From: Thiothrix sp.
GTDB taxonomy: Bacteria; Pseudomonadota; Gammaproteobacteria; Thiotrichales; Thiotrichaceae
Reading direction: 5' to 3'
Assembly (NCBI RefSeq): GCF_028714775.1
Contig: NZ_JAQTLS010000003.1
Location: 124,001 to 188,000, forward strand
DNA: 64,000 nt
The notes beneath the pieces were generated by a model that was given only the letters and a program-made list of their open reading frames with translations, was not told the origin of the DNA and made no database searches. Below are positions 1 through 64,000 of this stretch, in pieces. Position numbers and translations under genes: made by a program. The stretch's first letter is position 1, and each line of letters opens with the position of its first letter.

Positions 1-48
1 GTGTGGCTGTCGCTCGATAACAAAGGGCAGCATGTGCGCTGGGAGCGC

Positions 49-417
49 TCAGGGAAGGTGTTGGAGTAAGGTACTTTTGTCATTCACCCAAGCCAGCACG
101 ATGATTTTGCGCTCGGCGTGGTAGCGGAAAAACAAGCGGTATTGCTGGAAGAATTTCACCCGGAACCAGTGTTTGTATTCCGCCCCCAAAGTGTTGCCCT
201 GCCGGTATTCCGGGCGGGTGGGGTCTTGCGGGATAACCTCGAAAATCAAACTTTTGATAACTTCCAAACGTTTTGCTGCTGACTTACGGATGTATCCCTG
301 AGGGTCTTTCCTCCTCAAGCGCAACACATGCAGTCTCAGTGCATCATACTGATCCAAAAATAATGGGTGCATATAAATAGACCAACCATTTATGCAAATG
401 GGAGAAAGCTCAGGCAT
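49..417 (-). CDS. yhaV: Type II toxin, YhaV family
   Basis: ORF resembles YhaV toxins (GNTLGAEYKHWFRVKFFQQYRLFFRYH...IIVLAWVND); start overlaps the end of the PrlF-like ORF. Confidence 0.8.
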   Translation of the reverse strand: MPELSPICINGWSIYMHPLFLDQYDALRLHVLRLRRKDPQGYIRKSAAKRLEVIKSLIFEVIPQDPTRPEYRQGNTLGAEYKHWFRVKFFQQYRLFFRYHAERKIIVLAWVNDKSTLLQHLP

Positions 418-757
418 CGTCGTCCTCATCATCTTCCAGAGGGGCGTTAATATCGCCTATTTCCACACCTGCCAACAACTCATTCAACTCATCCAACATC
501 GCTTGTGTAACGGGAACCAGACCTTGTGGGCGCTGGGTAATGTCTTTTTCCAGAAATTGCAGGAATGAGCCGAGCGCAGGGTCTTCCGCCTTTTCATCCT
601 CTTTTACCCGCGTCAATACCACGCTGCCATCGGCTTGGATGGTGTAATGGATTTTGTCGCGCTTACCCAATCGCAAGGCGCGGCGTACTGGCTCCGGCAC
701 AGTCGTTTGGTAACGGTCGGTCAAGGTGGACTCGGCTTCAAACACGGATATGGGCAT
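410..757 (-). CDS. prlF: Type II antitoxin, PrlF family
   Basis: SpoVT/AbrB-like N-terminus (ESTLTDRYQTTVPEPVRRALRLGKRDKIHY), acidic C-terminus, translationally coupled to YhaV; internal Met at 757 is the likely start. Confidence 0.8.
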   Translation of the reverse strand: MPISVFEAESTLTDRYQTTVPEPVRRALRLGKRDKIHYTIQADGSVVLTRVKEDEKAEDPALGSFLQFLEKDITQRPQGLVPVTQAMLDELNELLAGVEIGDINAPLEDDEDDDA

Positions 758-999
758 AACAACCTCCTTGGTAGGGTAATGCAATTGCATTGTCTTGGGC
801 GCTATCATACATCTCTAATGGGTAAAATGGCAAAATCCATGCCGCCAAGCCCTTGTTTGTGCAGTGCAATAGCCGTCTTCATCTTTACACCAGCCGCCTA
901 CTCCCGCAAACTATCGGTACAAAAAAATCGTGGTTTTTGACCACATCATGCTCACACAGTTAACGGCAACCCGATCCACTTTCATTCAAAGGCTGTCCA

Positions 1000-3900
1000 A
1001 TGACCCGGCAAATCAAGAAGCTTCTGGTCGCCAACCGTGGCGAAATCGCAATCCGCATCCTGCGTGCTGCGGCAGAACTCAAGTTGTGTACTGTCTCCAT
1101 TTACACCTATGAAGACCGTTTCTCCCCGCACCGTTACAAGGCGGACGAAGCCTACCAGATCGGCAAGGATGACGAACCGCTCAAGCCCTATCTGGATGTC
1201 GAGGAAATCATCAAGGTCGCCAAGCGCAACCATGTCGATGCCATCCACCCCGGCTACGGTTTCCTCTCCGAAAACGTGCGGTTTGCAACCCGTTGCCGTG
1301 AGGAAGGGATCATTTTCGTCGGCCCATCCCCGGAAGCGATGCAGAAACTCGGCGACAAAGTAGCCGCCAAGGAAATCGCGCTTGCCGCTGGTTTGCCTGT
1401 CATCGAAGACAGCCGCGAACCGCTGGATACGCTGGAAATTGCCCGCCGTGAAGCTGACCGCATCGGTTTCCCACTGATGATGAAAGCCGCTTCCGGTGGT
1501 GGTGGTCGTGGGATGCGCGTGTTGCGTGATGCTTCCCAGCTTGAATCGGCGTACAACGATGCACGTAACGAAGCCTTGAAAGCGTTCGGCGATGCCACCG
1601 TGTTCCTCGAAAAATACATCGACTCGCCCAAGCACATCGAAGTGCAAATCATCGGCGACACCCACGGCAACCTCGTGCACCTGTTTGAGCGCGACTGCTC
1701 AGTACAACGCCGCTTCCAAAAAGTGGTGGAAGTTGCCCCCAGCATTACCCTGAAACAAGAAACCCGTGACAAGCTGTACGAATACGCGCTGGCAATTACC
1801 CGCCACGTCAACTACTCGTGCGCCGGTACGGTCGAATTCTTGGTCGATAAAGACGAGCGCATTTACTTCATCGAAGTGAACCCGCGTGTGCAAGTCGAAC
1901 ACACCATCACCGAAGAAGTGACTGGCATCGACATCGTGCGTACCCAAATCCACGTTGCCGACGGACGCAAACTGTCTGACCCTGAAATCGACATCCCTTC
2001 ACAGGAATCCATCACCTGCAACGGTTTTGCCGTCCAGTGCCGGATCACCACCGAAGACCCAGAAAACGGCTTCAAACCCGACTACGGCACGATCATTGCC
2101 TACCGCAGCACAGGCGGTTTCGGTATCCGTTTGGATGCGGGCGCGGCTTATCCGGGTGCGAAAATTTCCCCGTTCTTCGACTCCATGCTGGTCAAAGTCA
2201 CCTCTTGGGGACGCACGCTGGAAGGCGCGATCAGCCGCAACTTGCGTGGTTTGCAGGAATTCCGTATCCGTGGGGTGAAAACCAACGTCGGCTTCCTCGA
2301 AAACGTGCTGCAACACCCGGTCTTTTCCAGCGGTAACTGCAACGTCACCTTCATCGACAACCACCCGGAACTGTTCCACACCCCGTTGCGCTTTGACCGT
2401 GGCACGAAGACGCTGAAATTCGTCGGCAATGTCATCATCAACGGCAACCCAGACGTGAAATACGTCGACCCGAACAAGCATTTCCGCAAGCCGATCATCC
2501 CTGACTTCGACAAAGTGGGCGCGTATCCAAAAGGTACCAAAAACCTGCTGGACGAAATGGGCGCGGACAAGTTCTGCCAATGGGTGAAAGACCAAAAGCA
2601 CGTCATGTACACCGACACCACGCTGCGTGACGCGCACCAGTCCTTACTGGCGACCCGCGTGCGTACCGATGACATGATGAAAATCGCCGAAGGTTTCGCC
2701 AAAAACCACTCACAAATGTTCTCACTGGAACTGTGGGGCGGTGCAACTTTCGACGTGGCAATGCGCTTCCTGCACGAATGCCCGTGGGATCGTCTGCGCC
2801 AATTGCGTGAAGCCATCCCCAACATCCTGTTCCAGATGCTGTTCCGTGGCTCCAACGCCGTCGGTTACACCGCTTACCCTGACAACGTGGTGGAAGCCTT
2901 CATCGAAAAGTCGTGGGAAAATGGCATCGACGTGTTCCGCATCTTCGACTCCCTGAACTGGATCGAAGGGATGCGCAAGTCCATCCAAGTAGTGCGCGAA
3001 CGTACTGGCGGGATTGCCGAAGGCACGATCTGCTACACCGGCAATGTGCTGGATAAAAGTGCCAGCAACAAATACAACCTGAACTATTACCTCGATCTGG
3101 CGAAGCAACTGGAAGATGCCGGTGCGCACATGCTGGCGGTCAAGGACATGGCAGGTTTGCTGAAACCTTACGCAGCGGAAGCCCTGATTCCGGCGCTGAA
3201 AGAAGCGGTCAGCATCCCCATCCACTTGCACACCCATGACACCGCCTCCATCCAAGCCGCCACCTTGCTGAAAGCAATTGAAGCGGGCGTGGATGTGGTC
3301 GACGGCTGCATGAGTTCCATGTCTGGCCTGACTTCACAGGTCAATCTGAACTCGCTGATTGCAGCGATGGAAGGCCAACCGCGTGAACAGCCGTTCAACC
3401 TCAAATCGCTCAATGCTTACGCGAACTATTGGGAAGACGTGCGTGAAATGTACTACCCGTTCGAGTCCGGCCTCAAGGCAGGCACGGCGGAAGTGTACAA
3501 CCACGAAATTCCGGGCGGTCAGTATTCCAACCTGCGTCCACAAGCCATCGCACTGGGCTTGGAACACAAGTTCGAGGAAGTGAAGGAAAACTACGCGGTG
3601 GTCAACCGCATGTTCGGCGACATCGTGAAAGTTACCCCGTCTTCCAAAGTCGTGGGCGACATGGCGATTTACATGACCTCCAACGGCCTGACCGAAGCGG
3701 ATGTCATGGAACGCGGCGCAACGCTGGCCTTCCCGGATTCCGTGCTTGACCTGTTCAAGGGCGGTTTGGGGCAGGTACCGGGCGGTTTCCCGAAAGAGCT
3801 GAGCGAGATCATCCTCAAGGGTGAAAAGCCATACACAGGCCGTCCGAACGACCACCTCAAGCCGGTGGACATGGATGCCGAATTTGAAGCCTTCAAGCAA

Positions 3901-4443
3901 GAGTTCGACCCGGAACAAACCTTCCTCGACTTCCTGTCGTTCAAGATGTACCCGGCGGTGTTCCGCGAGTTCTACAAGCATCAGCAGGAATACGGTGAAA
4001 TCAGCCATCTGCCGACCTCGCTGTTCTTCTACGGCCTCAAGCTGAATGAAGAAGTGCTGGTCGAATTGGGGCGCGGCAAGGTGCTGATCATCCGCTTGCT
4101 GTACCGTTCGCCTGCGGACGAAAACGGCATGTGTACCGTCACCTTCGACTTCAACGGCCAAATCCGCTCGGTGCAAATCCGCGACCTGTCCGTGAAGCCA
4201 ACCCGTGCCAGCAACCGCAAGGCTGTTGACCCGAACGAAATCGGTACATCACTGCAAGGCAAGCTCTCGGTCGTCATGGTCAAGGCTGGCGATGAAGTGG
4301 ATCAAAACACACCACTGTTCGTCATCGAAGCGATGAAGATGGAAACCACCATCACCGCACCGAACGCTGGCAAGATCAAAAAGGTTCACCTGCACGCGGG
4401 TGAGCTGGTCGAGCAAGGCGATTTGGTCATCGAGTTCGAGTAA
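1000..4443 (+). CDS. pyc: Pyruvate carboxylase, single-chain (biotin carboxylase + carboxyltransferase + biotinyl domain)
   Basis: 1147 aa; N-terminal biotin carboxylase, DTTLRDAHQSLLATR carboxyltransferase motif, C-terminal EAMKMET biotinylation motif. Confidence 0.95.
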   Translation: MTRQIKKLLVANRGEIAIRILRAAAELKLCTVSIYTYEDRFSPHRYKADEAYQIGKDDEPLKPYLDVEEIIKVAKRNHVDAIHPGYGFLSENVRFATRCREEGIIFVGPSPEAMQKLGDKVAAKEIALAAGLPVIEDSREPLDTLEIARREADRIGFPLMMKAASGGGGRGMRVLRDASQLESAYNDARNEALKAFGDATVFLEKYIDSPKHIEVQIIGDTHGNLVHLFERDCSVQRRFQKVVEVAPSITLKQETRDKLYEYALAITRHVNYSCAGTVEFLVDKDERIYFIEVNPRVQVEHTITEEVTGIDIVRTQIHVADGRKLSDPEIDIPSQESITCNGFAVQCRITTEDPENGFKPDYGTIIAYRSTGGFGIRLDAGAAYPGAKISPFFDSMLVKVTSWGRTLEGAISRNLRGLQEFRIRGVKTNVGFLENVLQHPVFSSGNCNVTFIDNHPELFHTPLRFDRGTKTLKFVGNVIINGNPDVKYVDPNKHFRKPIIPDFDKVGAYPKGTKNLLDEMGADKFCQWVKDQKHVMYTDTTLRDAHQSLLATRVRTDDMMKIAEGFAKNHSQMFSLELWGGATFDVAMRFLHECPWDRLRQLREAIPNILFQMLFRGSNAVGYTAYPDNVVEAFIEKSWENGIDVFRIFDSLNWIEGMRKSIQVVRERTGGIAEGTICYTGNVLDKSASNKYNLNYYLDLAKQLEDAGAHMLAVKDMAGLLKPYAAEALIPALKEAVSIPIHLHTHDTASIQAATLLKAIEAGVDVVDGCMSSMSGLTSQVNLNSLIAAMEGQPREQPFNLKSLNAYANYWEDVREMYYPFESGLKAGTAEVYNHEIPGGQYSNLRPQAIALGLEHKFEEVKENYAVVNRMFGDIVKVTPSSKVVGDMAIYMTSNGLTEADVMERGATLAFPDSVLDLFKGGLGQVPGGFPKELSEIILKGEKPYTGRPNDHLKPVDMDAEFEAFKQEFDPEQTFLDFLSFKMYPAVFREFYKHQQEYGEISHLPTSLFFYGLKLNEEVLVELGRGKVLIIRLLYRSPADENGMCTVTFDFNGQIRSVQIRDLSVKPTRASNRKAVDPNEIGTSLQGKLSVVMVKAGDEVDQNTPLFVIEAMKMETTITAPNAGKIKKVHLHAGELVEQGDLVIEFE

Positions 4444-4498
4444 TCCTGTAAGGTGGGTAGAGCGCAAGCGATACCCACCGTTTCACTGGCCTGCGTGA

Positions 4499-4975
4499 TT
4501 AACGAAAAATCTTTGACTTGATGTCCGGCGCGAACTTACTCTCCCCAACCTGCCCAACGTGGGTAAAGATTTCCATACGGCTGTTTTCGTACACCACCCA
4601 CACTTCCTGCGCACCTTTGGCGAGGTAAAGCTCAACCTTTTCGGCGATTTCCACCTTAGAATTGGAGGGGGAGACAATTTCAACGCACAATTCGGGCGCT
4701 TTGGGATAAGGAGTGGCATAGCCAAACTCGGCAATGAATGCGGCGGAAGCCCACGCCACATCTGCTACTTTCACACCTTCGGAGGTTTGGATGGAGCATT
4801 CGGTAATAACCTCGCCCTCTGGCTGACGCTGCCATAACGCCCCCGCGATACGCCCTTGAAACCTACCGTGACTGTTCGAGGCGGGACTCATCAACAGCTT
4901 GCCGAACTTGTTCAGCTCAATCTTAAACGGCAAGTTTTGCAGCAGCGGATTGTCGATAACTTCTGACCATTCCAT
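4499..4975 (-). CDS. Uma2 family endonuclease-like protein
   Basis: PELCVEIVSPSNSKVEIAEKVELYLAKGAQEVWVVY motif typical of Uma2 (DUF820). Confidence 0.8.
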   Translation of the reverse strand: MEWSEVIDNPLLQNLPFKIELNKFGKLLMSPASNSHGRFQGRIAGALWQRQPEGEVITECSIQTSEGVKVADVAWASAAFIAEFGYATPYPKAPELCVEIVSPSNSKVEIAEKVELYLAKGAQEVWVVYENSRMEIFTHVGQVGESKFAPDIKSKIFR

Positions 4976-5054
4976 GATGATCCCTCATATTTGGCAACAT
5001 TGTTATGATAAGCTAACGCGGACAGAAACCCCAACCATCGCGAGGAACCCAACA

Positions 5055-5960
5055 ATGAAAAAACCCGCCCGACTTGCGCTATTTGCCGCCATCCTGTTAC
5101 TTCCCCTGCACAGCTACGCCGCCAGCTTCAACTGTAGCAAGGCAAAAACATGGTCGGAAAAAACCATTTGTAGCACCAAACAACTTTCTAACCTTGACGA
5201 ACTGCTGGCAGCTTCCTTCAGCAAAGCTCTTGCCAGCACCCGTGACAAAGCCGGTTTGAAAGCCGAACAACTGGATTGGCTCACCGACGAACGTGATGTT
5301 TGCCATGACGTGGCGTGCCTGAAAAGTGCCTACACTGACCGCATTGCCACCTTGAACGAAGCCATTGCCGACGCCGAAGTAACCGATCCCGCCCCCATCG
5401 GTTGGCATGAAGTCACCGCCCAACCTAGCCTCGTCGTCCGCGACAAACCTTCCGTTACTGGCAATAAGATCGGCACTGTCCCTCACGGCGGCAAAATCAA
5501 TGTACTGGAAGCAACGGGCAAAACTGACAATATCGGCGGGCGCAGTGGCACGTGGGTGAAAGTCCAATGGCAAAGCAAGCAAGGTTACGCTTTCGACGCT
5601 TTTCTGGACAAACTCTCAACCGAAAAAGCTGACACCAGCGATGCGCCGCCAGTCACCCCAACGGTAAAACCCATGACCAAACCCGTCAAAACCAGCGGTG
5701 GCAAGCGCCTGCAAGGGGTCATCAGTTCCTATGACTGCGGCGACAATTGCTACCTGACCATCACCGATGCCAAAGGCGCAGACCACATTGGCCTATGCAG
5801 CGCCCCGACCTGCGACTCATGGAATGAAGTTGCCGAAATGCCCGCCTCATTCAAAAACAAACCCGTCGAAGTCGTGATTGGCAAAGGCACACAATACGAC
5901 GGCGGCGGTAACGTCATGGGCGAAATGGATGCGTTTGAGGAAGTGATTTTCCTCGAATAA
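5055..5960 (+). CDS. Secreted protein with LprI-like N-terminus and SH3-like domain
   Basis: Signal peptide; FNCSKAKTWSEKTICSTKQLSNLDELL (LprI-like); later SH3-type segment. Confidence 0.65.
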   Translation: MKKPARLALFAAILLLPLHSYAASFNCSKAKTWSEKTICSTKQLSNLDELLAASFSKALASTRDKAGLKAEQLDWLTDERDVCHDVACLKSAYTDRIATLNEAIADAEVTDPAPIGWHEVTAQPSLVVRDKPSVTGNKIGTVPHGGKINVLEATGKTDNIGGRSGTWVKVQWQSKQGYAFDAFLDKLSTEKADTSDAPPVTPTVKPMTKPVKTSGGKRLQGVISSYDCGDNCYLTITDAKGADHIGLCSAPTCDSWNEVAEMPASFKNKPVEVVIGKGTQYDGGGNVMGEMDAFEEVIFLE

Positions 5961-5973
5961 ACCCGCAACGCAC

Positions 5974-6171
5974 TCAGCAACAGCGCCGGATGCCTTCCCA
6001 TTTCCGGCGTTGTTGTTGCTTGAAATAGGCTTTCCGCGCCAAAGGCTCATCGTCGGGGTGATAGACCTCGCAATGGCGCAAGTAACGCTCATACGCATCA
6101 TCCCCCGACGCATGGCGGATATACCGCCACAGCCGTTTCAGCACAAATCCCCATTGCGCTTTGGAAAGCAT
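5974..6171 (-). CDS. YbdD/YjiX family protein
   Basis: 65 aa, YERYLRHCEVYHPDDEPLARKAYFKQQQRRKW; directly downstream of cstA. Confidence 0.85.
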   Translation of the reverse strand: MLSKAQWGFVLKRLWRYIRHASGDDAYERYLRHCEVYHPDDEPLARKAYFKQQQRRKWEGIRRCC

Positions 6172-8240
6172 CAGTCACGCACCCAATCTTCAACCAAACG
6201 GCTCGGCTCGTGCGGCGATTCCGACAGCGGCGGGACAGCAAGGCCATTCAGATGCCGCCATGCCACGCTCAACATATCGCCAATCACCACCCACAACACC
6301 ACGACGAAAAACACCGTCAGCACCGCATCCAATTGCTGGTTGAAAATCAGTTGCGGCGCAACCGCTGCTTTTTCCGGGGGCAATGCCCCTGCTGCCAACT
6401 TCGCCGCCATATCATTGGCAGCGGACAAGAAACCGACCCGCACATCCGCGCTGAAAATTTTCTCATACGCCGCCGTGGTCGTGACAATCGCCAGCCACGC
6501 CAGCGGCAAACCCGTCACCCAAGCGTATTTCAACTTACCCGACTTGATCAGGATGCCCGTGCCCACCGACAGCGCAATCGCCGCCAGCATCTGGTTGGAA
6601 ATGCCGAACAGAGGCCACAAGATATTCACCCCACCATTCGGGTCAATCACGCCGATGTAGAGGAAATAACCCCACGCCGCCACGATCACCCCGGAAGACA
6701 GCAATACCGACGGATACCACGAAGTTTGCCCCAGCTTAGGCGAGAAATTCCCCAGAAAATCCTGCAACATGAAACGCCCAACCCGCGTCCCCGCATCCAG
6801 CGTGGTGAGGATGAACACCGCCTCGAACATGATCGCAAAGTGATACCACATTGCCAGCAAGCCTTGCCCGAAGGCACTGCCAAAAATACTCGCCATACCC
6901 ACTGCCAATGACGGCGCACCGCCCGTGCGGGCAAACAGGGTCTTTTCCCCCATCGCCTGCGCCAACGCACTCATTTGCTCAACCGTGACAGGGAAACCCC
7001 ACGAAGAAATCTTAGCAACAGCATCCACCGCTTCCTTGCCTACCACCCCAGCAGGGCTGTTGATGGCGAAAAATACGCCCGGATCAAGCACCGTCGCCGC
7101 AATCATCGCCATGATCGCCACGAACGATTCCAGTAACATGCCACCGTAACCGATCATGCGGATGTCGCGTTCGTTCGCCAGCAATTTCGGCGTCGTCCCC
7201 GACGCAATCAGTGAGTGGAAACCCGACACCGCGCCGCAAGCAATGGTAATAAACACAAACGGGAACAATGCCCCACCGAAAATCGGCCCCGTACCATCCA
7301 CAAACTGGGTCATGGCAGGCATTTTCACCGACGGCGACAACACCACAATCGCAATCGCCAGCAAAAAGATCGTCCCCAGTTTCATGAACGTCGACAGGTA
7401 ATCACGCGGCGCGAGCAGCAACCACACAGGCAGTACAGCGGCAATGAAACCGTAGCCAATTACAAACCATGCCAGCGTCAGCCCCTCATGGTCGAACCAC
7501 TGGCTCAAGGTCGCATTATGATCAACCCAGCCACCGCCCACCACCGCAAACAGCAGTAACCCCACGCCTAGCATGGAACCTTCCAACACCCGTCCGGGGC
7601 GGATGTCACGCATGTACAAGCCCACCAGAATCGCTACCGGAATGGTCATTGCCACGGTAAACGTTGCCCACGGGCTGTGCTTCATGGCATTCACCACCAC
7701 CAGCCCCAGCACCGCAATCAGGATCACCATGATAATCAGCGTACCCACCAGCGCCGCCATGCCGCCGATTGCACCCAATTCATCCCGCGCCATTTGTCCC
7801 AAACTGCGTCCGTCGCGGCGCATGGAAAAGAACAGAGTGGTCATATCCTGTACCGCGCCACCCAGCACCGCGCCGAACAGTATCCACAAGGTTCCCGGCA
7901 AATAACCAAACTGCGCCGCCAGCGTTGGCCCAATCAGCGGCCCTGGGCCTGCAATCGCGGCAAAATGATGCCCAAACACCACCCATTTGTTGGTGGGTAT
8001 AAAATCATGCCCATTGTTGAAACGCTCTGCCGGAGTCGCACGGGTTTCATCCACCACCAGCACTTTGGCGGCAATCCACGCAGCATAAAAACGGTAGGCT
8101 AAGGCGTAGACGCACACGGCAGCGGTGACAAACCAGAGGGTATTGATATTTTCGCCCCGGTTTAGGGCAATGCCGCCAACTGCCGCCGCGCCGAGCAGCG
8201 CAACGGTCAGCCAAATAAAATTGCGGATTAGCGTATTCAA
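6171..8240 (-). CDS. cstA: Carbon starvation protein CstA (peptide/pyruvate transporter family)
   Basis: 689 aa multi-TM protein with GHHFAAIAGPGPLIGPTLAAQFGYLPGTLWI. Confidence 0.95.
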   Translation of the reverse strand: MNTLIRNFIWLTVALLGAAAVGGIALNRGENINTLWFVTAAVCVYALAYRFYAAWIAAKVLVVDETRATPAERFNNGHDFIPTNKWVVFGHHFAAIAGPGPLIGPTLAAQFGYLPGTLWILFGAVLGGAVQDMTTLFFSMRRDGRSLGQMARDELGAIGGMAALVGTLIIMVILIAVLGLVVVNAMKHSPWATFTVAMTIPVAILVGLYMRDIRPGRVLEGSMLGVGLLLFAVVGGGWVDHNATLSQWFDHEGLTLAWFVIGYGFIAAVLPVWLLLAPRDYLSTFMKLGTIFLLAIAIVVLSPSVKMPAMTQFVDGTGPIFGGALFPFVFITIACGAVSGFHSLIASGTTPKLLANERDIRMIGYGGMLLESFVAIMAMIAATVLDPGVFFAINSPAGVVGKEAVDAVAKISSWGFPVTVEQMSALAQAMGEKTLFARTGGAPSLAVGMASIFGSAFGQGLLAMWYHFAIMFEAVFILTTLDAGTRVGRFMLQDFLGNFSPKLGQTSWYPSVLLSSGVIVAAWGYFLYIGVIDPNGGVNILWPLFGISNQMLAAIALSVGTGILIKSGKLKYAWVTGLPLAWLAIVTTTAAYEKIFSADVRVGFLSAANDMAAKLAAGALPPEKAAVAPQLIFNQQLDAVLTVFFVVVLWVVIGDMLSVAWRHLNGLAVPPLSESPHEPSRLVEDWVRD

Positions 8241-8308
8241 GATGCAGGTTCCTCGCTAAGGTGGTGAGAAACCTGATAATAGCGCAGAAGCCGAAAAGCA
8301 GGCGCGGT

Positions 8309-8797
8309 TTATTCGCCCAGCAAAGGCACAGGAGAAACGATCATGCCGTCTTCGTCGGAATACAGGTACTGACCCGGCGTGAAGGCTACGTCGTGGAAAC
8401 GTACCACTTCATTACGCAAACCTACGCCACGTTTGACGCTCTTCAGCGGCAATGTACCGAGGGCTTTTACACCGATGTCCATCTGACTGATGTCGACAGA
8501 ATCGCGAATCAGGCCGAAAACCACGATGCCGTTCCAGTCGTTTTTCACCGCTTTCTCAGCGAGCATATCGCCCAGCAGTGCGCAACGGGTAGAGCCGCCG
8601 CCATCAACCACCAGCACTTTGCCTTTGCCATCTTCGGCAACCAGTTCGCGTACTAGGGAGTTGTCTTCGTAAATCTTGATGGTGACGATTTCACCAGAGA
8701 ATTTGCTGCGACCACCGTAGTTATTGAAACCCGGTTGTACCACTTGCAGTGGCTTGTCTTCGTTGTTGTCGAGCAGGTCGGCTGTTTTGAATGTCAT
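8309..8797 (-). CDS. rraA: Ribonuclease E activity regulator RraA
   Basis: MTFKTADLLDNNEDKPLQVVQPGFNNYGGRSKFSGEIVTIK; 162 aa. Confidence 0.93.
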   Translation of the reverse strand: MTFKTADLLDNNEDKPLQVVQPGFNNYGGRSKFSGEIVTIKIYEDNSLVRELVAEDGKGKVLVVDGGGSTRCALLGDMLAEKAVKNDWNGIVVFGLIRDSVDISQMDIGVKALGTLPLKSVKRGVGLRNEVVRFHDVAFTPGQYLYSDEDGMIVSPVPLLGE

Positions 8798-8822
8798 TGA
8801 GGAATCTCCTGAGGGGGGAAAT

Positions 8823-8931
8823 CCCTCACCCCCCTGCCCCCTCTCCCGCCAAGCGGGCGAGGGGGAGTTAAGAGGGAGAGGCCATCTTAGCCCCTCGCCC
8901 GCTTGGCGGGAGAGGGGTTGGGGTGAGGGTC
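8823..8931. repeat. REP/MITE-like inverted repeat (CCCTCACCCC...CTCTCCCGCC family)
   Basis: Arms ccctcacccccctgccccctctcccgccaagcgggcgaggggg and cccctcgcccgcttggcgggagaggggttggggtgaggg are near reverse complements; a shorter related copy lies at ~30565-30605. Confidence 0.8.
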
Positions 8932-8938
8932 TTTCAGA

Positions 8939-10252
8939 TTAGTGGAATTGCTCTTCTTCAGTAGAGCCAGTCAACGCTGTTACAGATGAAGCACCACCTT
9001 GGATAACAGTGGTAACGTCATCGAAGTAGCCAACGCCAACTTCTTGCTGGTGAGAAACGAAGGTGTAACCTTCTTCACGCGCAGCAAATTCAGGTTCTTG
9101 AACCATGTTGACGTAGTGCTTCATGCCTTCGCCGCGAGCATAAGCGTGTGCGAACTTGAAGGTGTTGTACCAGTTGACGTGGATGCCCGCCAAGGTGATG
9201 AACTGGTACTTGTAACCCATTGCAGACAAATCTTCTTGGAAGGATGCGATTTGTGAGTCAGTCAGGTTTTTCTTCCAGTTGAAAGACGGTGAGCAGTTGT
9301 AAGACAACAGTTGGCCTGGGCAAGCTGCTTGAACTGCTTGTGCGAATTCACGTGCAAAGCCAAGGTCAGGTTTACCAGTTTCACACCACACCATGTCAGC
9401 GTAAGGTGCATAAGCAACGCCACGGCTAATGGACTGTTCCAGACCGTTCTTAACGCGGTAGAAACCTTCAGCAGTACGCTCGCCAGTCAGGAATGTCTGG
9501 TCGTTTGCGTCGTGGTTAGAGGTGATCAAGTTAGCTGCTTCTGCGTCAGTACGTGCCAAGATAACGGTAGGAACGCCCATTACGTCAGCCGCGAAACGTG
9601 CAGAAATCAGTTTTTCAACCGCTTCAGAGGTTGGAACCAATACTTTGCCGCCCATGTGACCGCATTTCTTAACCGCAGCCAATTGGTCTTCAAAGTGAAC
9701 GCCAGCCGCGCCTGCGGTGATCATGTTCTTCATCAGTTCAAATGCGTTCAGAACGCCGCCGAAACCGGCTTCTGCGTCAGCAACGATAGGCAGGAAGTAG
9801 TCGATACCACCTTCGTCAGTTGGGCTGATACCACGACCCCATTGGATTTCGTCAGCACGCTTGAAGGTGTTGTTGATACGGCGAACCATGGTTGGTACGG
9901 AATCGTATGCGTACAAAGATTGGTCAGGGTACATGGTTTCTGAGGTGTTGCCATCAGCCGCAACCTGCCAGCCGGACAGGTAAACTGCTTCCAAACCCGC
10001 TTTGGCTTGTTGCATTGCTTGACCTGCGCTGATTGCACCGAATGCATTGACGTAGCCTTTTTTCGCGCCACCGTTCACCAAATCCCACAGTTTGGCAGCA
10101 CCACGTTTCGCCAGTGTGTGGTCAACTTGCAGGGAACCGCGCAGGCGTACTACGTCAGATGCGCTGTAAGTACGCTTAACGTTTGCCCAACGTGGGTTTT
10201 CTGCCCAGTCTTTTTCCAATGCAGCAATTTGCGCTTCACGAGTCATAGTCAT
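8939..10252 (-). CDS. aceA: Isocitrate lyase
   Basis: ICL family; KKCGHMGGKVLVPTSEAVEKL catalytic signature; internal Met (MTMTREAQ) is the likely start. Confidence 0.95.
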   Translation of the reverse strand: MTMTREAQIAALEKDWAENPRWANVKRTYSASDVVRLRGSLQVDHTLAKRGAAKLWDLVNGGAKKGYVNAFGAISAGQAMQQAKAGLEAVYLSGWQVAADGNTSETMYPDQSLYAYDSVPTMVRRINNTFKRADEIQWGRGISPTDEGGIDYFLPIVADAEAGFGGVLNAFELMKNMITAGAAGVHFEDQLAAVKKCGHMGGKVLVPTSEAVEKLISARFAADVMGVPTVILARTDAEAANLITSNHDANDQTFLTGERTAEGFYRVKNGLEQSISRGVAYAPYADMVWCETGKPDLGFAREFAQAVQAACPGQLLSYNCSPSFNWKKNLTDSQIASFQEDLSAMGYKYQFITLAGIHVNWYNTFKFAHAYARGEGMKHYVNMVQEPEFAAREEGYTFVSHQQEVGVGYFDDVTTVIQGGASSVTALTGSTEEEQFH

Positions 10253-10561
10253 GTAAAAGCTCCTCAGAGTCAAAAAGTGAACGAAACCGGTAAAAAAATT
10301 TTAGGCTAACTTGCCTGCGAACCTGCCCTAGCGCGGTACGCTCTACGCTTCATCGTGTTCGCTTTTGCGAATCTCTTTAGTAACAACTGTCAACAATATG
10401 TCGGCTTACCCACCATATCTTGGCTTCGAGAGCCATCAGTTGACGGTCAAGCCATAGTATTATGATAAAGTAAGTGTCGACAATAAAATTAATTCAATGT
10501 TGAGTATTGCATTGCACAATAATGTGCAATGACATAATTTTCCTATGGAAATACAGGCGGG

Positions 10562-12049
10562 TTATGAAATTTTATTCAGCCCCAAAGTCGACAAGGTGTA
10601 CTGGCGTACTTGCTTGAGCAACTCAGGATTGTCAGCCAATGACTCGCCGTAGGATGGGATCATGGCTTTCAGCTTAGCTTTCCAGCCTTCCGAAGCCATT
10701 TGTTTGGGGAAGCATTTGCCGAGCACTTGCAGCATCGCCGGAACCGTCACCGAAGCCCCCGGAGAAGCCCCCAGCAAAGCTGCCACGCTGCCATCCGCTG
10801 CCGCTACGACTTCCGTACCGAACTCAAGCTTGCCACCCAGCTTCGGGTCTTTTTTAATGATTTGGACGCGCTGACCTGCAACTGCCAATTCCCAATCATC
10901 CTCATTCGCATTGGGGAAATATTCACGCAACGCCCCCATACGGGAATGACGGGTTTGCAGCACTTCCGTAATCAGGTAACGGATCAGCTCCATGCTGCTC
11001 AGCCCCACTTTCAGCATCGGCCACAGATTGTTCAGGCGGACGCTGGCGAACAGGTCTAAAAACGAACCGCGCTTAAGGAACTTGGTAGTGAATCCGGCAA
11101 ATGGCCCGAACAACAGCGCGTTTTCACCGTCAATCACGCGGGTATCCAGATGCGGCACGGACATCGGCGGCGCACCGATAGAGGCTTTACCGTACACTTT
11201 CGCCAAATGGTGCTTGACCACATCCTGCCGTTTACACACCAACCATTGCCCGCTGACCGGGAAGCCACCATAGCCTTGGCTTTCGGCAATATGGCTTTTC
11301 TGGAGCAGGGTCAGCGCCGCGCCACCTGCACCGAGGAAAACGAAACCAGCATTAAAAACGGTGTTTCCCCCTTTATTATTTTTAGTGCTGACAAGCCACC
11401 GACCATCCGAAGTCTTTTTCAAACCCGTTACCGACTGGTTCAGCAATAACTCGAAATTGTCGTAGGATTGCAAATAGCCGACCATGCTGCGGCTCAACGC
11501 GGCGAAATTCACATCGGAACCGTATTTGACGCGCGTACCTGCCACTTTTTGCGCCGGATCACGCCCTTCCATCACCAACGGAATCCATTCGCTTAACACC
11601 GCAGGGTCTTCGCTGTATTCCATGTCGACAAACATGTGATGCTGGCTGATGGCTTCAAAACGCTTACGCAGGAAAGCCACATTGCTGTCGCCCCAGACGA
11701 AACTGACATGCGGGGTGGGGTTAATGAAATAGCGGGGTTCCGGCAATGCCTTTTCGTCAACGAGATGCGCCCAGAATTGCAGGGTTTGCTCGAACGCCTC
11801 GTTAATGCCGTAGGCTTTGCTGGCATTGATGCTGCCATCCGGGTTCTGCGGGGTATAGTTCAGTTCGCAATAGGCCGCGTGGCCTGTGCCTGCGTTGTTC
11901 CAACCACTGGTGCTTTCTTGCGCAACATCTTCCAGCCGTTCGACCATACTGATGGTAAGTGACGGATCAAGATGCTTGAGCAATACGCCCAAAGTGGAAC
12001 TCATTGCCCCTGCCCCGACCAGCAACACATCGACGTTCTTCGTAGCCAT
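10562..12049 (-). CDS. mqo: Malate:quinone oxidoreductase
   Basis: VLLVGAGAMSSTLGVLL...ESTSGWNNAGTGHAAYCELNYTP; ~495 aa. Confidence 0.95.
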   Translation of the reverse strand: MATKNVDVLLVGAGAMSSTLGVLLKHLDPSLTISMVERLEDVAQESTSGWNNAGTGHAAYCELNYTPQNPDGSINASKAYGINEAFEQTLQFWAHLVDEKALPEPRYFINPTPHVSFVWGDSNVAFLRKRFEAISQHHMFVDMEYSEDPAVLSEWIPLVMEGRDPAQKVAGTRVKYGSDVNFAALSRSMVGYLQSYDNFELLLNQSVTGLKKTSDGRWLVSTKNNKGGNTVFNAGFVFLGAGGAALTLLQKSHIAESQGYGGFPVSGQWLVCKRQDVVKHHLAKVYGKASIGAPPMSVPHLDTRVIDGENALLFGPFAGFTTKFLKRGSFLDLFASVRLNNLWPMLKVGLSSMELIRYLITEVLQTRHSRMGALREYFPNANEDDWELAVAGQRVQIIKKDPKLGGKLEFGTEVVAAADGSVAALLGASPGASVTVPAMLQVLGKCFPKQMASEGWKAKLKAMIPSYGESLADNPELLKQVRQYTLSTLGLNKIS

Positions 12050-12254
12050 AACCAACACCCTTAAAAAATTCAATGATGGAAGTTAGAATGATAGAACGGG
12101 AAGGGTGGTAATTTCTACCCACAAAGAGGATATTTTTCACACAATTGTCGACAATGTTGCAGAGCAAAAACGGGAAAAACCGTACAATCAGTAGAGATTT
12201 GCGCACTATTGTCAACAGATTGCCTAACAACAGCAGTTCCGGCAGGCAAAAAGA

Positions 12255-12275
12255 AAGCGGGGACTTGCCCCGCTT
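12255..12275 (-). terminator. Intrinsic terminator of the first FadL-like gene
   Basis: AAGCGGGG-CAAGT-CCCCGCTT hairpin followed by a T-rich tract on the minus strand. Confidence 0.75.
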
Positions 12276-12302
12276 CTTTTCGTTCCTACGAAATTCTTAT
12301 GA

Positions 12303-13541
12303 TCAGAATTCGCGGCTAAACGCAATGCCCAAGGCATCTTGACTCATTTTTAGGTCGTATTGGTGCGCACTATCGCCGTTCACTTCATTCTCAAACGCAT
12401 GAACATAAGAAGCGATAAGCTTAGACTTTGGCGACAATTTCTTCTCAACACCAAGAGAAATATGGTCTTTGGATACAGCCGGAGTCAATGCATTCAACGT
12501 AGTATCCTCCGGCCCCACAGGTGAATTGCCATGATTGTAACCAGCCATTAAAGCCAGATCAGGTTTAACTTGATGCTTAACACCTATTTTATAGGCAGTA
12601 ACATCATCCCAGCCAAAACCAGTTTTTGCACCAACTTTCAGTGTTGGGTCTGTGCTATTACCAATCGCCTCAACATCTGTATAGTAAACATGCTGAACAT
12701 CCGCAGCAATCAGTGTTTTGGGAGTGGCTTGCCAAGCCATACCAATAGTTGTTGCCGCAGGCACATCCATCTCACCAGCGTTTGCAATTAACCCTTTATA
12801 CTTATCAAGCTTGCCCATTTTTACTTTAGTGCGGTGTGCCACACCCAATGTTACATTAGGAGAAACTTTGCCCTGCCAGCCAAGCGTTGCACCAACACCC
12901 ATTGAAGAATCAGTCCCTTTGTTTGTAACAAATCCAGGGTTAGCAGATGCACTAGCCCTATCAAAGCTCTGCAATCCGTTTGCTTCAAGTTCTTGATAGA
13001 CAATATTTGCCGAAACACCTATTGCATTATTATCATTAACCTTATAACTAATAGTAGGTGCCACAAATAACTGTTTCAGGTCAATGTTTGTATTGGATGT
13101 ACCAAATCCAATCTCTCCAGCCTGCGGATGTCTATAAGGCAAAGCCGTATCATATGTGCTATTCATCCCCCCATTACCATAAACAACAACACCAGCAGCA
13201 ACCTTGTCATTGATTTGCTTCTTATACCCACCTTCTGGGACAAGAAACATATCTTCCCCATTGCCGCTATATGTTATACCTGTTGACTTATATTTTACTT
13301 TTCGATTTGGAGAAAAGACTTCTAAACCTAAATCGTAACCATCATTGATAAAAGATGCAGATGCTGGGTTGGTTGCCATACTAGTGGTATTTGCCGCATA
13401 ACCCGCAGCAGCCCCCCCCATCGCACGGTGCTCCATACCCAACCCGGTAGGCGCAAGACCGTTGGTTGCAAATGCAGCTTGAGAGCCAAGAGCCAGTACA
13501 ATGGATGTTACCAGCAGGGTTTTATTGAATGAATAGCGCAT
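12303..13541 (-). CDS. OmpP1/FadL family outer membrane transport protein (copy 1)
   Basis: Signal peptide, FATNGLAPTGLGMEHRAMGGAAAGYA N-terminal hatch-like motif, C-terminal F. Confidence 0.88.
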   Translation of the reverse strand: MRYSFNKTLLVTSIVLALGSQAAFATNGLAPTGLGMEHRAMGGAAAGYAANTTSMATNPASASFINDGYDLGLEVFSPNRKVKYKSTGITYSGNGEDMFLVPEGGYKKQINDKVAAGVVVYGNGGMNSTYDTALPYRHPQAGEIGFGTSNTNIDLKQLFVAPTISYKVNDNNAIGVSANIVYQELEANGLQSFDRASASANPGFVTNKGTDSSMGVGATLGWQGKVSPNVTLGVAHRTKVKMGKLDKYKGLIANAGEMDVPAATTIGMAWQATPKTLIAADVQHVYYTDVEAIGNSTDPTLKVGAKTGFGWDDVTAYKIGVKHQVKPDLALMAGYNHGNSPVGPEDTTLNALTPAVSKDHISLGVEKKLSPKSKLIASYVHAFENEVNGDSAHQYDLKMSQDALGIAFSREF

Positions 13542-13713
13542 ATAACTCCTCCGAAAAATGCACGTGTTACAACTATATTCTTTAAGAACAGTGAGAACGC
13601 ACCACGGAGAGCATTAAATGATAACCATGGCGTTATCAATGAGTTAATTGGCAAGTTTTGATGTGTTATTGTCAGTGAATTGTCTGCAAAAGTGGTTTTA
13701 GCAGATAAAGAGA

Positions 13714-13729
13714 GCGGGGATTTCCCCGC
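13714..13729 (-). terminator. Intrinsic terminator of the second FadL-like gene
   Basis: GCGGGGA-AA-TCCCCGC hairpin with T-rich flank on the minus strand. Confidence 0.7.
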
Positions 13730-13758
13730 CTCTTTTTATCCCTACGAAGTTCTTTCGA

Positions 13759-15030
13759 TCAGAAGTCTACGCTGTAAGCGACACCGACTGAATTTTGCTT
13801 CATGTTCAAATTAGCTTCACCACTACCAGAAGTTCCGGCAATAGAGCCGCTGCCATTCACACCTTTACTCAAAGCATGGGTATAAACAGCAGCAAGGTTA
13901 GCTTTATTATTCAGCTTCCACTCACCACCAAGTGACACATGGTCTTCAACAGTAGCAGGAGCTAACACGTTGAATAATGTTTGACTAGATTGTAATGGAT
14001 TTTTAGCGTGGTTATAGCCCGCCAATACTGCGAAATTGGGTTTAACCTGATGTTTAACGCCGAGTTTATAAACCGTTTGGTCTTTCCAACCAAAACCAGA
14101 CCCATTGTCAGCCCCCAATAGCCCTCCGGCTGTATTTAAATTCGCCATAGCTTTGACTTTAGAATATTCGATTTGCTGAACGTCGGCAGCAATCAGTGTC
14201 TTAGGCGTCGCTTGCCATGCAATACCTGCCGTAGTTGCAGCAGGCATATCCAAATCTCCCTGCTCAGCAAATAAACCCTTATATTTGTCTAATTTACCCA
14301 TATTTGTACGGCTACGGTAAGCAACACCTGCTGTTACAGTCGGCGACAGTTTTCCCTGCCAACCTATAGTTGCCCCAATACCTGAAGAAGAGTCAACGCC
14401 ACGGTCAGTAACATTCCCTACGCTGCTCGTCTGTGTTGCTTGATTAAAATTACTTAGACCTGTCGCCTTAAACTGCTGGTAGGCCAAATTGACGGAAACC
14501 CCTACACTATTATTCTCATTAATTTTCATTGACCATGTAGGAGCAATTATGAGCTGTTCTAAGTTAATACCCGGTTTAGTTGTATTAGTTTGATCAAACA
14601 AAAGAATAGGTCTGTCATAACTGGTGTTCATCCCACCATTACCATAAACCACGACACCCACGCTGTGTTTGTCATTCAGTTGTTTCTTATAACCACCTTC
14701 AGGAATAAGAAACATCTCTTTGCCATTACCATCGTAACTGCCGTTTGCGGTATTACCCCCACCCATATCATTCCCGGTGATAGTCGCCCCACGATCTGGC
14801 ATAAATACTTCCGCACCAATCTCCCAACCCGCAGAAACATTGGACAAGCTTGCAGGGTTAGTACCAGCATTCATCACGTTTTCTGACGTTGCCGTAGCTG
14901 CGCCGCCCATCCCTTTTTGGACAACCCCCAAACCAATTGGAGCCATCCCGTTGGTTGCGAAAGCAGCTTGAGAGCCGAGAGCCAGCACAATGGATGTGAC
15001 CAGCAAGGTTTTGTTGAATGTATGGCGCAT
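13759..15030 (-). CDS. OmpP1/FadL family outer membrane transport protein (copy 2)
   Basis: Paralogue of 12303-13541, near-identical signal peptide (FNKTLLVTSIVLALGSQAAFATNG). Confidence 0.88.
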   Translation of the reverse strand: MRHTFNKTLLVTSIVLALGSQAAFATNGMAPIGLGVVQKGMGGAATATSENVMNAGTNPASLSNVSAGWEIGAEVFMPDRGATITGNDMGGGNTANGSYDGNGKEMFLIPEGGYKKQLNDKHSVGVVVYGNGGMNTSYDRPILLFDQTNTTKPGINLEQLIIAPTWSMKINENNSVGVSVNLAYQQFKATGLSNFNQATQTSSVGNVTDRGVDSSSGIGATIGWQGKLSPTVTAGVAYRSRTNMGKLDKYKGLFAEQGDLDMPAATTAGIAWQATPKTLIAADVQQIEYSKVKAMANLNTAGGLLGADNGSGFGWKDQTVYKLGVKHQVKPNFAVLAGYNHAKNPLQSSQTLFNVLAPATVEDHVSLGGEWKLNNKANLAAVYTHALSKGVNGSGSIAGTSGSGEANLNMKQNSVGVAYSVDF

Positions 15031-15165
15031 ATAACTCCTCCGAAAAATGCACGTGTTGTAACTATGTGTTGCAGAATAGTGACAGAGCACTATAGGGGTG
15101 TCAAATGATAATTATAAGGTTTTCAAGGAATTAATAAGTATATTCGGATATACGAATGTAATAAT

Positions 15166-15912
15166 TTACTTACATTCGTGCAATAAACCTTCAACCTTCA
15201 GCATATCCGCTTCGGTGTCCACCCCGATACCCGGAATTTCCGCTGCAATATCAACGTGAATCTTGTAACCATTGGATAATGCACGTAATTGCTCAAGTTT
15301 TTCCAAGCGTTCCAAAGGAGATAGAGGCAACCTAGTAAACGCCCTAAGAAACCCCGCCCGATAAGCGTACATACCAATGTGCCGCAATGCGTAATCTTGC
15401 AACGCAACACCTGCATCCCGCTGGCACGGAATAGGCGCACGGCTAAAATACAAGGCCAGCCCCTGATCGTCCCGTACCACTTTCACCACGTTAGGGTTGA
15501 GGAAGTCACTTTCATCCTCGATTGGTGTTGCCAGCGTAGCAATCCCCGCTTGCGGAAACTTCGCCAAGTTATTCGCCAGTTGGTACAAATTGGCGACGGG
15601 GGTCAGCGGTTCGTCGCCTTGCAGGTTGACCACAATCGTGTCATCCGCCCAGCCCTGCTGTTGTACCACTTCCGCCAACCGATCACTGCCGGTTTCGTGG
15701 GTGGAAGCAGTCATTGCCACCTGCGCCCCGAACCCGCTGCAAACGTCACGGATACGCGCATCGTCGGTTGCCACCAGCACGGTTTCAAACCCGGCTGCCA
15801 GCGCCCGTTCATGCACATGCTGGATCAGCGGCTTGCCCGCAAGGACACGTAGCGGTTTGCCCGGCAAACGGGTGGAGGCGTAACGCGCCGGAATCACCAC
15901 AACTGTTTTCAT
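15166..15912 (-). CDS. kdsB: 3-deoxy-manno-octulosonate cytidylyltransferase
   Basis: [17 protein letters not shown]...; 248 aa. Confidence 0.95.
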
Positions 15913-16100
15913 GCCGCCAATTGCTCCACTTCTTCTTGGGTCAAGGCGCGGGCTTCTTCTTCCAGCATCACCGGGATGCCATCGCGGATGGGGTAAGCCA
16001 ACCGTGCGGCTTTCGAGATCAGTTCCTGCTTGTCCTTGTCATAAATCAGCGGGCCTTTCGTGACCGGGCAGGCGAGAATTTCCAGCAATTTCTTATCCAT
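15909..16100 (-). CDS. Trm112 family protein
   Basis: [29 protein letters not shown]...[12 protein letters not shown]. Confidence 0.93.
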
Positions 16101-16102
16101 TT

Positions 16103-17059
16103 CTAGAGTCCTTGTAAACGGGTGAACAGGGCTTGGGCGAAACTTTCATCCAATACTGCCCGAATGGGCAAATACCAGCAGTTGGGCGCAGCGTATTGGC
16201 GGCATTTTACCGCATCTTTTTCAGTCATGATCACAGGAAAACCATCGTCGAAACGCAATTCTTCCCCACTAAAGGCGTGATGGTCAGGGTAAGTATGTGG
16301 CAACACCCGCAAACCCGCCTGTTCCAGCGTGGCAATAAAGCGTTGTGGATTACCGATGCCTGTGACCACATGCACCGTTTGCCCCGCCAGTTCGGATAGA
16401 AATTTGCTTTCATCCCCCGCAAGGCTCAGCAGCGTATCGCCTTGCATTTGCATGGTTTCGCCATTGATAACCACGAAATCGCAACTGGCGAGGCGTGAAA
16501 CGGATTCGCGTAACGACCCGGCGGGCAGGCAATAGCCATTGCCAAAACGCCGTTGACCATCCACCACGCAAATTTCGACATCACGCCCCATGCGGTAATG
16601 TTGCAAACCATCATCGGCAATAATGATGTCGCAAGGGTGTTGTTGTAACAAGGAGGCAATAGCTTGGTTGCGATGGCGGCTAACGACGAGGGGAACACCA
16701 GTGCGTTGCACGATTAGCAGCGGTTCATCACCAATTTCGGCAGGATTCGCATTAGGAAAAACCGCCCCCGTTTTCCCCGCACTACCAAATCCCCTACTCA
16801 CCACACCCGGCGTATACCCCGCCTCGCGCAACCGTTCCACCAACCAGATCACCAGCGGTGTCTTACCCGTACCACCCACCGAAATATTGCCAACCACAAT
16901 CACGGGAACCGGATGCTTAACTTGCTGGCGCTTATCCCGCCAACGTTGGAATGCAGCCAACACACAGAAAATCCCCGTCAATGGCAACAGCAGGTATTTA
17001 CCCAGCCGGTCATCACCGTACCAGACGTTCAGCAGCCAGCGTTCAAGCCGCTGTTTCAT
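16103..17059 (-). CDS. lpxK: Tetraacyldisaccharide 4'-kinase
   Basis: [27 protein letters not shown] Walker A; kds/lpx neighbourhood; start at internal MKQRLERW. Confidence 0.93.
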
Positions 17060-18809
17060 CTTCGTGGAACTGCATGGCGTGCAAACGGGCATATTGCCCA
17101 CCCAAAGCCAGCAATTCTGTATGTTTGCCAGATTCGATGATTTCACCGTCTTGCATCACTAAAATGCGGTCAGCATTCTCAATGGTGGAAAGACGGTGGG
17201 CAATGATGAAGGTAGTACGGTTTTCCAGCAGCCTATCGAGCGCGGCTTGGATATGGCGCTCGGACTCGGTATCGAGCGCAGAAGTCGCTTCGTCGAGGAT
17301 CAGCACAGGCGCATGAGAAAGGATAGCCCGCGCAATCGACAAGCGTTGGCGTTGTCCACCGGAAAGCATCACGCCATTATCGCCGATCATCGTATCAAAA
17401 CCTTGCGGTAACTTGTCGATGAATTCCAGCGCGTGGGCGGCCTCAGCAGCCGTGCGAATTTGCGCATCCGACATACCACGCATATCACCATAGGCAATGT
17501 TATTACGCACAGTATCGTTGAACAGCACAATGTCTTGCCCCACATAAGCAAGCTGGCGACGCAAACTGTGTAAGCTAATGTCCCGTTGAGAAACACCATC
17601 CAACAAAATGTCACCGCTATCAATATTATGGAATCGTGGCAGCAAATTCACCAAGGTGGTTTTACCGCTACCAGACTTGCCCACCAGCGCAATCTTTTCC
17701 CCCGGACTCACCACCATATTAATGTGACGTAACACCGGACGATCTAAGCTAGGATAAGTGAAAGAAACGTCACGGAATTCTACCGCACCCCGGCAATGTT
17801 CCAACACCCGTGTACCGCCATCCTGTTCTGTTTCACTGTCCAGTAAACCGAAAATGCTTTCGCCTGCGGCAATCGCCCCCTGCAACTGCGCATTCAACTG
17901 GGTCAGATTACGGATGGGGGTCAGCAGCATCAACAGTGACACGATAAAAGACATGAATGTCCCCGGCGATAAAGTTGCCAGTGTCGCTTCACGGGTAGCA
18001 ATGTAAACCATGATCGCCAACGCCACTGCCACCAAGAATTGTACCAGCGGCGTACTGATTAACTCCGTCACCAGTTGCTTCATTTGCAACTGGATGGTGC
18101 GTTCATTAGCCTCGCTAAAACGGGCAGCCTCGTATTGTTCTCCACCGAAAATGCGCACCACTTTATAACCGTGCAACATTTCATTAGCGATTTGGGTCAC
18201 ATCCCCCACCGAATTTTGCAAGCGGTGTCCCAAACGGCGCAAACGCTTGGTGGCGTAGACAATAATCAAGGTAAGCGGCGGTGCGATCAATAGCACCCCC
18301 AAGGTCAGTTGCCAACTTTGATACAACATCAAGCCCAGCAAACCAATGATCGTTGCCGAATCCTGAATCAACGAGGTCACACCTCTAATGCTCACCGCTG
18401 CTACCTGATCTACATAATAACTTACATAAGCCAGTAATTTTCCTGATTGGGTGGTTTCAAAAAACGTGACTGGCATACGCAACATGTGAGTAAAAACTTC
18501 ATCACGCAACGTCTTGGTTACTTTTCGCCCAATCAAACCCGCATAATAACCAGACAGGAACATCGCCAAGCCGCGCAGCAAGAAAATCCCCAAAATACCC
18601 ATCGGTAGCCATTTGATAACACTGGCATCTTTTTGCAAGATCGCCTTATCCAGCAACGGCCCCATGATCCATGCAAACAAAGGCTGAGTCGCAGAACTGG
18701 TCACTAAACCAATCGCCACCAACACCAGATAAGGCCAATATTTTAACGTGTAACGGACAAGCCTCGGATAAACCTGAAAACCGCTGATCGGGGTTGTGGG
18801 CGTGGTCAT
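17043..18809 (-). CDS. msbA: Lipid A export ABC transporter ATP-binding/permease
   Basis: Six-TM ABC exporter; VGKSGSGKTTLVNLLPRF Walker A, LSGGQRQRLSIARA signature. Confidence 0.95.
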   Translation of the reverse strand: MTTPTTPISGFQVYPRLVRYTLKYWPYLVLVAIGLVTSSATQPLFAWIMGPLLDKAILQKDASVIKWLPMGILGIFLLRGLAMFLSGYYAGLIGRKVTKTLRDEVFTHMLRMPVTFFETTQSGKLLAYVSYYVDQVAAVSIRGVTSLIQDSATIIGLLGLMLYQSWQLTLGVLLIAPPLTLIIVYATKRLRRLGHRLQNSVGDVTQIANEMLHGYKVVRIFGGEQYEAARFSEANERTIQLQMKQLVTELISTPLVQFLVAVALAIMVYIATREATLATLSPGTFMSFIVSLLMLLTPIRNLTQLNAQLQGAIAAGESIFGLLDSETEQDGGTRVLEHCRGAVEFRDVSFTYPSLDRPVLRHINMVVSPGEKIALVGKSGSGKTTLVNLLPRFHNIDSGDILLDGVSQRDISLHSLRRQLAYVGQDIVLFNDTVRNNIAYGDMRGMSDAQIRTAAEAAHALEFIDKLPQGFDTMIGDNGVMLSGGQRQRLSIARAILSHAPVLILDEATSALDTESERHIQAALDRLLENRTTFIIAHRLSTIENADRILVMQDGEIIESGKHTELLALGGQYARLHAMQFHEDETAA

Positions 18810-18825
18810 TGTGTTCCTGTTAATC

Positions 18826-19251
18826 CTATTGCTTACGCGCCGACTGGGTAGTCGCCATCGAAAAATTGGTCAAGCCAAGCCGCCCAGCAATGTCCATCGC
18901 CGTGACGACAGCCTGATAGTTGACACTGGCATCGGCGGAAATCACCAACGGTGGGGTAGTTTGCATTTCATCCAACGTCTGGCTCATGGCTTGAAAGAGG
19001 GTTTCCGGCTGGTTGTTCAGCACTTCGCGCCCGTTGATATAGTAACGCCCCTGACCATCAATCAGCAATTCAAGCTTTTCCGCTTGTGTGGCTGCTGCCG
19101 CATTACTGGCAGTCGGCAACTCAATCTTAAGTTCCGCATTTTTGTCAAAGGTGGTCGTTACCATGAAAAAAATCAGCAACATGAAAACGACATCAATCAG
19201 TGAAGTCAAGTCAACACTGCTTTCGCGCCGCTCACGGGTACGGAATTTCAT
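18826..19251 (-). CDS. exbD: Biopolymer transporter ExbD
   Basis: MKFRTRERRESSVDLTSLIDVVFMLLIFFMVTTTF. Confidence 0.92.
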   Translation of the reverse strand: MKFRTRERRESSVDLTSLIDVVFMLLIFFMVTTTFDKNAELKIELPTASNAAAATQAEKLELLIDGQGRYYINGREVLNNQPETLFQAMSQTLDEMQTTPPLVISADASVNYQAVVTAMDIAGRLGLTNFSMATTQSARKQ

Positions 19252-19925
19252 GCTGGTTTTCCTCCACGCGCAGGTGCAGCCGCCGCAGGCCGTGGCGCGG
19301 CAGAAGGAACAGGCATGACCTTGCGGTTGGAGTTGGCAATTTCAATCAAACGTAAGGCTTCACGCTCCATTGTTGTTACATAGCCATCCACCCGCGCTTT
19401 GAAAAAGCGTTCAAACACCAGTGTAGTAATCGCAATCAGCAAACCCGCCACAGTAGTAATCAGGGCTTCGGAAATCCCCCCCGCCATCTGCTGCGGATTA
19501 CCCACCCCGGCAGTATTAATGGCGCTGAATACACCGATCATCCCCAATACTGTCCCTAGCAACCCCATCATCGGCGCAATGGTAACAATCGTACCCAATG
19601 CTGGCAGGTAACGTTCCAATTCCTGCACCACATGACGCCCCGCCTCCTCAACGTTTTCTTTCATGATGTGGCGCGGCAATTCGCGGCTTTCCAGCCCGGT
19701 CGCCAGCACCCTCCCCATCAGGGAACTGTTGCGCAATTCATCTACTTGCGCGTCCATCGGCTTACTGCTGCTTGCCAGTTTCCGGGCGCGTTCAATATCA
19801 GCATGGGGCACAACGTTATTTACCCGCAATGACATGAAACGCTCAATGATAATAGCAACGGCAAGGACGGAACTCAGGATCAAGGGAATCATCATGATTC
19901 CGCCGGATTGGATCAATTCAAACAT
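19248..19925 (-). CDS. exbB: MotA/TolQ/ExbB proton channel family protein
   Basis: APMMGLLGTVLGMIGVF ... GGISEALITTVAGLLIAI. Confidence 0.92.
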   Translation of the reverse strand: MFELIQSGGIMMIPLILSSVLAVAIIIERFMSLRVNNVVPHADIERARKLASSSKPMDAQVDELRNSSLMGRVLATGLESRELPRHIMKENVEEAGRHVVQELERYLPALGTIVTIAPMMGLLGTVLGMIGVFSAINTAGVGNPQQMAGGISEALITTVAGLLIAITTLVFERFFKARVDGYVTTMEREALRLIEIANSNRKVMPVPSAAPRPAAAAPARGGKPA

Positions 19926-20011
19926 ATCTGATCATGCCTCATTTTTATAAGATTTAGCCCACATAAACCCAGACATAATAACAACACAATGGGGTGAGGC
20001 AAAGCGGTGCT

Positions 20012-20680
20012 TCAACGTTTGTAAAGTTGGGGAGCACGCGCCCGGTTTGCCCGCAGACCTGAACGCCCCGGCTTACCCGCACCGAAAGGGGAATAGAAAA
20101 CCGACGATACCCGCCCACCTTTCCGATGCGATACCCCAACCGCATCCATAGCAGATACCGCAGGCAAAGCCACTGCCCCGCCGTTCAAACGGTTATAAAC
20201 GGTCAACACCCGGCGTACATAGTGTTGGGTTTCATTGTAAGGCGGAATACCCTGATACTTGTCAACCGCACCTTCCCCGGCATTGTAGGCAGCAATCGCC
20301 TTGTACAAATCGCCGTTGTAGCGTTTCATCAACCAGCTTAAGTAGCGTGTACCACCGCTGATATTTTGGATACTGTTAAAGGAATCTGCCACCCCGAAAC
20401 GCGCCGCCGTCGACGGAATCAATTGCATCAAACCTTGCGCCCCCTTGGGGGAAACTGCCGAAGTATTGTAGCAAGACTCAACCGCGATCACGGCTTTGAC
20501 CATATCGGCATCAACACCGTATTGGCCTGCGTATTTGCTGATGGATTCCAGATGTGGATCAGCCTTTTTCTCAAGGCCAGCGGCACTCATGCCCACGCAA
20601 ACCTGCGCTTGCGCCACTTGCATGGCACTGATACTGAACAATATAAGTAAAAAACCTATCACTGAACGCTTCATGCGCAT
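20012..20680 (-). CDS. Lytic transglycosylase (SLT domain)
   Basis: VESCYNTSAVSPKGAQGLMQLIPSTAARFGV...AYNAGEGAVDKYQGIPPYNETQHYV. Confidence 0.92.
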   Translation of the reverse strand: MRMKRSVIGFLLILFSISAMQVAQAQVCVGMSAAGLEKKADPHLESISKYAGQYGVDADMVKAVIAVESCYNTSAVSPKGAQGLMQLIPSTAARFGVADSFNSIQNISGGTRYLSWLMKRYNGDLYKAIAAYNAGEGAVDKYQGIPPYNETQHYVRRVLTVYNRLNGGAVALPAVSAMDAVGVSHRKGGRVSSVFYSPFGAGKPGRSGLRANRARAPQLYKR

Positions 20681-20830
20681 ATCCCTTGGACTAAAACAGA
20701 CCTTAATATTAGCAAATTCTAATGTTCTTAGTCGCCATTTTTCATTGAAAGTTCCACCACAAGGATAGCAGGCATCCCAGAAAAAAGGGACTGACCCGCA
20801 TCAGGACAGCCCCCTTGCCTGCGTGCAGGA

Positions 20831-21664
20831 TTAAATATCGCGCAGCAGTTCGTTGATACCAACCTTGCCACGGGTTTTCGCATCGACTTTTTTCACGATC
20901 ACCGCGCAATACAGGCTGTATTTGCCATCACTGGAAGGTAAGTTACCGGAAACCACCACAGAGCCTGCCGGAACACGCCCGTACATGACTTCACCCGTTT
21001 CGCGGTCATAAATGCGGGTGCTTTGACCGATGTAAACGCCCATGGAAATGACCGAACCTTCTTCCACGATCACGCCTTCCACCACTTCAGAGCGTGCGCC
21101 AATGAAGCAGTTGTCTTCGATGATGGTTGGGCCTGCTTGTACTGGCTCCAACACGCCGCCGATACCAACGCCGCCGGATAAGTGCACGTTCTTACCGATT
21201 TGTGCGCAAGAACCGACCGTTGCCCATGTATCGACCATCGTGCCGCTATCGACATACGCGCCGATATTGACGTAAGAAGGCATCAGCACACAGCCCGGTG
21301 CGATGTAAGAACCGCGACGTGCAATCGCGTTCGGCACAACGCGCACACCACCGGCAGCGAATTCTTCCGCGCCCATACCGGCAAATTTGGAAGGCACTTT
21401 GTCGTAATAGTTGGTGCAGCCACCCGCCATCACTTCATTTTCATTGAGACGGAACGACAACAACACCGCCTTTTTCAGCCATTGTTGGACTTCCCACTGG
21501 CCTACGCCTTGTTGGATGGCGATACGCAATTTGCCTTGGTTGAGCAATTCCAGTGCCGCATTCACCGCTTCGCGGGTTTTAGCATCGGCATTGCGCGGGT
21601 TGATGTCGGCGCGGCGCTCGAAAGCTTCTTCGATAATACTTTGTAGTTCAGTAACTTCTGACAT
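20831..21664 (-). CDS. dapD: 2,3,4,5-tetrahydropyridine-2,6-dicarboxylate N-succinyltransferase
   Basis: Left-handed beta helix hexapeptide protein; [49 protein letters not shown]. Confidence 0.95.
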
Positions 21665-21678
21665 TTTAATCTCCAGAT

Positions 21679-22872
21679 TTAAAGGGTTTCGAGGACGTGC
21701 CGGATACGTCCAGCCGCTTCGATACATTCTTGTGGTGAAGCCACCAGCGCCAAGCGCACCCGGTTACGCCCCGGATTCTGCCCCAGCACTTCACGCGACA
21801 AATAACTGCCCGGAACCACATGCACGTGCGCACGGGCAAACAATTCACGGGTAAAGGTTTCATCATCTATGGGTGTTTTTGCCCACAAGTAAAAGCCCGC
21901 TTGCGGCATTTTCACATCCATCACAGGTGCGAGTATATCCATCACTGCGGTAAATTTCTGCCGGTATAATACCCGGTTAGCCTGAACATGCGCTTCATCG
22001 TTCCACGCAGCAACGCTGGCAGCCTGAAATGGTGGCGGCATCGCACAACCGTGATAGGTGCGGTACAACAGGAATTTTTTCAGGATTTCCGCATCCCCCG
22101 CCACAAAACCAGAACGCAAGCCCGGCGCATTCGAGCGTTTCGACAGGCTGTGGAACACCACGCAGCGTTTCCACGCAGTATTCCCCATCAGGGCGGCAGC
22201 TTGCAACAAACCCGGTGGCGGCTGGCTTTCATCGAAATACAGTTCAGAATAGCACTCGTCGGAGGCAACAATGAAATCGTATTGCTCCGCCAATGCCAAC
22301 ACCTCTTGCATCATTGCCAACGTCATCACCGCGCCGGTCGGGTTGCCGGGGCTGCAAATGTAGAGCAATTGGCAACGTTGCCACGTTTCTGCCGGGACTG
22401 CCGAGAAATCAGGGATAAACCCGTTTTCCTCAACGCAAGGCAGGAATACCGGCTCTGCACCTGCCAACAACGCCGCGCCTTCGTAAATTTGGTAGAACGG
22501 GTTGGGCATCAGCATTGCCGCACCGGGTTTGCGTTCAACCACGGCTTGGGCGAAAGCAAACAGGGCTTCCCGTGTCCCATTGACCGGAATCACATGCTGT
22601 TCCGCATCTACCGTCCCTTCCGGCAATTGGAAACGCCACGTCAGCCAAGTGGTAATGGCCTCGCGCAAAGCCGTAATCCCCTTGGTTAAGGGGTAACTCG
22701 ACAAACCACCCAAATTGGCACTAATGGCCTGATGGATAAAATCCGGCGTCGGGTGCTTCGGTTCCCCAATCGCTAGCGATACCGACGGCAAAGCCGCAGG
22801 GGTAAGCCCCGCCAGCAAAGTACGGATACGTTCAAACGGGTAAGGTTGCAGGCGGGCAAGATCAGGATTCAT
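21679..22872 (-). CDS. dapC: Succinyldiaminopimelate transaminase
   Basis: Class I aminotransferase adjacent to dap[22 protein letters not shown]. Confidence 0.92.
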
Positions 22873-22923
22873 GCCTTTATGTCCCTGTGGTTTAACAAAA
22901 GCGTGCAGTATAGCGGAAAAAGA

Positions 22924-22946
22924 AAAAGCCCCGAAACGGGGCTTTC
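22924..22946 (-). terminator. Intrinsic terminator downstream of the cytochrome gene
   Basis: AAAGCCCCG-TTT-CGGGGCTTT stem followed by T-rich sequence on the minus strand. Confidence 0.75.
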
Positions 22947-22972
22947 TCAGTAAAGGGCTGAAAGCTCAGGCT

Positions 22973-23674
22973 TTACTTGTTTTTGCTCATCATGTAGTCA
23001 ACAGCAGCTTTGACTTCATCATCAGACAGTGCAGGGTTGCCGCCTTTAGCTGGCATAACTTTGCCCGGAACGTCGTTTTTGCCTTTAACCGCAGAACCGT
23101 GCAGTGCGTCAGCACCTTTAGCGATACGTGGGCCCCAGTCAGCTTTGTCACCCATTTTAGGTGCGCCAGCGATACCCATGTCATGGCAGCTAAAGCACAG
23201 ACCTTTGTAAACTTTTTCGCCGTCTACAGCACCAGCAGGAGCTGCTGCCATACCAGACATACCGCTCATGCCTGCCATACCAGCCATGCCTTCTTGCTTA
23301 GGCGCTTCTTGAGCTGCCATGCCAGACATGCCGCTCATACCAGCCATACCTTCTTGCTTAGCGGCATCGCCTACTGCTTTCGCTGCATCACCTGCGGCTT
23401 GGGCAGTTGCGTCGACTGCTTTAGCTGCGGTATCACCCGCGGCTTTCGCTGCATCACCGGCTACCGCTGCTGCGTCGCCTGCGGCTTTAGCAGTAGCATC
23501 TGCCGCTGTTTTAGCTGCATCGCCAACAGCCGTTGCTGCCGCTGCCACTGGATTAGCAGGCGCTTCAGCTTTAGGTGCTTCGGCTTTAGGCGCTTCCTCT
23601 TTCTTCTCGCCACAACCACTCAGAACACCAGCCGCCAAGAACAACGCAGAAATACTAACAACGATATTTTTCAT
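22973..23674 (-). CDS. Cytochrome c5-like lipoprotein with Ala-rich and Gly-Met repeat linker
   Basis: Lipobox LSGC, C-terminal heme motif CFSCH, low-complexity linker of GDAAKAAGDTAAKA and GMAGMSGMSGM repeats. Confidence 0.85.
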   Translation of the reverse strand: MKNIVVSISALFLAAGVLSGCGEKKEEAPKAEAPKAEAPANPVAAAATAVGDAAKTAADATAKAAGDAAAVAGDAAKAAGDTAAKAVDATAQAAGDAAKAVGDAAKQEGMAGMSGMSGMAAQEAPKQEGMAGMAGMSGMSGMAAAPAGAVDGEKVYKGLCFSCHDMGIAGAPKMGDKADWGPRIAKGADALHGSAVKGKNDVPGKVMPAKGGNPALSDDEVKAAVDYMMSKNK

Positions 23675-23896
23675 TACCTAACTCTCCTGATTTGGGAAAT
23701 TTTGGGAAAACTATTGAGACGAATTTAGCCCATCAATTGGGCAAACATCCTAAATGAGCTATATGCCCATGTCAATTCAAACTTTTCGACGGTACTCCCT
23801 TGTTAATTGAGGGAAAAACTCAGGCTTACGCCCCTTGAGTATGAAGCGGCACGGAATTATGCTGGCGGCTTCGCAAACCAATGACCAAAGACACCC

Positions 23897-24340
23897 ATGA
23901 CAGCAGAACATCCCTACCTTCAAACTTTTCGCGGTTCATTTTCCGGCGTACTGCGCTGGCCCCAACTGGATGCACTCTGGCAACAGGTGCTGACCACCCC
24001 GCAGGAAGGTTGGTACGTCTACGCCGTGGGCGAAGAACCCCCAACGCAAACCCTGACGGGCGATGCACTCGGCAAGGTCATACGCGAATTGGATGAACTG
24101 TTACACCGCGAACACGATGAAGACTACTGTGGCATCGTCTATACTGACAGCATGACGAATCCGGCTTACATCAAAGTGTTCGACCCCAACAATTTGGGAT
24201 CAACCTGCGGCTCCAGCGGCAATCCGCCCCTGCCCGGTTGGATTCTGTCCAAAATGCAACCGATTAACCTGCCCGCAGCCATGCCCCAACCGGGCAACCG
24301 GCGTCGCTGGTGGCACAACCTGTTTAACCATGCACACTAA
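23897..24340 (+). CDS. Hypothetical protein
   Basis: Coding-like ORF overlapping the next gene start; no family recognised. Confidence 0.6.
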   Translation: MTAEHPYLQTFRGSFSGVLRWPQLDALWQQVLTTPQEGWYVYAVGEEPPTQTLTGDALGKVIRELDELLHREHDEDYCGIVYTDSMTNPAYIKVFDPNNLGSTCGSSGNPPLPGWILSKMQPINLPAAMPQPGNRRRWWHNLFNHAH

Positions 24341-24665
24341 GACCTTACGACCCTTCACAAAGTTCTGCCTTGCCGTGCTATTAGCTAGCATGGCTGCGTC
24401 CTGTAATGCCAAAGACGAACCAACGGCAGCAGCACCGCCCCCTGTCCAAGCGCAACAGCCCGCAACACTGCCAACCGCTGAGCACGCAAAATACCAAGCC
24501 ATGCAACAAAACTTGCAGCAGATTTTGCAGGAAGTGCAAGCACTGGATAAGGAAAATGCCCGTTTGGAACAGGTCATCCAGCAAGCCGAAGGTGAAAACC
24601 AAAAGCTCGGCGATGAAATCGACAAAATCCGCCCGGAAGTGGACGCGCCTGCCTCCAAACCCTAG
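24330..24665 (+). CDS. Putative lipoprotein with coiled coil
   Basis: Signal peptide with lipobox-like LASMAASC, then coiled-coil-like segment. Confidence 0.6.
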   Translation: MHTKTLRPFTKFCLAVLLASMAASCNAKDEPTAAAPPPVQAQQPATLPTAEHAKYQAMQQNLQQILQEVQALDKENARLEQVIQQAEGENQKLGDEIDKIRPEVDAPASKP

Positions 24666-25888
24666 CCGCGCTTAAGCTGACGGACTAAAAACCGTGCCGG
24701 ATGCAAGTTATGGTATAGCGTGTCCTGTACCGGCAACGGTTCGCCAGTCATCAGTGCTGCCAGCAATTCCGCGCACAAACCGCTGGTTGCCAAGCCGCGT
24801 GAGCCATACCCTGCCGAAATGAATAACCCCGGCTGGTATTGTGCGGGCGGGTATTTTTGCCTTGCGTTGCCATAGCGCAGGTCGGCGTAAGCCTGCTGAA
24901 AAAATGCCACATCCGGCAGCGCCCCCACCACCGGATAGCGGTCAGGGGTGGTCATACGCACCGCCGCGTGGGCGCTTTCAACACCGTCGAGGGAACCGGC
25001 AAGTTCTGGCAGGTAATGTTGCATTTGCTGGAAATTGGTGATGTTCGCACTTTCATCCAATACCGCCTCACGCACATTGCGGGCGAAGGTTGCGCCGAAA
25101 ATGTGTTGCCCCCCCACATTCGGCGTCATGTAACCTTCGTGCCCCAGCGTGGTTTTCAGTCGCGCACTGTAAGCAGAAACGGGAACGCGGCTGGTTTGCC
25201 CCGCTACCGGCATGAAAGGCAGGAACGCCGTTTGCGCCCACTGATCGGCTTCGCGCCCGCTGGCAATGACCGTCACTTCGCTGGGGATGGGCTGGAAAGC
25301 CGCTGTTTCGGTACGCACTTCGATATTGTCGTGTGCCACCAGTGCGGCACAGAAACTTGCCGGATTCAGCCAGCCTGCTTGCGGGAAATAACTTGCGCCT
25401 GTGGTCAGCGGGATTCCCGCCACGGCTGATGCCTCTTGCGCATCAAGAATTTGAATGAAATCGTTGGGCAAACCGCGCTCACGTAAGGCTTGCTGGCGGG
25501 CAGCTTCACGCGGCTCGTGCGCCAATTGCAGTGCGCCGCATTGCTGCCAGTCGATGCGATGACCAGCGGCTTCCAGTTGGGTAATTTGCTGTACGGCGTA
25601 GCTGAATGCTTGGCGGTAAAAGGTTTCGCCCCAACCGGGTTCGGCGGTCATTTTCGGGGTGAGCACTCCGGCGCGGTTGCCGGAAGCTTCGGTGGCGATA
25701 CGCGCATGGCGCTCCAACAGGGTGATTTGCCAGCCGCGTTCGGCGAGGGAACGGGCAATTTGGCAACCCGCGACACCACCGCCAACCACCGTAGCGCGGC
25801 GGCTAGTCTCAGCGGCGGGGCGGGCGAACCACGGCATCTGCGGCGCGGGGATAAGGTCGGGCATAAAGCGGGCATCCTGTTCAGGCAA
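24662..25888 (-). CDS. FAD-dependent oxidoreductase, MnmC C-terminal-domain-like
   Basis: ATVVGGGVAGCQIARSLAERGWQITLLER, MTTPDRYPVVGALPD, YGSRGLATSGLCAELLAALMTGEPLPV as in MnmC C-terminal domain. Confidence 0.82.
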   Translation of the reverse strand: MPEQDARFMPDLIPAPQMPWFARPAAETSRRATVVGGGVAGCQIARSLAERGWQITLLERHARIATEASGNRAGVLTPKMTAEPGWGETFYRQAFSYAVQQITQLEAAGHRIDWQQCGALQLAHEPREAARQQALRERGLPNDFIQILDAQEASAVAGIPLTTGASYFPQAGWLNPASFCAALVAHDNIEVRTETAAFQPIPSEVTVIASGREADQWAQTAFLPFMPVAGQTSRVPVSAYSARLKTTLGHEGYMTPNVGGQHIFGATFARNVREAVLDESANITNFQQMQHYLPELAGSLDGVESAHAAVRMTTPDRYPVVGALPDVAFFQQAYADLRYGNARQKYPPAQYQPGLFISAGYGSRGLATSGLCAELLAALMTGEPLPVQDTLYHNLHPARFLVRQLKRG

Positions 25889-25950
25889 GGGCGTTAAGAT
25901 AATAGCGGATTTACCCTATACTTTACGCACCAACACACACGGATTTACCC

Positions 25951-26643
25951 ATGCACGTACACTATTTACAGCACGTCCCGTTCGAGGGCGATTTAGGCAG
26001 CATGAAGGACTGGCTGCTGCAACGCGGCGCACGCATTTCCTGCACACAATTTTTTGCCAACGAAGCCCTACCGGAAATCGAGAGCATTGACCTGCTGATC
26101 GTCATGGGCGGGCCGATGAGCATCAACGACGAAGCCGAATTTCCGTGGCTGGTGACGGAAAAGCGTTACATCCGCACGATGATTGCCGCCGGAAAACCCG
26201 TGCTGGGCATCTGTTTAGGGGCGCAATTGATCGCTTCCAGCCAAGGCGCAGCGGTTTATCCGAATGCGGAAAAGGAAATCGGCTGGCTGCCCATCCACGC
26301 GGCGGATAACCTCCCGGACCATGCCTTCCGCTTTCCTGCCGAAGCCACAGTATTCCAGTGGCACGGCGAAACGTTTGATTTGCCAGCGGATGCAATCTTG
26401 CTTGCCAGCAGCCCGGCGTGCCGCCATCAGGCATTTCAGGTCGGCAATAAGGCGATTGGGCTGCAATTCCATCTGGAAATCATCCAAGGTTCGGCAAAAG
26501 ACTTGGTGGAAAACTGCGAACACGAGTTGGTGGAAGGCAAGCCCTACATCCAAAGCAAGGCGGAAATTTTGGGGGCAGATGCGGCACATTACCGCGCCAT
26601 CCACACGCTGGCGGAAGAAGTGCTGAGCTTCTTGCTGGCTTAG
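25951..26643 (+). CDS. Class I glutamine amidotransferase (GMP synthase-like)
   Basis: [24 protein letters not shown] (catalytic Cys), GLQFHLEI. Confidence 0.9.
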
Positions 26644-27056
26644 TGCAAATCGACTTTGCCGCGCAGGGCTTTGGTTTGCCCTTTGAGCGCTTTGCCTTGC
26701 AGCCGCCGTTCTTGTGAGCCTTTGGTGGGCTTGGTGGCGCGGCGGGCTTTTTGCACTACTGTGGCGGTTTTGATCAGTTCGTGCAGGCGTGCGAGTGCGG
26801 CTTCGCGGTTTTTTTCTTGGGTGCGGAATTGCTGCGCTTTGATGATCACCACGCCGTCTTTGGAAATGCGCTGGTCGTTCGATGCCAACAACCTTTCCTT
26901 GTAGAAATCGGGCAAGGATGAAGCGCGGATGTCGAAACGCAAATGCACCGCCGACGAGACTTTGTTGACGTTCTGCCCGCCGGAACCTTGCGCACGGATG
27001 GCGTTCAGCTCAATTTCGGCTTCGGGGATCGTGACGGTGTGGGAAATGTAGAGCAT
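26640..27056 (-). CDS. arfB: Alternative ribosome-rescue factor ArfB
   Basis: GGQ motif in [22 protein letters not shown]; basic C-terminal tail. Confidence 0.93.
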
Positions 27057-27071
27057 GGCAACCTCAGTTAG

Positions 27072-27395
27072 TCACGTTGGCGGGCAACAGTTCGCTTCCA
27101 CCCAATCCCCATACGGCGCGTACACATGCTCCAGAGCCACGGCGAATATCGCGGGCAACTCATAGGGATGCAGGGCGCGGATGGCGGCTTCCAGCGCGGG
27201 GTAACAGGCGTCGGTAGTTTTGAGCACAACGCGGAATTCCTTGTCGTGCTGCACCGCATCCTCCCAGTGGTAGAAACTTTCAATCGCGGAAATCTGGGCG
27301 CAAGCAACCAACTTCTGCCCAACCAGCGTGCTGGCGAGTTTCTGCGCTTCTTCAAGGCTTCCGATGGTGGTGGTGACGGCTAGGAGCTTGTTCAC
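27072..27395 (-). CDS. cutA: Divalent-cation tolerance protein CutA
   Basis: VACAQISAIESFYHWEDAVQHDKEFRVVLKTT. Confidence 0.93.
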   Translation of the reverse strand: MNKLLAVTTTIGSLEEAQKLASTLVGQKLVACAQISAIESFYHWEDAVQHDKEFRVVLKTTDACYPALEAAIRALHPYELPAIFAVALEHVYAPYGDWVEANCCPPT

Positions 27396-27421
27396 GGGAC
27401 GGCTAACGTTTGAATGATGGG

Positions 27422-27874
27422 TCAGGAGTTAGGTGTATCAATTGATAGTCTCCCCCTCTTAACACTTAAATGGCCAATGGATGGATTTCTAGTTAGAAGC
27501 GCCCAAGCTGGCTGACCTTCTGCGGTCATGAAAGAAACAACCCTCAAGCCATTTGAAAAGGAGATAGAAATCTCTGGCAAATGACCAAATACCTGAACAT
27601 CGGTTACAGATGCACCAAGAAGCTTTTTAAACATCCCTGGCCATTTTCCTTCAGAACTCCATGAACCACCCAAAATTGAGTATTTACGTTCAAATCTCCA
27701 GCTCCACTCAACCATTAAGGTGATTTCACCATTAGGATTGCCATCCTCATCACTCCTTCGTTTTCTCGGCGTGAGCTGACCAAACTCAATAAATAGAGCA
27801 GAACCATAACCGCGCCAGACGTGAGAAACCGTCTTTCCAATTAGGGCATTGATGAATGGACTCGGATCAACCAA
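27422..27874 (-). CDS. Hypothetical protein
   Basis: 150 aa ORF, no family recognised. Confidence 0.55.
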   Translation of the reverse strand: MVDPSPFINALIGKTVSHVWRGYGSALFIEFGQLTPRKRRSDEDGNPNGEITLMVEWSWRFERKYSILGGSWSSEGKWPGMFKKLLGASVTDVQVFGHLPEISISFSNGLRVVSFMTAEGQPAWALLTRNPSIGHLSVKRGRLSIDTPNS

Positions 27875-27982
27875 TCAGTAACTCCCAACGTAAACTCAGC
27901 GACCTGATGTCACCATTAAAAATGACATTCTGCCGCATATCTCCGGCTGGATGCCAACAATTTCCAGAAATTTTGAGCTGCG

Positions 27983-28927
27983 TTATTTTGGTTCTCTCCA
28001 TTCCGGCAGGCAAAGCAGCCATGTGGGTCTGAGGCGCGTAAACATTTCAATTCCGGCAAGTTTGCTTTGCAAGATTTCCCAGCGAGCCAGATCAAACAAA
28101 TCCCGATACAAGTAGGCCACCCAGTCCGCCAGTAGCACGGCTGCATAGGTTTCTGCATCGTCGGTATCGCAGATAGCAAGCCCTGCACTGTGCTGGTATC
28201 CAGCCACAACAGTTGCCGCGTCATAGCCCCAGCGGTGGAGAGCAACCCCCGCCGTGCCTGCCCGAAAAGTCACGTCTTCAGGCAGACTCGCTTCGGCATC
28301 TGTGGCAATCGGATTGAGTGCGGCGGGTAATTCTGAGAAATGCAGGTTGGCAAACAAGGCTTGGACGTGCGCCGCCAGTTCGGGGGTGTTCGCCACATGC
28401 CAGAAATTGAAGACCAGTGTTTGGCGAGGCTGGGTAACTTCGGTGACACCGTGGTATGACTCTGCGTGCAACAGGAAACCAAAGGCTTTGTTGTATTCAG
28501 GGGCAACACTGCATACGGCTTTGCCTTCTAATGATGCAAATAACTCCAGCAAACCACCGTGTTCTGCTTGCCAGTGCTTATTGAGTTGCACCACCAACCG
28601 CGCAATTTCATAGCCCAATAACGGGCGGTCGCTGTGTATGCCAATGACGTGTCCGGGCAGCATCCGTTGCGCCGTGACCAGAAAACGGTTGACCAGTGGC
28701 AAGCCCGTAATCTCGCGCATTCTGGCGAGTACTTCGGCGTGAAACGTGGCAGGAATAGCTGCCGTAACGTCGCACAACGAACAGCGGTAAAACGCGCCAT
28801 CCCGATGTTGCCACTCACCGTCTTGCACAAATAGCTGCTCAAGCGCTGCGCACTGTTCCTCAGAAAAGGCGGCATCCACAGCAAAAAAGGGGAACGGGTT
28901 TTGGTGGTGGTTGGGATGCAAGAGCAA
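27983..28927 (-). CDS. 2OG-Fe(II) oxygenase-like protein with C-terminal extension
   Basis: HSDRP ... SYHGVTEV ... RQTLVFNFWH (HxD...H iron ligands); long C-terminal region. Confidence 0.65.
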   Translation of the reverse strand: MLLHPNHHQNPFPFFAVDAAFSEEQCAALEQLFVQDGEWQHRDGAFYRCSLCDVTAAIPATFHAEVLARMREITGLPLVNRFLVTAQRMLPGHVIGIHSDRPLLGYEIARLVVQLNKHWQAEHGGLLELFASLEGKAVCSVAPEYNKAFGFLLHAESYHGVTEVTQPRQTLVFNFWHVANTPELAAHVQALFANLHFSELPAALNPIATDAEASLPEDVTFRAGTAGVALHRWGYDAATVVAGYQHSAGLAICDTDDAETYAAVLLADWVAYLYRDLFDLARWEILQSKLAGIEMFTRLRPTWLLCLPEWREPK

Positions 28928-29201
28928 AGGCTAAACTCCTAATCTGAGGATATGCGGATGTTGGGCGCTTCACCATCCCACGAACCCAACGTGATTACCA
29001 GCAGAGATTGCAGCTTCCCGGCAGACGCCCACCCGCGCATTTTTCTCCGCAGCAGGGGCGCTGCCCCTGCACCCCGTAGCGCGAGCGGCTTCGCCAAAGT
29101 CTGGCGCTGCTTCCGCGCAACGCGCCTGCCTTTGGCTACACCGCCCGCGCAAGGATGCCGCCTCCGGCGGTTGCGGCTTCGCCGCCCTGCCCGGCCTTAG
29201 C

Positions 29202-30416
29202 TCAATGACCTAAAAGCAAACGGAAGCCACAGTTGCTGCCACGGTAAACAGGCCCGCCCCTGAAACGGTAGGCAGAACGGCAGTACCTGCCGTTGTCGTA
29301 CCACGAGCCGCCGCGAACGACGCGCTCAACGCCCGTTTGTGAACCCTCCGGGTTCGTTACCGGCTCCGCCGGGTAAGAACCGTAACAATCTTGACACCAT
29401 TCCCACACATTGCCGTGCATTTCGTGCAAACCCCAAGCATTCGGAGGGTAGCTTCCCACTACTCTGGTTTTACCATTGGTATTCCATTCATCCCACTTTC
29501 CTGAGTAATTCACCCTGTCCAGATTCAAATCATCCTTGCCACCAAAGCTGAAGGCGCTGGTTGTCCCCGCACGGCAGGCGTATTCCCACTCTGCTTCCGT
29601 TGGCAAACGCAAGCTCACACCCGTCACCAGCGAATTCAGCTTTTGGATAAAGCCTTGCACGTCATTCCAACTGACCATTTCCACCGGATTGTTGGGACTA
29701 CCCTTGAAATGGGCGGGATTATTGCCCATCACCGTCTGCCACAAGGCTTGGGTGCAAGCTGTATCCGCCAGCCAGAAACCTTGCGTTAGGATCACTTTGT
29801 GCTGAGTTTCACTATCGAGACGCCCCGGTTCTGACGGCGGCGAACCCATCAGGAATGTGCCGGGTTTGATCTGACGGAAGCGTTGGATGATACCTTTCAC
29901 ATTCAAATCAGCGTAATGACCGTATTGGTCATCGCCTGCCGCGCTTGCCCATGCGGGTTTAGATGGTCGGGTGACAACGGGGGGCGTGCTAATGACGGGT
30001 GGAGCGGATGGCGTTGCGGTTTTCTCACCGACCAAAGTATGGATTTGGGCGGACAACTTCGTGAAATCGGCATGGTTAGTCTCACCGCCCCACGTGATGA
30101 AATTACCTGCCTGCACGATCTGAAAACCAAACGGCGGTTTGACATCATCCAAACGGATCGGTAACAAAACACCCCGATGCTTGCCTTCAATGGCTTCTTC
30201 AATGACCCACTCTGAATGCACGGAAGATGCCGACCATGCCACCACTACGCAGCGGCTTTCACTGACTGCCTTACCAATCACTTGTTGCCAGTGTTTTCCA
30301 ATCGGGACTGAACGGTGATCCCAAAACACCGACCAGCCTTGTTGCTCCAATGCCTTCACCAACGGCATCAGGCGTTCGCGGTCTTGGGTCGAATAACTGA
30401 GAAAAATGTCGTACAT
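29202..30416 (-). CDS. TIR domain fused to FGE/SUMF1-type (C-type-lectin-like) domain; candidate DGR variable protein
   Basis: [46 protein letters not shown]...[14 protein letters not shown]-like: [12 protein letters not shown]...[14 protein letters not shown]...[15 protein letters not shown]...[16 protein letters not shown]...[37 protein letters not shown]. Start at internal Met 30416. Confidence 0.9.
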
Positions 30417-30564
30417 GCGGTTAGGGCTGCGGCTGCAAAGATGGGGGAGATAATAAACCATATTGGCTGCCAATTCATGCGCCAATCCACCCCGCCCATT
30501 ACGGCTTCTCGACACCTGCGCCACTCTCTGGTTTGCTTCCCCCATTGTCCGAACACTTTCCTTC

Positions 30565-30605
30565 CCCCCTCGCCCCTTGAGGGAGAGGGGCTGGGGGTGA
30601 GGGGA
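30565..30605. repeat. Short copy of the CCCTCACCCC/CTCTCCC REP-like repeat
   Basis: cccccctcgccccttgagggagaggggctgggggtgagggg, related to 8823-8931. Confidence 0.65.
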
Positions 30606-30632
30606 CGGCGCTACACCACCACAGGATTTCCC

Positions 30633-32192
30633 ATGCGAGCCTTGAACTTCGATAACCGCTTTGTGCGCGAACTGCCCGGCGACACCGACGGCATCAATAT
30701 GTCCCGTCAGGTTTACGATGCACTTTGGTCAAGTGTGCAGCCGACCGCCGTCGCCAAGCCGCGTTTGCTAGCACATTCGCCGGAAGTCGCGGAAATGCTA
30801 GGTTGGACGGCGGCGGACATCGCCGATCCTGATTTCGCATCCGTATTTGGCGGCAATCAGTTGTTGGCAGGAATGCAGCCCTACGCGGCCTGTTACGGCG
30901 GACACCAGTTCGGCGGTTGGGCAGGGCAATTGGGTGACGGACGCGCCATCAGTTTGGGTGAAACCGTCAACAGCGCTGGGGAACGTTGGGAACTGCAACT
31001 CAAAGGTGCAGGGCCAACACCGTATTCACGCCGTGCGGATGGGCGGGCGGTATTGCGCTCTTCGGTGCGCGAATTCTTGTGCAGCGAAGCCATGTACCAC
31101 CTCGGCATCCCCACGACCCGCGCCTTGAGTCTGGTGGCAACCGGCGACAGCGTGATGCGCGACATGCTTTACGACGGCAACCCCGCGCTCGAACCCGGCG
31201 CAATCGTGTGCCGCGTCGCGCCGTCTTTCATCCGCTTCGGCAATTTTGAGCTGCCTGCCTCGCGGGGTGATAAAGCGCTGCTGGAACAACTGGTCGATTT
31301 CACCATCGCCCGCGATTACCCCGAACTGCAAGGCGACACGCAAGCCAAGCGCAGCGCATGGTTTATGGAAATCTGCCGCCGCACGGGGGTGATGATCGCG
31401 CATTGGATGCGGGTCGGTTTTGTACACGGGGTCATGAATACCGACAATATGTCGATCCTCGGCCTCACCATCGACTACGGCCCTTACGGCTGGCTGGAAG
31501 ATTACGACCCGATGTGGACGCCGAACACCACCGACGAAGCGGGCAAACGTTACTGCTACGGGCAGCAGCCTTACATCGGGCATTGGAACCTTGCCCACCT
31601 GCGCGATGCGCTGAAACCCGTGATTGCCGATGCACAAGTGTTGCAAGCGGGTTTGCAGGCTTACGCCGACACTTACAGCGAAACATTTGGGGTAATGCTT
31701 GCCGCCAAATTCGGCATCCGCGAACTGTCGGACAATGATGCGCCGTGGATCAATAGCGCGTTTGAACTGCTGCACAAGTCGGAAGTGGACATGACACTGT
31801 TTTTCCGCAACCTCGCTGACGTGGATGTGCAGCAACCGGAACTTACGCCGTTGCTGCCTGCGTTCTACCGCGATGATTTATTGCAGCAATACCGGGCAGA
31901 ATGGGAACAGTGGTTGGGGCAATACTGCGCCCGTTTGCAAACGGACAATCTGCCGCCGGAAGAGCGCCGCGCCCGCATGAATGCCGCCAACCCGCGTTTC
32001 GTGCTGCGCAATTACCTTGCACAACAGGCCATCGACCTAGCCACGGCGGGCGATAACAGTAGGATCGTGGAATTGCTCGACACTTTACGCCACCCGTATG
32101 ACGAGCAACCCCGCTACGCGCACTTTGCGGAAAAACGCCCGGAATGGGCACGGCATAAGGCGGGGTGTTCGATGTTATCATGCAGCTCGTAG
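30633..32192 (+). CDS. selO: Protein adenylyltransferase SelO
   Basis: [36 protein letters not shown]-terminal CSS. Confidence 0.93.
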
Positions 32193-32205
32193 GGTAATGT
32201 GGGGT

Positions 32206-33747
32206 TTAGCGCCCCGACCTGATGGTAAACGGCGGTTTTGCCCACCAAATCAGCAACACCAGCGACAGCATCATCAACCCACTCAGCAACATCGTGTCAT
32301 TGGTTGCCAGCAAATATGCCTGCGTTTGGATTTGCCCATTGATCCATGCCAACCCCGCAGTGTGTGGCAAACCCAGCGCTGCCAGCTTATCCAGCGTCAA
32401 TTGGGTGGGCGCACTGTAATCGGTAATACCTTCCACCAATTGGGCTTGATGCACCGTGGCGCGATGGCTCCACAATGACACCATCACTGCCGTACCAAAG
32501 CTGGAGCCGAGATTACGCATAAAGCTGGAAAGCCCCGACGCCGAAGCAATTTGCCGCCCTTCCAACCCCGACAGGTTGATCGTCACCAATGGCAGGAAGA
32601 AGCAACTGATGCCAATCCCCATCAGCAAGCGGGTCAAAGCTACCGACCAAAAATCCACATCGGGGGTGAAGCGCGTGCTCCAAATCGACACCGCCGCCGA
32701 CACCACGAAGCCAAACGTAGCAATCGCCCGCGCATCAATGCGGTGGATATTCGCCCCCACAATCGGCCCCATCAGCAAGGCCAGCATTCCACCGAACGCC
32801 ACCACCTTGCCTGCCCACAGCGGCGTATACCCTTGGAAACTTTGCAACCACAATGGCAGCGTCACCACAATGCCGAAAAACGCCATTGACCCCACCATCA
32901 AGCACACCGCGCCCACCAGAAAGTTACGCCGCGCAAACAGGTGCAAATCCACAATCGGGTGTTCGTCGGTCAGTTCCCACGCCACAAACAGCGCCAGCGT
33001 CATTACCGACACCACCGTCAGCGTCACAATGAAGGGCGAACCAAACCAGTCGAGTTCATTGCCCTTATCCAGCACGATCTGCATCGCGCCCACGCCAATC
33101 GCCAGCAGGATTAGCCCAACGTAATCCACCGGCAGTTTGCGGCATGGCGTTTCGTAATCCTTCACCAGAATATTCGCCAGCATCGCTACCGTGATCCCTA
33201 CCGGCAGATTGATCAGGAAGACCCAGTGCCACGTCAGGTTTTCGGTCAACCAGCCGCCCGCCAATGGCCCCACCACGGGCGCTAACACGGTCGTCATCGA
33301 CCACAAGCCCAAGGCCAGCCCTCGCTTGTGTGGAGGGTAAATGGTGGTCAACAAGGTTTGCGATAGCGGAATCATCGACGCCCCCACCATGCCTTGCAAT
33401 ACCCGCGCCCCCACCAGCATTTCAAACGAAGGCGCTAACCCGCACAGCAGCGATGCCAAGGTAAACAGCAAGGTTGCCATTACGAACATACGCACTTGCC
33501 CGAAGCGTTGCGCCAACCAACCCGTCATCGGCAACATGATGGCTTCGGATACTGCATAGGAAGTGATGACCCACGTCCCCTGCGTGTAGCCCACCCCAAG
33601 GTCGCCGGAAATGGAAGGCACGGACACATTCGCAATCGACAGGTCGAGGATATTCATGAACGAACCCAGCCCCAGAACCAGCGTGGTCAACGCCAACGTA
33701 CCTGCACACATCGGGCGTGGCAAACTACCCGCAGCAGCTTGGCTCAC
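32206..33747 (-). CDS. emrB: DHA2 family MFS efflux permease (EmrB type)
   Basis: 14-TM pattern; FMNILDLSIANVSVPSISGDLGVGYTQGTWVITSYAVSEAI. Confidence 0.9.
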   Translation of the reverse strand: MSQAAAGSLPRPMCAGTLALTTLVLGLGSFMNILDLSIANVSVPSISGDLGVGYTQGTWVITSYAVSEAIMLPMTGWLAQRFGQVRMFVMATLLFTLASLLCGLAPSFEMLVGARVLQGMVGASMIPLSQTLLTTIYPPHKRGLALGLWSMTTVLAPVVGPLAGGWLTENLTWHWVFLINLPVGITVAMLANILVKDYETPCRKLPVDYVGLILLAIGVGAMQIVLDKGNELDWFGSPFIVTLTVVSVMTLALFVAWELTDEHPIVDLHLFARRNFLVGAVCLMVGSMAFFGIVVTLPLWLQSFQGYTPLWAGKVVAFGGMLALLMGPIVGANIHRIDARAIATFGFVVSAAVSIWSTRFTPDVDFWSVALTRLLMGIGISCFFLPLVTINLSGLEGRQIASASGLSSFMRNLGSSFGTAVMVSLWSHRATVHQAQLVEGITDYSAPTQLTLDKLAALGLPHTAGLAWINGQIQTQAYLLATNDTMLLSGLMMLSLVLLIWWAKPPFTIRSGR

Positions 33748-34928
33748 GGGACAGCCTTGCTACTATTTGCCGCAATAATCCGCGCAATCTCGGCATCGGC
33801 AGCTTTCGATTGCAAGGTAAACACGTCGGTGCTGCTCAAGGTGGCTTTGTCCTTACCGCTGCCTTGCGCCACGATTGCGCCACTGCGGTCATGCGTATCC
33901 ACTTCCACCCGCACCGACAGGCCAATGCGTAAGGGGTGTTGCTGCAATTCGGCGGGGTCTAGTTCAATCCGCACTGGAATGCGTTGCACGATTTTAATCC
34001 AGTTACCGGAAGCATTTTGCGCAGGCAATAAGGCAAATGCGCTGCCCGTCCCCGCCGCAAACCCCGCAATCTTGCCGTGGTACACCACCCCGCTGCCATA
34101 CAGGTCGGCAGTCAACTTGGCTGATTGCCCGATACGCACGTCATCCAGTTGGGTTTCCTTGAAATTGGCGTCGACCCACATTTGTTCGGGCGGAATCACC
34201 ACCATCAGCGGCGTACCAGGAACAACCCTTGCGCCCACTTGCACTGCCCGTTGGGCAACGTCACCCGTCACTGGAGCAAGGATGCGGGTACGTTCCAAGG
34301 TCAAATACGCCTGCCGGACTTGCACCGCCGCACTTTGCACCCGTGGATGTTCGGCAATTGAGGTATTTTCTGTCTGCCCGACCGCACCTTCGCGTTGCGC
34401 TTGGGCTTTTTGCAGGGCAGCTTCGGCTGCTTGCAGGGTGGTTTTGGCTGCCGTCAGCGCTTCGGCGGAAACGAATTGGCGGGTACGCGGGTTGGACAAG
34501 CGTTGGTATTCGGTACGGGCGTTTTCCAATTCCGCCCGCATTTGCGCAACCCCGGCGTCGCTCTGATTGGTACTGGCGTAGAGGCCACGCACGCTGCGTA
34601 CCGCATCCGCCAACGCTGCTTCTGCCGACTGCAAGGCAACTTGCGCGTCAGTTTCGTCCAGTTGCGCCAGTAATTGCCCAGCCTTTACCCGGTCGGTATT
34701 GTTGACGTTCACCGCTTTGACCGTGCCGGAGGTTTGCGGCGTCACCTGCACGATATTTCCGGCGACATAGGCATTGTCAGTATCAGCGCGGTATTGGGCG
34801 ATGAAAAACCACCACAGGAACCACGCCAGCCCCACGCTGCCAAATACTGTCAGCAGCAATGCCAACGCTTTACGCCGCCGTCCGCCGGGAGCTGGGGATG
34901 CGGGCGGTGCGGATTCCGCTTGGTTCAT
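33744..34928 (-). CDS. emrA: HlyD/EmrA family efflux adaptor
   Basis: YRADTDNAYVAGNIVQVTPQTSGTVKAVNVNNTDRVKAGQLLAQLDETD; coupled to the EmrB-type gene. Confidence 0.9.
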   Translation of the reverse strand: MNQAESAPPASPAPGGRRRKALALLLTVFGSVGLAWFLWWFFIAQYRADTDNAYVAGNIVQVTPQTSGTVKAVNVNNTDRVKAGQLLAQLDETDAQVALQSAEAALADAVRSVRGLYASTNQSDAGVAQMRAELENARTEYQRLSNPRTRQFVSAEALTAAKTTLQAAEAALQKAQAQREGAVGQTENTSIAEHPRVQSAAVQVRQAYLTLERTRILAPVTGDVAQRAVQVGARVVPGTPLMVVIPPEQMWVDANFKETQLDDVRIGQSAKLTADLYGSGVVYHGKIAGFAAGTGSAFALLPAQNASGNWIKIVQRIPVRIELDPAELQQHPLRIGLSVRVEVDTHDRSGAIVAQGSGKDKATLSSTDVFTLQSKAADAEIARIIAANSSKAVP

Positions 34929-34937
34929 GAGCTAGCC

Positions 34938-35804
34938 TTAATAAATCAGCGAGAACAGCTTGTTGCGGTACTTTTTCACCAGCGGGTTGCCCGCGCCAAT
35001 CAATTCAAACGCACTGAACAAGCCTTTCTTGCCTGCCCCATCCTGAAAAGCGCTATTTTTCTTATGGACGGTGAAATACAGTTCCAGCCCCGCTTCGATC
35101 TCATCCATCGCAATGCGTAGCTTCGCCAGCTCCAACATGGTGGCAAGGTCATCGGGGTTTTCTGCCAATGTTTTTTCCAAGGCGCTGGTATCAATGCCCA
35201 CCACCTGTGCTTGCAGCTGGGCCCGTTTCGCATCGGCTAACAGTTGGCGTAAGGCATCATCGCCAACAACTTCGGGGGGAACGTCTTTCAACAAGGCTTC
35301 GGCTTCCGCGCCTTTGCCTTGCTGGATCAGCATTCCGGCGAGTTCGACCACAGCTTCGTAGAAATCGGGTTCGTGTTGCACCACTTGCTGCATCAGGTCG
35401 ACCGCGCCTTGAATGTCACCACCTTCGTACATAGCGATGGCTTGCTGACGGTACGGTTCGGTCTGGTGCATCTTGTGCTTGTTGATGAACTTGCGTATTT
35501 CGCTTTCCGGGATTGCACCCATGAACTCATCCACGACTCTGCCGCCTTTGAATACCTTCACGGTCGGCAAACTGCGCACGTTAAATTGTGCTGCCAATTG
35601 TTGGTGTTGGTCAGCGTTAACTTTGGCGAGCAGGAATGCGCCTTGGTATTCATTTGCCAGCTTTGCCAGCATCGGCATCAAGGTCTTGCATGGCTGACAC
35701 CAATCAGCCCAGAAATCGACCAGCACCGGCACTTGATGGGAGGCATCGACCAGTTGCTGGAAATTTTGCGGGTTCGCTTCATAGATATAGGGGGAATCAG
35801 CCAT
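34938..35804 (-). CDS. Thioredoxin-TPR protein, CnoX/YbbN-like
   Basis: VLVDFWADWCQPCKTLMPML thioredoxin motif plus TPR-like C-terminal region. Confidence 0.88.
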   Translation of the reverse strand: MADSPYIYEANPQNFQQLVDASHQVPVLVDFWADWCQPCKTLMPMLAKLANEYQGAFLLAKVNADQHQQLAAQFNVRSLPTVKVFKGGRVVDEFMGAIPESEIRKFINKHKMHQTEPYRQQAIAMYEGGDIQGAVDLMQQVVQHEPDFYEAVVELAGMLIQQGKGAEAEALLKDVPPEVVGDDALRQLLADAKRAQLQAQVVGIDTSALEKTLAENPDDLATMLELAKLRIAMDEIEAGLELYFTVHKKNSAFQDGAGKKGLFSAFELIGAGNPLVKKYRNKLFSLIY

Positions 35805-35897
35805 TACCTCGGAATCCTTCATGAATATGATTAGTCAACACAAGATAAGGGCGTGACGGGAAAATGCAAGGGCGACCGACAGGCCGCCCCCACAGAT

Positions 35898-37544
35898 TTA
35901 CTTCTTCTCGTCCGCTGGCGCTGCTTCTTGCATTTGCTGCAACTGCTTGAACATGTCCAACGTTTCCTTCGGCACGTCGCCGCTTTCTTCCAATGTTTTC
36001 AACAGTTCTGGCGTCAGACCTTCTTTCTGGATGCGCTCCATCAGCTCAGGGGGAATACCCAAATCAGCGGCGGAAGTATCACCTCCAGCGGTATCAGTTG
36101 CACCGCCCAAATCACCTGATTCCGGTGCTGCTGCCCCCATGTCTGGTGCTAGCAACTGCAACAGTTCCTCAAGGCTCATTTGCTTGCCGTTCAGCGTTAC
36201 GCTTTCACCAGCAAGGGTAAGTTCGCTCTTGATTTTTGCGCCATCCAATTTAAGCAGACCTTGTTCAGAAAATGGCGTCAGCATCATTTCTGAGCCTTCT
36301 GGCAGCATCGCTTTGTCAGCATCCACTAGAACCTTGCCTTGCACCATCTTTGACCAATCCGCCGGGCCATAGCTGACCAGTTCCATCATTTTCGGCGCGG
36401 TCTTCCCGGTGTAGGTCAGGTCGATGTCAGCATTCAACTTACCCTTGGTGCTTTCCGCTGCGAGCACGCTATGCAGACGGCTTTTGCCTGTTTTCAACAC
36501 TTTGCTGAAAATGGTATCGACCACTTGCTCGCTGGTCTTGCTGACTTTTTCCATCAGCTCTTGCTGTTTTTGCTGGCCTTCTGGGGTTTCCATCGCATCG
36601 GCGTTCCAGTCGGTCTGGCTCAAAGCGCTTTGCATTTCTGCTTGGAGCTTGCTGACTTCTTTCAAGCCATCCACATCCATCCCGGCAATATCCAGTTTGT
36701 AACTGAGCTTGCTCACGGTATCTTTAACACCTTTGATGTTATCCACACCCAGCGTCATTGAGCCGACCACTTCATTGTCCTTGATGTCGCTGGAAGTTTG
36801 CACCGCCAGATCAAACACCGCAGGCTCGGTGGTGCCTTCTGCCAAAATGGAAACTTGTGGCGCTTTCATCTCAAAGTTACCCAGCACCTGTTCGCCAACC
36901 ATGCCGGTCACATTACCCGTGACATCCATTGAGGGGATGCTGGCGCTACTGTTAGCGTCCTTGATTTCCAGCTTGCCAACATGCACGTTTATTTTACCCG
37001 TCATGTCAGTAGCGGAATTACCGGACAGGTTGAAGCCTTCAGCAGTAACGATTGTGCCGTCCTGATCCAGCTTCATTGGATTCATGCTGAAATCGTAAGT
37101 GGTGCTGCCACCAAAACCAATCACGGTATGCCCTTCCATAGGCGGTTTGCCTGCGAATGCCGTCGTCAAGGTTTGACGTTTGGCGGCATCCAGCTTATCC
37201 ATATCAATGCGGGTATTGATGCGTGACATGCCGAACTGTACGGCACTGCCACCGCCCAAGAATATCGGGCCATTTTCAATGTCGTTGACGAATTGGACTT
37301 CCCCAATGGCTTCGTTAAACGGTGGCATATCGAATTTCAGTTTGGTAATGGCTTTTGCCCCAAACGTGGTTTTTTCGTAACTGACCAGTTCCTGCTTAAC
37401 GCCGCGTCCCGCAGCTTGTTGGTTCTGTTGGTCAATAAACTGTTCAACCGTTGATTTGGTCTGTTGACCGACATACAAACTAGCGCCGCCCCATGCCACC
37501 AGCAATGCGACAGGAATCGACAACAGCGTTACAATTTTTTTCAT
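35898..37544 (-). CDS. YdgA family protein (DUF945)
   Basis: Signal anchor, KRQTLTTAF..., long periplasmic beta-rich sequence; DUF945-like. Confidence 0.75.
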   Translation of the reverse strand: MKKIVTLLSIPVALLVAWGGASLYVGQQTKSTVEQFIDQQNQQAAGRGVKQELVSYEKTTFGAKAITKLKFDMPPFNEAIGEVQFVNDIENGPIFLGGGSAVQFGMSRINTRIDMDKLDAAKRQTLTTAFAGKPPMEGHTVIGFGGSTTYDFSMNPMKLDQDGTIVTAEGFNLSGNSATDMTGKINVHVGKLEIKDANSSASIPSMDVTGNVTGMVGEQVLGNFEMKAPQVSILAEGTTEPAVFDLAVQTSSDIKDNEVVGSMTLGVDNIKGVKDTVSKLSYKLDIAGMDVDGLKEVSKLQAEMQSALSQTDWNADAMETPEGQQKQQELMEKVSKTSEQVVDTIFSKVLKTGKSRLHSVLAAESTKGKLNADIDLTYTGKTAPKMMELVSYGPADWSKMVQGKVLVDADKAMLPEGSEMMLTPFSEQGLLKLDGAKIKSELTLAGESVTLNGKQMSLEELLQLLAPDMGAAAPESGDLGGATDTAGGDTSAADLGIPPELMERIQKEGLTPELLKTLEESGDVPKETLDMFKQLQQMQEAAPADEKK

Positions 37545-37633
37545 GGGAGAAACTCCTGATTAGTCGGTATTAATTTAATCCGTTGTTATAAAGATTGGTT
37601 CTGACCCCGCCGAGTGTAGCAGAGAAGAACCGC

Positions 37634-39193
<1,560 letters not shown>

Positions 39194-39364
39194 CTTGTTG
39201 TATTTAATCCTATTACGTGGAGTGGGGATTCTGCATCAATCATGTGCAAAGGTCATTCAGATTATGTGAATTTTTTCCTGATACACTGTCAACATTGATG
39301 CAGTGAATGCGTTAATAAACCTGACAAATAACAACGAGTGCAACAAAACAGGGGGCACACACTC

Positions 39365-39658
39365 ATGACGATCACGGTACAATCGGCAGCCGCGTTGCCG
39401 TTGCTGGCAATTCTGCTGTTCAACACCACTGTTTCCGCCAATCCAAGCGCTAGCCAACCGGGCTTTCCCCAACTGGATACCAACCGCGACGGAAGAATTT
39501 CTTGGCAAGAATACCTCGCCCGTAACCCGGTTTCCGGCAGGCTCAATCCGCGCCGCATTTTCGACAACGTAGACCAGAACCTCGACGGCTACATCGACCG
39601 CGCCGAATTCGACTCCATGAAACGCCGTTCCGCCACGACCAGCTCACGGCTACCTTAA
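39365..39658 (+). CDS. Secreted EF-hand domain protein
   Basis: Signal peptide; two EF-hand loops DTNRDGRISWQE and DQNLDGYIDRAE. Confidence 0.8.
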   Translation: MTITVQSAAALPLLAILLFNTTVSANPSASQPGFPQLDTNRDGRISWQEYLARNPVSGRLNPRRIFDNVDQNLDGYIDRAEFDSMKRRSATTSSRLP

Positions 39659-39745
39659 TGTATCCCGCATGGATTCTGCCGTTTATTTATTTGCTCAGGC
39701 AGGTAGAATGTAGCCCACGAACATCGAAACTTGAGGATTAAGCAA

Positions 39746-40087
39746 ATGAGCGCATTGGAGCGTATTGATCAGGCTGTCAAAAGCAACCCTGTCGTCATTT
39801 TCATGAAAGGCACACCGCAAATGCCGCAGTGTGGCTTTTCCAGCCGTGCCGCGCAGGCGTTGATGGCTTGTGGCGAAGAATTTTCCTACGTTAACGTACT
39901 CGTCGACCCGGAAATTTTCCAAGAGCTGCCACAGTACGCCAACTGGCCTACTTTCCCGCAGATTTACATCGCTGGCGAACTGATCGGCGGCTGCGACATC
40001 ACGCTGGAAATGTACCAGAACGGTGAATTGCAGAAGATGGTGAAGGAAGCAGTAAAAGGCGCAGCCCCTGCGGGTAACGCGGCTTAA
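39746..40087 (+). CDS. grxD: Monothiol glutaredoxin, Grx4 family
   Basis: VIFMKGTPQMPQCGFSSRAAQAL (CGFS). Confidence 0.95.
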   Translation: MSALERIDQAVKSNPVVIFMKGTPQMPQCGFSSRAAQALMACGEEFSYVNVLVDPEIFQELPQYANWPTFPQIYIAGELIGGCDITLEMYQNGELQKMVKEAVKGAAPAGNAA

Positions 40088-40094
40088 ACAGTTC

Positions 40095-40116
40095 GGGGCG
40101 TAAATCCTTACGCCCC
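40095..40116. terminator. Hairpin between convergent grxD and pepN
   Basis: GGGGCGTAA...TTACGCCCC inverted repeat. Confidence 0.5.
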
Positions 40117-40124
40117 TGACAACT

Positions 40125-42734
40125 TCACACCAAACTCTTGTTCACAATCTCAAACACATCTCCCGACAGTCCCGCCTGCGCTTGAATCCGTTCCAATTGT
40201 GCTTTCATCAAAGCGCTACGGATCGGCTCGTAATGCCGCCAATTCATCAACGGGCGTACCATCCGCGCTGCAATCTGCGGGTTCATCGCATCCAATTGCA
40301 ATACATTATCGGCTAAGAAGCTGTAGCCACTGCCGTCTTGTGCGTGGAAATGCAACGGGTTGCGCATGGCAAAACTGCCGATCAGCGCCCGCACTTTGTT
40401 GGGGTTACGCAAATCAAACAGCTTGTGCTGCATCAGCGTTTGCACTTGCACCAACGTTTCTGGCAGGGTGGAAACGGCTTGCAGGGCAAACCATTTGTCC
40501 ATCACCAGCGGGTCGTGCTGCCAACGGTCATGGAAATGTTGCAAAGCCTCGTCACGCTGCGGGCACTGGATTTGGTTCAGCACCACCAATGCCGCCAGCG
40601 CATCGGTCATGTTTCCGGCTTGCAGGTATTGTTGGTGGCAAAGCGCGTGGATGCCATCGTCATTGACGCGCCCCAAGTAATCCAAACACACGTTTTTCAG
40701 GCTGCGACGCCCAATTCTGGCGGCATCGACACGGTATTCGCCCTGCTCATGCAATTCGGCATACAAGGTTTCAAGGTCAATACGCAGCGCTTTTGCCAGC
40801 GTGGTATAGATGAATTCGCGCACCGTATGGATCGCTTCGGGGTCGGACGGACGCGACACTTCAGCAATATCGGATTCGGGCGGTAACTGCATGGCTTCCG
40901 CACGCAGCGCATGATCCAAAGAGCTGTCGGTCAGCACCGCCTGATACGCGCTGATGAAAGCGTGTTCCAAACCAAAGGCTTCGCCCTGTTCGTGTGCTTT
41001 GAGCAGGTTGAGGATAGTCCGCATCGCCAAACGCTGCCCCGCATCCCAACGGTTGAAAGCATCGCTGTCGTGCTTCATGAGGAAAATCAGTTCGGTTTCG
41101 CTGTACGGGTAATTCAGACGTACTGGGGCAGAAAAACCGCGTAACAGCGATGGCACTGGCTGTTCCGCAATGCCCGTAAAGGTGAAGGATTGCGCTGCTT
41201 CGGTCAGGCGCAAGACCTGCGTCTCCAGCATATCCTGCCCTGCGCTGCCCAATAAACCCACTTCAACCGGAATCAGGAACGGCTGTTTTGCGCTCGCTTC
41301 CGGTGTTGCTGGGCAAGTCTGGGTGAAATGCAGGGTACAAGTCTGTGCTGCTGCGTCGTAATCCATACTCACGGTCACATCCGGCGTCCCGGCTTGGTCG
41401 TACCAACGTTGGAACTGGCTCAAATCCGCGCCGTTGGCATCCGCCATTGCTGCAAGGAAATTTTCCGTCGCCACCGCTTGCCCGTCATGGCGTTGGAAGT
41501 ACAAGTCCATACCCTTGCGGAAACCGTCACGCCCCAGCAAAGTCTGGTACATACGCACCACTTCCGCGCCTTTTTCATACACGGTCACGGTGTAGAAATT
41601 GTTGATTTCCATGTAAGACGCCGGGCGGATCGGGTGCGCCATCGGGCTGGCATCCTCCACGAACTGCCACGTGCGCAACTTACGCACATCTTCAATGCGC
41701 TTGACTGGGCGCGAATGCAGATCAGCGGTAAATTCTTGGTCGCGGAATACCGTCAAGCCCTCTTTCAGCGACAACTGGAACCAATCGCGGCAGGTAACAC
41801 GGTTGCCCGTCCAGTTGTGGAAATATTCATGCCCAATCACCGCTTCGATACTGACGTAATCGAAATCCGTCGCGGTTTCTTGGCTGGCGAACACGAGCTT
41901 GGAATTGAACACGTTCAAACCCTTGTTTTCCATCGCGCCCATGTTGAAATCGTCGACCGCCACCACCATGTAAATATCGAGATCGTATTCCAATCCGAAA
42001 CGCTGTTCATCCCACTGCATCGCCCGCTTGAGTGACTGCATGGCGTGGTCACACTTGTCGATATTGTGCGCTTCGGTATAGATGCGCAGGGTCACATCGC
42101 GCCCTGATGTGGTGGTGTAATGGTCTTCCACATGCTGCAAATTACCCGCCACCAACGCGAACAAATACGCCGGTTTGTGGAACGGGTCTTCCCACCGCGC
42201 CCAATGCCGCCCATCACCGAACTCACCGCTGCCAGTCAAATTGCCGTTGGAGAGCAACACCGGGTACTTGGCCTTATCCGCCAAAATCTGGGTGGTGAAC
42301 ACGCTCATCACATCCGGGCGGTCGGGGTAATAGGTAATCTTGCGGAAACCTTGCGCTTCGCACTGGGTACAGAAATTGCCGCTGGACTGATACAAGCCTT
42401 CCAGCGAGGTATTCTTTTGCGGGTAAATGCGCGTAACGATTTCCAACGTACACATTGCCGAAACGTGCGGGATGCTCATGCCTTCATCACTCAGCACGTA
42501 ATCGCCCTCAGCCAAAATCACACCGTCAAGGCGCACCATGAGCAACTCCAGCCTCTCGCCGTACAGTTCCAGCGGCGCATCTGCCGCGACACCGGGGTTA
42601 CGTCGGTAATTGGCAACGCAAGTTACTTGAGTGGCGTCCTCGCCCAAATCAAATACCAACGACACTGCATCCACGGCGTAAGCGGGTGCGGCGTAATCCT
42701 TAAGGAAAATGGTTTTCGGTTGTCCTTGTTTCAT
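40125..42734 (-). CDS. pepN: Aminopeptidase N
   Basis: GAMENKGLNVFNSK, VIGHEYFHNWTGNRVTCRDWFQLSLKEGLTVFRDQEF. Confidence 0.95.
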   Translation of the reverse strand: MKQGQPKTIFLKDYAAPAYAVDAVSLVFDLGEDATQVTCVANYRRNPGVAADAPLELYGERLELLMVRLDGVILAEGDYVLSDEGMSIPHVSAMCTLEIVTRIYPQKNTSLEGLYQSSGNFCTQCEAQGFRKITYYPDRPDVMSVFTTQILADKAKYPVLLSNGNLTGSGEFGDGRHWARWEDPFHKPAYLFALVAGNLQHVEDHYTTTSGRDVTLRIYTEAHNIDKCDHAMQSLKRAMQWDEQRFGLEYDLDIYMVVAVDDFNMGAMENKGLNVFNSKLVFASQETATDFDYVSIEAVIGHEYFHNWTGNRVTCRDWFQLSLKEGLTVFRDQEFTADLHSRPVKRIEDVRKLRTWQFVEDASPMAHPIRPASYMEINNFYTVTVYEKGAEVVRMYQTLLGRDGFRKGMDLYFQRHDGQAVATENFLAAMADANGADLSQFQRWYDQAGTPDVTVSMDYDAAAQTCTLHFTQTCPATPEASAKQPFLIPVEVGLLGSAGQDMLETQVLRLTEAAQSFTFTGIAEQPVPSLLRGFSAPVRLNYPYSETELIFLMKHDSDAFNRWDAGQRLAMRTILNLLKAHEQGEAFGLEHAFISAYQAVLTDSSLDHALRAEAMQLPPESDIAEVSRPSDPEAIHTVREFIYTTLAKALRIDLETLYAELHEQGEYRVDAARIGRRSLKNVCLDYLGRVNDDGIHALCHQQYLQAGNMTDALAALVVLNQIQCPQRDEALQHFHDRWQHDPLVMDKWFALQAVSTLPETLVQVQTLMQHKLFDLRNPNKVRALIGSFAMRNPLHFHAQDGSGYSFLADNVLQLDAMNPQIAARMVRPLMNWRHYEPIRSALMKAQLERIQAQAGLSGDVFEIVNKSLV

Positions 42735-42736
42735 GT

Positions 42737-43597
42737 TCAGTCTCTTTTACCAGCGTTGTACAGGACATCGCAAATTGCGGCGTAATCAGGGTGTTGCGCA
42801 GTCAGCAATCCCATACGCAGCAATAGGTCAATATTGACCAGCGTGCAATTGTCCTTAAATTCTTGCGTGTTTGCCGTCAAATGGGCGATTTCCGCCAGTG
42901 GCAGCAACTGGAAACCAATCACCTCGCCATCGGTGTTCTCTGGCAAAAAATCTTCCGGCAACCACAAGTCATAGATGTAGATGGTGGAATTGTCCAGCCC
43001 GCGCCAGCCTTCTTGCCGATAACTGACTGTTCCCACCGCTTTGGCCTGTTGTGCTAGCGCTTGTGGAATGTTGGCTTCTTCCTTGGACTCTTTCACCACA
43101 TTGTCCATCAAGCCCAAACCGACGGGCTGTCCACCTGCCACCATTTGGTCGAGTTTGCCGGGCCAGAAGGGTTTATCCAGCGAGCGCGTCCCCACCCATA
43201 CGTGGATGCCATCGGCCTTTTGCACCAAACCATTGACGTGGATGCCGAAACTTTGCACGCCGAAAAAGTTGGTCGCTGCCCGCTCGATTTCCATTTCCGC
43301 ATGACCGCCAAAACGGTGCGTAATCGGGTAAGCCTCACCCACCCACGTATCAATCACGCCTTGTTCATGCAAATGGCGCAATACCGGAGCCACCGCTTCA
43401 GTACGTGAGGCGTAATCCGCGAGCGTTGGGTTCAACGTGACATGCGTCGGCGTCACTGAAAAAATATCAGGCCAATTTACCAACTGATCGGCGAAGGCAG
43501 GCTGAACCTGACCGTACACTTTGTCATCAATCAGCAAGCTGCGGTAATGGGTGGCATCGAAATTGTTGCAGGTGTAAATACGCTCAAGGTAGCTCAT
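42737..43597 (-). CDS. DUF4743 domain-containing NUDIX hydrolase
   Basis: N-terminal DUF4743-like region and NUDIX-like segment (GGQPVGLGLMDNVVKESKEEANIP). Confidence 0.85.
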   Translation of the reverse strand: MSYLERIYTCNNFDATHYRSLLIDDKVYGQVQPAFADQLVNWPDIFSVTPTHVTLNPTLADYASRTEAVAPVLRHLHEQGVIDTWVGEAYPITHRFGGHAEMEIERAATNFFGVQSFGIHVNGLVQKADGIHVWVGTRSLDKPFWPGKLDQMVAGGQPVGLGLMDNVVKESKEEANIPQALAQQAKAVGTVSYRQEGWRGLDNSTIYIYDLWLPEDFLPENTDGEVIGFQLLPLAEIAHLTANTQEFKDNCTLVNIDLLLRMGLLTAQHPDYAAICDVLYNAGKRD

Positions 43598-44090
43598 GTG
43601 TCCGCGTCTGTTGTGGGTGGCTTAGGCTTAATGCATTCATGCTGACAAGTAGTGTCCAACCGAGCCAGAGTACTGCCACTACCCCCACGACGGCAAGTAC
43701 ACGCCATACACGATGCCCTAAAGACGAAAGCCGTTCATAACGTTGCAGGTTGGCATACGCCTCACGGCTCATAAAGGCATTAGCTTCATTGAACGCGGTA
43801 AAATCAATGGTAAAGGTTTCACCTTTGTTACGTAGCAGCAATTCAGCCACCAGCGGTTCTTCGCGCTTGTAAATCGAACGTGCGGAATTGATCCGCCCAT
43901 CCCTATCGAGCGTCGTCACACCGCTCACTTTACGTTCACGCCCGAATTCGTCGCTGACCTGCCAGCTTATCGAACCTTTTTCCGGGGAAATGGTGGAACG
44001 GGTAACAGAGTGGATGGTAAAGGTTTTTTTCATTGTTATTGCCATGAATGGATGTGGGAGCGAGTTTAGCAACAATGGGGGGAGGTGCAA
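43584..44090 (-). CDS. Hypothetical membrane protein
   Basis: Single C-terminal TM segment (VWRVLAVVGVVAVLWLGWTLLVSM). Confidence 0.6.
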   Translation of the reverse strand: MHLPPLLLNSLPHPFMAITMKKTFTIHSVTRSTISPEKGSISWQVSDEFGRERKVSGVTTLDRDGRINSARSIYKREEPLVAELLLRNKGETFTIDFTAFNEANAFMSREAYANLQRYERLSSLGHRVWRVLAVVGVVAVLWLGWTLLVSMNALSLSHPQQTRTHELP

Positions 44091-44102
44091 ACAGGATTAC
44101 GC

Positions 44103-44369
44103 TTAAGCGGCAACTACCCAATCAAATGCTGTAAAGCCATGCGATGCACATTGAAAATCTGTTCATAGATCATCAAGTGCCACCTTAATATTGAGTTCAT
44201 GTTCACGTGCCTTTACCTTAGCCAGCAATTCCAAATCGTCTAGCCACTCCAATTCTATCAATGCTTCATTGACTACTTGTGCGCTGAGTACAACACCACA
44301 CCGTTCAGTTAACACATTGGCAGATGAATGCTTCGACGACGCATCATCGGTAAAAAATTCATCGCTCAT
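44103..44369 (-). pseudogene. Degraded PIN-domain toxin remnant
   Basis: MSDEFFTD-DASSKHSSANVLTERCGVVLSAQVVNEALIELEWL...VALDDL*TDFQCASHGFTAFDWVVAA*: PIN-like start without the LDTNxxxY segment, an in-frame stop, then PIN-like tail. Confidence 0.5.
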
Positions 44370-44544
44370 ACATATCCTCACGTTTTAATAGCCCAAACGG
44401 TTTAACTAAGCGGGGAACAACGGAGGATTTGCTGCATGTCACTTTGGGTGACTCGACGGCGTATTTCTGTAATAAAAACTGATAGAAATCCACCAGTTCG
44501 CGGCGGGCAAACTCTGGCAATGCGTCCAAGTCTAGCACTTGCAT
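44359..44544 (-). CDS. DUF2281-like small protein, possible antitoxin
   Basis: MQVLDLDALPEFARRELVDFYQFLLQKY; overlaps the start of the PIN remnant by 11 nt. Confidence 0.5.
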   Translation of the reverse strand: MQVLDLDALPEFARRELVDFYQFLLQKYAVESPKVTCSKSSVVPRLVKPFGLLKREDMYER

Positions 44545-44652
44545 AGCGGTATCTTATCGTTGTGTCAGTGAAGGCAGATTAGCTTAGGACAGCACCTAAA
44601 GCAAACACCGTCGTTATGGACGGCGCTCCTGTTTGATGACATAATTGACAAC

Positions 44653-44952
44653 ATGAGCGAAGCAACCAAAATCTTCCAGCGCCGCATTGAATTCCCCGAG
44701 GGCTGTGTACTCGAAGGTGTTGTGTGGCTCCTACCAACCCAACCCGTTTTAGGTAGCCGACATCTTTACAAGTACCGCCTGTATTACGGTTGCGAAGGAA
44801 GACGCGACATAGGTTACGACAACGAGCGCGGCAAAGGCGATCATCGACACTACGGCGAACGGCAAGAACCGTACACGTTTGTCACACCAGAGCAATTATT
44901 GGAAGATTTCTTCACAGACGTGACCGCACTCAGAATGGGAAGCAAACCATGA
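44653..44952 (+). CDS. TumE-like toxin (DUF6516)
   Basis: HLYKYRLYYGCEGRRDIGYDNERGKGDHRHYG motif typical of DUF6516; coupled to the next ORF. Confidence 0.8.
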   Translation: MSEATKIFQRRIEFPEGCVLEGVVWLLPTQPVLGSRHLYKYRLYYGCEGRRDIGYDNERGKGDHRHYGERQEPYTFVTPEQLLEDFFTDVTALRMGSKP

Positions 44953-45311
44953 ACAGAAAATTAATTATCAGCATCACTTCTGAAACGGATGCTATGCAAG
45001 ATTTCAAAGCGGGGTTCCTGCAAGCCTTCAACACGGGCAGCTATCAGGATGAACACATTTATTTCACTTCCCCTACCGCCCTGTTCCAGAAAATCACCCC
45101 CAAGCGTTGGGAGTTGATTGCCAAATTGCAGGAAGTTGGCACAGTCAGTATCCGCGAACTGGCAAGACTGTTAGGGCGTGACATCCGACGAGTGCATGAC
45201 GACACGATTGCTCTGATTGAGGAAGGCGTGATCGAGCGGAATGGTAACGGGGTTTGCGTGCCTTTTGCCGAGATTCATACTGACTTCTCCCTGAAAGCAA
45301 AAGCAGCCTAA
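44949..45311 (+). CDS. TumA-like winged-helix antitoxin (HVO_A0114-type)
   Basis: KRWELIAKLQEVGTVSIRELARLLGRDIRRVHDDTIALIEEGVIER wHTH; ATGA overlap with the toxin. Confidence 0.8.
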   Translation: MNRKLIISITSETDAMQDFKAGFLQAFNTGSYQDEHIYFTSPTALFQKITPKRWELIAKLQEVGTVSIRELARLLGRDIRRVHDDTIALIEEGVIERNGNGVCVPFAEIHTDFSLKAKAA

Positions 45312-45384
45312 TTTTATTTTCAATAAGTTTTACAAATAGATCGTTTTTGCAGCATAATGGCGACATCTGCAATTTGCTCAAGGA

Positions 45385-45978
45385 ATGCTCATGCGCGAAT
45401 ATCTTTACCCTGCTCACCCCTGCAACGATTGGTTTCAAATCAAAGTAATTGACGCATGGCAATCTAGTGGAAAACCATTCTTTGCATTTTCATTCTGCAC
45501 ATACACACCTAATATTTTGATAAACAATGAGAATCATCATAATGACCAACAACCTTTCTGGATTTACATTTATTACTCAAAGAAAAAAATCGACGAAGGT
45601 CTCGAAGGCGGATGGTGTGATGATGACGATGCAAAAGTAGCGATGGAGGTAGAGTATCGTCTTAGGGTTCTTACGTTTAAGCCTGGAAATAATAATCCAT
45701 TTGCAAATACCGACACTCATGATTCTTCCCCGTGTGATCATGGAGAAGAAACGATCTGGTTCAAATGCGATAGAATTGAAGAAATTAGAAAATTAGACCA
45801 GAGTGGTAAACTTGTTAATTTGCATCTTCACGATTTTCAACATGCAATAGACCCCACAAAAGCCGTAGGACAAGCAATGATTACTTCAATTGTACCTGTA
45901 TGCAGAAAGTCACCCTTAATTATACGAAAGTCTTGGCAGCACAACGATGAACCTGCAAGTTGTAGCTCACAACCTTGA
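45385..45978 (+). CDS. Hypothetical protein (AT-rich gene)
   Basis: 197 aa ORF, no family recognised. Confidence 0.5.
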   Translation: MLMREYLYPAHPCNDWFQIKVIDAWQSSGKPFFAFSFCTYTPNILINNENHHNDQQPFWIYIYYSKKKIDEGLEGGWCDDDDAKVAMEVEYRLRVLTFKPGNNNPFANTDTHDSSPCDHGEETIWFKCDRIEEIRKLDQSGKLVNLHLHDFQHAIDPTKAVGQAMITSIVPVCRKSPLIIRKSWQHNDEPASCSSQP

Positions 45979-45986
45979 TAAGCAAA

Positions 45987-46008
45987 ACGCCGCCCTACCA
46001 AGCGGCGT
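45987..46008. terminator. Bidirectional terminator between convergent genes
   Basis: ACGCCGC...GCGGCGT stem flanked by AAAA and TTTTT. Confidence 0.8.
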
Positions 46009-46031
46009 TTTTCATTCAGCGCCAAATAGCT

Positions 46032-48641
46032 TTAAACCTCCTGCGCTTCAACCAACGCCATAAACGTCAGCCGACCCTCTTCCACCCCCACCGCAATCGT
46101 ATCCCCCGGCATAAACTTGCCACCAAGAATCTGCTGTGCCAATGGGTTTTCGACCTGTTGCTGGATAGCGCGTTTGAGCGGACGTGCGCCGTACACAGGG
46201 TCGAAGCCTGCTTCCGCCAGCAAATCGAGTGCTGCATCGGTAATCTGAATCCCCAAATCCCGCGCTGCCAAGCGTTGGCGCAAGTTGTTGAGCTGAATGT
46301 CGGCAATGCGGCGAATTTCGCCCTGACCCAGCGGATGGAATACCACCGTTTCGTCGATCCGGTTGATGAATTCAGGGCGGAAATGCGTGCCGACCACCTC
46401 CATCACCGCTGCTTTCATGCGCTCGTAGTTGGCTTCGCCCGACATCTCTTGAATGAGGTGCGAACCGAGGTTGGAAGTCATGATAATGACGGTGTTGCGG
46501 AAATCCACGGTGCGGCCTTGCCCGTCGGTCAAACGCCCGTCGTCCAGCACTTGCAGCAGCACGTTGAATACGTCGGGATGGGCTTTTTCCACCTCGTCCA
46601 GCAGGATCACGGAATACGGGCGGCGGCGCACCGCTTCGGTCAAATAGCCACCTTCTTCATAGCCGACATAGCCCGGAGGCGCACCGATCAGGCGGGCGAC
46701 GGAATGCTTTTCCATGAATTCGGACATATCAATCCGCACCATCGCGTCGTCGGTGTCGAACAGGAACGTTGCCAACGCCTTAGTGAGTTCGGTTTTACCT
46801 ACGCCCGTAGGCCCCAAGAACAGGAACGAACCGCTGGGGCGATTGGGGTCGGAAAGCCCTGCCCGCGCTCGGCGGATGGCGTTGGAAACCGCGACCACCG
46901 CTTCGGTTTGCCCAATCACGCGCTTGGCAAGCACCTCTTCCATTTTCAGTAGCTTGTCTTTTTCGCCTTCGAGCATTTTGCTGACGGGGATGCCTGTCCA
47001 ACGCGACACGATGTCGGCAATTTCGTCTTCCGTCACTCTGGTTTTCAGTAACTTGGGCGCTTTGGCTTCGTGGCTATCCACAGTGGCATCCGCTTTGGCG
47101 AGTTGCTGTTCGAGTTCGGGGATGCGCCCGTATTGCAACTCCGCCATGCGTTGCAAATTGCCCGCACGTCGGGCGGTTTCAAATTCGAGCCGCGCTTGGT
47201 CGAGGGCTTCCTTGATGTGGGATGTGCCTTGCACGTCGGCTTTTTCGCTTTTCCAGATTTCTTCCAGATCGGCGGATTCGATTTCCAGACGGTCGATTTC
47301 AGCCTGCAAGTCGGCAAGGCGCTTTTTGGACGCATCGTCGGATTCCTTTTTCAAGGCTTCGCGTTCGATCTTGAGTTGGATCAGACGGCGGTCAAGCTTG
47401 TCGATCACCTCCGGTTTGGAGTCGATTTCGACGCGGATGCGCGACGCGGCTTCGTCGATCAGGTCGATGGCTTTGTCTGGTAACTGGCGGTCGGTGATGT
47501 AACGGTGCGATAACGTAGCGGCAGCGACTAACGCAGGGTCGGTGATTTCCACGCCGTGATGCACTTCGTACTTTTCCTGCAAGCCGCGCAGGATGGCGAT
47601 GGTGTCTTCCACGGTCGGTTCGTCGACCAACACTTTCTGGAAGCGGCGTTCGAGCGCGGCATCCTTTTCGATGTACTGGCGGTATTCGTCGAGGGTGGTT
47701 GCGCCGAGGCAGTGCAATTCGCCACGAGCGAGGGCGGGTTTGAGCATATTGCCCGCGTCCATTGCGCCGTCGGCTTTGCCTGCGCCGACCATGGTGTGTA
47801 ATTCGTCGATGAACAGGATGATATTGCCTTCGGCTTTGGCGATGTCGTTGAGCACGGCTTTGAGGCGTTCTTCAAAGTCGCCACGGTATTTTGTACCCGC
47901 AAGCAATGCGCCGAGGTCGAGCGAGAGCAGGCGTTTGCCTTTCATGCCTTCGGAGACTTCGCCGTTGACGATGCGTTGCGCCAAGCCTTCAACCAACGCG
48001 GTTTTGCCCACGCCGGGTTCGCCGATCAGCACGGGGTTGTTTTTGGTGCGGCGTTGCAGGATTTGCACCATGCGGCGGATTTCTTCGTCACGCCCAATGA
48101 TCGGGTCAATTTTGCCCTGTTCGGCGCGTTCGGTAAGGTCAATGGTGTATTTGTCGAGGGCTTGGCGTTGGTCTTCGGCGTTGGGGTCGTTGACGGTTTG
48201 CCCGCCGCGCATCCCTTCGATGGCTTTTTCGACTGCGCCTTTGGTTGCGCCCGTTTCACGCAACAGATTGCCGAGCGTGCCTTTGTCTTCCAGTCCGGCG
48301 AGGATGAAGAGTTCGGAGGAAATATATTGGTCTTTGCGTTGCTGGGCAATTTTGTCGGTAACGTTCAGCAGCTTGCTGAGATCGTTGGACACATGCACGC
48401 TGCCTGCATCGCCGCCGGACACGGAAGGCATCCGGTCGAGGGCTTCGCCCAGTTTGGAGCGCAACTGGTTGACGTTGACATCGGCTTTGGTGAGCAAACC
48501 GCGAGTGGAACCGCCTTCCTGATCAAGCAGCGCGATCATTAAGTGGGCGGGTTCGATGAATTGGTGATCACGCCCTAACGCGAGCGATTGCGCGTCTTGC
48601 AGGGCGAGTTGGAACTTGCTGGTGAGTTTGTCCATTCTCAT
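46032..48641 (-). CDS. clpB: ATP-dependent chaperone ClpB
   Basis: 869 aa; two AAA+ modules ([33 protein letters not shown]) and middle coiled coil. Confidence 0.97.
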
Positions 48642-48973
48642 GTGGGCTTACCTATTATTGGGTTGGACGCGAATGCGTCAGATAGGACAAATCTGGGGTG
48701 GCGGGTGGGAAATTCAAGGCGGAGGATGTGGATAAGTTTGACTTGCATCAACTCCCCCGCCATTAAATCACTTCCCTATAAAAGCCGGAAAGTCATCAGC
48801 AAGTTAAGCAGTGACAAAAAAACAAGGCATAAAATCAACTTGTACTCGATAGTCATATCGTCTTCTCTCTAATTATTTTTATTGGTTACGTTATGTGCCA
48901 CCTGATCAAGCAAACTGCCGAAACCGCTGCCTGTCACCGACAAGACAAACTATACATTTAGATTAATTAATAC

Positions 48974-50281
48974 TCAATTAACCAAAACATCCAGCGCCTC
49001 ACGGATAACCGCATAAGCATGGGCAAGCTCCTCCTGCGTCACGCAATACGGGGGCAACAAGTACACCACATTCCCCAGCGGACGCAGCAACAAACCGCGC
49101 TCGTGGAAAAACGCCTTGAGTTGCGGGCCGATTTGCGAGGTATAGCCTGCGTCTTCTGTCACCACGTCGAAGGCGGCAATCGTGCCCATTACCCGCACAT
49201 GCTGCACTTGCGGATGCGTGGCAAGTTGCGCCAAACCTTGCCGATGCCAGCTTTCGATCTGCGGTAATTTCGCCAGCGTCTGTTCATCCGCAAACACTTG
49301 CAGCGAAGCCAATGCCGCCGCACACCCCAATGGATTCGCAGTAAACGAATGCCCATGCACCAACGCCCGATCAAAGTTTTCACCCAAAAACGCCGCGTAA
49401 ATCGACTCTTTCGCCACCGTCACCGACATCGGCAGAAAACCCGCCGTCAGCCCTTTGGAGAGGCAAATAATATCCGGCGTAACCTGCGCGTTGAGGCTGG
49501 CAAACATCGCGCCCGTGCGCCCAAAGCCCGTCATCACTTCATCAAAAATCAGCAAAATACTCGCCGCTTGCAGCTTTGCCGCGAGTGCTTGCAGGAACGC
49601 AGGGCGGCACATACGCATCCCAGCAGAACCTTGAATCAACGGTTCAAGGATCACAGCCGCGATGGTATTGCCGTGGTCGACAAGGTAATCATCCAGCCGC
49701 ACCAATGCCGCTTGCTCTTTCCCCCCTACGTCGTCATCGCCGTCCCACGTTGCCGGAAATGGCAGCAAGCCAACCTCAAACAGCAAACTACCGTAAGTAT
49801 CAAAGAATCCGCAGCCCTTCCCCGCCGACATTGCCCCTACCGTATCGCCGTGGTAGCCACCTTCAAACGCCAGAAAGCGGGTGCGCTGGCCTTCGCCGTG
49901 GTTGCGCCAGTATTGCAGTGCCATTTTCAACGCCACTTCCACCGCCGTCGAACCGTCATCACTGAAAAACACGCGGGTCAACCCGTCGGGCAAACGTTGC
50001 ACCAATTCAGCGGCAAGCTGCGCGGCAGGTTGGTGAGTGAATCCGGCAAAAATCACTTGTTCCAACGTTTGCGCCTGCTTCGCAATCGCGGCGGCAATGG
50101 TGGGGTGCGCGTGCCCGTGCAGGTTCACCCACCATGAGGAAATCAGGTCGAGGAATTCCCGCCCGTCTTCGGCATACAGGCGGATACCTTTGGCGGAAGT
50201 GATGGGGATGGGGTCGGGCGCAGTCTGGGCTTGGGTGAAGGGATGCCAGACGTGGCGGCGGTCGAGGGCGGTAATAGTCAT
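48974..50281 (-). CDS. bioA: Adenosylmethionine-8-amino-7-oxononanoate transaminase
   Basis: DRRHVWHPFTQ, LIFDEVMTGFGRTG, LSKGLTAGFLPMSVT. Confidence 0.93.
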   Translation of the reverse strand: MTITALDRRHVWHPFTQAQTAPDPIPITSAKGIRLYAEDGREFLDLISSWWVNLHGHAHPTIAAAIAKQAQTLEQVIFAGFTHQPAAQLAAELVQRLPDGLTRVFFSDDGSTAVEVALKMALQYWRNHGEGQRTRFLAFEGGYHGDTVGAMSAGKGCGFFDTYGSLLFEVGLLPFPATWDGDDDVGGKEQAALVRLDDYLVDHGNTIAAVILEPLIQGSAGMRMCRPAFLQALAAKLQAASILLIFDEVMTGFGRTGAMFASLNAQVTPDIICLSKGLTAGFLPMSVTVAKESIYAAFLGENFDRALVHGHSFTANPLGCAAALASLQVFADEQTLAKLPQIESWHRQGLAQLATHPQVQHVRVMGTIAAFDVVTEDAGYTSQIGPQLKAFFHERGLLLRPLGNVVYLLPPYCVTQEELAHAYAVIREALDVLVN

Positions 50282-51300
50282 TCTTCTGCTTCCTGCAAAG
50301 TTAGTTCTAACTCACGCCGCAACTCTTCTACGTTGGGCAAATAAAGCTGATATTTCTGTACGAAAAGCTGGCTATTCATTTGATACGTGGCGTATTCAAC
50401 CAACAACTCATCCTTGTGACGGCTCAAAATAATCCCAATTGGTGGGTTGTCACCCTCAACATTTTCCTCATTCGCAAAGTACCCCAGATACAGGTTCATC
50501 TGCCCAATGTCGTGATGCTGCACCTCGTTGATTTTCAGGTCAATCAGCACGAAACAGCGCAAAATACGGTGGTAAAACACCAAATCGACTTTGTAATGGG
50601 TGTTATTGATAGTGATCCGGTATTGCCTCCCTACGTAGGTGAAGCCTTTACCCAGTTCCAATAAGAACTGTTGCAAATGATCACAAAGCAGTGTTTCAAG
50701 CTGCAATTCTGACACACGATACGGTTCTGGAATTTTCAGAAATTCAAACACATAGGGTTCGCGCAACAAATCGGCAGGCTGTCCGACCAATTGCCCTTGT
50801 TGCGCAAGCCTCAGAATACCTTCTTTGTCAGTACTAGCGGCAAGGCGCAGGAACAAGGCAGTGTCTTTTTGCCGTTTCAATTCTGGCACTGACCAGCGCT
50901 CATTGATGGCTTGTTTTTCATAGAATCCACGTTCCAGCGCATTATCTATTTTGAGAAGCTCGACATAATGTGACCAACTCAATTGGTGAGAAGGTTTCTG
51001 ACTTTTTGGATAGTATTTATACAACTGACGCATATACACCAAATTGCTGCGGCTGAACCCCTTGCCAAAACGTAGCGTTAGATCAGTAGCAAGCTGCTTG
51101 ATGAGCGATTTTCCGTAGCCAGCTTTGGCGCTACCTGCTTGTTCAAACTCAACGATATGCTGACCAATTTGCCAATACGTTTCCAGCAGTTGTACGTTGA
51201 CAGCCTGCACCGCTCGTAAACGCCCTTGGTCGTAGGTACTGGTAATCGTGGCTATCAGTGTGTTGTAAGGTTGTTCGGGTAAAACACTATGCATGATCAT
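50278..51300 (-). CDS. PDDEXK nuclease, DUF1016 (YhcG) family
   Basis: TYWQIGQHIVEFEQ, FGKGFSRSNLVYMRQLY, YKVDLVFYHRILRCFVLIDLKINEV. Confidence 0.92.
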   Translation of the reverse strand: MIMHSVLPEQPYNTLIATITSTYDQGRLRAVQAVNVQLLETYWQIGQHIVEFEQAGSAKAGYGKSLIKQLATDLTLRFGKGFSRSNLVYMRQLYKYYPKSQKPSHQLSWSHYVELLKIDNALERGFYEKQAINERWSVPELKRQKDTALFLRLAASTDKEGILRLAQQGQLVGQPADLLREPYVFEFLKIPEPYRVSELQLETLLCDHLQQFLLELGKGFTYVGRQYRITINNTHYKVDLVFYHRILRCFVLIDLKINEVQHHDIGQMNLYLGYFANEENVEGDNPPIGIILSRHKDELLVEYATYQMNSQLFVQKYQLYLPNVEELRRELELTLQEAEE

Positions 51301-51353
51301 TGTCTTCTAGCATAAAGGGGGGAGAGGAAAAAATGCGGCGACATGGTACTCGC

Positions 51354-52268
51354 TCAACCATAATGAGCTTTTCGATGGCAATTCGGGCACAACGCAATCG
51401 CGTTTTCAACAGAATCTTCGCCATCATCCGATAGAGGAATACGATGATGTACTTCAAGATATGGAGTTCCATCTACTTTCTTGAGGAATGGTGCTGGCAC
51501 ACAACAGGACTCACACTTGCCATTTGCCCGGAACAAAACTTCTGCTACTACATCAGGATTTCGTACAAAAGCTCTGGTTTCAACTTTAATTTTTCTGGGT
51601 ATTTTAGAAGCTTGAGCAAGACGTTGGAGGTGCAGTTCTCGTCCATCGGCAAGGGCATCGTTTACCTCATCCAAAAAACCTCTTTCCAAAACAGCATAAG
51701 GATCAGTATAAATACTCCAGAAATCCGAAAGACGTGTTTTTTTACGTCTTAGTTGGACAATATCTCTATCTTTAGCTAACGGAGAATCCATAACCTTGCG
51801 TGTGGCACTAGCGAATGACTCCCACAATTTTTCATTACGAACCATGCCGACTAATACATCGTAGGAAGCAGAATATCCCCACTGTAATGGATATTTTGAT
51901 TTTTCTGTGGCTTTAACCGAACGGTATTTTAGCCCTTTGATGCGAGGGGCATTTTGATCAACCAATATCCAGAGTCCTTCATCATCATCTGCTGAACGAT
52001 GAATAGCTGCTACATACAATCCACCAACAACTAAACTGGTACGTGTAGCGTGGATACCAAACCATAGCTGTCGCGGATACTGAGTATGGGTAAATGCTCT
52101 CTCAAAAAAATGAATGCAATGAGTGATTAAGCCATCAGGAAACTTGCGATATTTGCCTAACCAGTCCTGTAAATCTAGCTGCCAAGGATTTTCCACATTG
52201 GCAACGGGGACAGCTTCAAAATACTCGATAGCATCAATCATCTGTGTTCTCAGCTTGTTCACCATCAT
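51354..52268 (-). CDS. HNH endonuclease with uncharacterised N-terminal domain
   Basis: C-terminal CESC...YLEVHHRIPLSDDGEDSVENAIALCPNCHRKAHYG HNH motif. Confidence 0.85.
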   Translation of the reverse strand: MMVNKLRTQMIDAIEYFEAVPVANVENPWQLDLQDWLGKYRKFPDGLITHCIHFFERAFTHTQYPRQLWFGIHATRTSLVVGGLYVAAIHRSADDDEGLWILVDQNAPRIKGLKYRSVKATEKSKYPLQWGYSASYDVLVGMVRNEKLWESFASATRKVMDSPLAKDRDIVQLRRKKTRLSDFWSIYTDPYAVLERGFLDEVNDALADGRELHLQRLAQASKIPRKIKVETRAFVRNPDVVAEVLFRANGKCESCCVPAPFLKKVDGTPYLEVHHRIPLSDDGEDSVENAIALCPNCHRKAHYG

Positions 52269-52427
52269 CTTCCTTGTTGCACCCTTGCGACTCTATGCGG
52301 CAGTAACGCACCTTGTCGAGACCCAACAAGCATACCAAATCACACACACTAGGATATTGGAAAAGTGCTAAGATGTGCGCCCTAAGCAACCAAAAAATAG
52401 AGAAATATCAACAATGGAGGATAACCG

Positions 52428-53942
52428 ATGGACAGCAGCATTTTCCTCACCCTACTCGAATTCCTAGCCGCCCTGTTCATCGTCGTCATCGGGGCAGCGA
52501 TCCTACTCGGCATCGGCGTTTACTTGCACGACATCAACCAGACCAAGAGTGCAATCCTGCGCAACTACCCAGTGATCGGGCATTTCCGCTATTGGTTGGA
52601 ACATCTGGGCGAATTTCTGCGCCAATACTTTTTTGCGATGGATCGGGAGGAAATGCCCTTCAACCGCGCCCAACGTTCGTGGGTGTACCGCGCTGCCAAA
52701 AACCTCGACAACACCGTGGCGTTTGGCTCGACCATCAACCTCAGCACCCCCGGCACAACCCTGTTCGTTAACTGCGCCTACCCGGTGCTGGATACCGACA
52801 TTGCCGAAACCCAACCGCGCCGCATCGGCCAGTATTGCCGCGAACCTTACGATGCACCGTCATTTTTCAATATTTCCGCGATGAGTTATGGCGCACTTTC
52901 CGGCCCTGCAATCCGCGCCCTATCACGCGGGGCGGCACAAGCAGGTTGCTGGCTGAATACCGGCGAAGGCGGCTTGGCAGACGCGCATTTGGACGGCGGC
53001 TGCGATGTGGTGTTCCAGATTGGTACAGCGAAATACGGCGTGCGTGATCTGGAAGGCAAACTCAGCGACGCCAAATTGCGCGAAGTGGCAGCGATCCCGC
53101 AAATCAAAATGTTTGAGCTAAAACTCAGCCAAGGCGCGAAACCGGGTAAAGGTGGCATCCTGCCTGCGGAAAAAGTGAGTGAGGAAATCGCCCGCATTCG
53201 CGGCATCCCGGTGCATCAAGCCTCTATCAGCCCTAACCGTCACCCGGAAGTCAACGACGAACAAGACTTGCTCGACATGCTCAACCACATCCGCGAGGTG
53301 ACAGGCAAACCCGTCGGTTTCAAAGCGGTCATCGGTGGTTATCGCTGGCTGGAAAAATTGTTCCACGAAATCAACCGCCGTGGCATCGAAAGCGCCCCCG
53401 ATTTCATCACCCTCGACAGTGCCGATGGCGGTACGGGCGCTGCGCCCATGAGCTTGATGGATTACGTTGGCCTACCGATCCAAGAAACGCTGCCCAATGT
53501 GGTGGATATGCTCTACAAATTCGGCTTACGTGAGCGCATCCGCATCATTGCCGCCGGTAAATTGCTGAACCCATCGCAAGTGGCGTGGGCTTTGTGCGCT
53601 GGAGCAGATTTCATCAATAACGGACGCGGATTCATGTTTGCCTTGGGCTGCATCCAAGCCATGCAGTGCAACAAAAACACCTGCCCGACTGGCATCACCA
53701 CCCACGACCCCCGCCTGCAAAAAGGCTTGGTGGTGGAAGACAAAGCCACTCGGGTTGCCCATTACCACCACAATTTGGTGCACGAAGTCAGCACGGTAGC
53801 GCATTCCTGCGGGGTAAATGAACCGCGAGACCTACGCCGCCAGCATTGCCGCATTGTGCAACCGGATGGGCGGATTGTACCGCTGGATCACCTCTACCCT
53901 TACCCTGAACGCAACGGCAAACCGGACGCGGCAACCCGTTAA
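52428..53942 (+). CDS. FMN-binding glutamate synthase family protein
   Basis: N-terminal TM, FNISAMSYGALSGPAIRALSRGA, DSADGGTGAAPMSLMDYVGLP. Confidence 0.92.
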   Translation: MDSSIFLTLLEFLAALFIVVIGAAILLGIGVYLHDINQTKSAILRNYPVIGHFRYWLEHLGEFLRQYFFAMDREEMPFNRAQRSWVYRAAKNLDNTVAFGSTINLSTPGTTLFVNCAYPVLDTDIAETQPRRIGQYCREPYDAPSFFNISAMSYGALSGPAIRALSRGAAQAGCWLNTGEGGLADAHLDGGCDVVFQIGTAKYGVRDLEGKLSDAKLREVAAIPQIKMFELKLSQGAKPGKGGILPAEKVSEEIARIRGIPVHQASISPNRHPEVNDEQDLLDMLNHIREVTGKPVGFKAVIGGYRWLEKLFHEINRRGIESAPDFITLDSADGGTGAAPMSLMDYVGLPIQETLPNVVDMLYKFGLRERIRIIAAGKLLNPSQVAWALCAGADFINNGRGFMFALGCIQAMQCNKNTCPTGITTHDPRLQKGLVVEDKATRVAHYHHNLVHEVSTVAHSCGVNEPRDLRRQHCRIVQPDGRIVPLDHLYPYPERNGKPDAATR

Positions 53943-54553
53943 AACGCACTGCCCCGCGCCCGCACCCAACCCGTCAGGCTGAAACGTTCACGCCGGGCGG
54001 GCATAACCTCATGCCAAAACTTCGCGCTGCGGAACAATACCAATTGCCCCGCATGGGGGTAAATATCGACGTATTCGCCGCCATCCGAGCCGTCGGTATA
54101 AAAGCGCAGTTGCCCGCAATCGCTTTCCTGCCAGTTTTCGTTGAGGTACAGCACGGCGGTCACGATCCGCGCCGAAGTCCCGCGAAAATTGTCTAGATGC
54201 CGCCGGTAAAACGCACCCGGCGGATACACCGCAAAGTGTGATTCAAACTCGAACAACCCCAGATACAGCAAACGGTTCAAATTCACACGCAAATCTTCGA
54301 TGAACGTCTGATAATCAGCCAATGCGCCCTGTTCCGCCCGCTCCAGCCATTGCACATAATCACTGCGGATCGACTCATCGACATTCAATTCTTGCCCACG
54401 CCCAATCCCAGCCGCATGAAATGCGCCCTCGTCCCACTGCGTCCGCGCTTGCTCGCGCAACTCACGCACCTGCTCCAGCGGCAAGAAATCAGGCAATACA
54501 ATCCAGCCCTTATCCGCCAAGGTATCCGCAATGGTTTCTACATCTACCGTCAT
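53939..54553 (-). CDS. 2OG-Fe(II) oxygenase (prolyl 4-hydroxylase-like)
   Basis: YRRHLDNFRGTSARIVTAVLYLNENW...GQLVLFRSAKFWHEVMPARRERFSLTGWVR. Confidence 0.88.
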   Translation of the reverse strand: MTVDVETIADTLADKGWIVLPDFLPLEQVRELREQARTQWDEGAFHAAGIGRGQELNVDESIRSDYVQWLERAEQGALADYQTFIEDLRVNLNRLLYLGLFEFESHFAVYPPGAFYRRHLDNFRGTSARIVTAVLYLNENWQESDCGQLRFYTDGSDGGEYVDIYPHAGQLVLFRSAKFWHEVMPARRERFSLTGWVRARGSAF

Positions 54554-55764
54554 ACTTTCAATCCTAAGCCCCGTGCCAGCCGCGTTTGCCGCTGGCGTAA
54601 ACCCATCCCCTGCCGCGCATTCCAATGGCGCAAGGGCGCAACGCGGTCAACCGCCATCAAACCCACTGCCCGCGCATGTCCCAGCGGGGCAAAATCGTTG
54701 GAAAACACCCGTACCAGCGTGTCGGTATAACGCACCACTCCTTGCTGATCCTGACGGCGCAGTTCCTCGTAATGTGCCAGTAAATCCGCCGCACCGGGGT
54801 CACTGCCCTGCCGTGCCGCTTCCGCCAGCATTTCTGCAAGCTGTGCCACATCGCGCAAACTAAGGTTCAAACCTTGCCCCGTCACCGGATGCAGCGCGTG
54901 GGAAGCATTGCCAACCACTACCGCACGGCCTGCCACTTCCTTAACCGCTTTCTGCAACACCAGCGGGTAAGCGGCACGTTGCCCAACCTTGGTAAATTCG
55001 CCCTGCCGAAAGCCAAACGCCTCCTGCAATTTGTGCAGGAACGCGGCATCATCCAGTTGCATGGTCGCTTCCACGTCTTCATCGCGATGTGTCCACACCA
55101 GCGAATAGCGCCCTTCCGTCAGCGGTAACAACGCCAACGGGCCACTCGACGTAAAGCGCTCGTAAGCCAGATTGCGGTGCGGCTCGGCGGTGGTAACATT
55201 GGCGATAATCGCGGTCTGGTGGTATTCGCTACGGGTAACGCCAATCCCCAGCATTTCACGTACCCCGGAATCCCTGCCATCCGACACCACCAACAAGCGG
55301 GTTTGCAAGGTATCCGCCACACCATTGCGCTCGATTTTCACCTGCACACTATCCGCATCTTGTTCCACCCCGAACACCTTCGCGGGAACAATCAGCTCAA
55401 TCTCGCCAGTATCCAGTTCTTCGTACAACAGCTTGCCCAACACCCTGCTTTCCACCACATAGCCCAACGCAGGCACGTTTTCTTCCGCCGCTTCCAGCCG
55501 CGCCGCGCCGAAATGCCCCCGGTCGGAAATGTGGATATGCTGGATACTTTCTACCCCGGAACGCAACTTGCTCCAAATGCCCATGCCCTGATAAATGCGG
55601 CTCGAACCGTAGGACAGCGCGATGGAACGGTCATCGTAGCTCGGCTGTTCCACCACACCGAAGTTATAGGCTTCAATCAAGCCAATTTTCAGACGTAAGG
55701 GTTTGAGCGCCACCGCGAGGCTCGCGCCGACCATGCCACCACCGACGATTAGGACATCAAACAT
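54550..55764 (-). CDS. ubiH: UbiH/UbiF family FAD-dependent monooxygenase
   Basis: DVLIVGGGMVGASLAVAL; VVVGNASHALHPVTGQGLNLSLRDVAQLAEML. Confidence 0.88.
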   Translation of the reverse strand: MFDVLIVGGGMVGASLAVALKPLRLKIGLIEAYNFGVVEQPSYDDRSIALSYGSSRIYQGMGIWSKLRSGVESIQHIHISDRGHFGAARLEAAEENVPALGYVVESRVLGKLLYEELDTGEIELIVPAKVFGVEQDADSVQVKIERNGVADTLQTRLLVVSDGRDSGVREMLGIGVTRSEYHQTAIIANVTTAEPHRNLAYERFTSSGPLALLPLTEGRYSLVWTHRDEDVEATMQLDDAAFLHKLQEAFGFRQGEFTKVGQRAAYPLVLQKAVKEVAGRAVVVGNASHALHPVTGQGLNLSLRDVAQLAEMLAEAARQGSDPGAADLLAHYEELRRQDQQGVVRYTDTLVRVFSNDFAPLGHARAVGLMAVDRVAPLRHWNARQGMGLRQRQTRLARGLGLKV

Positions 55765-55865
55765 GATAACCTCATACTTTCGCAAATATCATCCATTTTA
55801 ATGCAAAATTAACACCAAAATAGTACACTTTAATGCAATTCATTCCATAAGGCAGCAAACAAACC

Positions 55866-57254
55866 ATGTTCAACCGCCAAACCGTCACCGACATTATCCA
55901 TTGGTATCAGCAACCCCAACGTAAGCCGCTGGTCATCCGGGGCGCACGTCAAGTGGGCAAAACCACTGCAGTGCGCATGGCGGGCGAACAATTGGGCGTT
56001 CCTGTCATTGAAATCAACCTCGAACGCCATGCCGAACTCGACCCATTATTTCGTCGTTACCAACTGGACGAATTGCTATTCAACTTTTCGCTAATCACTG
56101 GCGAAGCCATCACGCCCGACAAACCGCTGATCCTGTTTCTGGACGAGGCTCAAGCCACACCCGCTGCCTATTCATGTCTGCGCTATTTCTGGGAAGACAT
56201 GCCCAAACTGGCGGTTATCCTCACTGGCTCATTGCTTGATCAGGTCTTGCACAATTACCAATTACCCAGCCCTGTCGGGCGCATCGAACCGTATTTCATG
56301 GGTGCATTGCGTTTTGACGAATTCCTACAAGCCATTGGTGCGGAAAAAGAATATCGCGCCCTCAATATGCTCAACAAACACAATATGCACCTGATCCCGG
56401 ACAGCCTGCATGAAAAACTGCTGGGTTTGGTACGCCGTTACACCCTGACAGGCGGGATGCCGCACTGCATCCAACTGGGATTGGACACAAACTTCAACCA
56501 TGCCGACATCCTCAAATACCAAACAGCCTTGCTGCAAACCTACCGGGATGATTTCGCCAAATATCGCGGCTCACAACCTGCCCTTACCCTCAATGCACTG
56601 TTCAACGGTATTCTAGGGCAAGTCGGGCAACAATTTTCCCACAAACAAGCGCAAGAAATTGCCAGTCACACCAGTGCAGACAACCGCCAACTCAATGCCG
56701 CGATTGAACACTTCTTGGCTGCCCGTTTATTTTACCGGGTCTTACACAGTCATGCAGATGCAGTCCCCTTGGGTGCAGAAACCAAAATCCGCATCAGCAA
56801 ATTCCTGTTCCTTGACATTGGGCTGTTGCTCGCGGCACAAAACATCCCTGCCCAAACCCTCATGCACGCGCCCTTGGAATTGGCAAACCGTGGCCTATTG
56901 GCAGAACAATTTGTCGGGCAGCAGTTGCTTTACGCCAAACCTGCTTACGTCAGCCCCGAGCTGTATTACTGGCAACCACCCAAAGCCGAAGGACAAGCCG
57001 AAGTCGATTTCTTATTCACGCAAGGCAATGCCATTATCCCCGTCGAAGTCAAATCAGGCAGCACGGGAACCATCAAATCCTTGCACACGTTTGTCATCAA
57101 GAAACAAGCTGACCGCGCTATCCGCATCAGTTCTGCCAAGCCATCCGTGGAATCGCTGGAAGCCCGCCTGATGCAACAAGTGAAACCATTCCAACTTTTC
57201 AACATCCCATTTTATCTGGTGAACCGTATTGAACAATTACTGACAGCGGATTAA
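55866..57254 (+). CDS. AAA ATPase with DUF4143 domain
   Basis: VIRGARQVGKTTAVRM Walker A, LILFLDEAQ; C-terminal DUF4143-like EVDFLFTQGNAIIPVEVKSG. Confidence 0.92.
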   Translation: MFNRQTVTDIIHWYQQPQRKPLVIRGARQVGKTTAVRMAGEQLGVPVIEINLERHAELDPLFRRYQLDELLFNFSLITGEAITPDKPLILFLDEAQATPAAYSCLRYFWEDMPKLAVILTGSLLDQVLHNYQLPSPVGRIEPYFMGALRFDEFLQAIGAEKEYRALNMLNKHNMHLIPDSLHEKLLGLVRRYTLTGGMPHCIQLGLDTNFNHADILKYQTALLQTYRDDFAKYRGSQPALTLNALFNGILGQVGQQFSHKQAQEIASHTSADNRQLNAAIEHFLAARLFYRVLHSHADAVPLGAETKIRISKFLFLDIGLLLAAQNIPAQTLMHAPLELANRGLLAEQFVGQQLLYAKPAYVSPELYYWQPPKAEGQAEVDFLFTQGNAIIPVEVKSGSTGTIKSLHTFVIKKQADRAIRISSAKPSVESLEARLMQQVKPFQLFNIPFYLVNRIEQLLTAD

Positions 57255-58585
57255 GCCGCCATCAACCCCTCAATATCCGCAACCTCTTTCACCACATCGC
57301 GGCTCAATACCTCGTTGCCCTCTTCGGTAATCAGCACATCATCTTCAATGCGGATGCCGATATTCCACCACTTGGGGTCAACATTTTCCGCCGGGGAAAT
57401 GTACAATCCCGGCTCGACCGTCAGCACCATACCGGGTTGCAAGGTGCGCCAGTCTTCGCCGATCTTGTAATCGCCCACGTCATGCACATCCATGCCCAGC
57501 CAATGTCCAGTCTTGTGCATGTAAAATTGGCGGTAAGGCTCGTCTTCGTTTTCCGGGCCTTTCTTCAGCACGCCGTCAATATCGCCTTGCAGTAAGCCGA
57601 GTTGCAGTAAACCTTCCGCCAGTACCCGTACCGCAGCTTGATGCGGATCATCCCATGTTTTGCCGGGGCGGGCTTGATCTATGGCAGCTTTTTGCGCATC
57701 CAGCACCAGTTGATAGAGGGCACGTTGTTCCACACTGAATTTGCCATTGACCGGGAAGGTGCGGGTAATGTCGCTGGCGTAACATTCGTGTTCCGCCCCC
57801 GCGTCAATCAGCAACAGGTCGCCGTCACGCAACACCGCACGGTTTTCGATGTAGTGCAGGATGCAAGCATTTTCACCGCCGCCAACGATGGTGGTGTAAG
57901 CAGGCTCCATCCCTGCCCGCCGAAATTCGTGCAGAAATTCGGCCTCAATCTCGTATTCGATTTTACCCGGCTGGCACACTTGCATGGCGCGGGTATGGGC
58001 TCGGGCGGAAACCTGTGCTGCATGGCGCATCACCGCCACTTCCGCCGGGGATTTGAACAGGCGCATTTCGTGCAGAATACGGTCAAGCATCACAATCACG
58101 TGCGGGGCACGAATACCGGCACGGGCTTTTGCCCGCAACTGATTAATCCAACCCAGCATCTGCTGGTCGAATTCGGCATTTGCCCCAAGGTCGTAATGTA
58201 CGCTGTCACGCCCAGTCAGCAATTGCGGCATCAGTTTGTCGAGGTCGCCGATAGGGTGCGCATCGTCCGCACCGTGCAAGTGCTTCACGCCTTCCAACCC
58301 GGCACGCAGACCCGACCAACGCTCGGCCTGCGGGTCTTTTTCGCGGCAAAACAGCACGTATTCACCCGCCTCACGCCCCGGCACGAACACCGCCACCGCT
58401 TCCGGCTCGTTGAAACCCGTCAGGTAGTGGAAATCACTGTCTTGGCGGAACGGGTATTCCGCATCGCGGTTGCGCACCTTCAAACCACCGGATGGCACGA
58501 CCGCAATCGCATCCTTACCCAAGCGTTCTAGCAAACGGCGGCGGCGGGCAGCGAATTCTTCTTTGGGGATAACGGGTCTATCCAT
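57251..58585 (-). CDS. pepP: Xaa-Pro aminopeptidase
   Basis: M24 family; LLIDAGAEHECYASDITRTFPVNGKF, HKTGHWLGMDVHDVG. Confidence 0.95.
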   Translation of the reverse strand: MDRPVIPKEEFAARRRRLLERLGKDAIAVVPSGGLKVRNRDAEYPFRQDSDFHYLTGFNEPEAVAVFVPGREAGEYVLFCREKDPQAERWSGLRAGLEGVKHLHGADDAHPIGDLDKLMPQLLTGRDSVHYDLGANAEFDQQMLGWINQLRAKARAGIRAPHVIVMLDRILHEMRLFKSPAEVAVMRHAAQVSARAHTRAMQVCQPGKIEYEIEAEFLHEFRRAGMEPAYTTIVGGGENACILHYIENRAVLRDGDLLLIDAGAEHECYASDITRTFPVNGKFSVEQRALYQLVLDAQKAAIDQARPGKTWDDPHQAAVRVLAEGLLQLGLLQGDIDGVLKKGPENEDEPYRQFYMHKTGHWLGMDVHDVGDYKIGEDWRTLQPGMVLTVEPGLYISPAENVDPKWWNIGIRIEDDVLITEEGNEVLSRDVVKEVADIEGLMAA

Positions 58586-58586
58586 C

Positions 58587-59141
58587 TCAATGCACCTGCG
58601 GCGATGTTTTCATCGGCTGCATCTCTTCATTCATCATCAACACCCCGACACGCAGATATTCCACCAACTCGACGAAAGCGCTTTCGGACTCTTCCTCATC
58701 ATCGAGATCGAATTCGCCGGATGTGCCAATGCGCATGACATCTTCCGCCCATTCGCGGGAATCGGTAGGCAATTTTTTCATGTCCTTGACCCCGGCAGCA
58801 GCAATGCCAAAAGCGAAACCTTGACACCAATCCTGCATCGCTTCGACACGGCTTCCCAGATCATCAGTATCGGGCAAGAACAGCTCAAAGCCCAAATCGC
58901 CGTCATTCATTTGCTGGCGGGTCAGGATGAACAATTCACGCAACAAGTTACGCGCATCCTGTAAGTGGAAATCCTGCGGATCACCTTCCAGCACTTGCAC
59001 CAACCACGCATTCTGGTCAGCGGCCTGATTCACCACCAACAGCCCACAACCCATCCCGTGGCTTTCCGCTGCCGAAAAACCGCAGTTGGCACGCTCCAGC
59101 GCCCGCTCTACATCGGCATAATCAGGTAATGTGTCTTGCAA
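58587..59141 (-). CDS. UPF0149 family protein (YgfB-like)
   Basis: AESHGMGCGLL, WCQGFAFGI; upstream of pepP as in enterics. Confidence 0.9.
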   Translation of the reverse strand: MQDTLPDYADVERALERANCGFSAAESHGMGCGLLVVNQAADQNAWLVQVLEGDPQDFHLQDARNLLRELFILTRQQMNDGDLGFELFLPDTDDLGSRVEAMQDWCQGFAFGIAAAGVKDMKKLPTDSREWAEDVMRIGTSGEFDLDDEEESESAFVELVEYLRVGVLMMNEEMQPMKTSPQVH

Positions 59142-59215
59142 AACTTTCTTCTCCGTTTCAAATCCATATTATGAGATGATTGACCATCTTCCGCACTCTT
59201 TACTAACATTAATGC

Positions 59216-59452
59216 ATGAATGCACAAACCCCCAACATTTTGCTGAAAAATCAGCTCGACGCCATTGAAGAACGCTCCCAGCGTTTGCTTGCTTTGGTCG
59301 AAAAACTATTTCTAGAAAACAGTGAACTGAAAAAGCGTGAAAAAGTACTAACCCAAACGTGCATCGAGTTGCGCAGCCGTAATGACAAAGCCAGCACCCA
59401 ACTGGAAACCCTAATCAATCGCCTGAAACAGCAGCAAAACGGGGCAACGTAA
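59216..59452 (+). CDS. TIGR02449-type small coiled-coil protein
   Basis: Short coiled coil directly upstream of zapA; conserved gammaproteobacterial position. Confidence 0.75.
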   Translation: MNAQTPNILLKNQLDAIEERSQRLLALVEKLFLENSELKKREKVLTQTCIELRSRNDKASTQLETLINRLKQQQNGAT

Positions 59453-59456
59453 GCAC

Positions 59457-59774
59457 ATGGACAAAAATATCAAGGCCGTCAGCGTGCGTATTCTGGACAA
59501 GGATTACATGGTTGCCTGCCCAGAAGGCGAACAGGACGCGCTGGTTGCTTCCTCACGCCGGGTTGACCGGGAAATGCGCAAGATACGCGATTCCGGCAAA
59601 GTACTAGGCACTGACCGCATCGCAGTGATGGTGGCGCTGAACCTTGCGCATGAACTCATGCATTCCAACCGCCTCTCACCCGCTGTTATCGCCAGCAATG
59701 AGCAAGAACTGGTCGGACGCCTACAACAATTACAACAACAGCTAGATTCCGCGCTGGATAAGCACAAAGCCTGA
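59457..59774 (+). CDS. zapA: Cell division protein ZapA
   Basis: VSVRILDKDYMVACPEGEQDALVASSRRVDREMRKIRDSGKVLGTDRIAVMVALNLAHELM. Confidence 0.93.
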   Translation: MDKNIKAVSVRILDKDYMVACPEGEQDALVASSRRVDREMRKIRDSGKVLGTDRIAVMVALNLAHELMHSNRLSPAVIASNEQELVGRLQQLQQQLDSALDKHKA

Positions 59775-59826
59775 GCATTTGTCAATTCTTCCCCCCAAGC
59801 AACAAATGTAATAGTATGGATGACAA

Positions 59827-60010
59827 GGACACCTCTGGGGGGCTCGTGAGAGGATGGGTATTATCCTTGAGCCTAATTTCTTACCCCGGGAGCAGTTGTA
59901 GTGTTTTGGTGTGCATGACCGCTTGTCGGTAAGCCTGAAAAACATTCGCCGCACCCACTTGAACCACTGGTTCAAGGTCGAAGTCTTCCACGATTCTTTG
60001 GAGTGTGTCC
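59827..60010 (+). ncRNA. ssrS: 6S RNA
   Basis: Directly downstream of zapA; closing GGACAC/GTGTCC ends; conserved GAGCC, GTGTGCATGACC...CGGTAAGCCTGAAAAAC and CCACTTGAACCACTGGTTCAAGG segments. Confidence 0.88.
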
Positions 60011-60079
60011 CATTCCTACCTTATTCCCCCCTGCCTTTTGCCTTCTTTTGTAGTACATTGCTTCAAAGGAGGAATTTCG

Positions 60080-60526
60080 ATGCAAAACAAATCTTATTTA
60101 GTCGGCATTTTACTGCTGTTGGTGTCACTCATCACTTGGCAATGGGCGCAAGCTGCTGACCCCGAACCGGAAACCCAACACCGCCTAGTGATTCAGGTCA
60201 ACAAAAATGACCAAGACATTCAAGACCATCTATTGACCAATATTGTTAACCTGCAAAAGCACTACGGGATGGACAATATCGAAATCGAAGTGGTGGCTTA
60301 CGGCCCTGGCATTTGGCTAGTTACAGACCAAAGCAAGTTCAAAGAGCGGGTCGAAAGCCTGCTGATGCAAAATGTCGTTTTCACCGCCTGCGGCAATACG
60401 ATGGACACGATTGAAGCCAAAGAAGGCAAGCGCCCCACCCTGCTAGACGATGTGGGAACCACCCAAGCCGGGATTGCGCGGCTGATCGAGTTGCAGGAAA
60501 AAGGCTACAGCTACCTTAGCCCGTAA
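60080..60526 (+). CDS. DsrE family protein
   Basis: AAGGAGG RBS; HRLVIQVNKNDQDIQDHLLTNIVNLQKHYGMDNIEIEVVAYGPGIWLV. Confidence 0.88.
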   Translation: MQNKSYLVGILLLLVSLITWQWAQAADPEPETQHRLVIQVNKNDQDIQDHLLTNIVNLQKHYGMDNIEIEVVAYGPGIWLVTDQSKFKERVESLLMQNVVFTACGNTMDTIEAKEGKRPTLLDDVGTTQAGIARLIELQEKGYSYLSP

Positions 60527-60929
60527 GGCACGCAGGGTAAGTGCAATGTCCAGCGGGGCAGTCGCAAGCTGCCGCCGCTGCCTGTGCAATCAGGCTCGGC
60601 ATCAGGCTGGAAACGCCGAGGTAGGGAGCCATGCGGATGCGGATATGCGGGTATTCGCGCTGTTTTTCACGCACCAATTCAGGCACATCCGTCACCACAT
60701 GACGCCCGGCAGAGAGGAAAAATGGCATGATCGTGACCGTTTCCGCACCCTGTTCAATGCACTGCTGGATACCGTCGGGGATGGAAGGTTCCGCTAGTTC
60801 AAGGAAGGCGCTGCCGACAAAGCCGTAAGTTTCGCCTGACTGTTGCGCTACCTTTGCTGCAAGGGCGCGGATTTCTTCATTAGATTCGGCGCGGCGGCTA
60901 CCGTGGGCAACAATCAGCAGGGCTTGCAT
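60516..60929 (-). CDS. CbiX/SirB-type sirohydrochlorin chelatase
   Basis: ALLIVAHGSRRAESNEEI; VTIMPFFLSAGRHVVTDVPELV. Confidence 0.9.
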   Translation of the reverse strand: MQALLIVAHGSRRAESNEEIRALAAKVAQQSGETYGFVGSAFLELAEPSIPDGIQQCIEQGAETVTIMPFFLSAGRHVVTDVPELVREKQREYPHIRIRMAPYLGVSSLMPSLIAQAAAAACDCPAGHCTYPACLTG

Positions 60930-61795
60930 CAGGGCATGTTCCTTATCGGGATAAACTTTTCAGGGGCAGTAGCGGGCAGTAATTTCGGTGCCCACGCATG
61001 ACCATACACGACTTCATAGGTCGCCGGATACAAACCATCTTCTGCGCGGAAGTATTCGTAAGCTTGCAAAAACGCCTGTAGCCGCGCTTTACCTGTCAGC
61101 CCATGATTACGCCCGTAAGTGGCATTGTTTGCGCCGATGCCCTTGAGGTCACGCAGCAAACCACGCACATCCGCATAGGTCAGGGTAATGGTTTCCATAT
61201 CCATCACCGGGTCGCGGAAACCGGCCTGCAACAGCGCGTCGCCCACATCATGCATATCGGGAAAACGGCTGGCATGGGTGAAACCATCAACCTTGCCCCA
61301 ACTTGCCCGCAGCTCTTTGAGCGTATCGGGGCCGAAGGTGGAAAACAGCAGCACCCCGCCCGGTTTCAGCACTTGCGCAAATTCGCGGAAAACCGCTGGC
61401 AAATCGTTGCACCATTGCAGCATCAGGTTCGACACCAGCATTTCGGCACACTGCGCTTGGAACGGCAAGCTGGCAACATCGGCACACACGCCTTGCGGCT
61501 TACGGAACCAGCCACCGCGTTTACGGGTTTTCTGCACCATGTTCAGTGCCAGATCGACCCCGATAATGCGGGCTTTTTTGTAACGCTTGAGCAGGTGGTC
61601 GCTGATTGCCCCGGTTCCACAACCTAAATCCAGCACAGTTTGCGGCTGCATCAACAGCAAGTCCAAACGTTCCGTTAGGCGCTCACCGATTTCGCGCTGC
61701 AATACGGCGTTGGCATCGTAAGTATCCGCCGCCCGCTCGAAACCAAGGCGGGTTTTACGCCGATCCAGCCAGTGTGGATTAGGATCAGTTGGCAT
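60929..61795 (-). CDS. bioC: Malonyl-ACP O-methyltransferase BioC
   Basis: VLDLGCGTGAISDHLLKRYKKARIIGVDLA; adjacent to bioH. Confidence 0.92.
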   Translation of the reverse strand: MPTDPNPHWLDRRKTRLGFERAADTYDANAVLQREIGERLTERLDLLLMQPQTVLDLGCGTGAISDHLLKRYKKARIIGVDLALNMVQKTRKRGGWFRKPQGVCADVASLPFQAQCAEMLVSNLMLQWCNDLPAVFREFAQVLKPGGVLLFSTFGPDTLKELRASWGKVDGFTHASRFPDMHDVGDALLQAGFRDPVMDMETITLTYADVRGLLRDLKGIGANNATYGRNHGLTGKARLQAFLQAYEYFRAEDGLYPATYEVVYGHAWAPKLLPATAPEKFIPIRNMP

Positions 61796-62543
61796 CCAGA
61801 AAGGCCCCGATATGTTCCATGAAAAGCTCCGGGTGGGTAACGAAGGGTACGTGCGCGGCACTGTTGAGTTGCGCGATGTGCTTATACCCCATTTCCGCCA
61901 AGGCGTCAGCCAAAGAAACGGGGATCAGCTTATCCAAGCGCCCCAACACCCACAGCGCGGGCTGCTTGACTGGCGTTTGGGAAAAATCGGCAGTGCGCAG
62001 GATGTGCAAACCATCTTCCAACGCCCGCATGTCCGCTGGGTGCTGCATGATGGTATCACGCAAGGCATTCACGGCGCGGGTATCGGTCTTGCTGCCCAAA
62101 AATTGCAGGGCGAAAAAGCGTTTCACCGTACCGAGGTAATCAGTTTGCAGGTTTTGCGCGAACGTGGCGAGAATGTCGGGGGAAAGCGCGTGTTCCCAGC
62201 TTGCATCCGCGACAAATTTCGGGGTACTGGCAATCAGGATCAGTGCGGCAACCCGTTCTGGCAAGGCGTGCGCGAGTGCTTGCGCGATCAAGCCGCCGAG
62301 TGACCAGCCCACGATAATGGCATTGGGGGGGATGTGATCGGCAAGTTGTGTTACCGCAGTTTCCAATGCGCCTAATGGCAAATGGCTGTTAACGCCATGC
62401 CCCGGCAAGTCGATGGCAATGACTTGGGCGCGTTGCGCCAGCGCGGGCAAGATGGGTTGCCAGACGTGGCTATTCATCCCCCAGCCGTGGAGGAGAACGA
62501 GGGGTCTGCCCTGCCCTTCAATGTTGGTATACAATGCTTTCAC
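61785..62543 (-). CDS. bioH: Pimeloyl-ACP methyl ester carboxylesterase BioH
   Basis: LVLLHGWGMNSHVW; VGWSLGGLIA nucleophile elbow. Confidence 0.92.
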   Translation of the reverse strand: MKALYTNIEGQGRPLVLLHGWGMNSHVWQPILPALAQRAQVIAIDLPGHGVNSHLPLGALETAVTQLADHIPPNAIIVGWSLGGLIAQALAHALPERVAALILIASTPKFVADASWEHALSPDILATFAQNLQTDYLGTVKRFFALQFLGSKTDTRAVNALRDTIMQHPADMRALEDGLHILRTADFSQTPVKQPALWVLGRLDKLIPVSLADALAEMGYKHIAQLNSAAHVPFVTHPELFMEHIGAFLDAN

Positions 62544-62573
62544 ATTTTAACTCGCATAAAAAATGGATACACC

Positions 62574-63185
62574 ATGGCTTATTTGCTGATCATACTCGCT
62601 TACCTGCTCGGCTCGATTTCCACCGCCATCATCACCTGCAAGCTGTTGGGCTTGCCTGACCCACGCACGGTTGGCTCGAACAACCCCGGTGCAACCAATG
62701 TGTTGCGTTACGGTGGTAAGAAAGCGGCGGCTGTCACCCTGCTGGGGGATTTGCTCAAAGGCTTGATCCCGGTGCTGATCGGGCAGGCTTGGGGGCTGGA
62801 TTATACAGGACTGATCCTGATTGGTATCGCTGCGTTTCTGGGGCATTTATACCCACTTTACTACGGCTTCAAGGGCGGCAAAGGCGTAGCGACAGCGATT
62901 GGCGTGTTTCTGGGGGTAAATTTCTGGGGCGGGCTGGCATTCGTGGCAACGTGGATGCTGATGGCTAAGGGCTTCAAGATTTCCTCATTGGCAGCACTGA
63001 TTGCTACTGCACTGTCACCGTTGTATTTCTGGTTGATTACCGGGCATGGCGGCTTAACACTGGGGGTCATATTCATGGCGGTGCTAATCTTTTGGCGGCA
63101 TCAATCCAACATCCGCAAACTGCTGTCAGGGGAAGAAGATAAAATCCAATCGAGGGAAGGTGCGGAACAGGACGGGGATGATTGA
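62574..63185 (+). CDS. plsY: Glycerol-3-phosphate acyltransferase PlsY
   Basis: LGSISTAIITCKLLGLPDPRTVGSNNPGATNVLRYGGKKAA; GFKGGKGVATAIG. Confidence 0.95.
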   Translation: MAYLLIILAYLLGSISTAIITCKLLGLPDPRTVGSNNPGATNVLRYGGKKAAAVTLLGDLLKGLIPVLIGQAWGLDYTGLILIGIAAFLGHLYPLYYGFKGGKGVATAIGVFLGVNFWGGLAFVATWMLMAKGFKISSLAALIATALSPLYFWLITGHGGLTLGVIFMAVLIFWRHQSNIRKLLSGEEDKIQSREGAEQDGDD

Positions 63186-63205
63186 GAGGAACGCCCAACG
63201 AAAGA

Positions 63206-63234
63206 CCAGTCAAGCTTATTGAGGGCTTGACTGG
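63206..63234. terminator. Hairpin between convergent plsY and aroB
   Basis: CCAGTCAAGC...GCTTGACTGG inverted repeat. Confidence 0.6.
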
Positions 63235-63244
63235 CAAGAGGGTA

Positions 63245-64000
63245 TTACAGGTCGCGGCTCAGCACACGTTTGAGCGCGGCGGTATCAAAATCGGCAGTGA
63301 CGATGGATGCACCCAGCGATTTCATCAGCACCAGCCGTAGTGTGCCATCCAGCACCTTTTTATCGACGGACATATAGCGCATGAAATCTTCACCCGTCAT
63401 CTGTGCAGGTGGATCAACTGGCAGCTTGGCGCGTTGCAGGATATGGCGGGTATAAGCCACATCATCGGCGCTGAGCCAACCCATTTGCTGTGACAACTCC
63501 GCCGCCATCACCATGCCCGTAGCCACGGCTTCCCCGTGCAACCAGTTGCCGTAACCCATTGCCGCTTCAATCGCGTGCCCAAAGGTATGCCCCAAATTCA
63601 GCAGCGCCCGCTGGCCTGATTCGCGCTCATCCGCCGCCACCACTTCCGCCTTGTGTTCGCACGAACGGAAAATTGCATAGGTTAAGGCTTCCGGGTCACG
63701 CGCCAGCAGCTTATCCATGTTCGCATCCAGCCATTGCAGGAATGCAGGGTCACGGATCAGGCCGTATTTCACCACTTCCGCAATCCCCGCACTGAGTTCA
63801 CGGTCTGCCAAGGTATTCAGGCTATCCGTGTCGATCAGCACACATTGTGGCTGGTGGAATGCACCGATCATGTTCTTGCCGAGCGGATGGTTAACACCCG
63901 TTTTACCACCGACGGAAGAATCCACCATTGCCAGCAAAGTAGTGGGAATCTGGATGAAATTAATGCCGCGTTGGTAACTCGCTGCTGCATAGCCAGTCAT
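63245..64000 (-). CDS. aroB: 3-dehydroquinate synthase (5' part truncated by window end)
   Basis: [42 protein letters not shown]. Confidence 0.95.

Follow-up and report, generated by a model that had tools for sequence, protein, structure and literature searches.

A TIR-lectin gene of Thiothrix as a remote DGR target with probably halted diversification

Does a bacterial gene that joins a TIR domain to a lectin-like C-terminus owe its last codons to a DGR encoded elsewhere in the genome, and can these codons still be rewritten? The question is raised by one gene in a 64,000-nucleotide stretch of a Thiothrix sp. assembly (the window), which a reading of the sequence alone, hereafter the original prediction, had taken for a diversifiable sensor wired to a TIR effector. 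DGR-diversified lectin sensors linked to TIR or other effectors are already known. The clade-5 DGR conflict systems known from multicellular bacteria, here Thiohalocapsa PB-PSB1, have local and remote targets and degenerate reverse transcriptases (RTs), and DGR 2 of that organism has a CHAT + TIR target (Dore et al. 2024, PMC10907252). Cyanobacterial DGR variable proteins carry grafted N-terminal domains, with TIR-like domains among the listed fusions (PMC7517822). Dore et al. 2024 make no mention of Thiothrix in their text (PMC10907252), and within the open-access literature searched there was no paper naming both Thiothrix and DGRs. What is new here is the stand-alone remote TIR-lectin target of Thiothrix.

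The gene (Table 1) likely starts with the ATG at position 30416 on the minus strand, so that the protein opens with MYDIFLSY, and other Thiothrix carry full-length homologs. Pfam recognizes TIR_2 at aa 4–109 (E 5e-20) and FGE-sulfatase at aa 182–401 (E 9e-45). The TIR fold matches too, and E74, which aligns in sequence with the NADase glutamate of AbTIR and Roq1, is a candidate catalytic residue. For the lectin domain the top PDB match is TvpA (2y3c), both by sequence (E 5e-25) and by fold (E 8e-14); the model used for fold comparison has a mean pLDDT of 75, with low confidence in the region of the variable repeat (VR). TvpA is a surface-type protein and, unlike the Thiothrix protein, has no TIR domain. 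The active-site cysteine pair of FGE (C336/C341 in the human enzyme) is incomplete: the motif reads GGSWYD, and the first cysteine is replaced by an aspartate at a residue that is variable in the VR. The domain is therefore unlikely to be an enzyme, and this replacement, together with the likeness to TvpA in sequence and fold, bears out the earlier view of it as a binding scaffold. The last 34 codons likewise read as first given. From the proposed invariant scaffold (GGSW, CRSA.R, CGFR), however, the C of CGFR has to be removed, given that the template has CTT there.

Table 1 Features of the TIR-lectin gene and its surroundings (window coordinates) and of RT genes with internal deletions (locus coordinates).
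Feature	Position	Strand	Basis or remark
TIR-FGE/CLec gene, 404 aa, remote DGR target	29202..30416	−	ORF without internal stops
TIR domain, ~aa 1–130, W-x-x-x-E motif (W70...E74)	30027..30416	−	Pfam, alignment, fold
FGE/SUMF1-type C-type-lectin domain, aa 182–401	29214..29873	−	Pfam; TvpA 2y3c top PDB match
Variable repeat, 125 nt homologous to C31 TR	29208..29332	−	TR/VR alignment
Diversified VR core, adenine-derived substitutions	29230..29300	−	TR/VR alignment
VR-type base of putative IMH	29209	−	TAGGTC in VRs, TAGCTC in class-A TRs
GCGGC-GAA-GCCGC hairpin, putative cruciform, 3' of VR	29173..29185	−	motif counts
Second hairpin, CCGCC-GGA-GGCGG	29158..29170	−	read from sequence; also after C5 VR
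RT genes with internal deletion	L025:6503-7291; L050 ~6250-6729; L052 ~6285-7075	− (all)	

The 3' end of the gene has five strong matching places in its own assembly (the window itself, C5:63196, C31:12810, C31:10343 and C31:11348). At C31:11348-11466 lies an adenine-rich template repeat (TR) of the kind that the original prediction proposed to search for. It is 86% identical to the last codons of the gene, closely follows an RT gene, falls outside any FGE gene and has AAC at most of the variable codons. Over 125 nt the window VR differs from this TR at 18 positions, 14 of which are TR adenines (hypergeometric P = 6e-8), and in the reverse test, with the window VR as the template, none of the 18 mismatches falls at A. 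Among the 23 adenine-free codons of the TR, 21 are unchanged in the VR, and one of the changed codons is the constant IMH difference. A chance origin of the adenine pattern is excluded. We show that the gene is a remote DGR target, its VR tied to the C31 TR by adenine-specific replacement. The 3'-terminal segment is thus a DGR variable region as predicted, although the homology extends beyond the proposed 29202-29303 and the mutable codons, at most sites derived from AAC, also include GAG to GGG and GAT to GTT.

The remaining three VRs of the genome are biased in the same way against the C31 TR (P = 2e-9, 5e-8 and 6e-5). This TR matches two local targets and the window gene, and less closely the TIR-lectin gene on C5, the VR of which is a better fit to a T. 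fructosivorans-type TR (P = 1e-8) than to the C31 TR (P = 6e-5). In two RT-intact relatives, TR and VRs mismatch at 65 positions, 60 of them at A, and all but one of the remaining five fall on the constant IMH base.

The VRs also carry 3' marks of their own. All four VRs of the genome have the VR-type 3' base, and all four are followed by a GCGGC-GRA-GCCGC hairpin with a 5-bp stem and a GRA triloop, which follows none of the TRs; a longer 3' flank is likewise restricted to the four VRs. The hairpin 13-mer occurs once in the window against 0.03 expected, and five times in the 4.3-Mb genome, with four of the five copies 3' of VRs. The fifth copy, on C43, was set aside as a chance match with no FGE gene nearby. 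At 29158-29185, on the 3' side of the VR, the window has two hairpins in tandem, each with a 5-bp stem and a GNA triloop. GNA triloops are unusually stable in DNA. Homing in the Bordetella phage DGR needs a hairpin 3' of the VR with stems of 7–10 bp and a GRNA loop, and the Thiothrix stem is shorter than that (PMC3240598).

Hypervariability could be assessed between species. The TIR gene is absent from other Thiothrix SelO loci (~1.5 kb of flank on each side), which rules out a vertically inherited, conserved site for the window gene. Because no ortholog of the gene occupies this site, its paralog and the orthologs of the C5 TIR-FGE gene were used. Two further genomes have orthologs of the C5 gene in synteny with it; the neighbours resemble an alpha/beta-hydrolase gene on one side and a histidinol-phosphate aminotransferase gene on the other (names by eye). 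Comparison of the C5 gene with its ortholog in genome G006 gives pN 0.157 and pS 0.596 for the FGE body, whereas in the VR core 26 differences are nonsynonymous and 1 is synonymous. This agrees with the predicted confinement of hypervariability to the VR, here for the C5-site orthologs. The VR cores of the two paralogs, in the window and on C5, differ by 19.5 nonsynonymous versus 0.5 synonymous changes. In a control FGE pair from genomes without class-A RT (G012 and G013), the VR is conserved about as well as the body.

The core genes on C31 are a MoxR-like AAA gene, a gene for a 1049-aa protein with an FGE domain in its C-terminal region and a VR, an HRDC ORF (E 2e-17) adjoining the RT, the RT, the TR, and a gene for a 274-aa FGE-only target that also carries a VR; the TIR-FGE genes of the window and of C5 are remote targets. 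By Pfam, the locus has the MoxR-like AAA and neither vWA nor VMAP. A template and an RT elsewhere in the genome had been proposed, and TR, HRDC accessory and RT gene are indeed found on C31, but the RT is without its catalytic core.

Thiohalocapsa PB-PSB1 shares with Thiothrix the C-terminal FGE/CLec VRs, the trans-acting local and remote targets, degenerate RT loci and a TIR effector. The C31 layout, compared at the level of gene order only, is that of DGR 8 in clade 5A (MoxR-like ATPase, long-N-terminal target, short CLec-only target). In Thiothrix, by contrast, a lone remote gene joins TIR directly to a single CLec with no STAND/NTPase or CHAT, the accessory is HRDC, and the RT was lost by a clean in-frame deletion and not by a transposon (all PMC10907252). 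The MoxR-like ATPase beside an FGS/CLec target on C31 recalls the VMAP/MoxR ternary systems with DGR (Kaur et al. 2020, PMC7159879), from which C31 differs by having no vWA/VMAP by Pfam and the window gene by lying outside the operon. The Treponema denticola TvpA DGR (PDB 2Y3C; PMC4891356) has a lectin domain, an HRDC gene overlapping the RT and remote targets in common with Thiothrix, as well as core components that are repeatedly gained and lost. Cyanobacterial DGR proteins (PMC7517822) also join a modular signalling domain to a CLec VR and include remote variable proteins, but they belong to another phylum, in which kinases and caspase-like domains are commoner fusions.

The explanation we consider very likely is that the gene is a remote DGR target encoding a one-polypeptide TIR-lectin sensor-effector, the diversification of which appears to have recently stopped. 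The lectin domain would bind a ligand with its variable face, and ligand contact would gather the TIR domains, which, once assembled and given their NADase-type glutamate, may deplete NAD or make a signal. The protein would then act in conflict with phages or rivals; sensing, NAD cleavage and defence are roles that we infer. A DGR-made sensor not for defence but for adhesion, kin recognition or filament/rosette signalling is possible, if doubtful. Thiothrix is filamentous, a search with defence-system models found none fitting the protein over its full length, and cyanobacterial DGR targets have been interpreted as regulatory (PMC7517822). The C31 core locus, however, has the MoxR and lectin layout of predicted conflict systems. 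TIR domains of bacteria are, moreover, often immune effectors.

Whether the sensor can still be diversified depends on the RT. The RT of this genome is 238 aa long compared with 335 aa in the intact copies of T. fructosivorans (on plasmid pTfr446) and genome G010, which served as same-genus references; all share a common start, and the intact copies have YMDD. Alignment to the intact RTs reveals a 291-nt in-frame deletion, with 97 codons including the GLPIGSLTSQ and YMDD motifs missing. The missing segment is found nowhere else in the assembly, and searches with RVT_1 and with the intact RTs gave no other DGR-type RT. Since the catalytic core is gone and a second DGR RT did not turn up, diversification in trans seems to have ended recently, leaving the VR frozen. 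The predicted diversifiability via a remote RT and template therefore holds for the past; the sensor was once diversifiable and, in the present assembly, where the one DGR-type RT found has lost its catalytic core, is probably no longer so.

The deletion was read from a draft assembly of 70 contigs rated 100% complete, and the DGR may still be active if the deleted form arose in assembly or belongs to a subpopulation, or if an unassembled RT acts in trans. In the RT remnant, 18 synonymous versus 4 nonsynonymous codon changes on its own branch show that constraint is not relaxed, and the loss is therefore either recent or due to the assembly or a subpopulation. Nothing is missing from the TR, the HRDC gene, the targets or the hairpins, and Thiohalocapsa long reads show coexisting intact and broken DGR variants (PMC10907252). 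Continued activity is nevertheless unlikely, given that neither the missing segment nor a substitute RT was found in an assembly of such completeness and that the VRs have drifted from the TR outside adenines: non-adenine, non-IMH mismatches number 3, 3, 6 and 13 in the four VRs of this genome, but 0–1 in the VRs of the two RT-intact relatives. The drift fits halted homing, though older or replaced TRs would produce it equally well.

The RVT_1 matches on three further contigs were set aside by eye as candidate trans-acting RTs: that on C45 resembles a group II intron RT, that on C6 adjoins a Cas1-like gene, and that on C4 belongs to a different kind of RT, 636 aa long. At L002 (G000:C6:105213-105821) a 280-aa RT lies beside a Cas1-like gene and is possibly a CRISPR-associated RT.

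Internal deletions are present in three DGR RT genes, namely class A of this genome (L025) and classes B and C of G009 (L050 and L052). Their 5' breakpoints lie within ~11 codons of one place, and examination of the breakpoints for a repeat-mediated origin gave no clear repeat. In L050 the RT passes straight into TR sequence. An intact class-A DGR with RT, TR and targets (L045, G004:C5) resides on the 446-kb plasmid pTfr446 of T. fructosivorans (G004), a possible route of DGR spread.

In 9 of 16 Thiothrix genomes no DGR RT was found at the search sensitivity used, and seven of these nine still have VR-like FGE genes. One of them, G005, has an FGE target (L223, G005:C3) in whose VR the first variable codons are still AACAACAAC. 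Further FGE C-termini in the genome under study, one fused to TIR, are L092 (G000:C21:32264-33517) and L097 (G000:C3:32278), with adenine bias against the class-B TR of G011 (P = 3.5e-5 and 1.4e-4). They seem to be orphan VRs whose class-B TR is missing from this genome, where a search for such a TR found as its best match the class-A TR.

The loss of the RT, the absence of the gene beside SelO in other Thiothrix and the retention of VR-bearing genes by RT-less relatives could also mean that the TIR-lectin gene is decaying without current function. We regard this as highly improbable, as the ORF is intact with its TIR glutamate motif retained, the body is constrained between paralogs and orthologs, and the frozen VR is conserved between G012 and G013.

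An ordinary FGE-like C-terminus untouched by a DGR has next to no probability: the GGSW...RSA.R...GFR scaffold is common to ordinary FGE paralogs, but the control paralogs on C20, C1 and C13 of the same genome have no adenine bias against the C31 TR (P 0.3–0.7), which rules out ordinary paralogy, and the same-genome TR with adenine-directed mismatches, the accessory gene, the VR-specific hairpin and the nonsynonymous VR divergence all argue against it.

The remote TIR-lectin target with probably halted diversification is a minimal, one-protein form of a diversified receptor, consisting of a variable lectin and a TIR domain of the type linked to cell suicide. We also raise the speculative and rather improbable idea that the Thiothrix DGR RT is a dispensable, switchable module, with recurrent deletions of its catalytic segment, such as the three with neighbouring 5' breakpoints, fixing useful TIR-lectin specificities and lineages alternating between diversifying and frozen receptor states. 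If true, RT loss in Thiothrix would resemble the stopping of mutation after affinity selection. Thiothrix offers cultured species as well as genomes with an intact, a recently broken or no RT, and what ligands DGR-diversified sensors bind and whether RT loss freezes selected specificities hence become testable within one genus.
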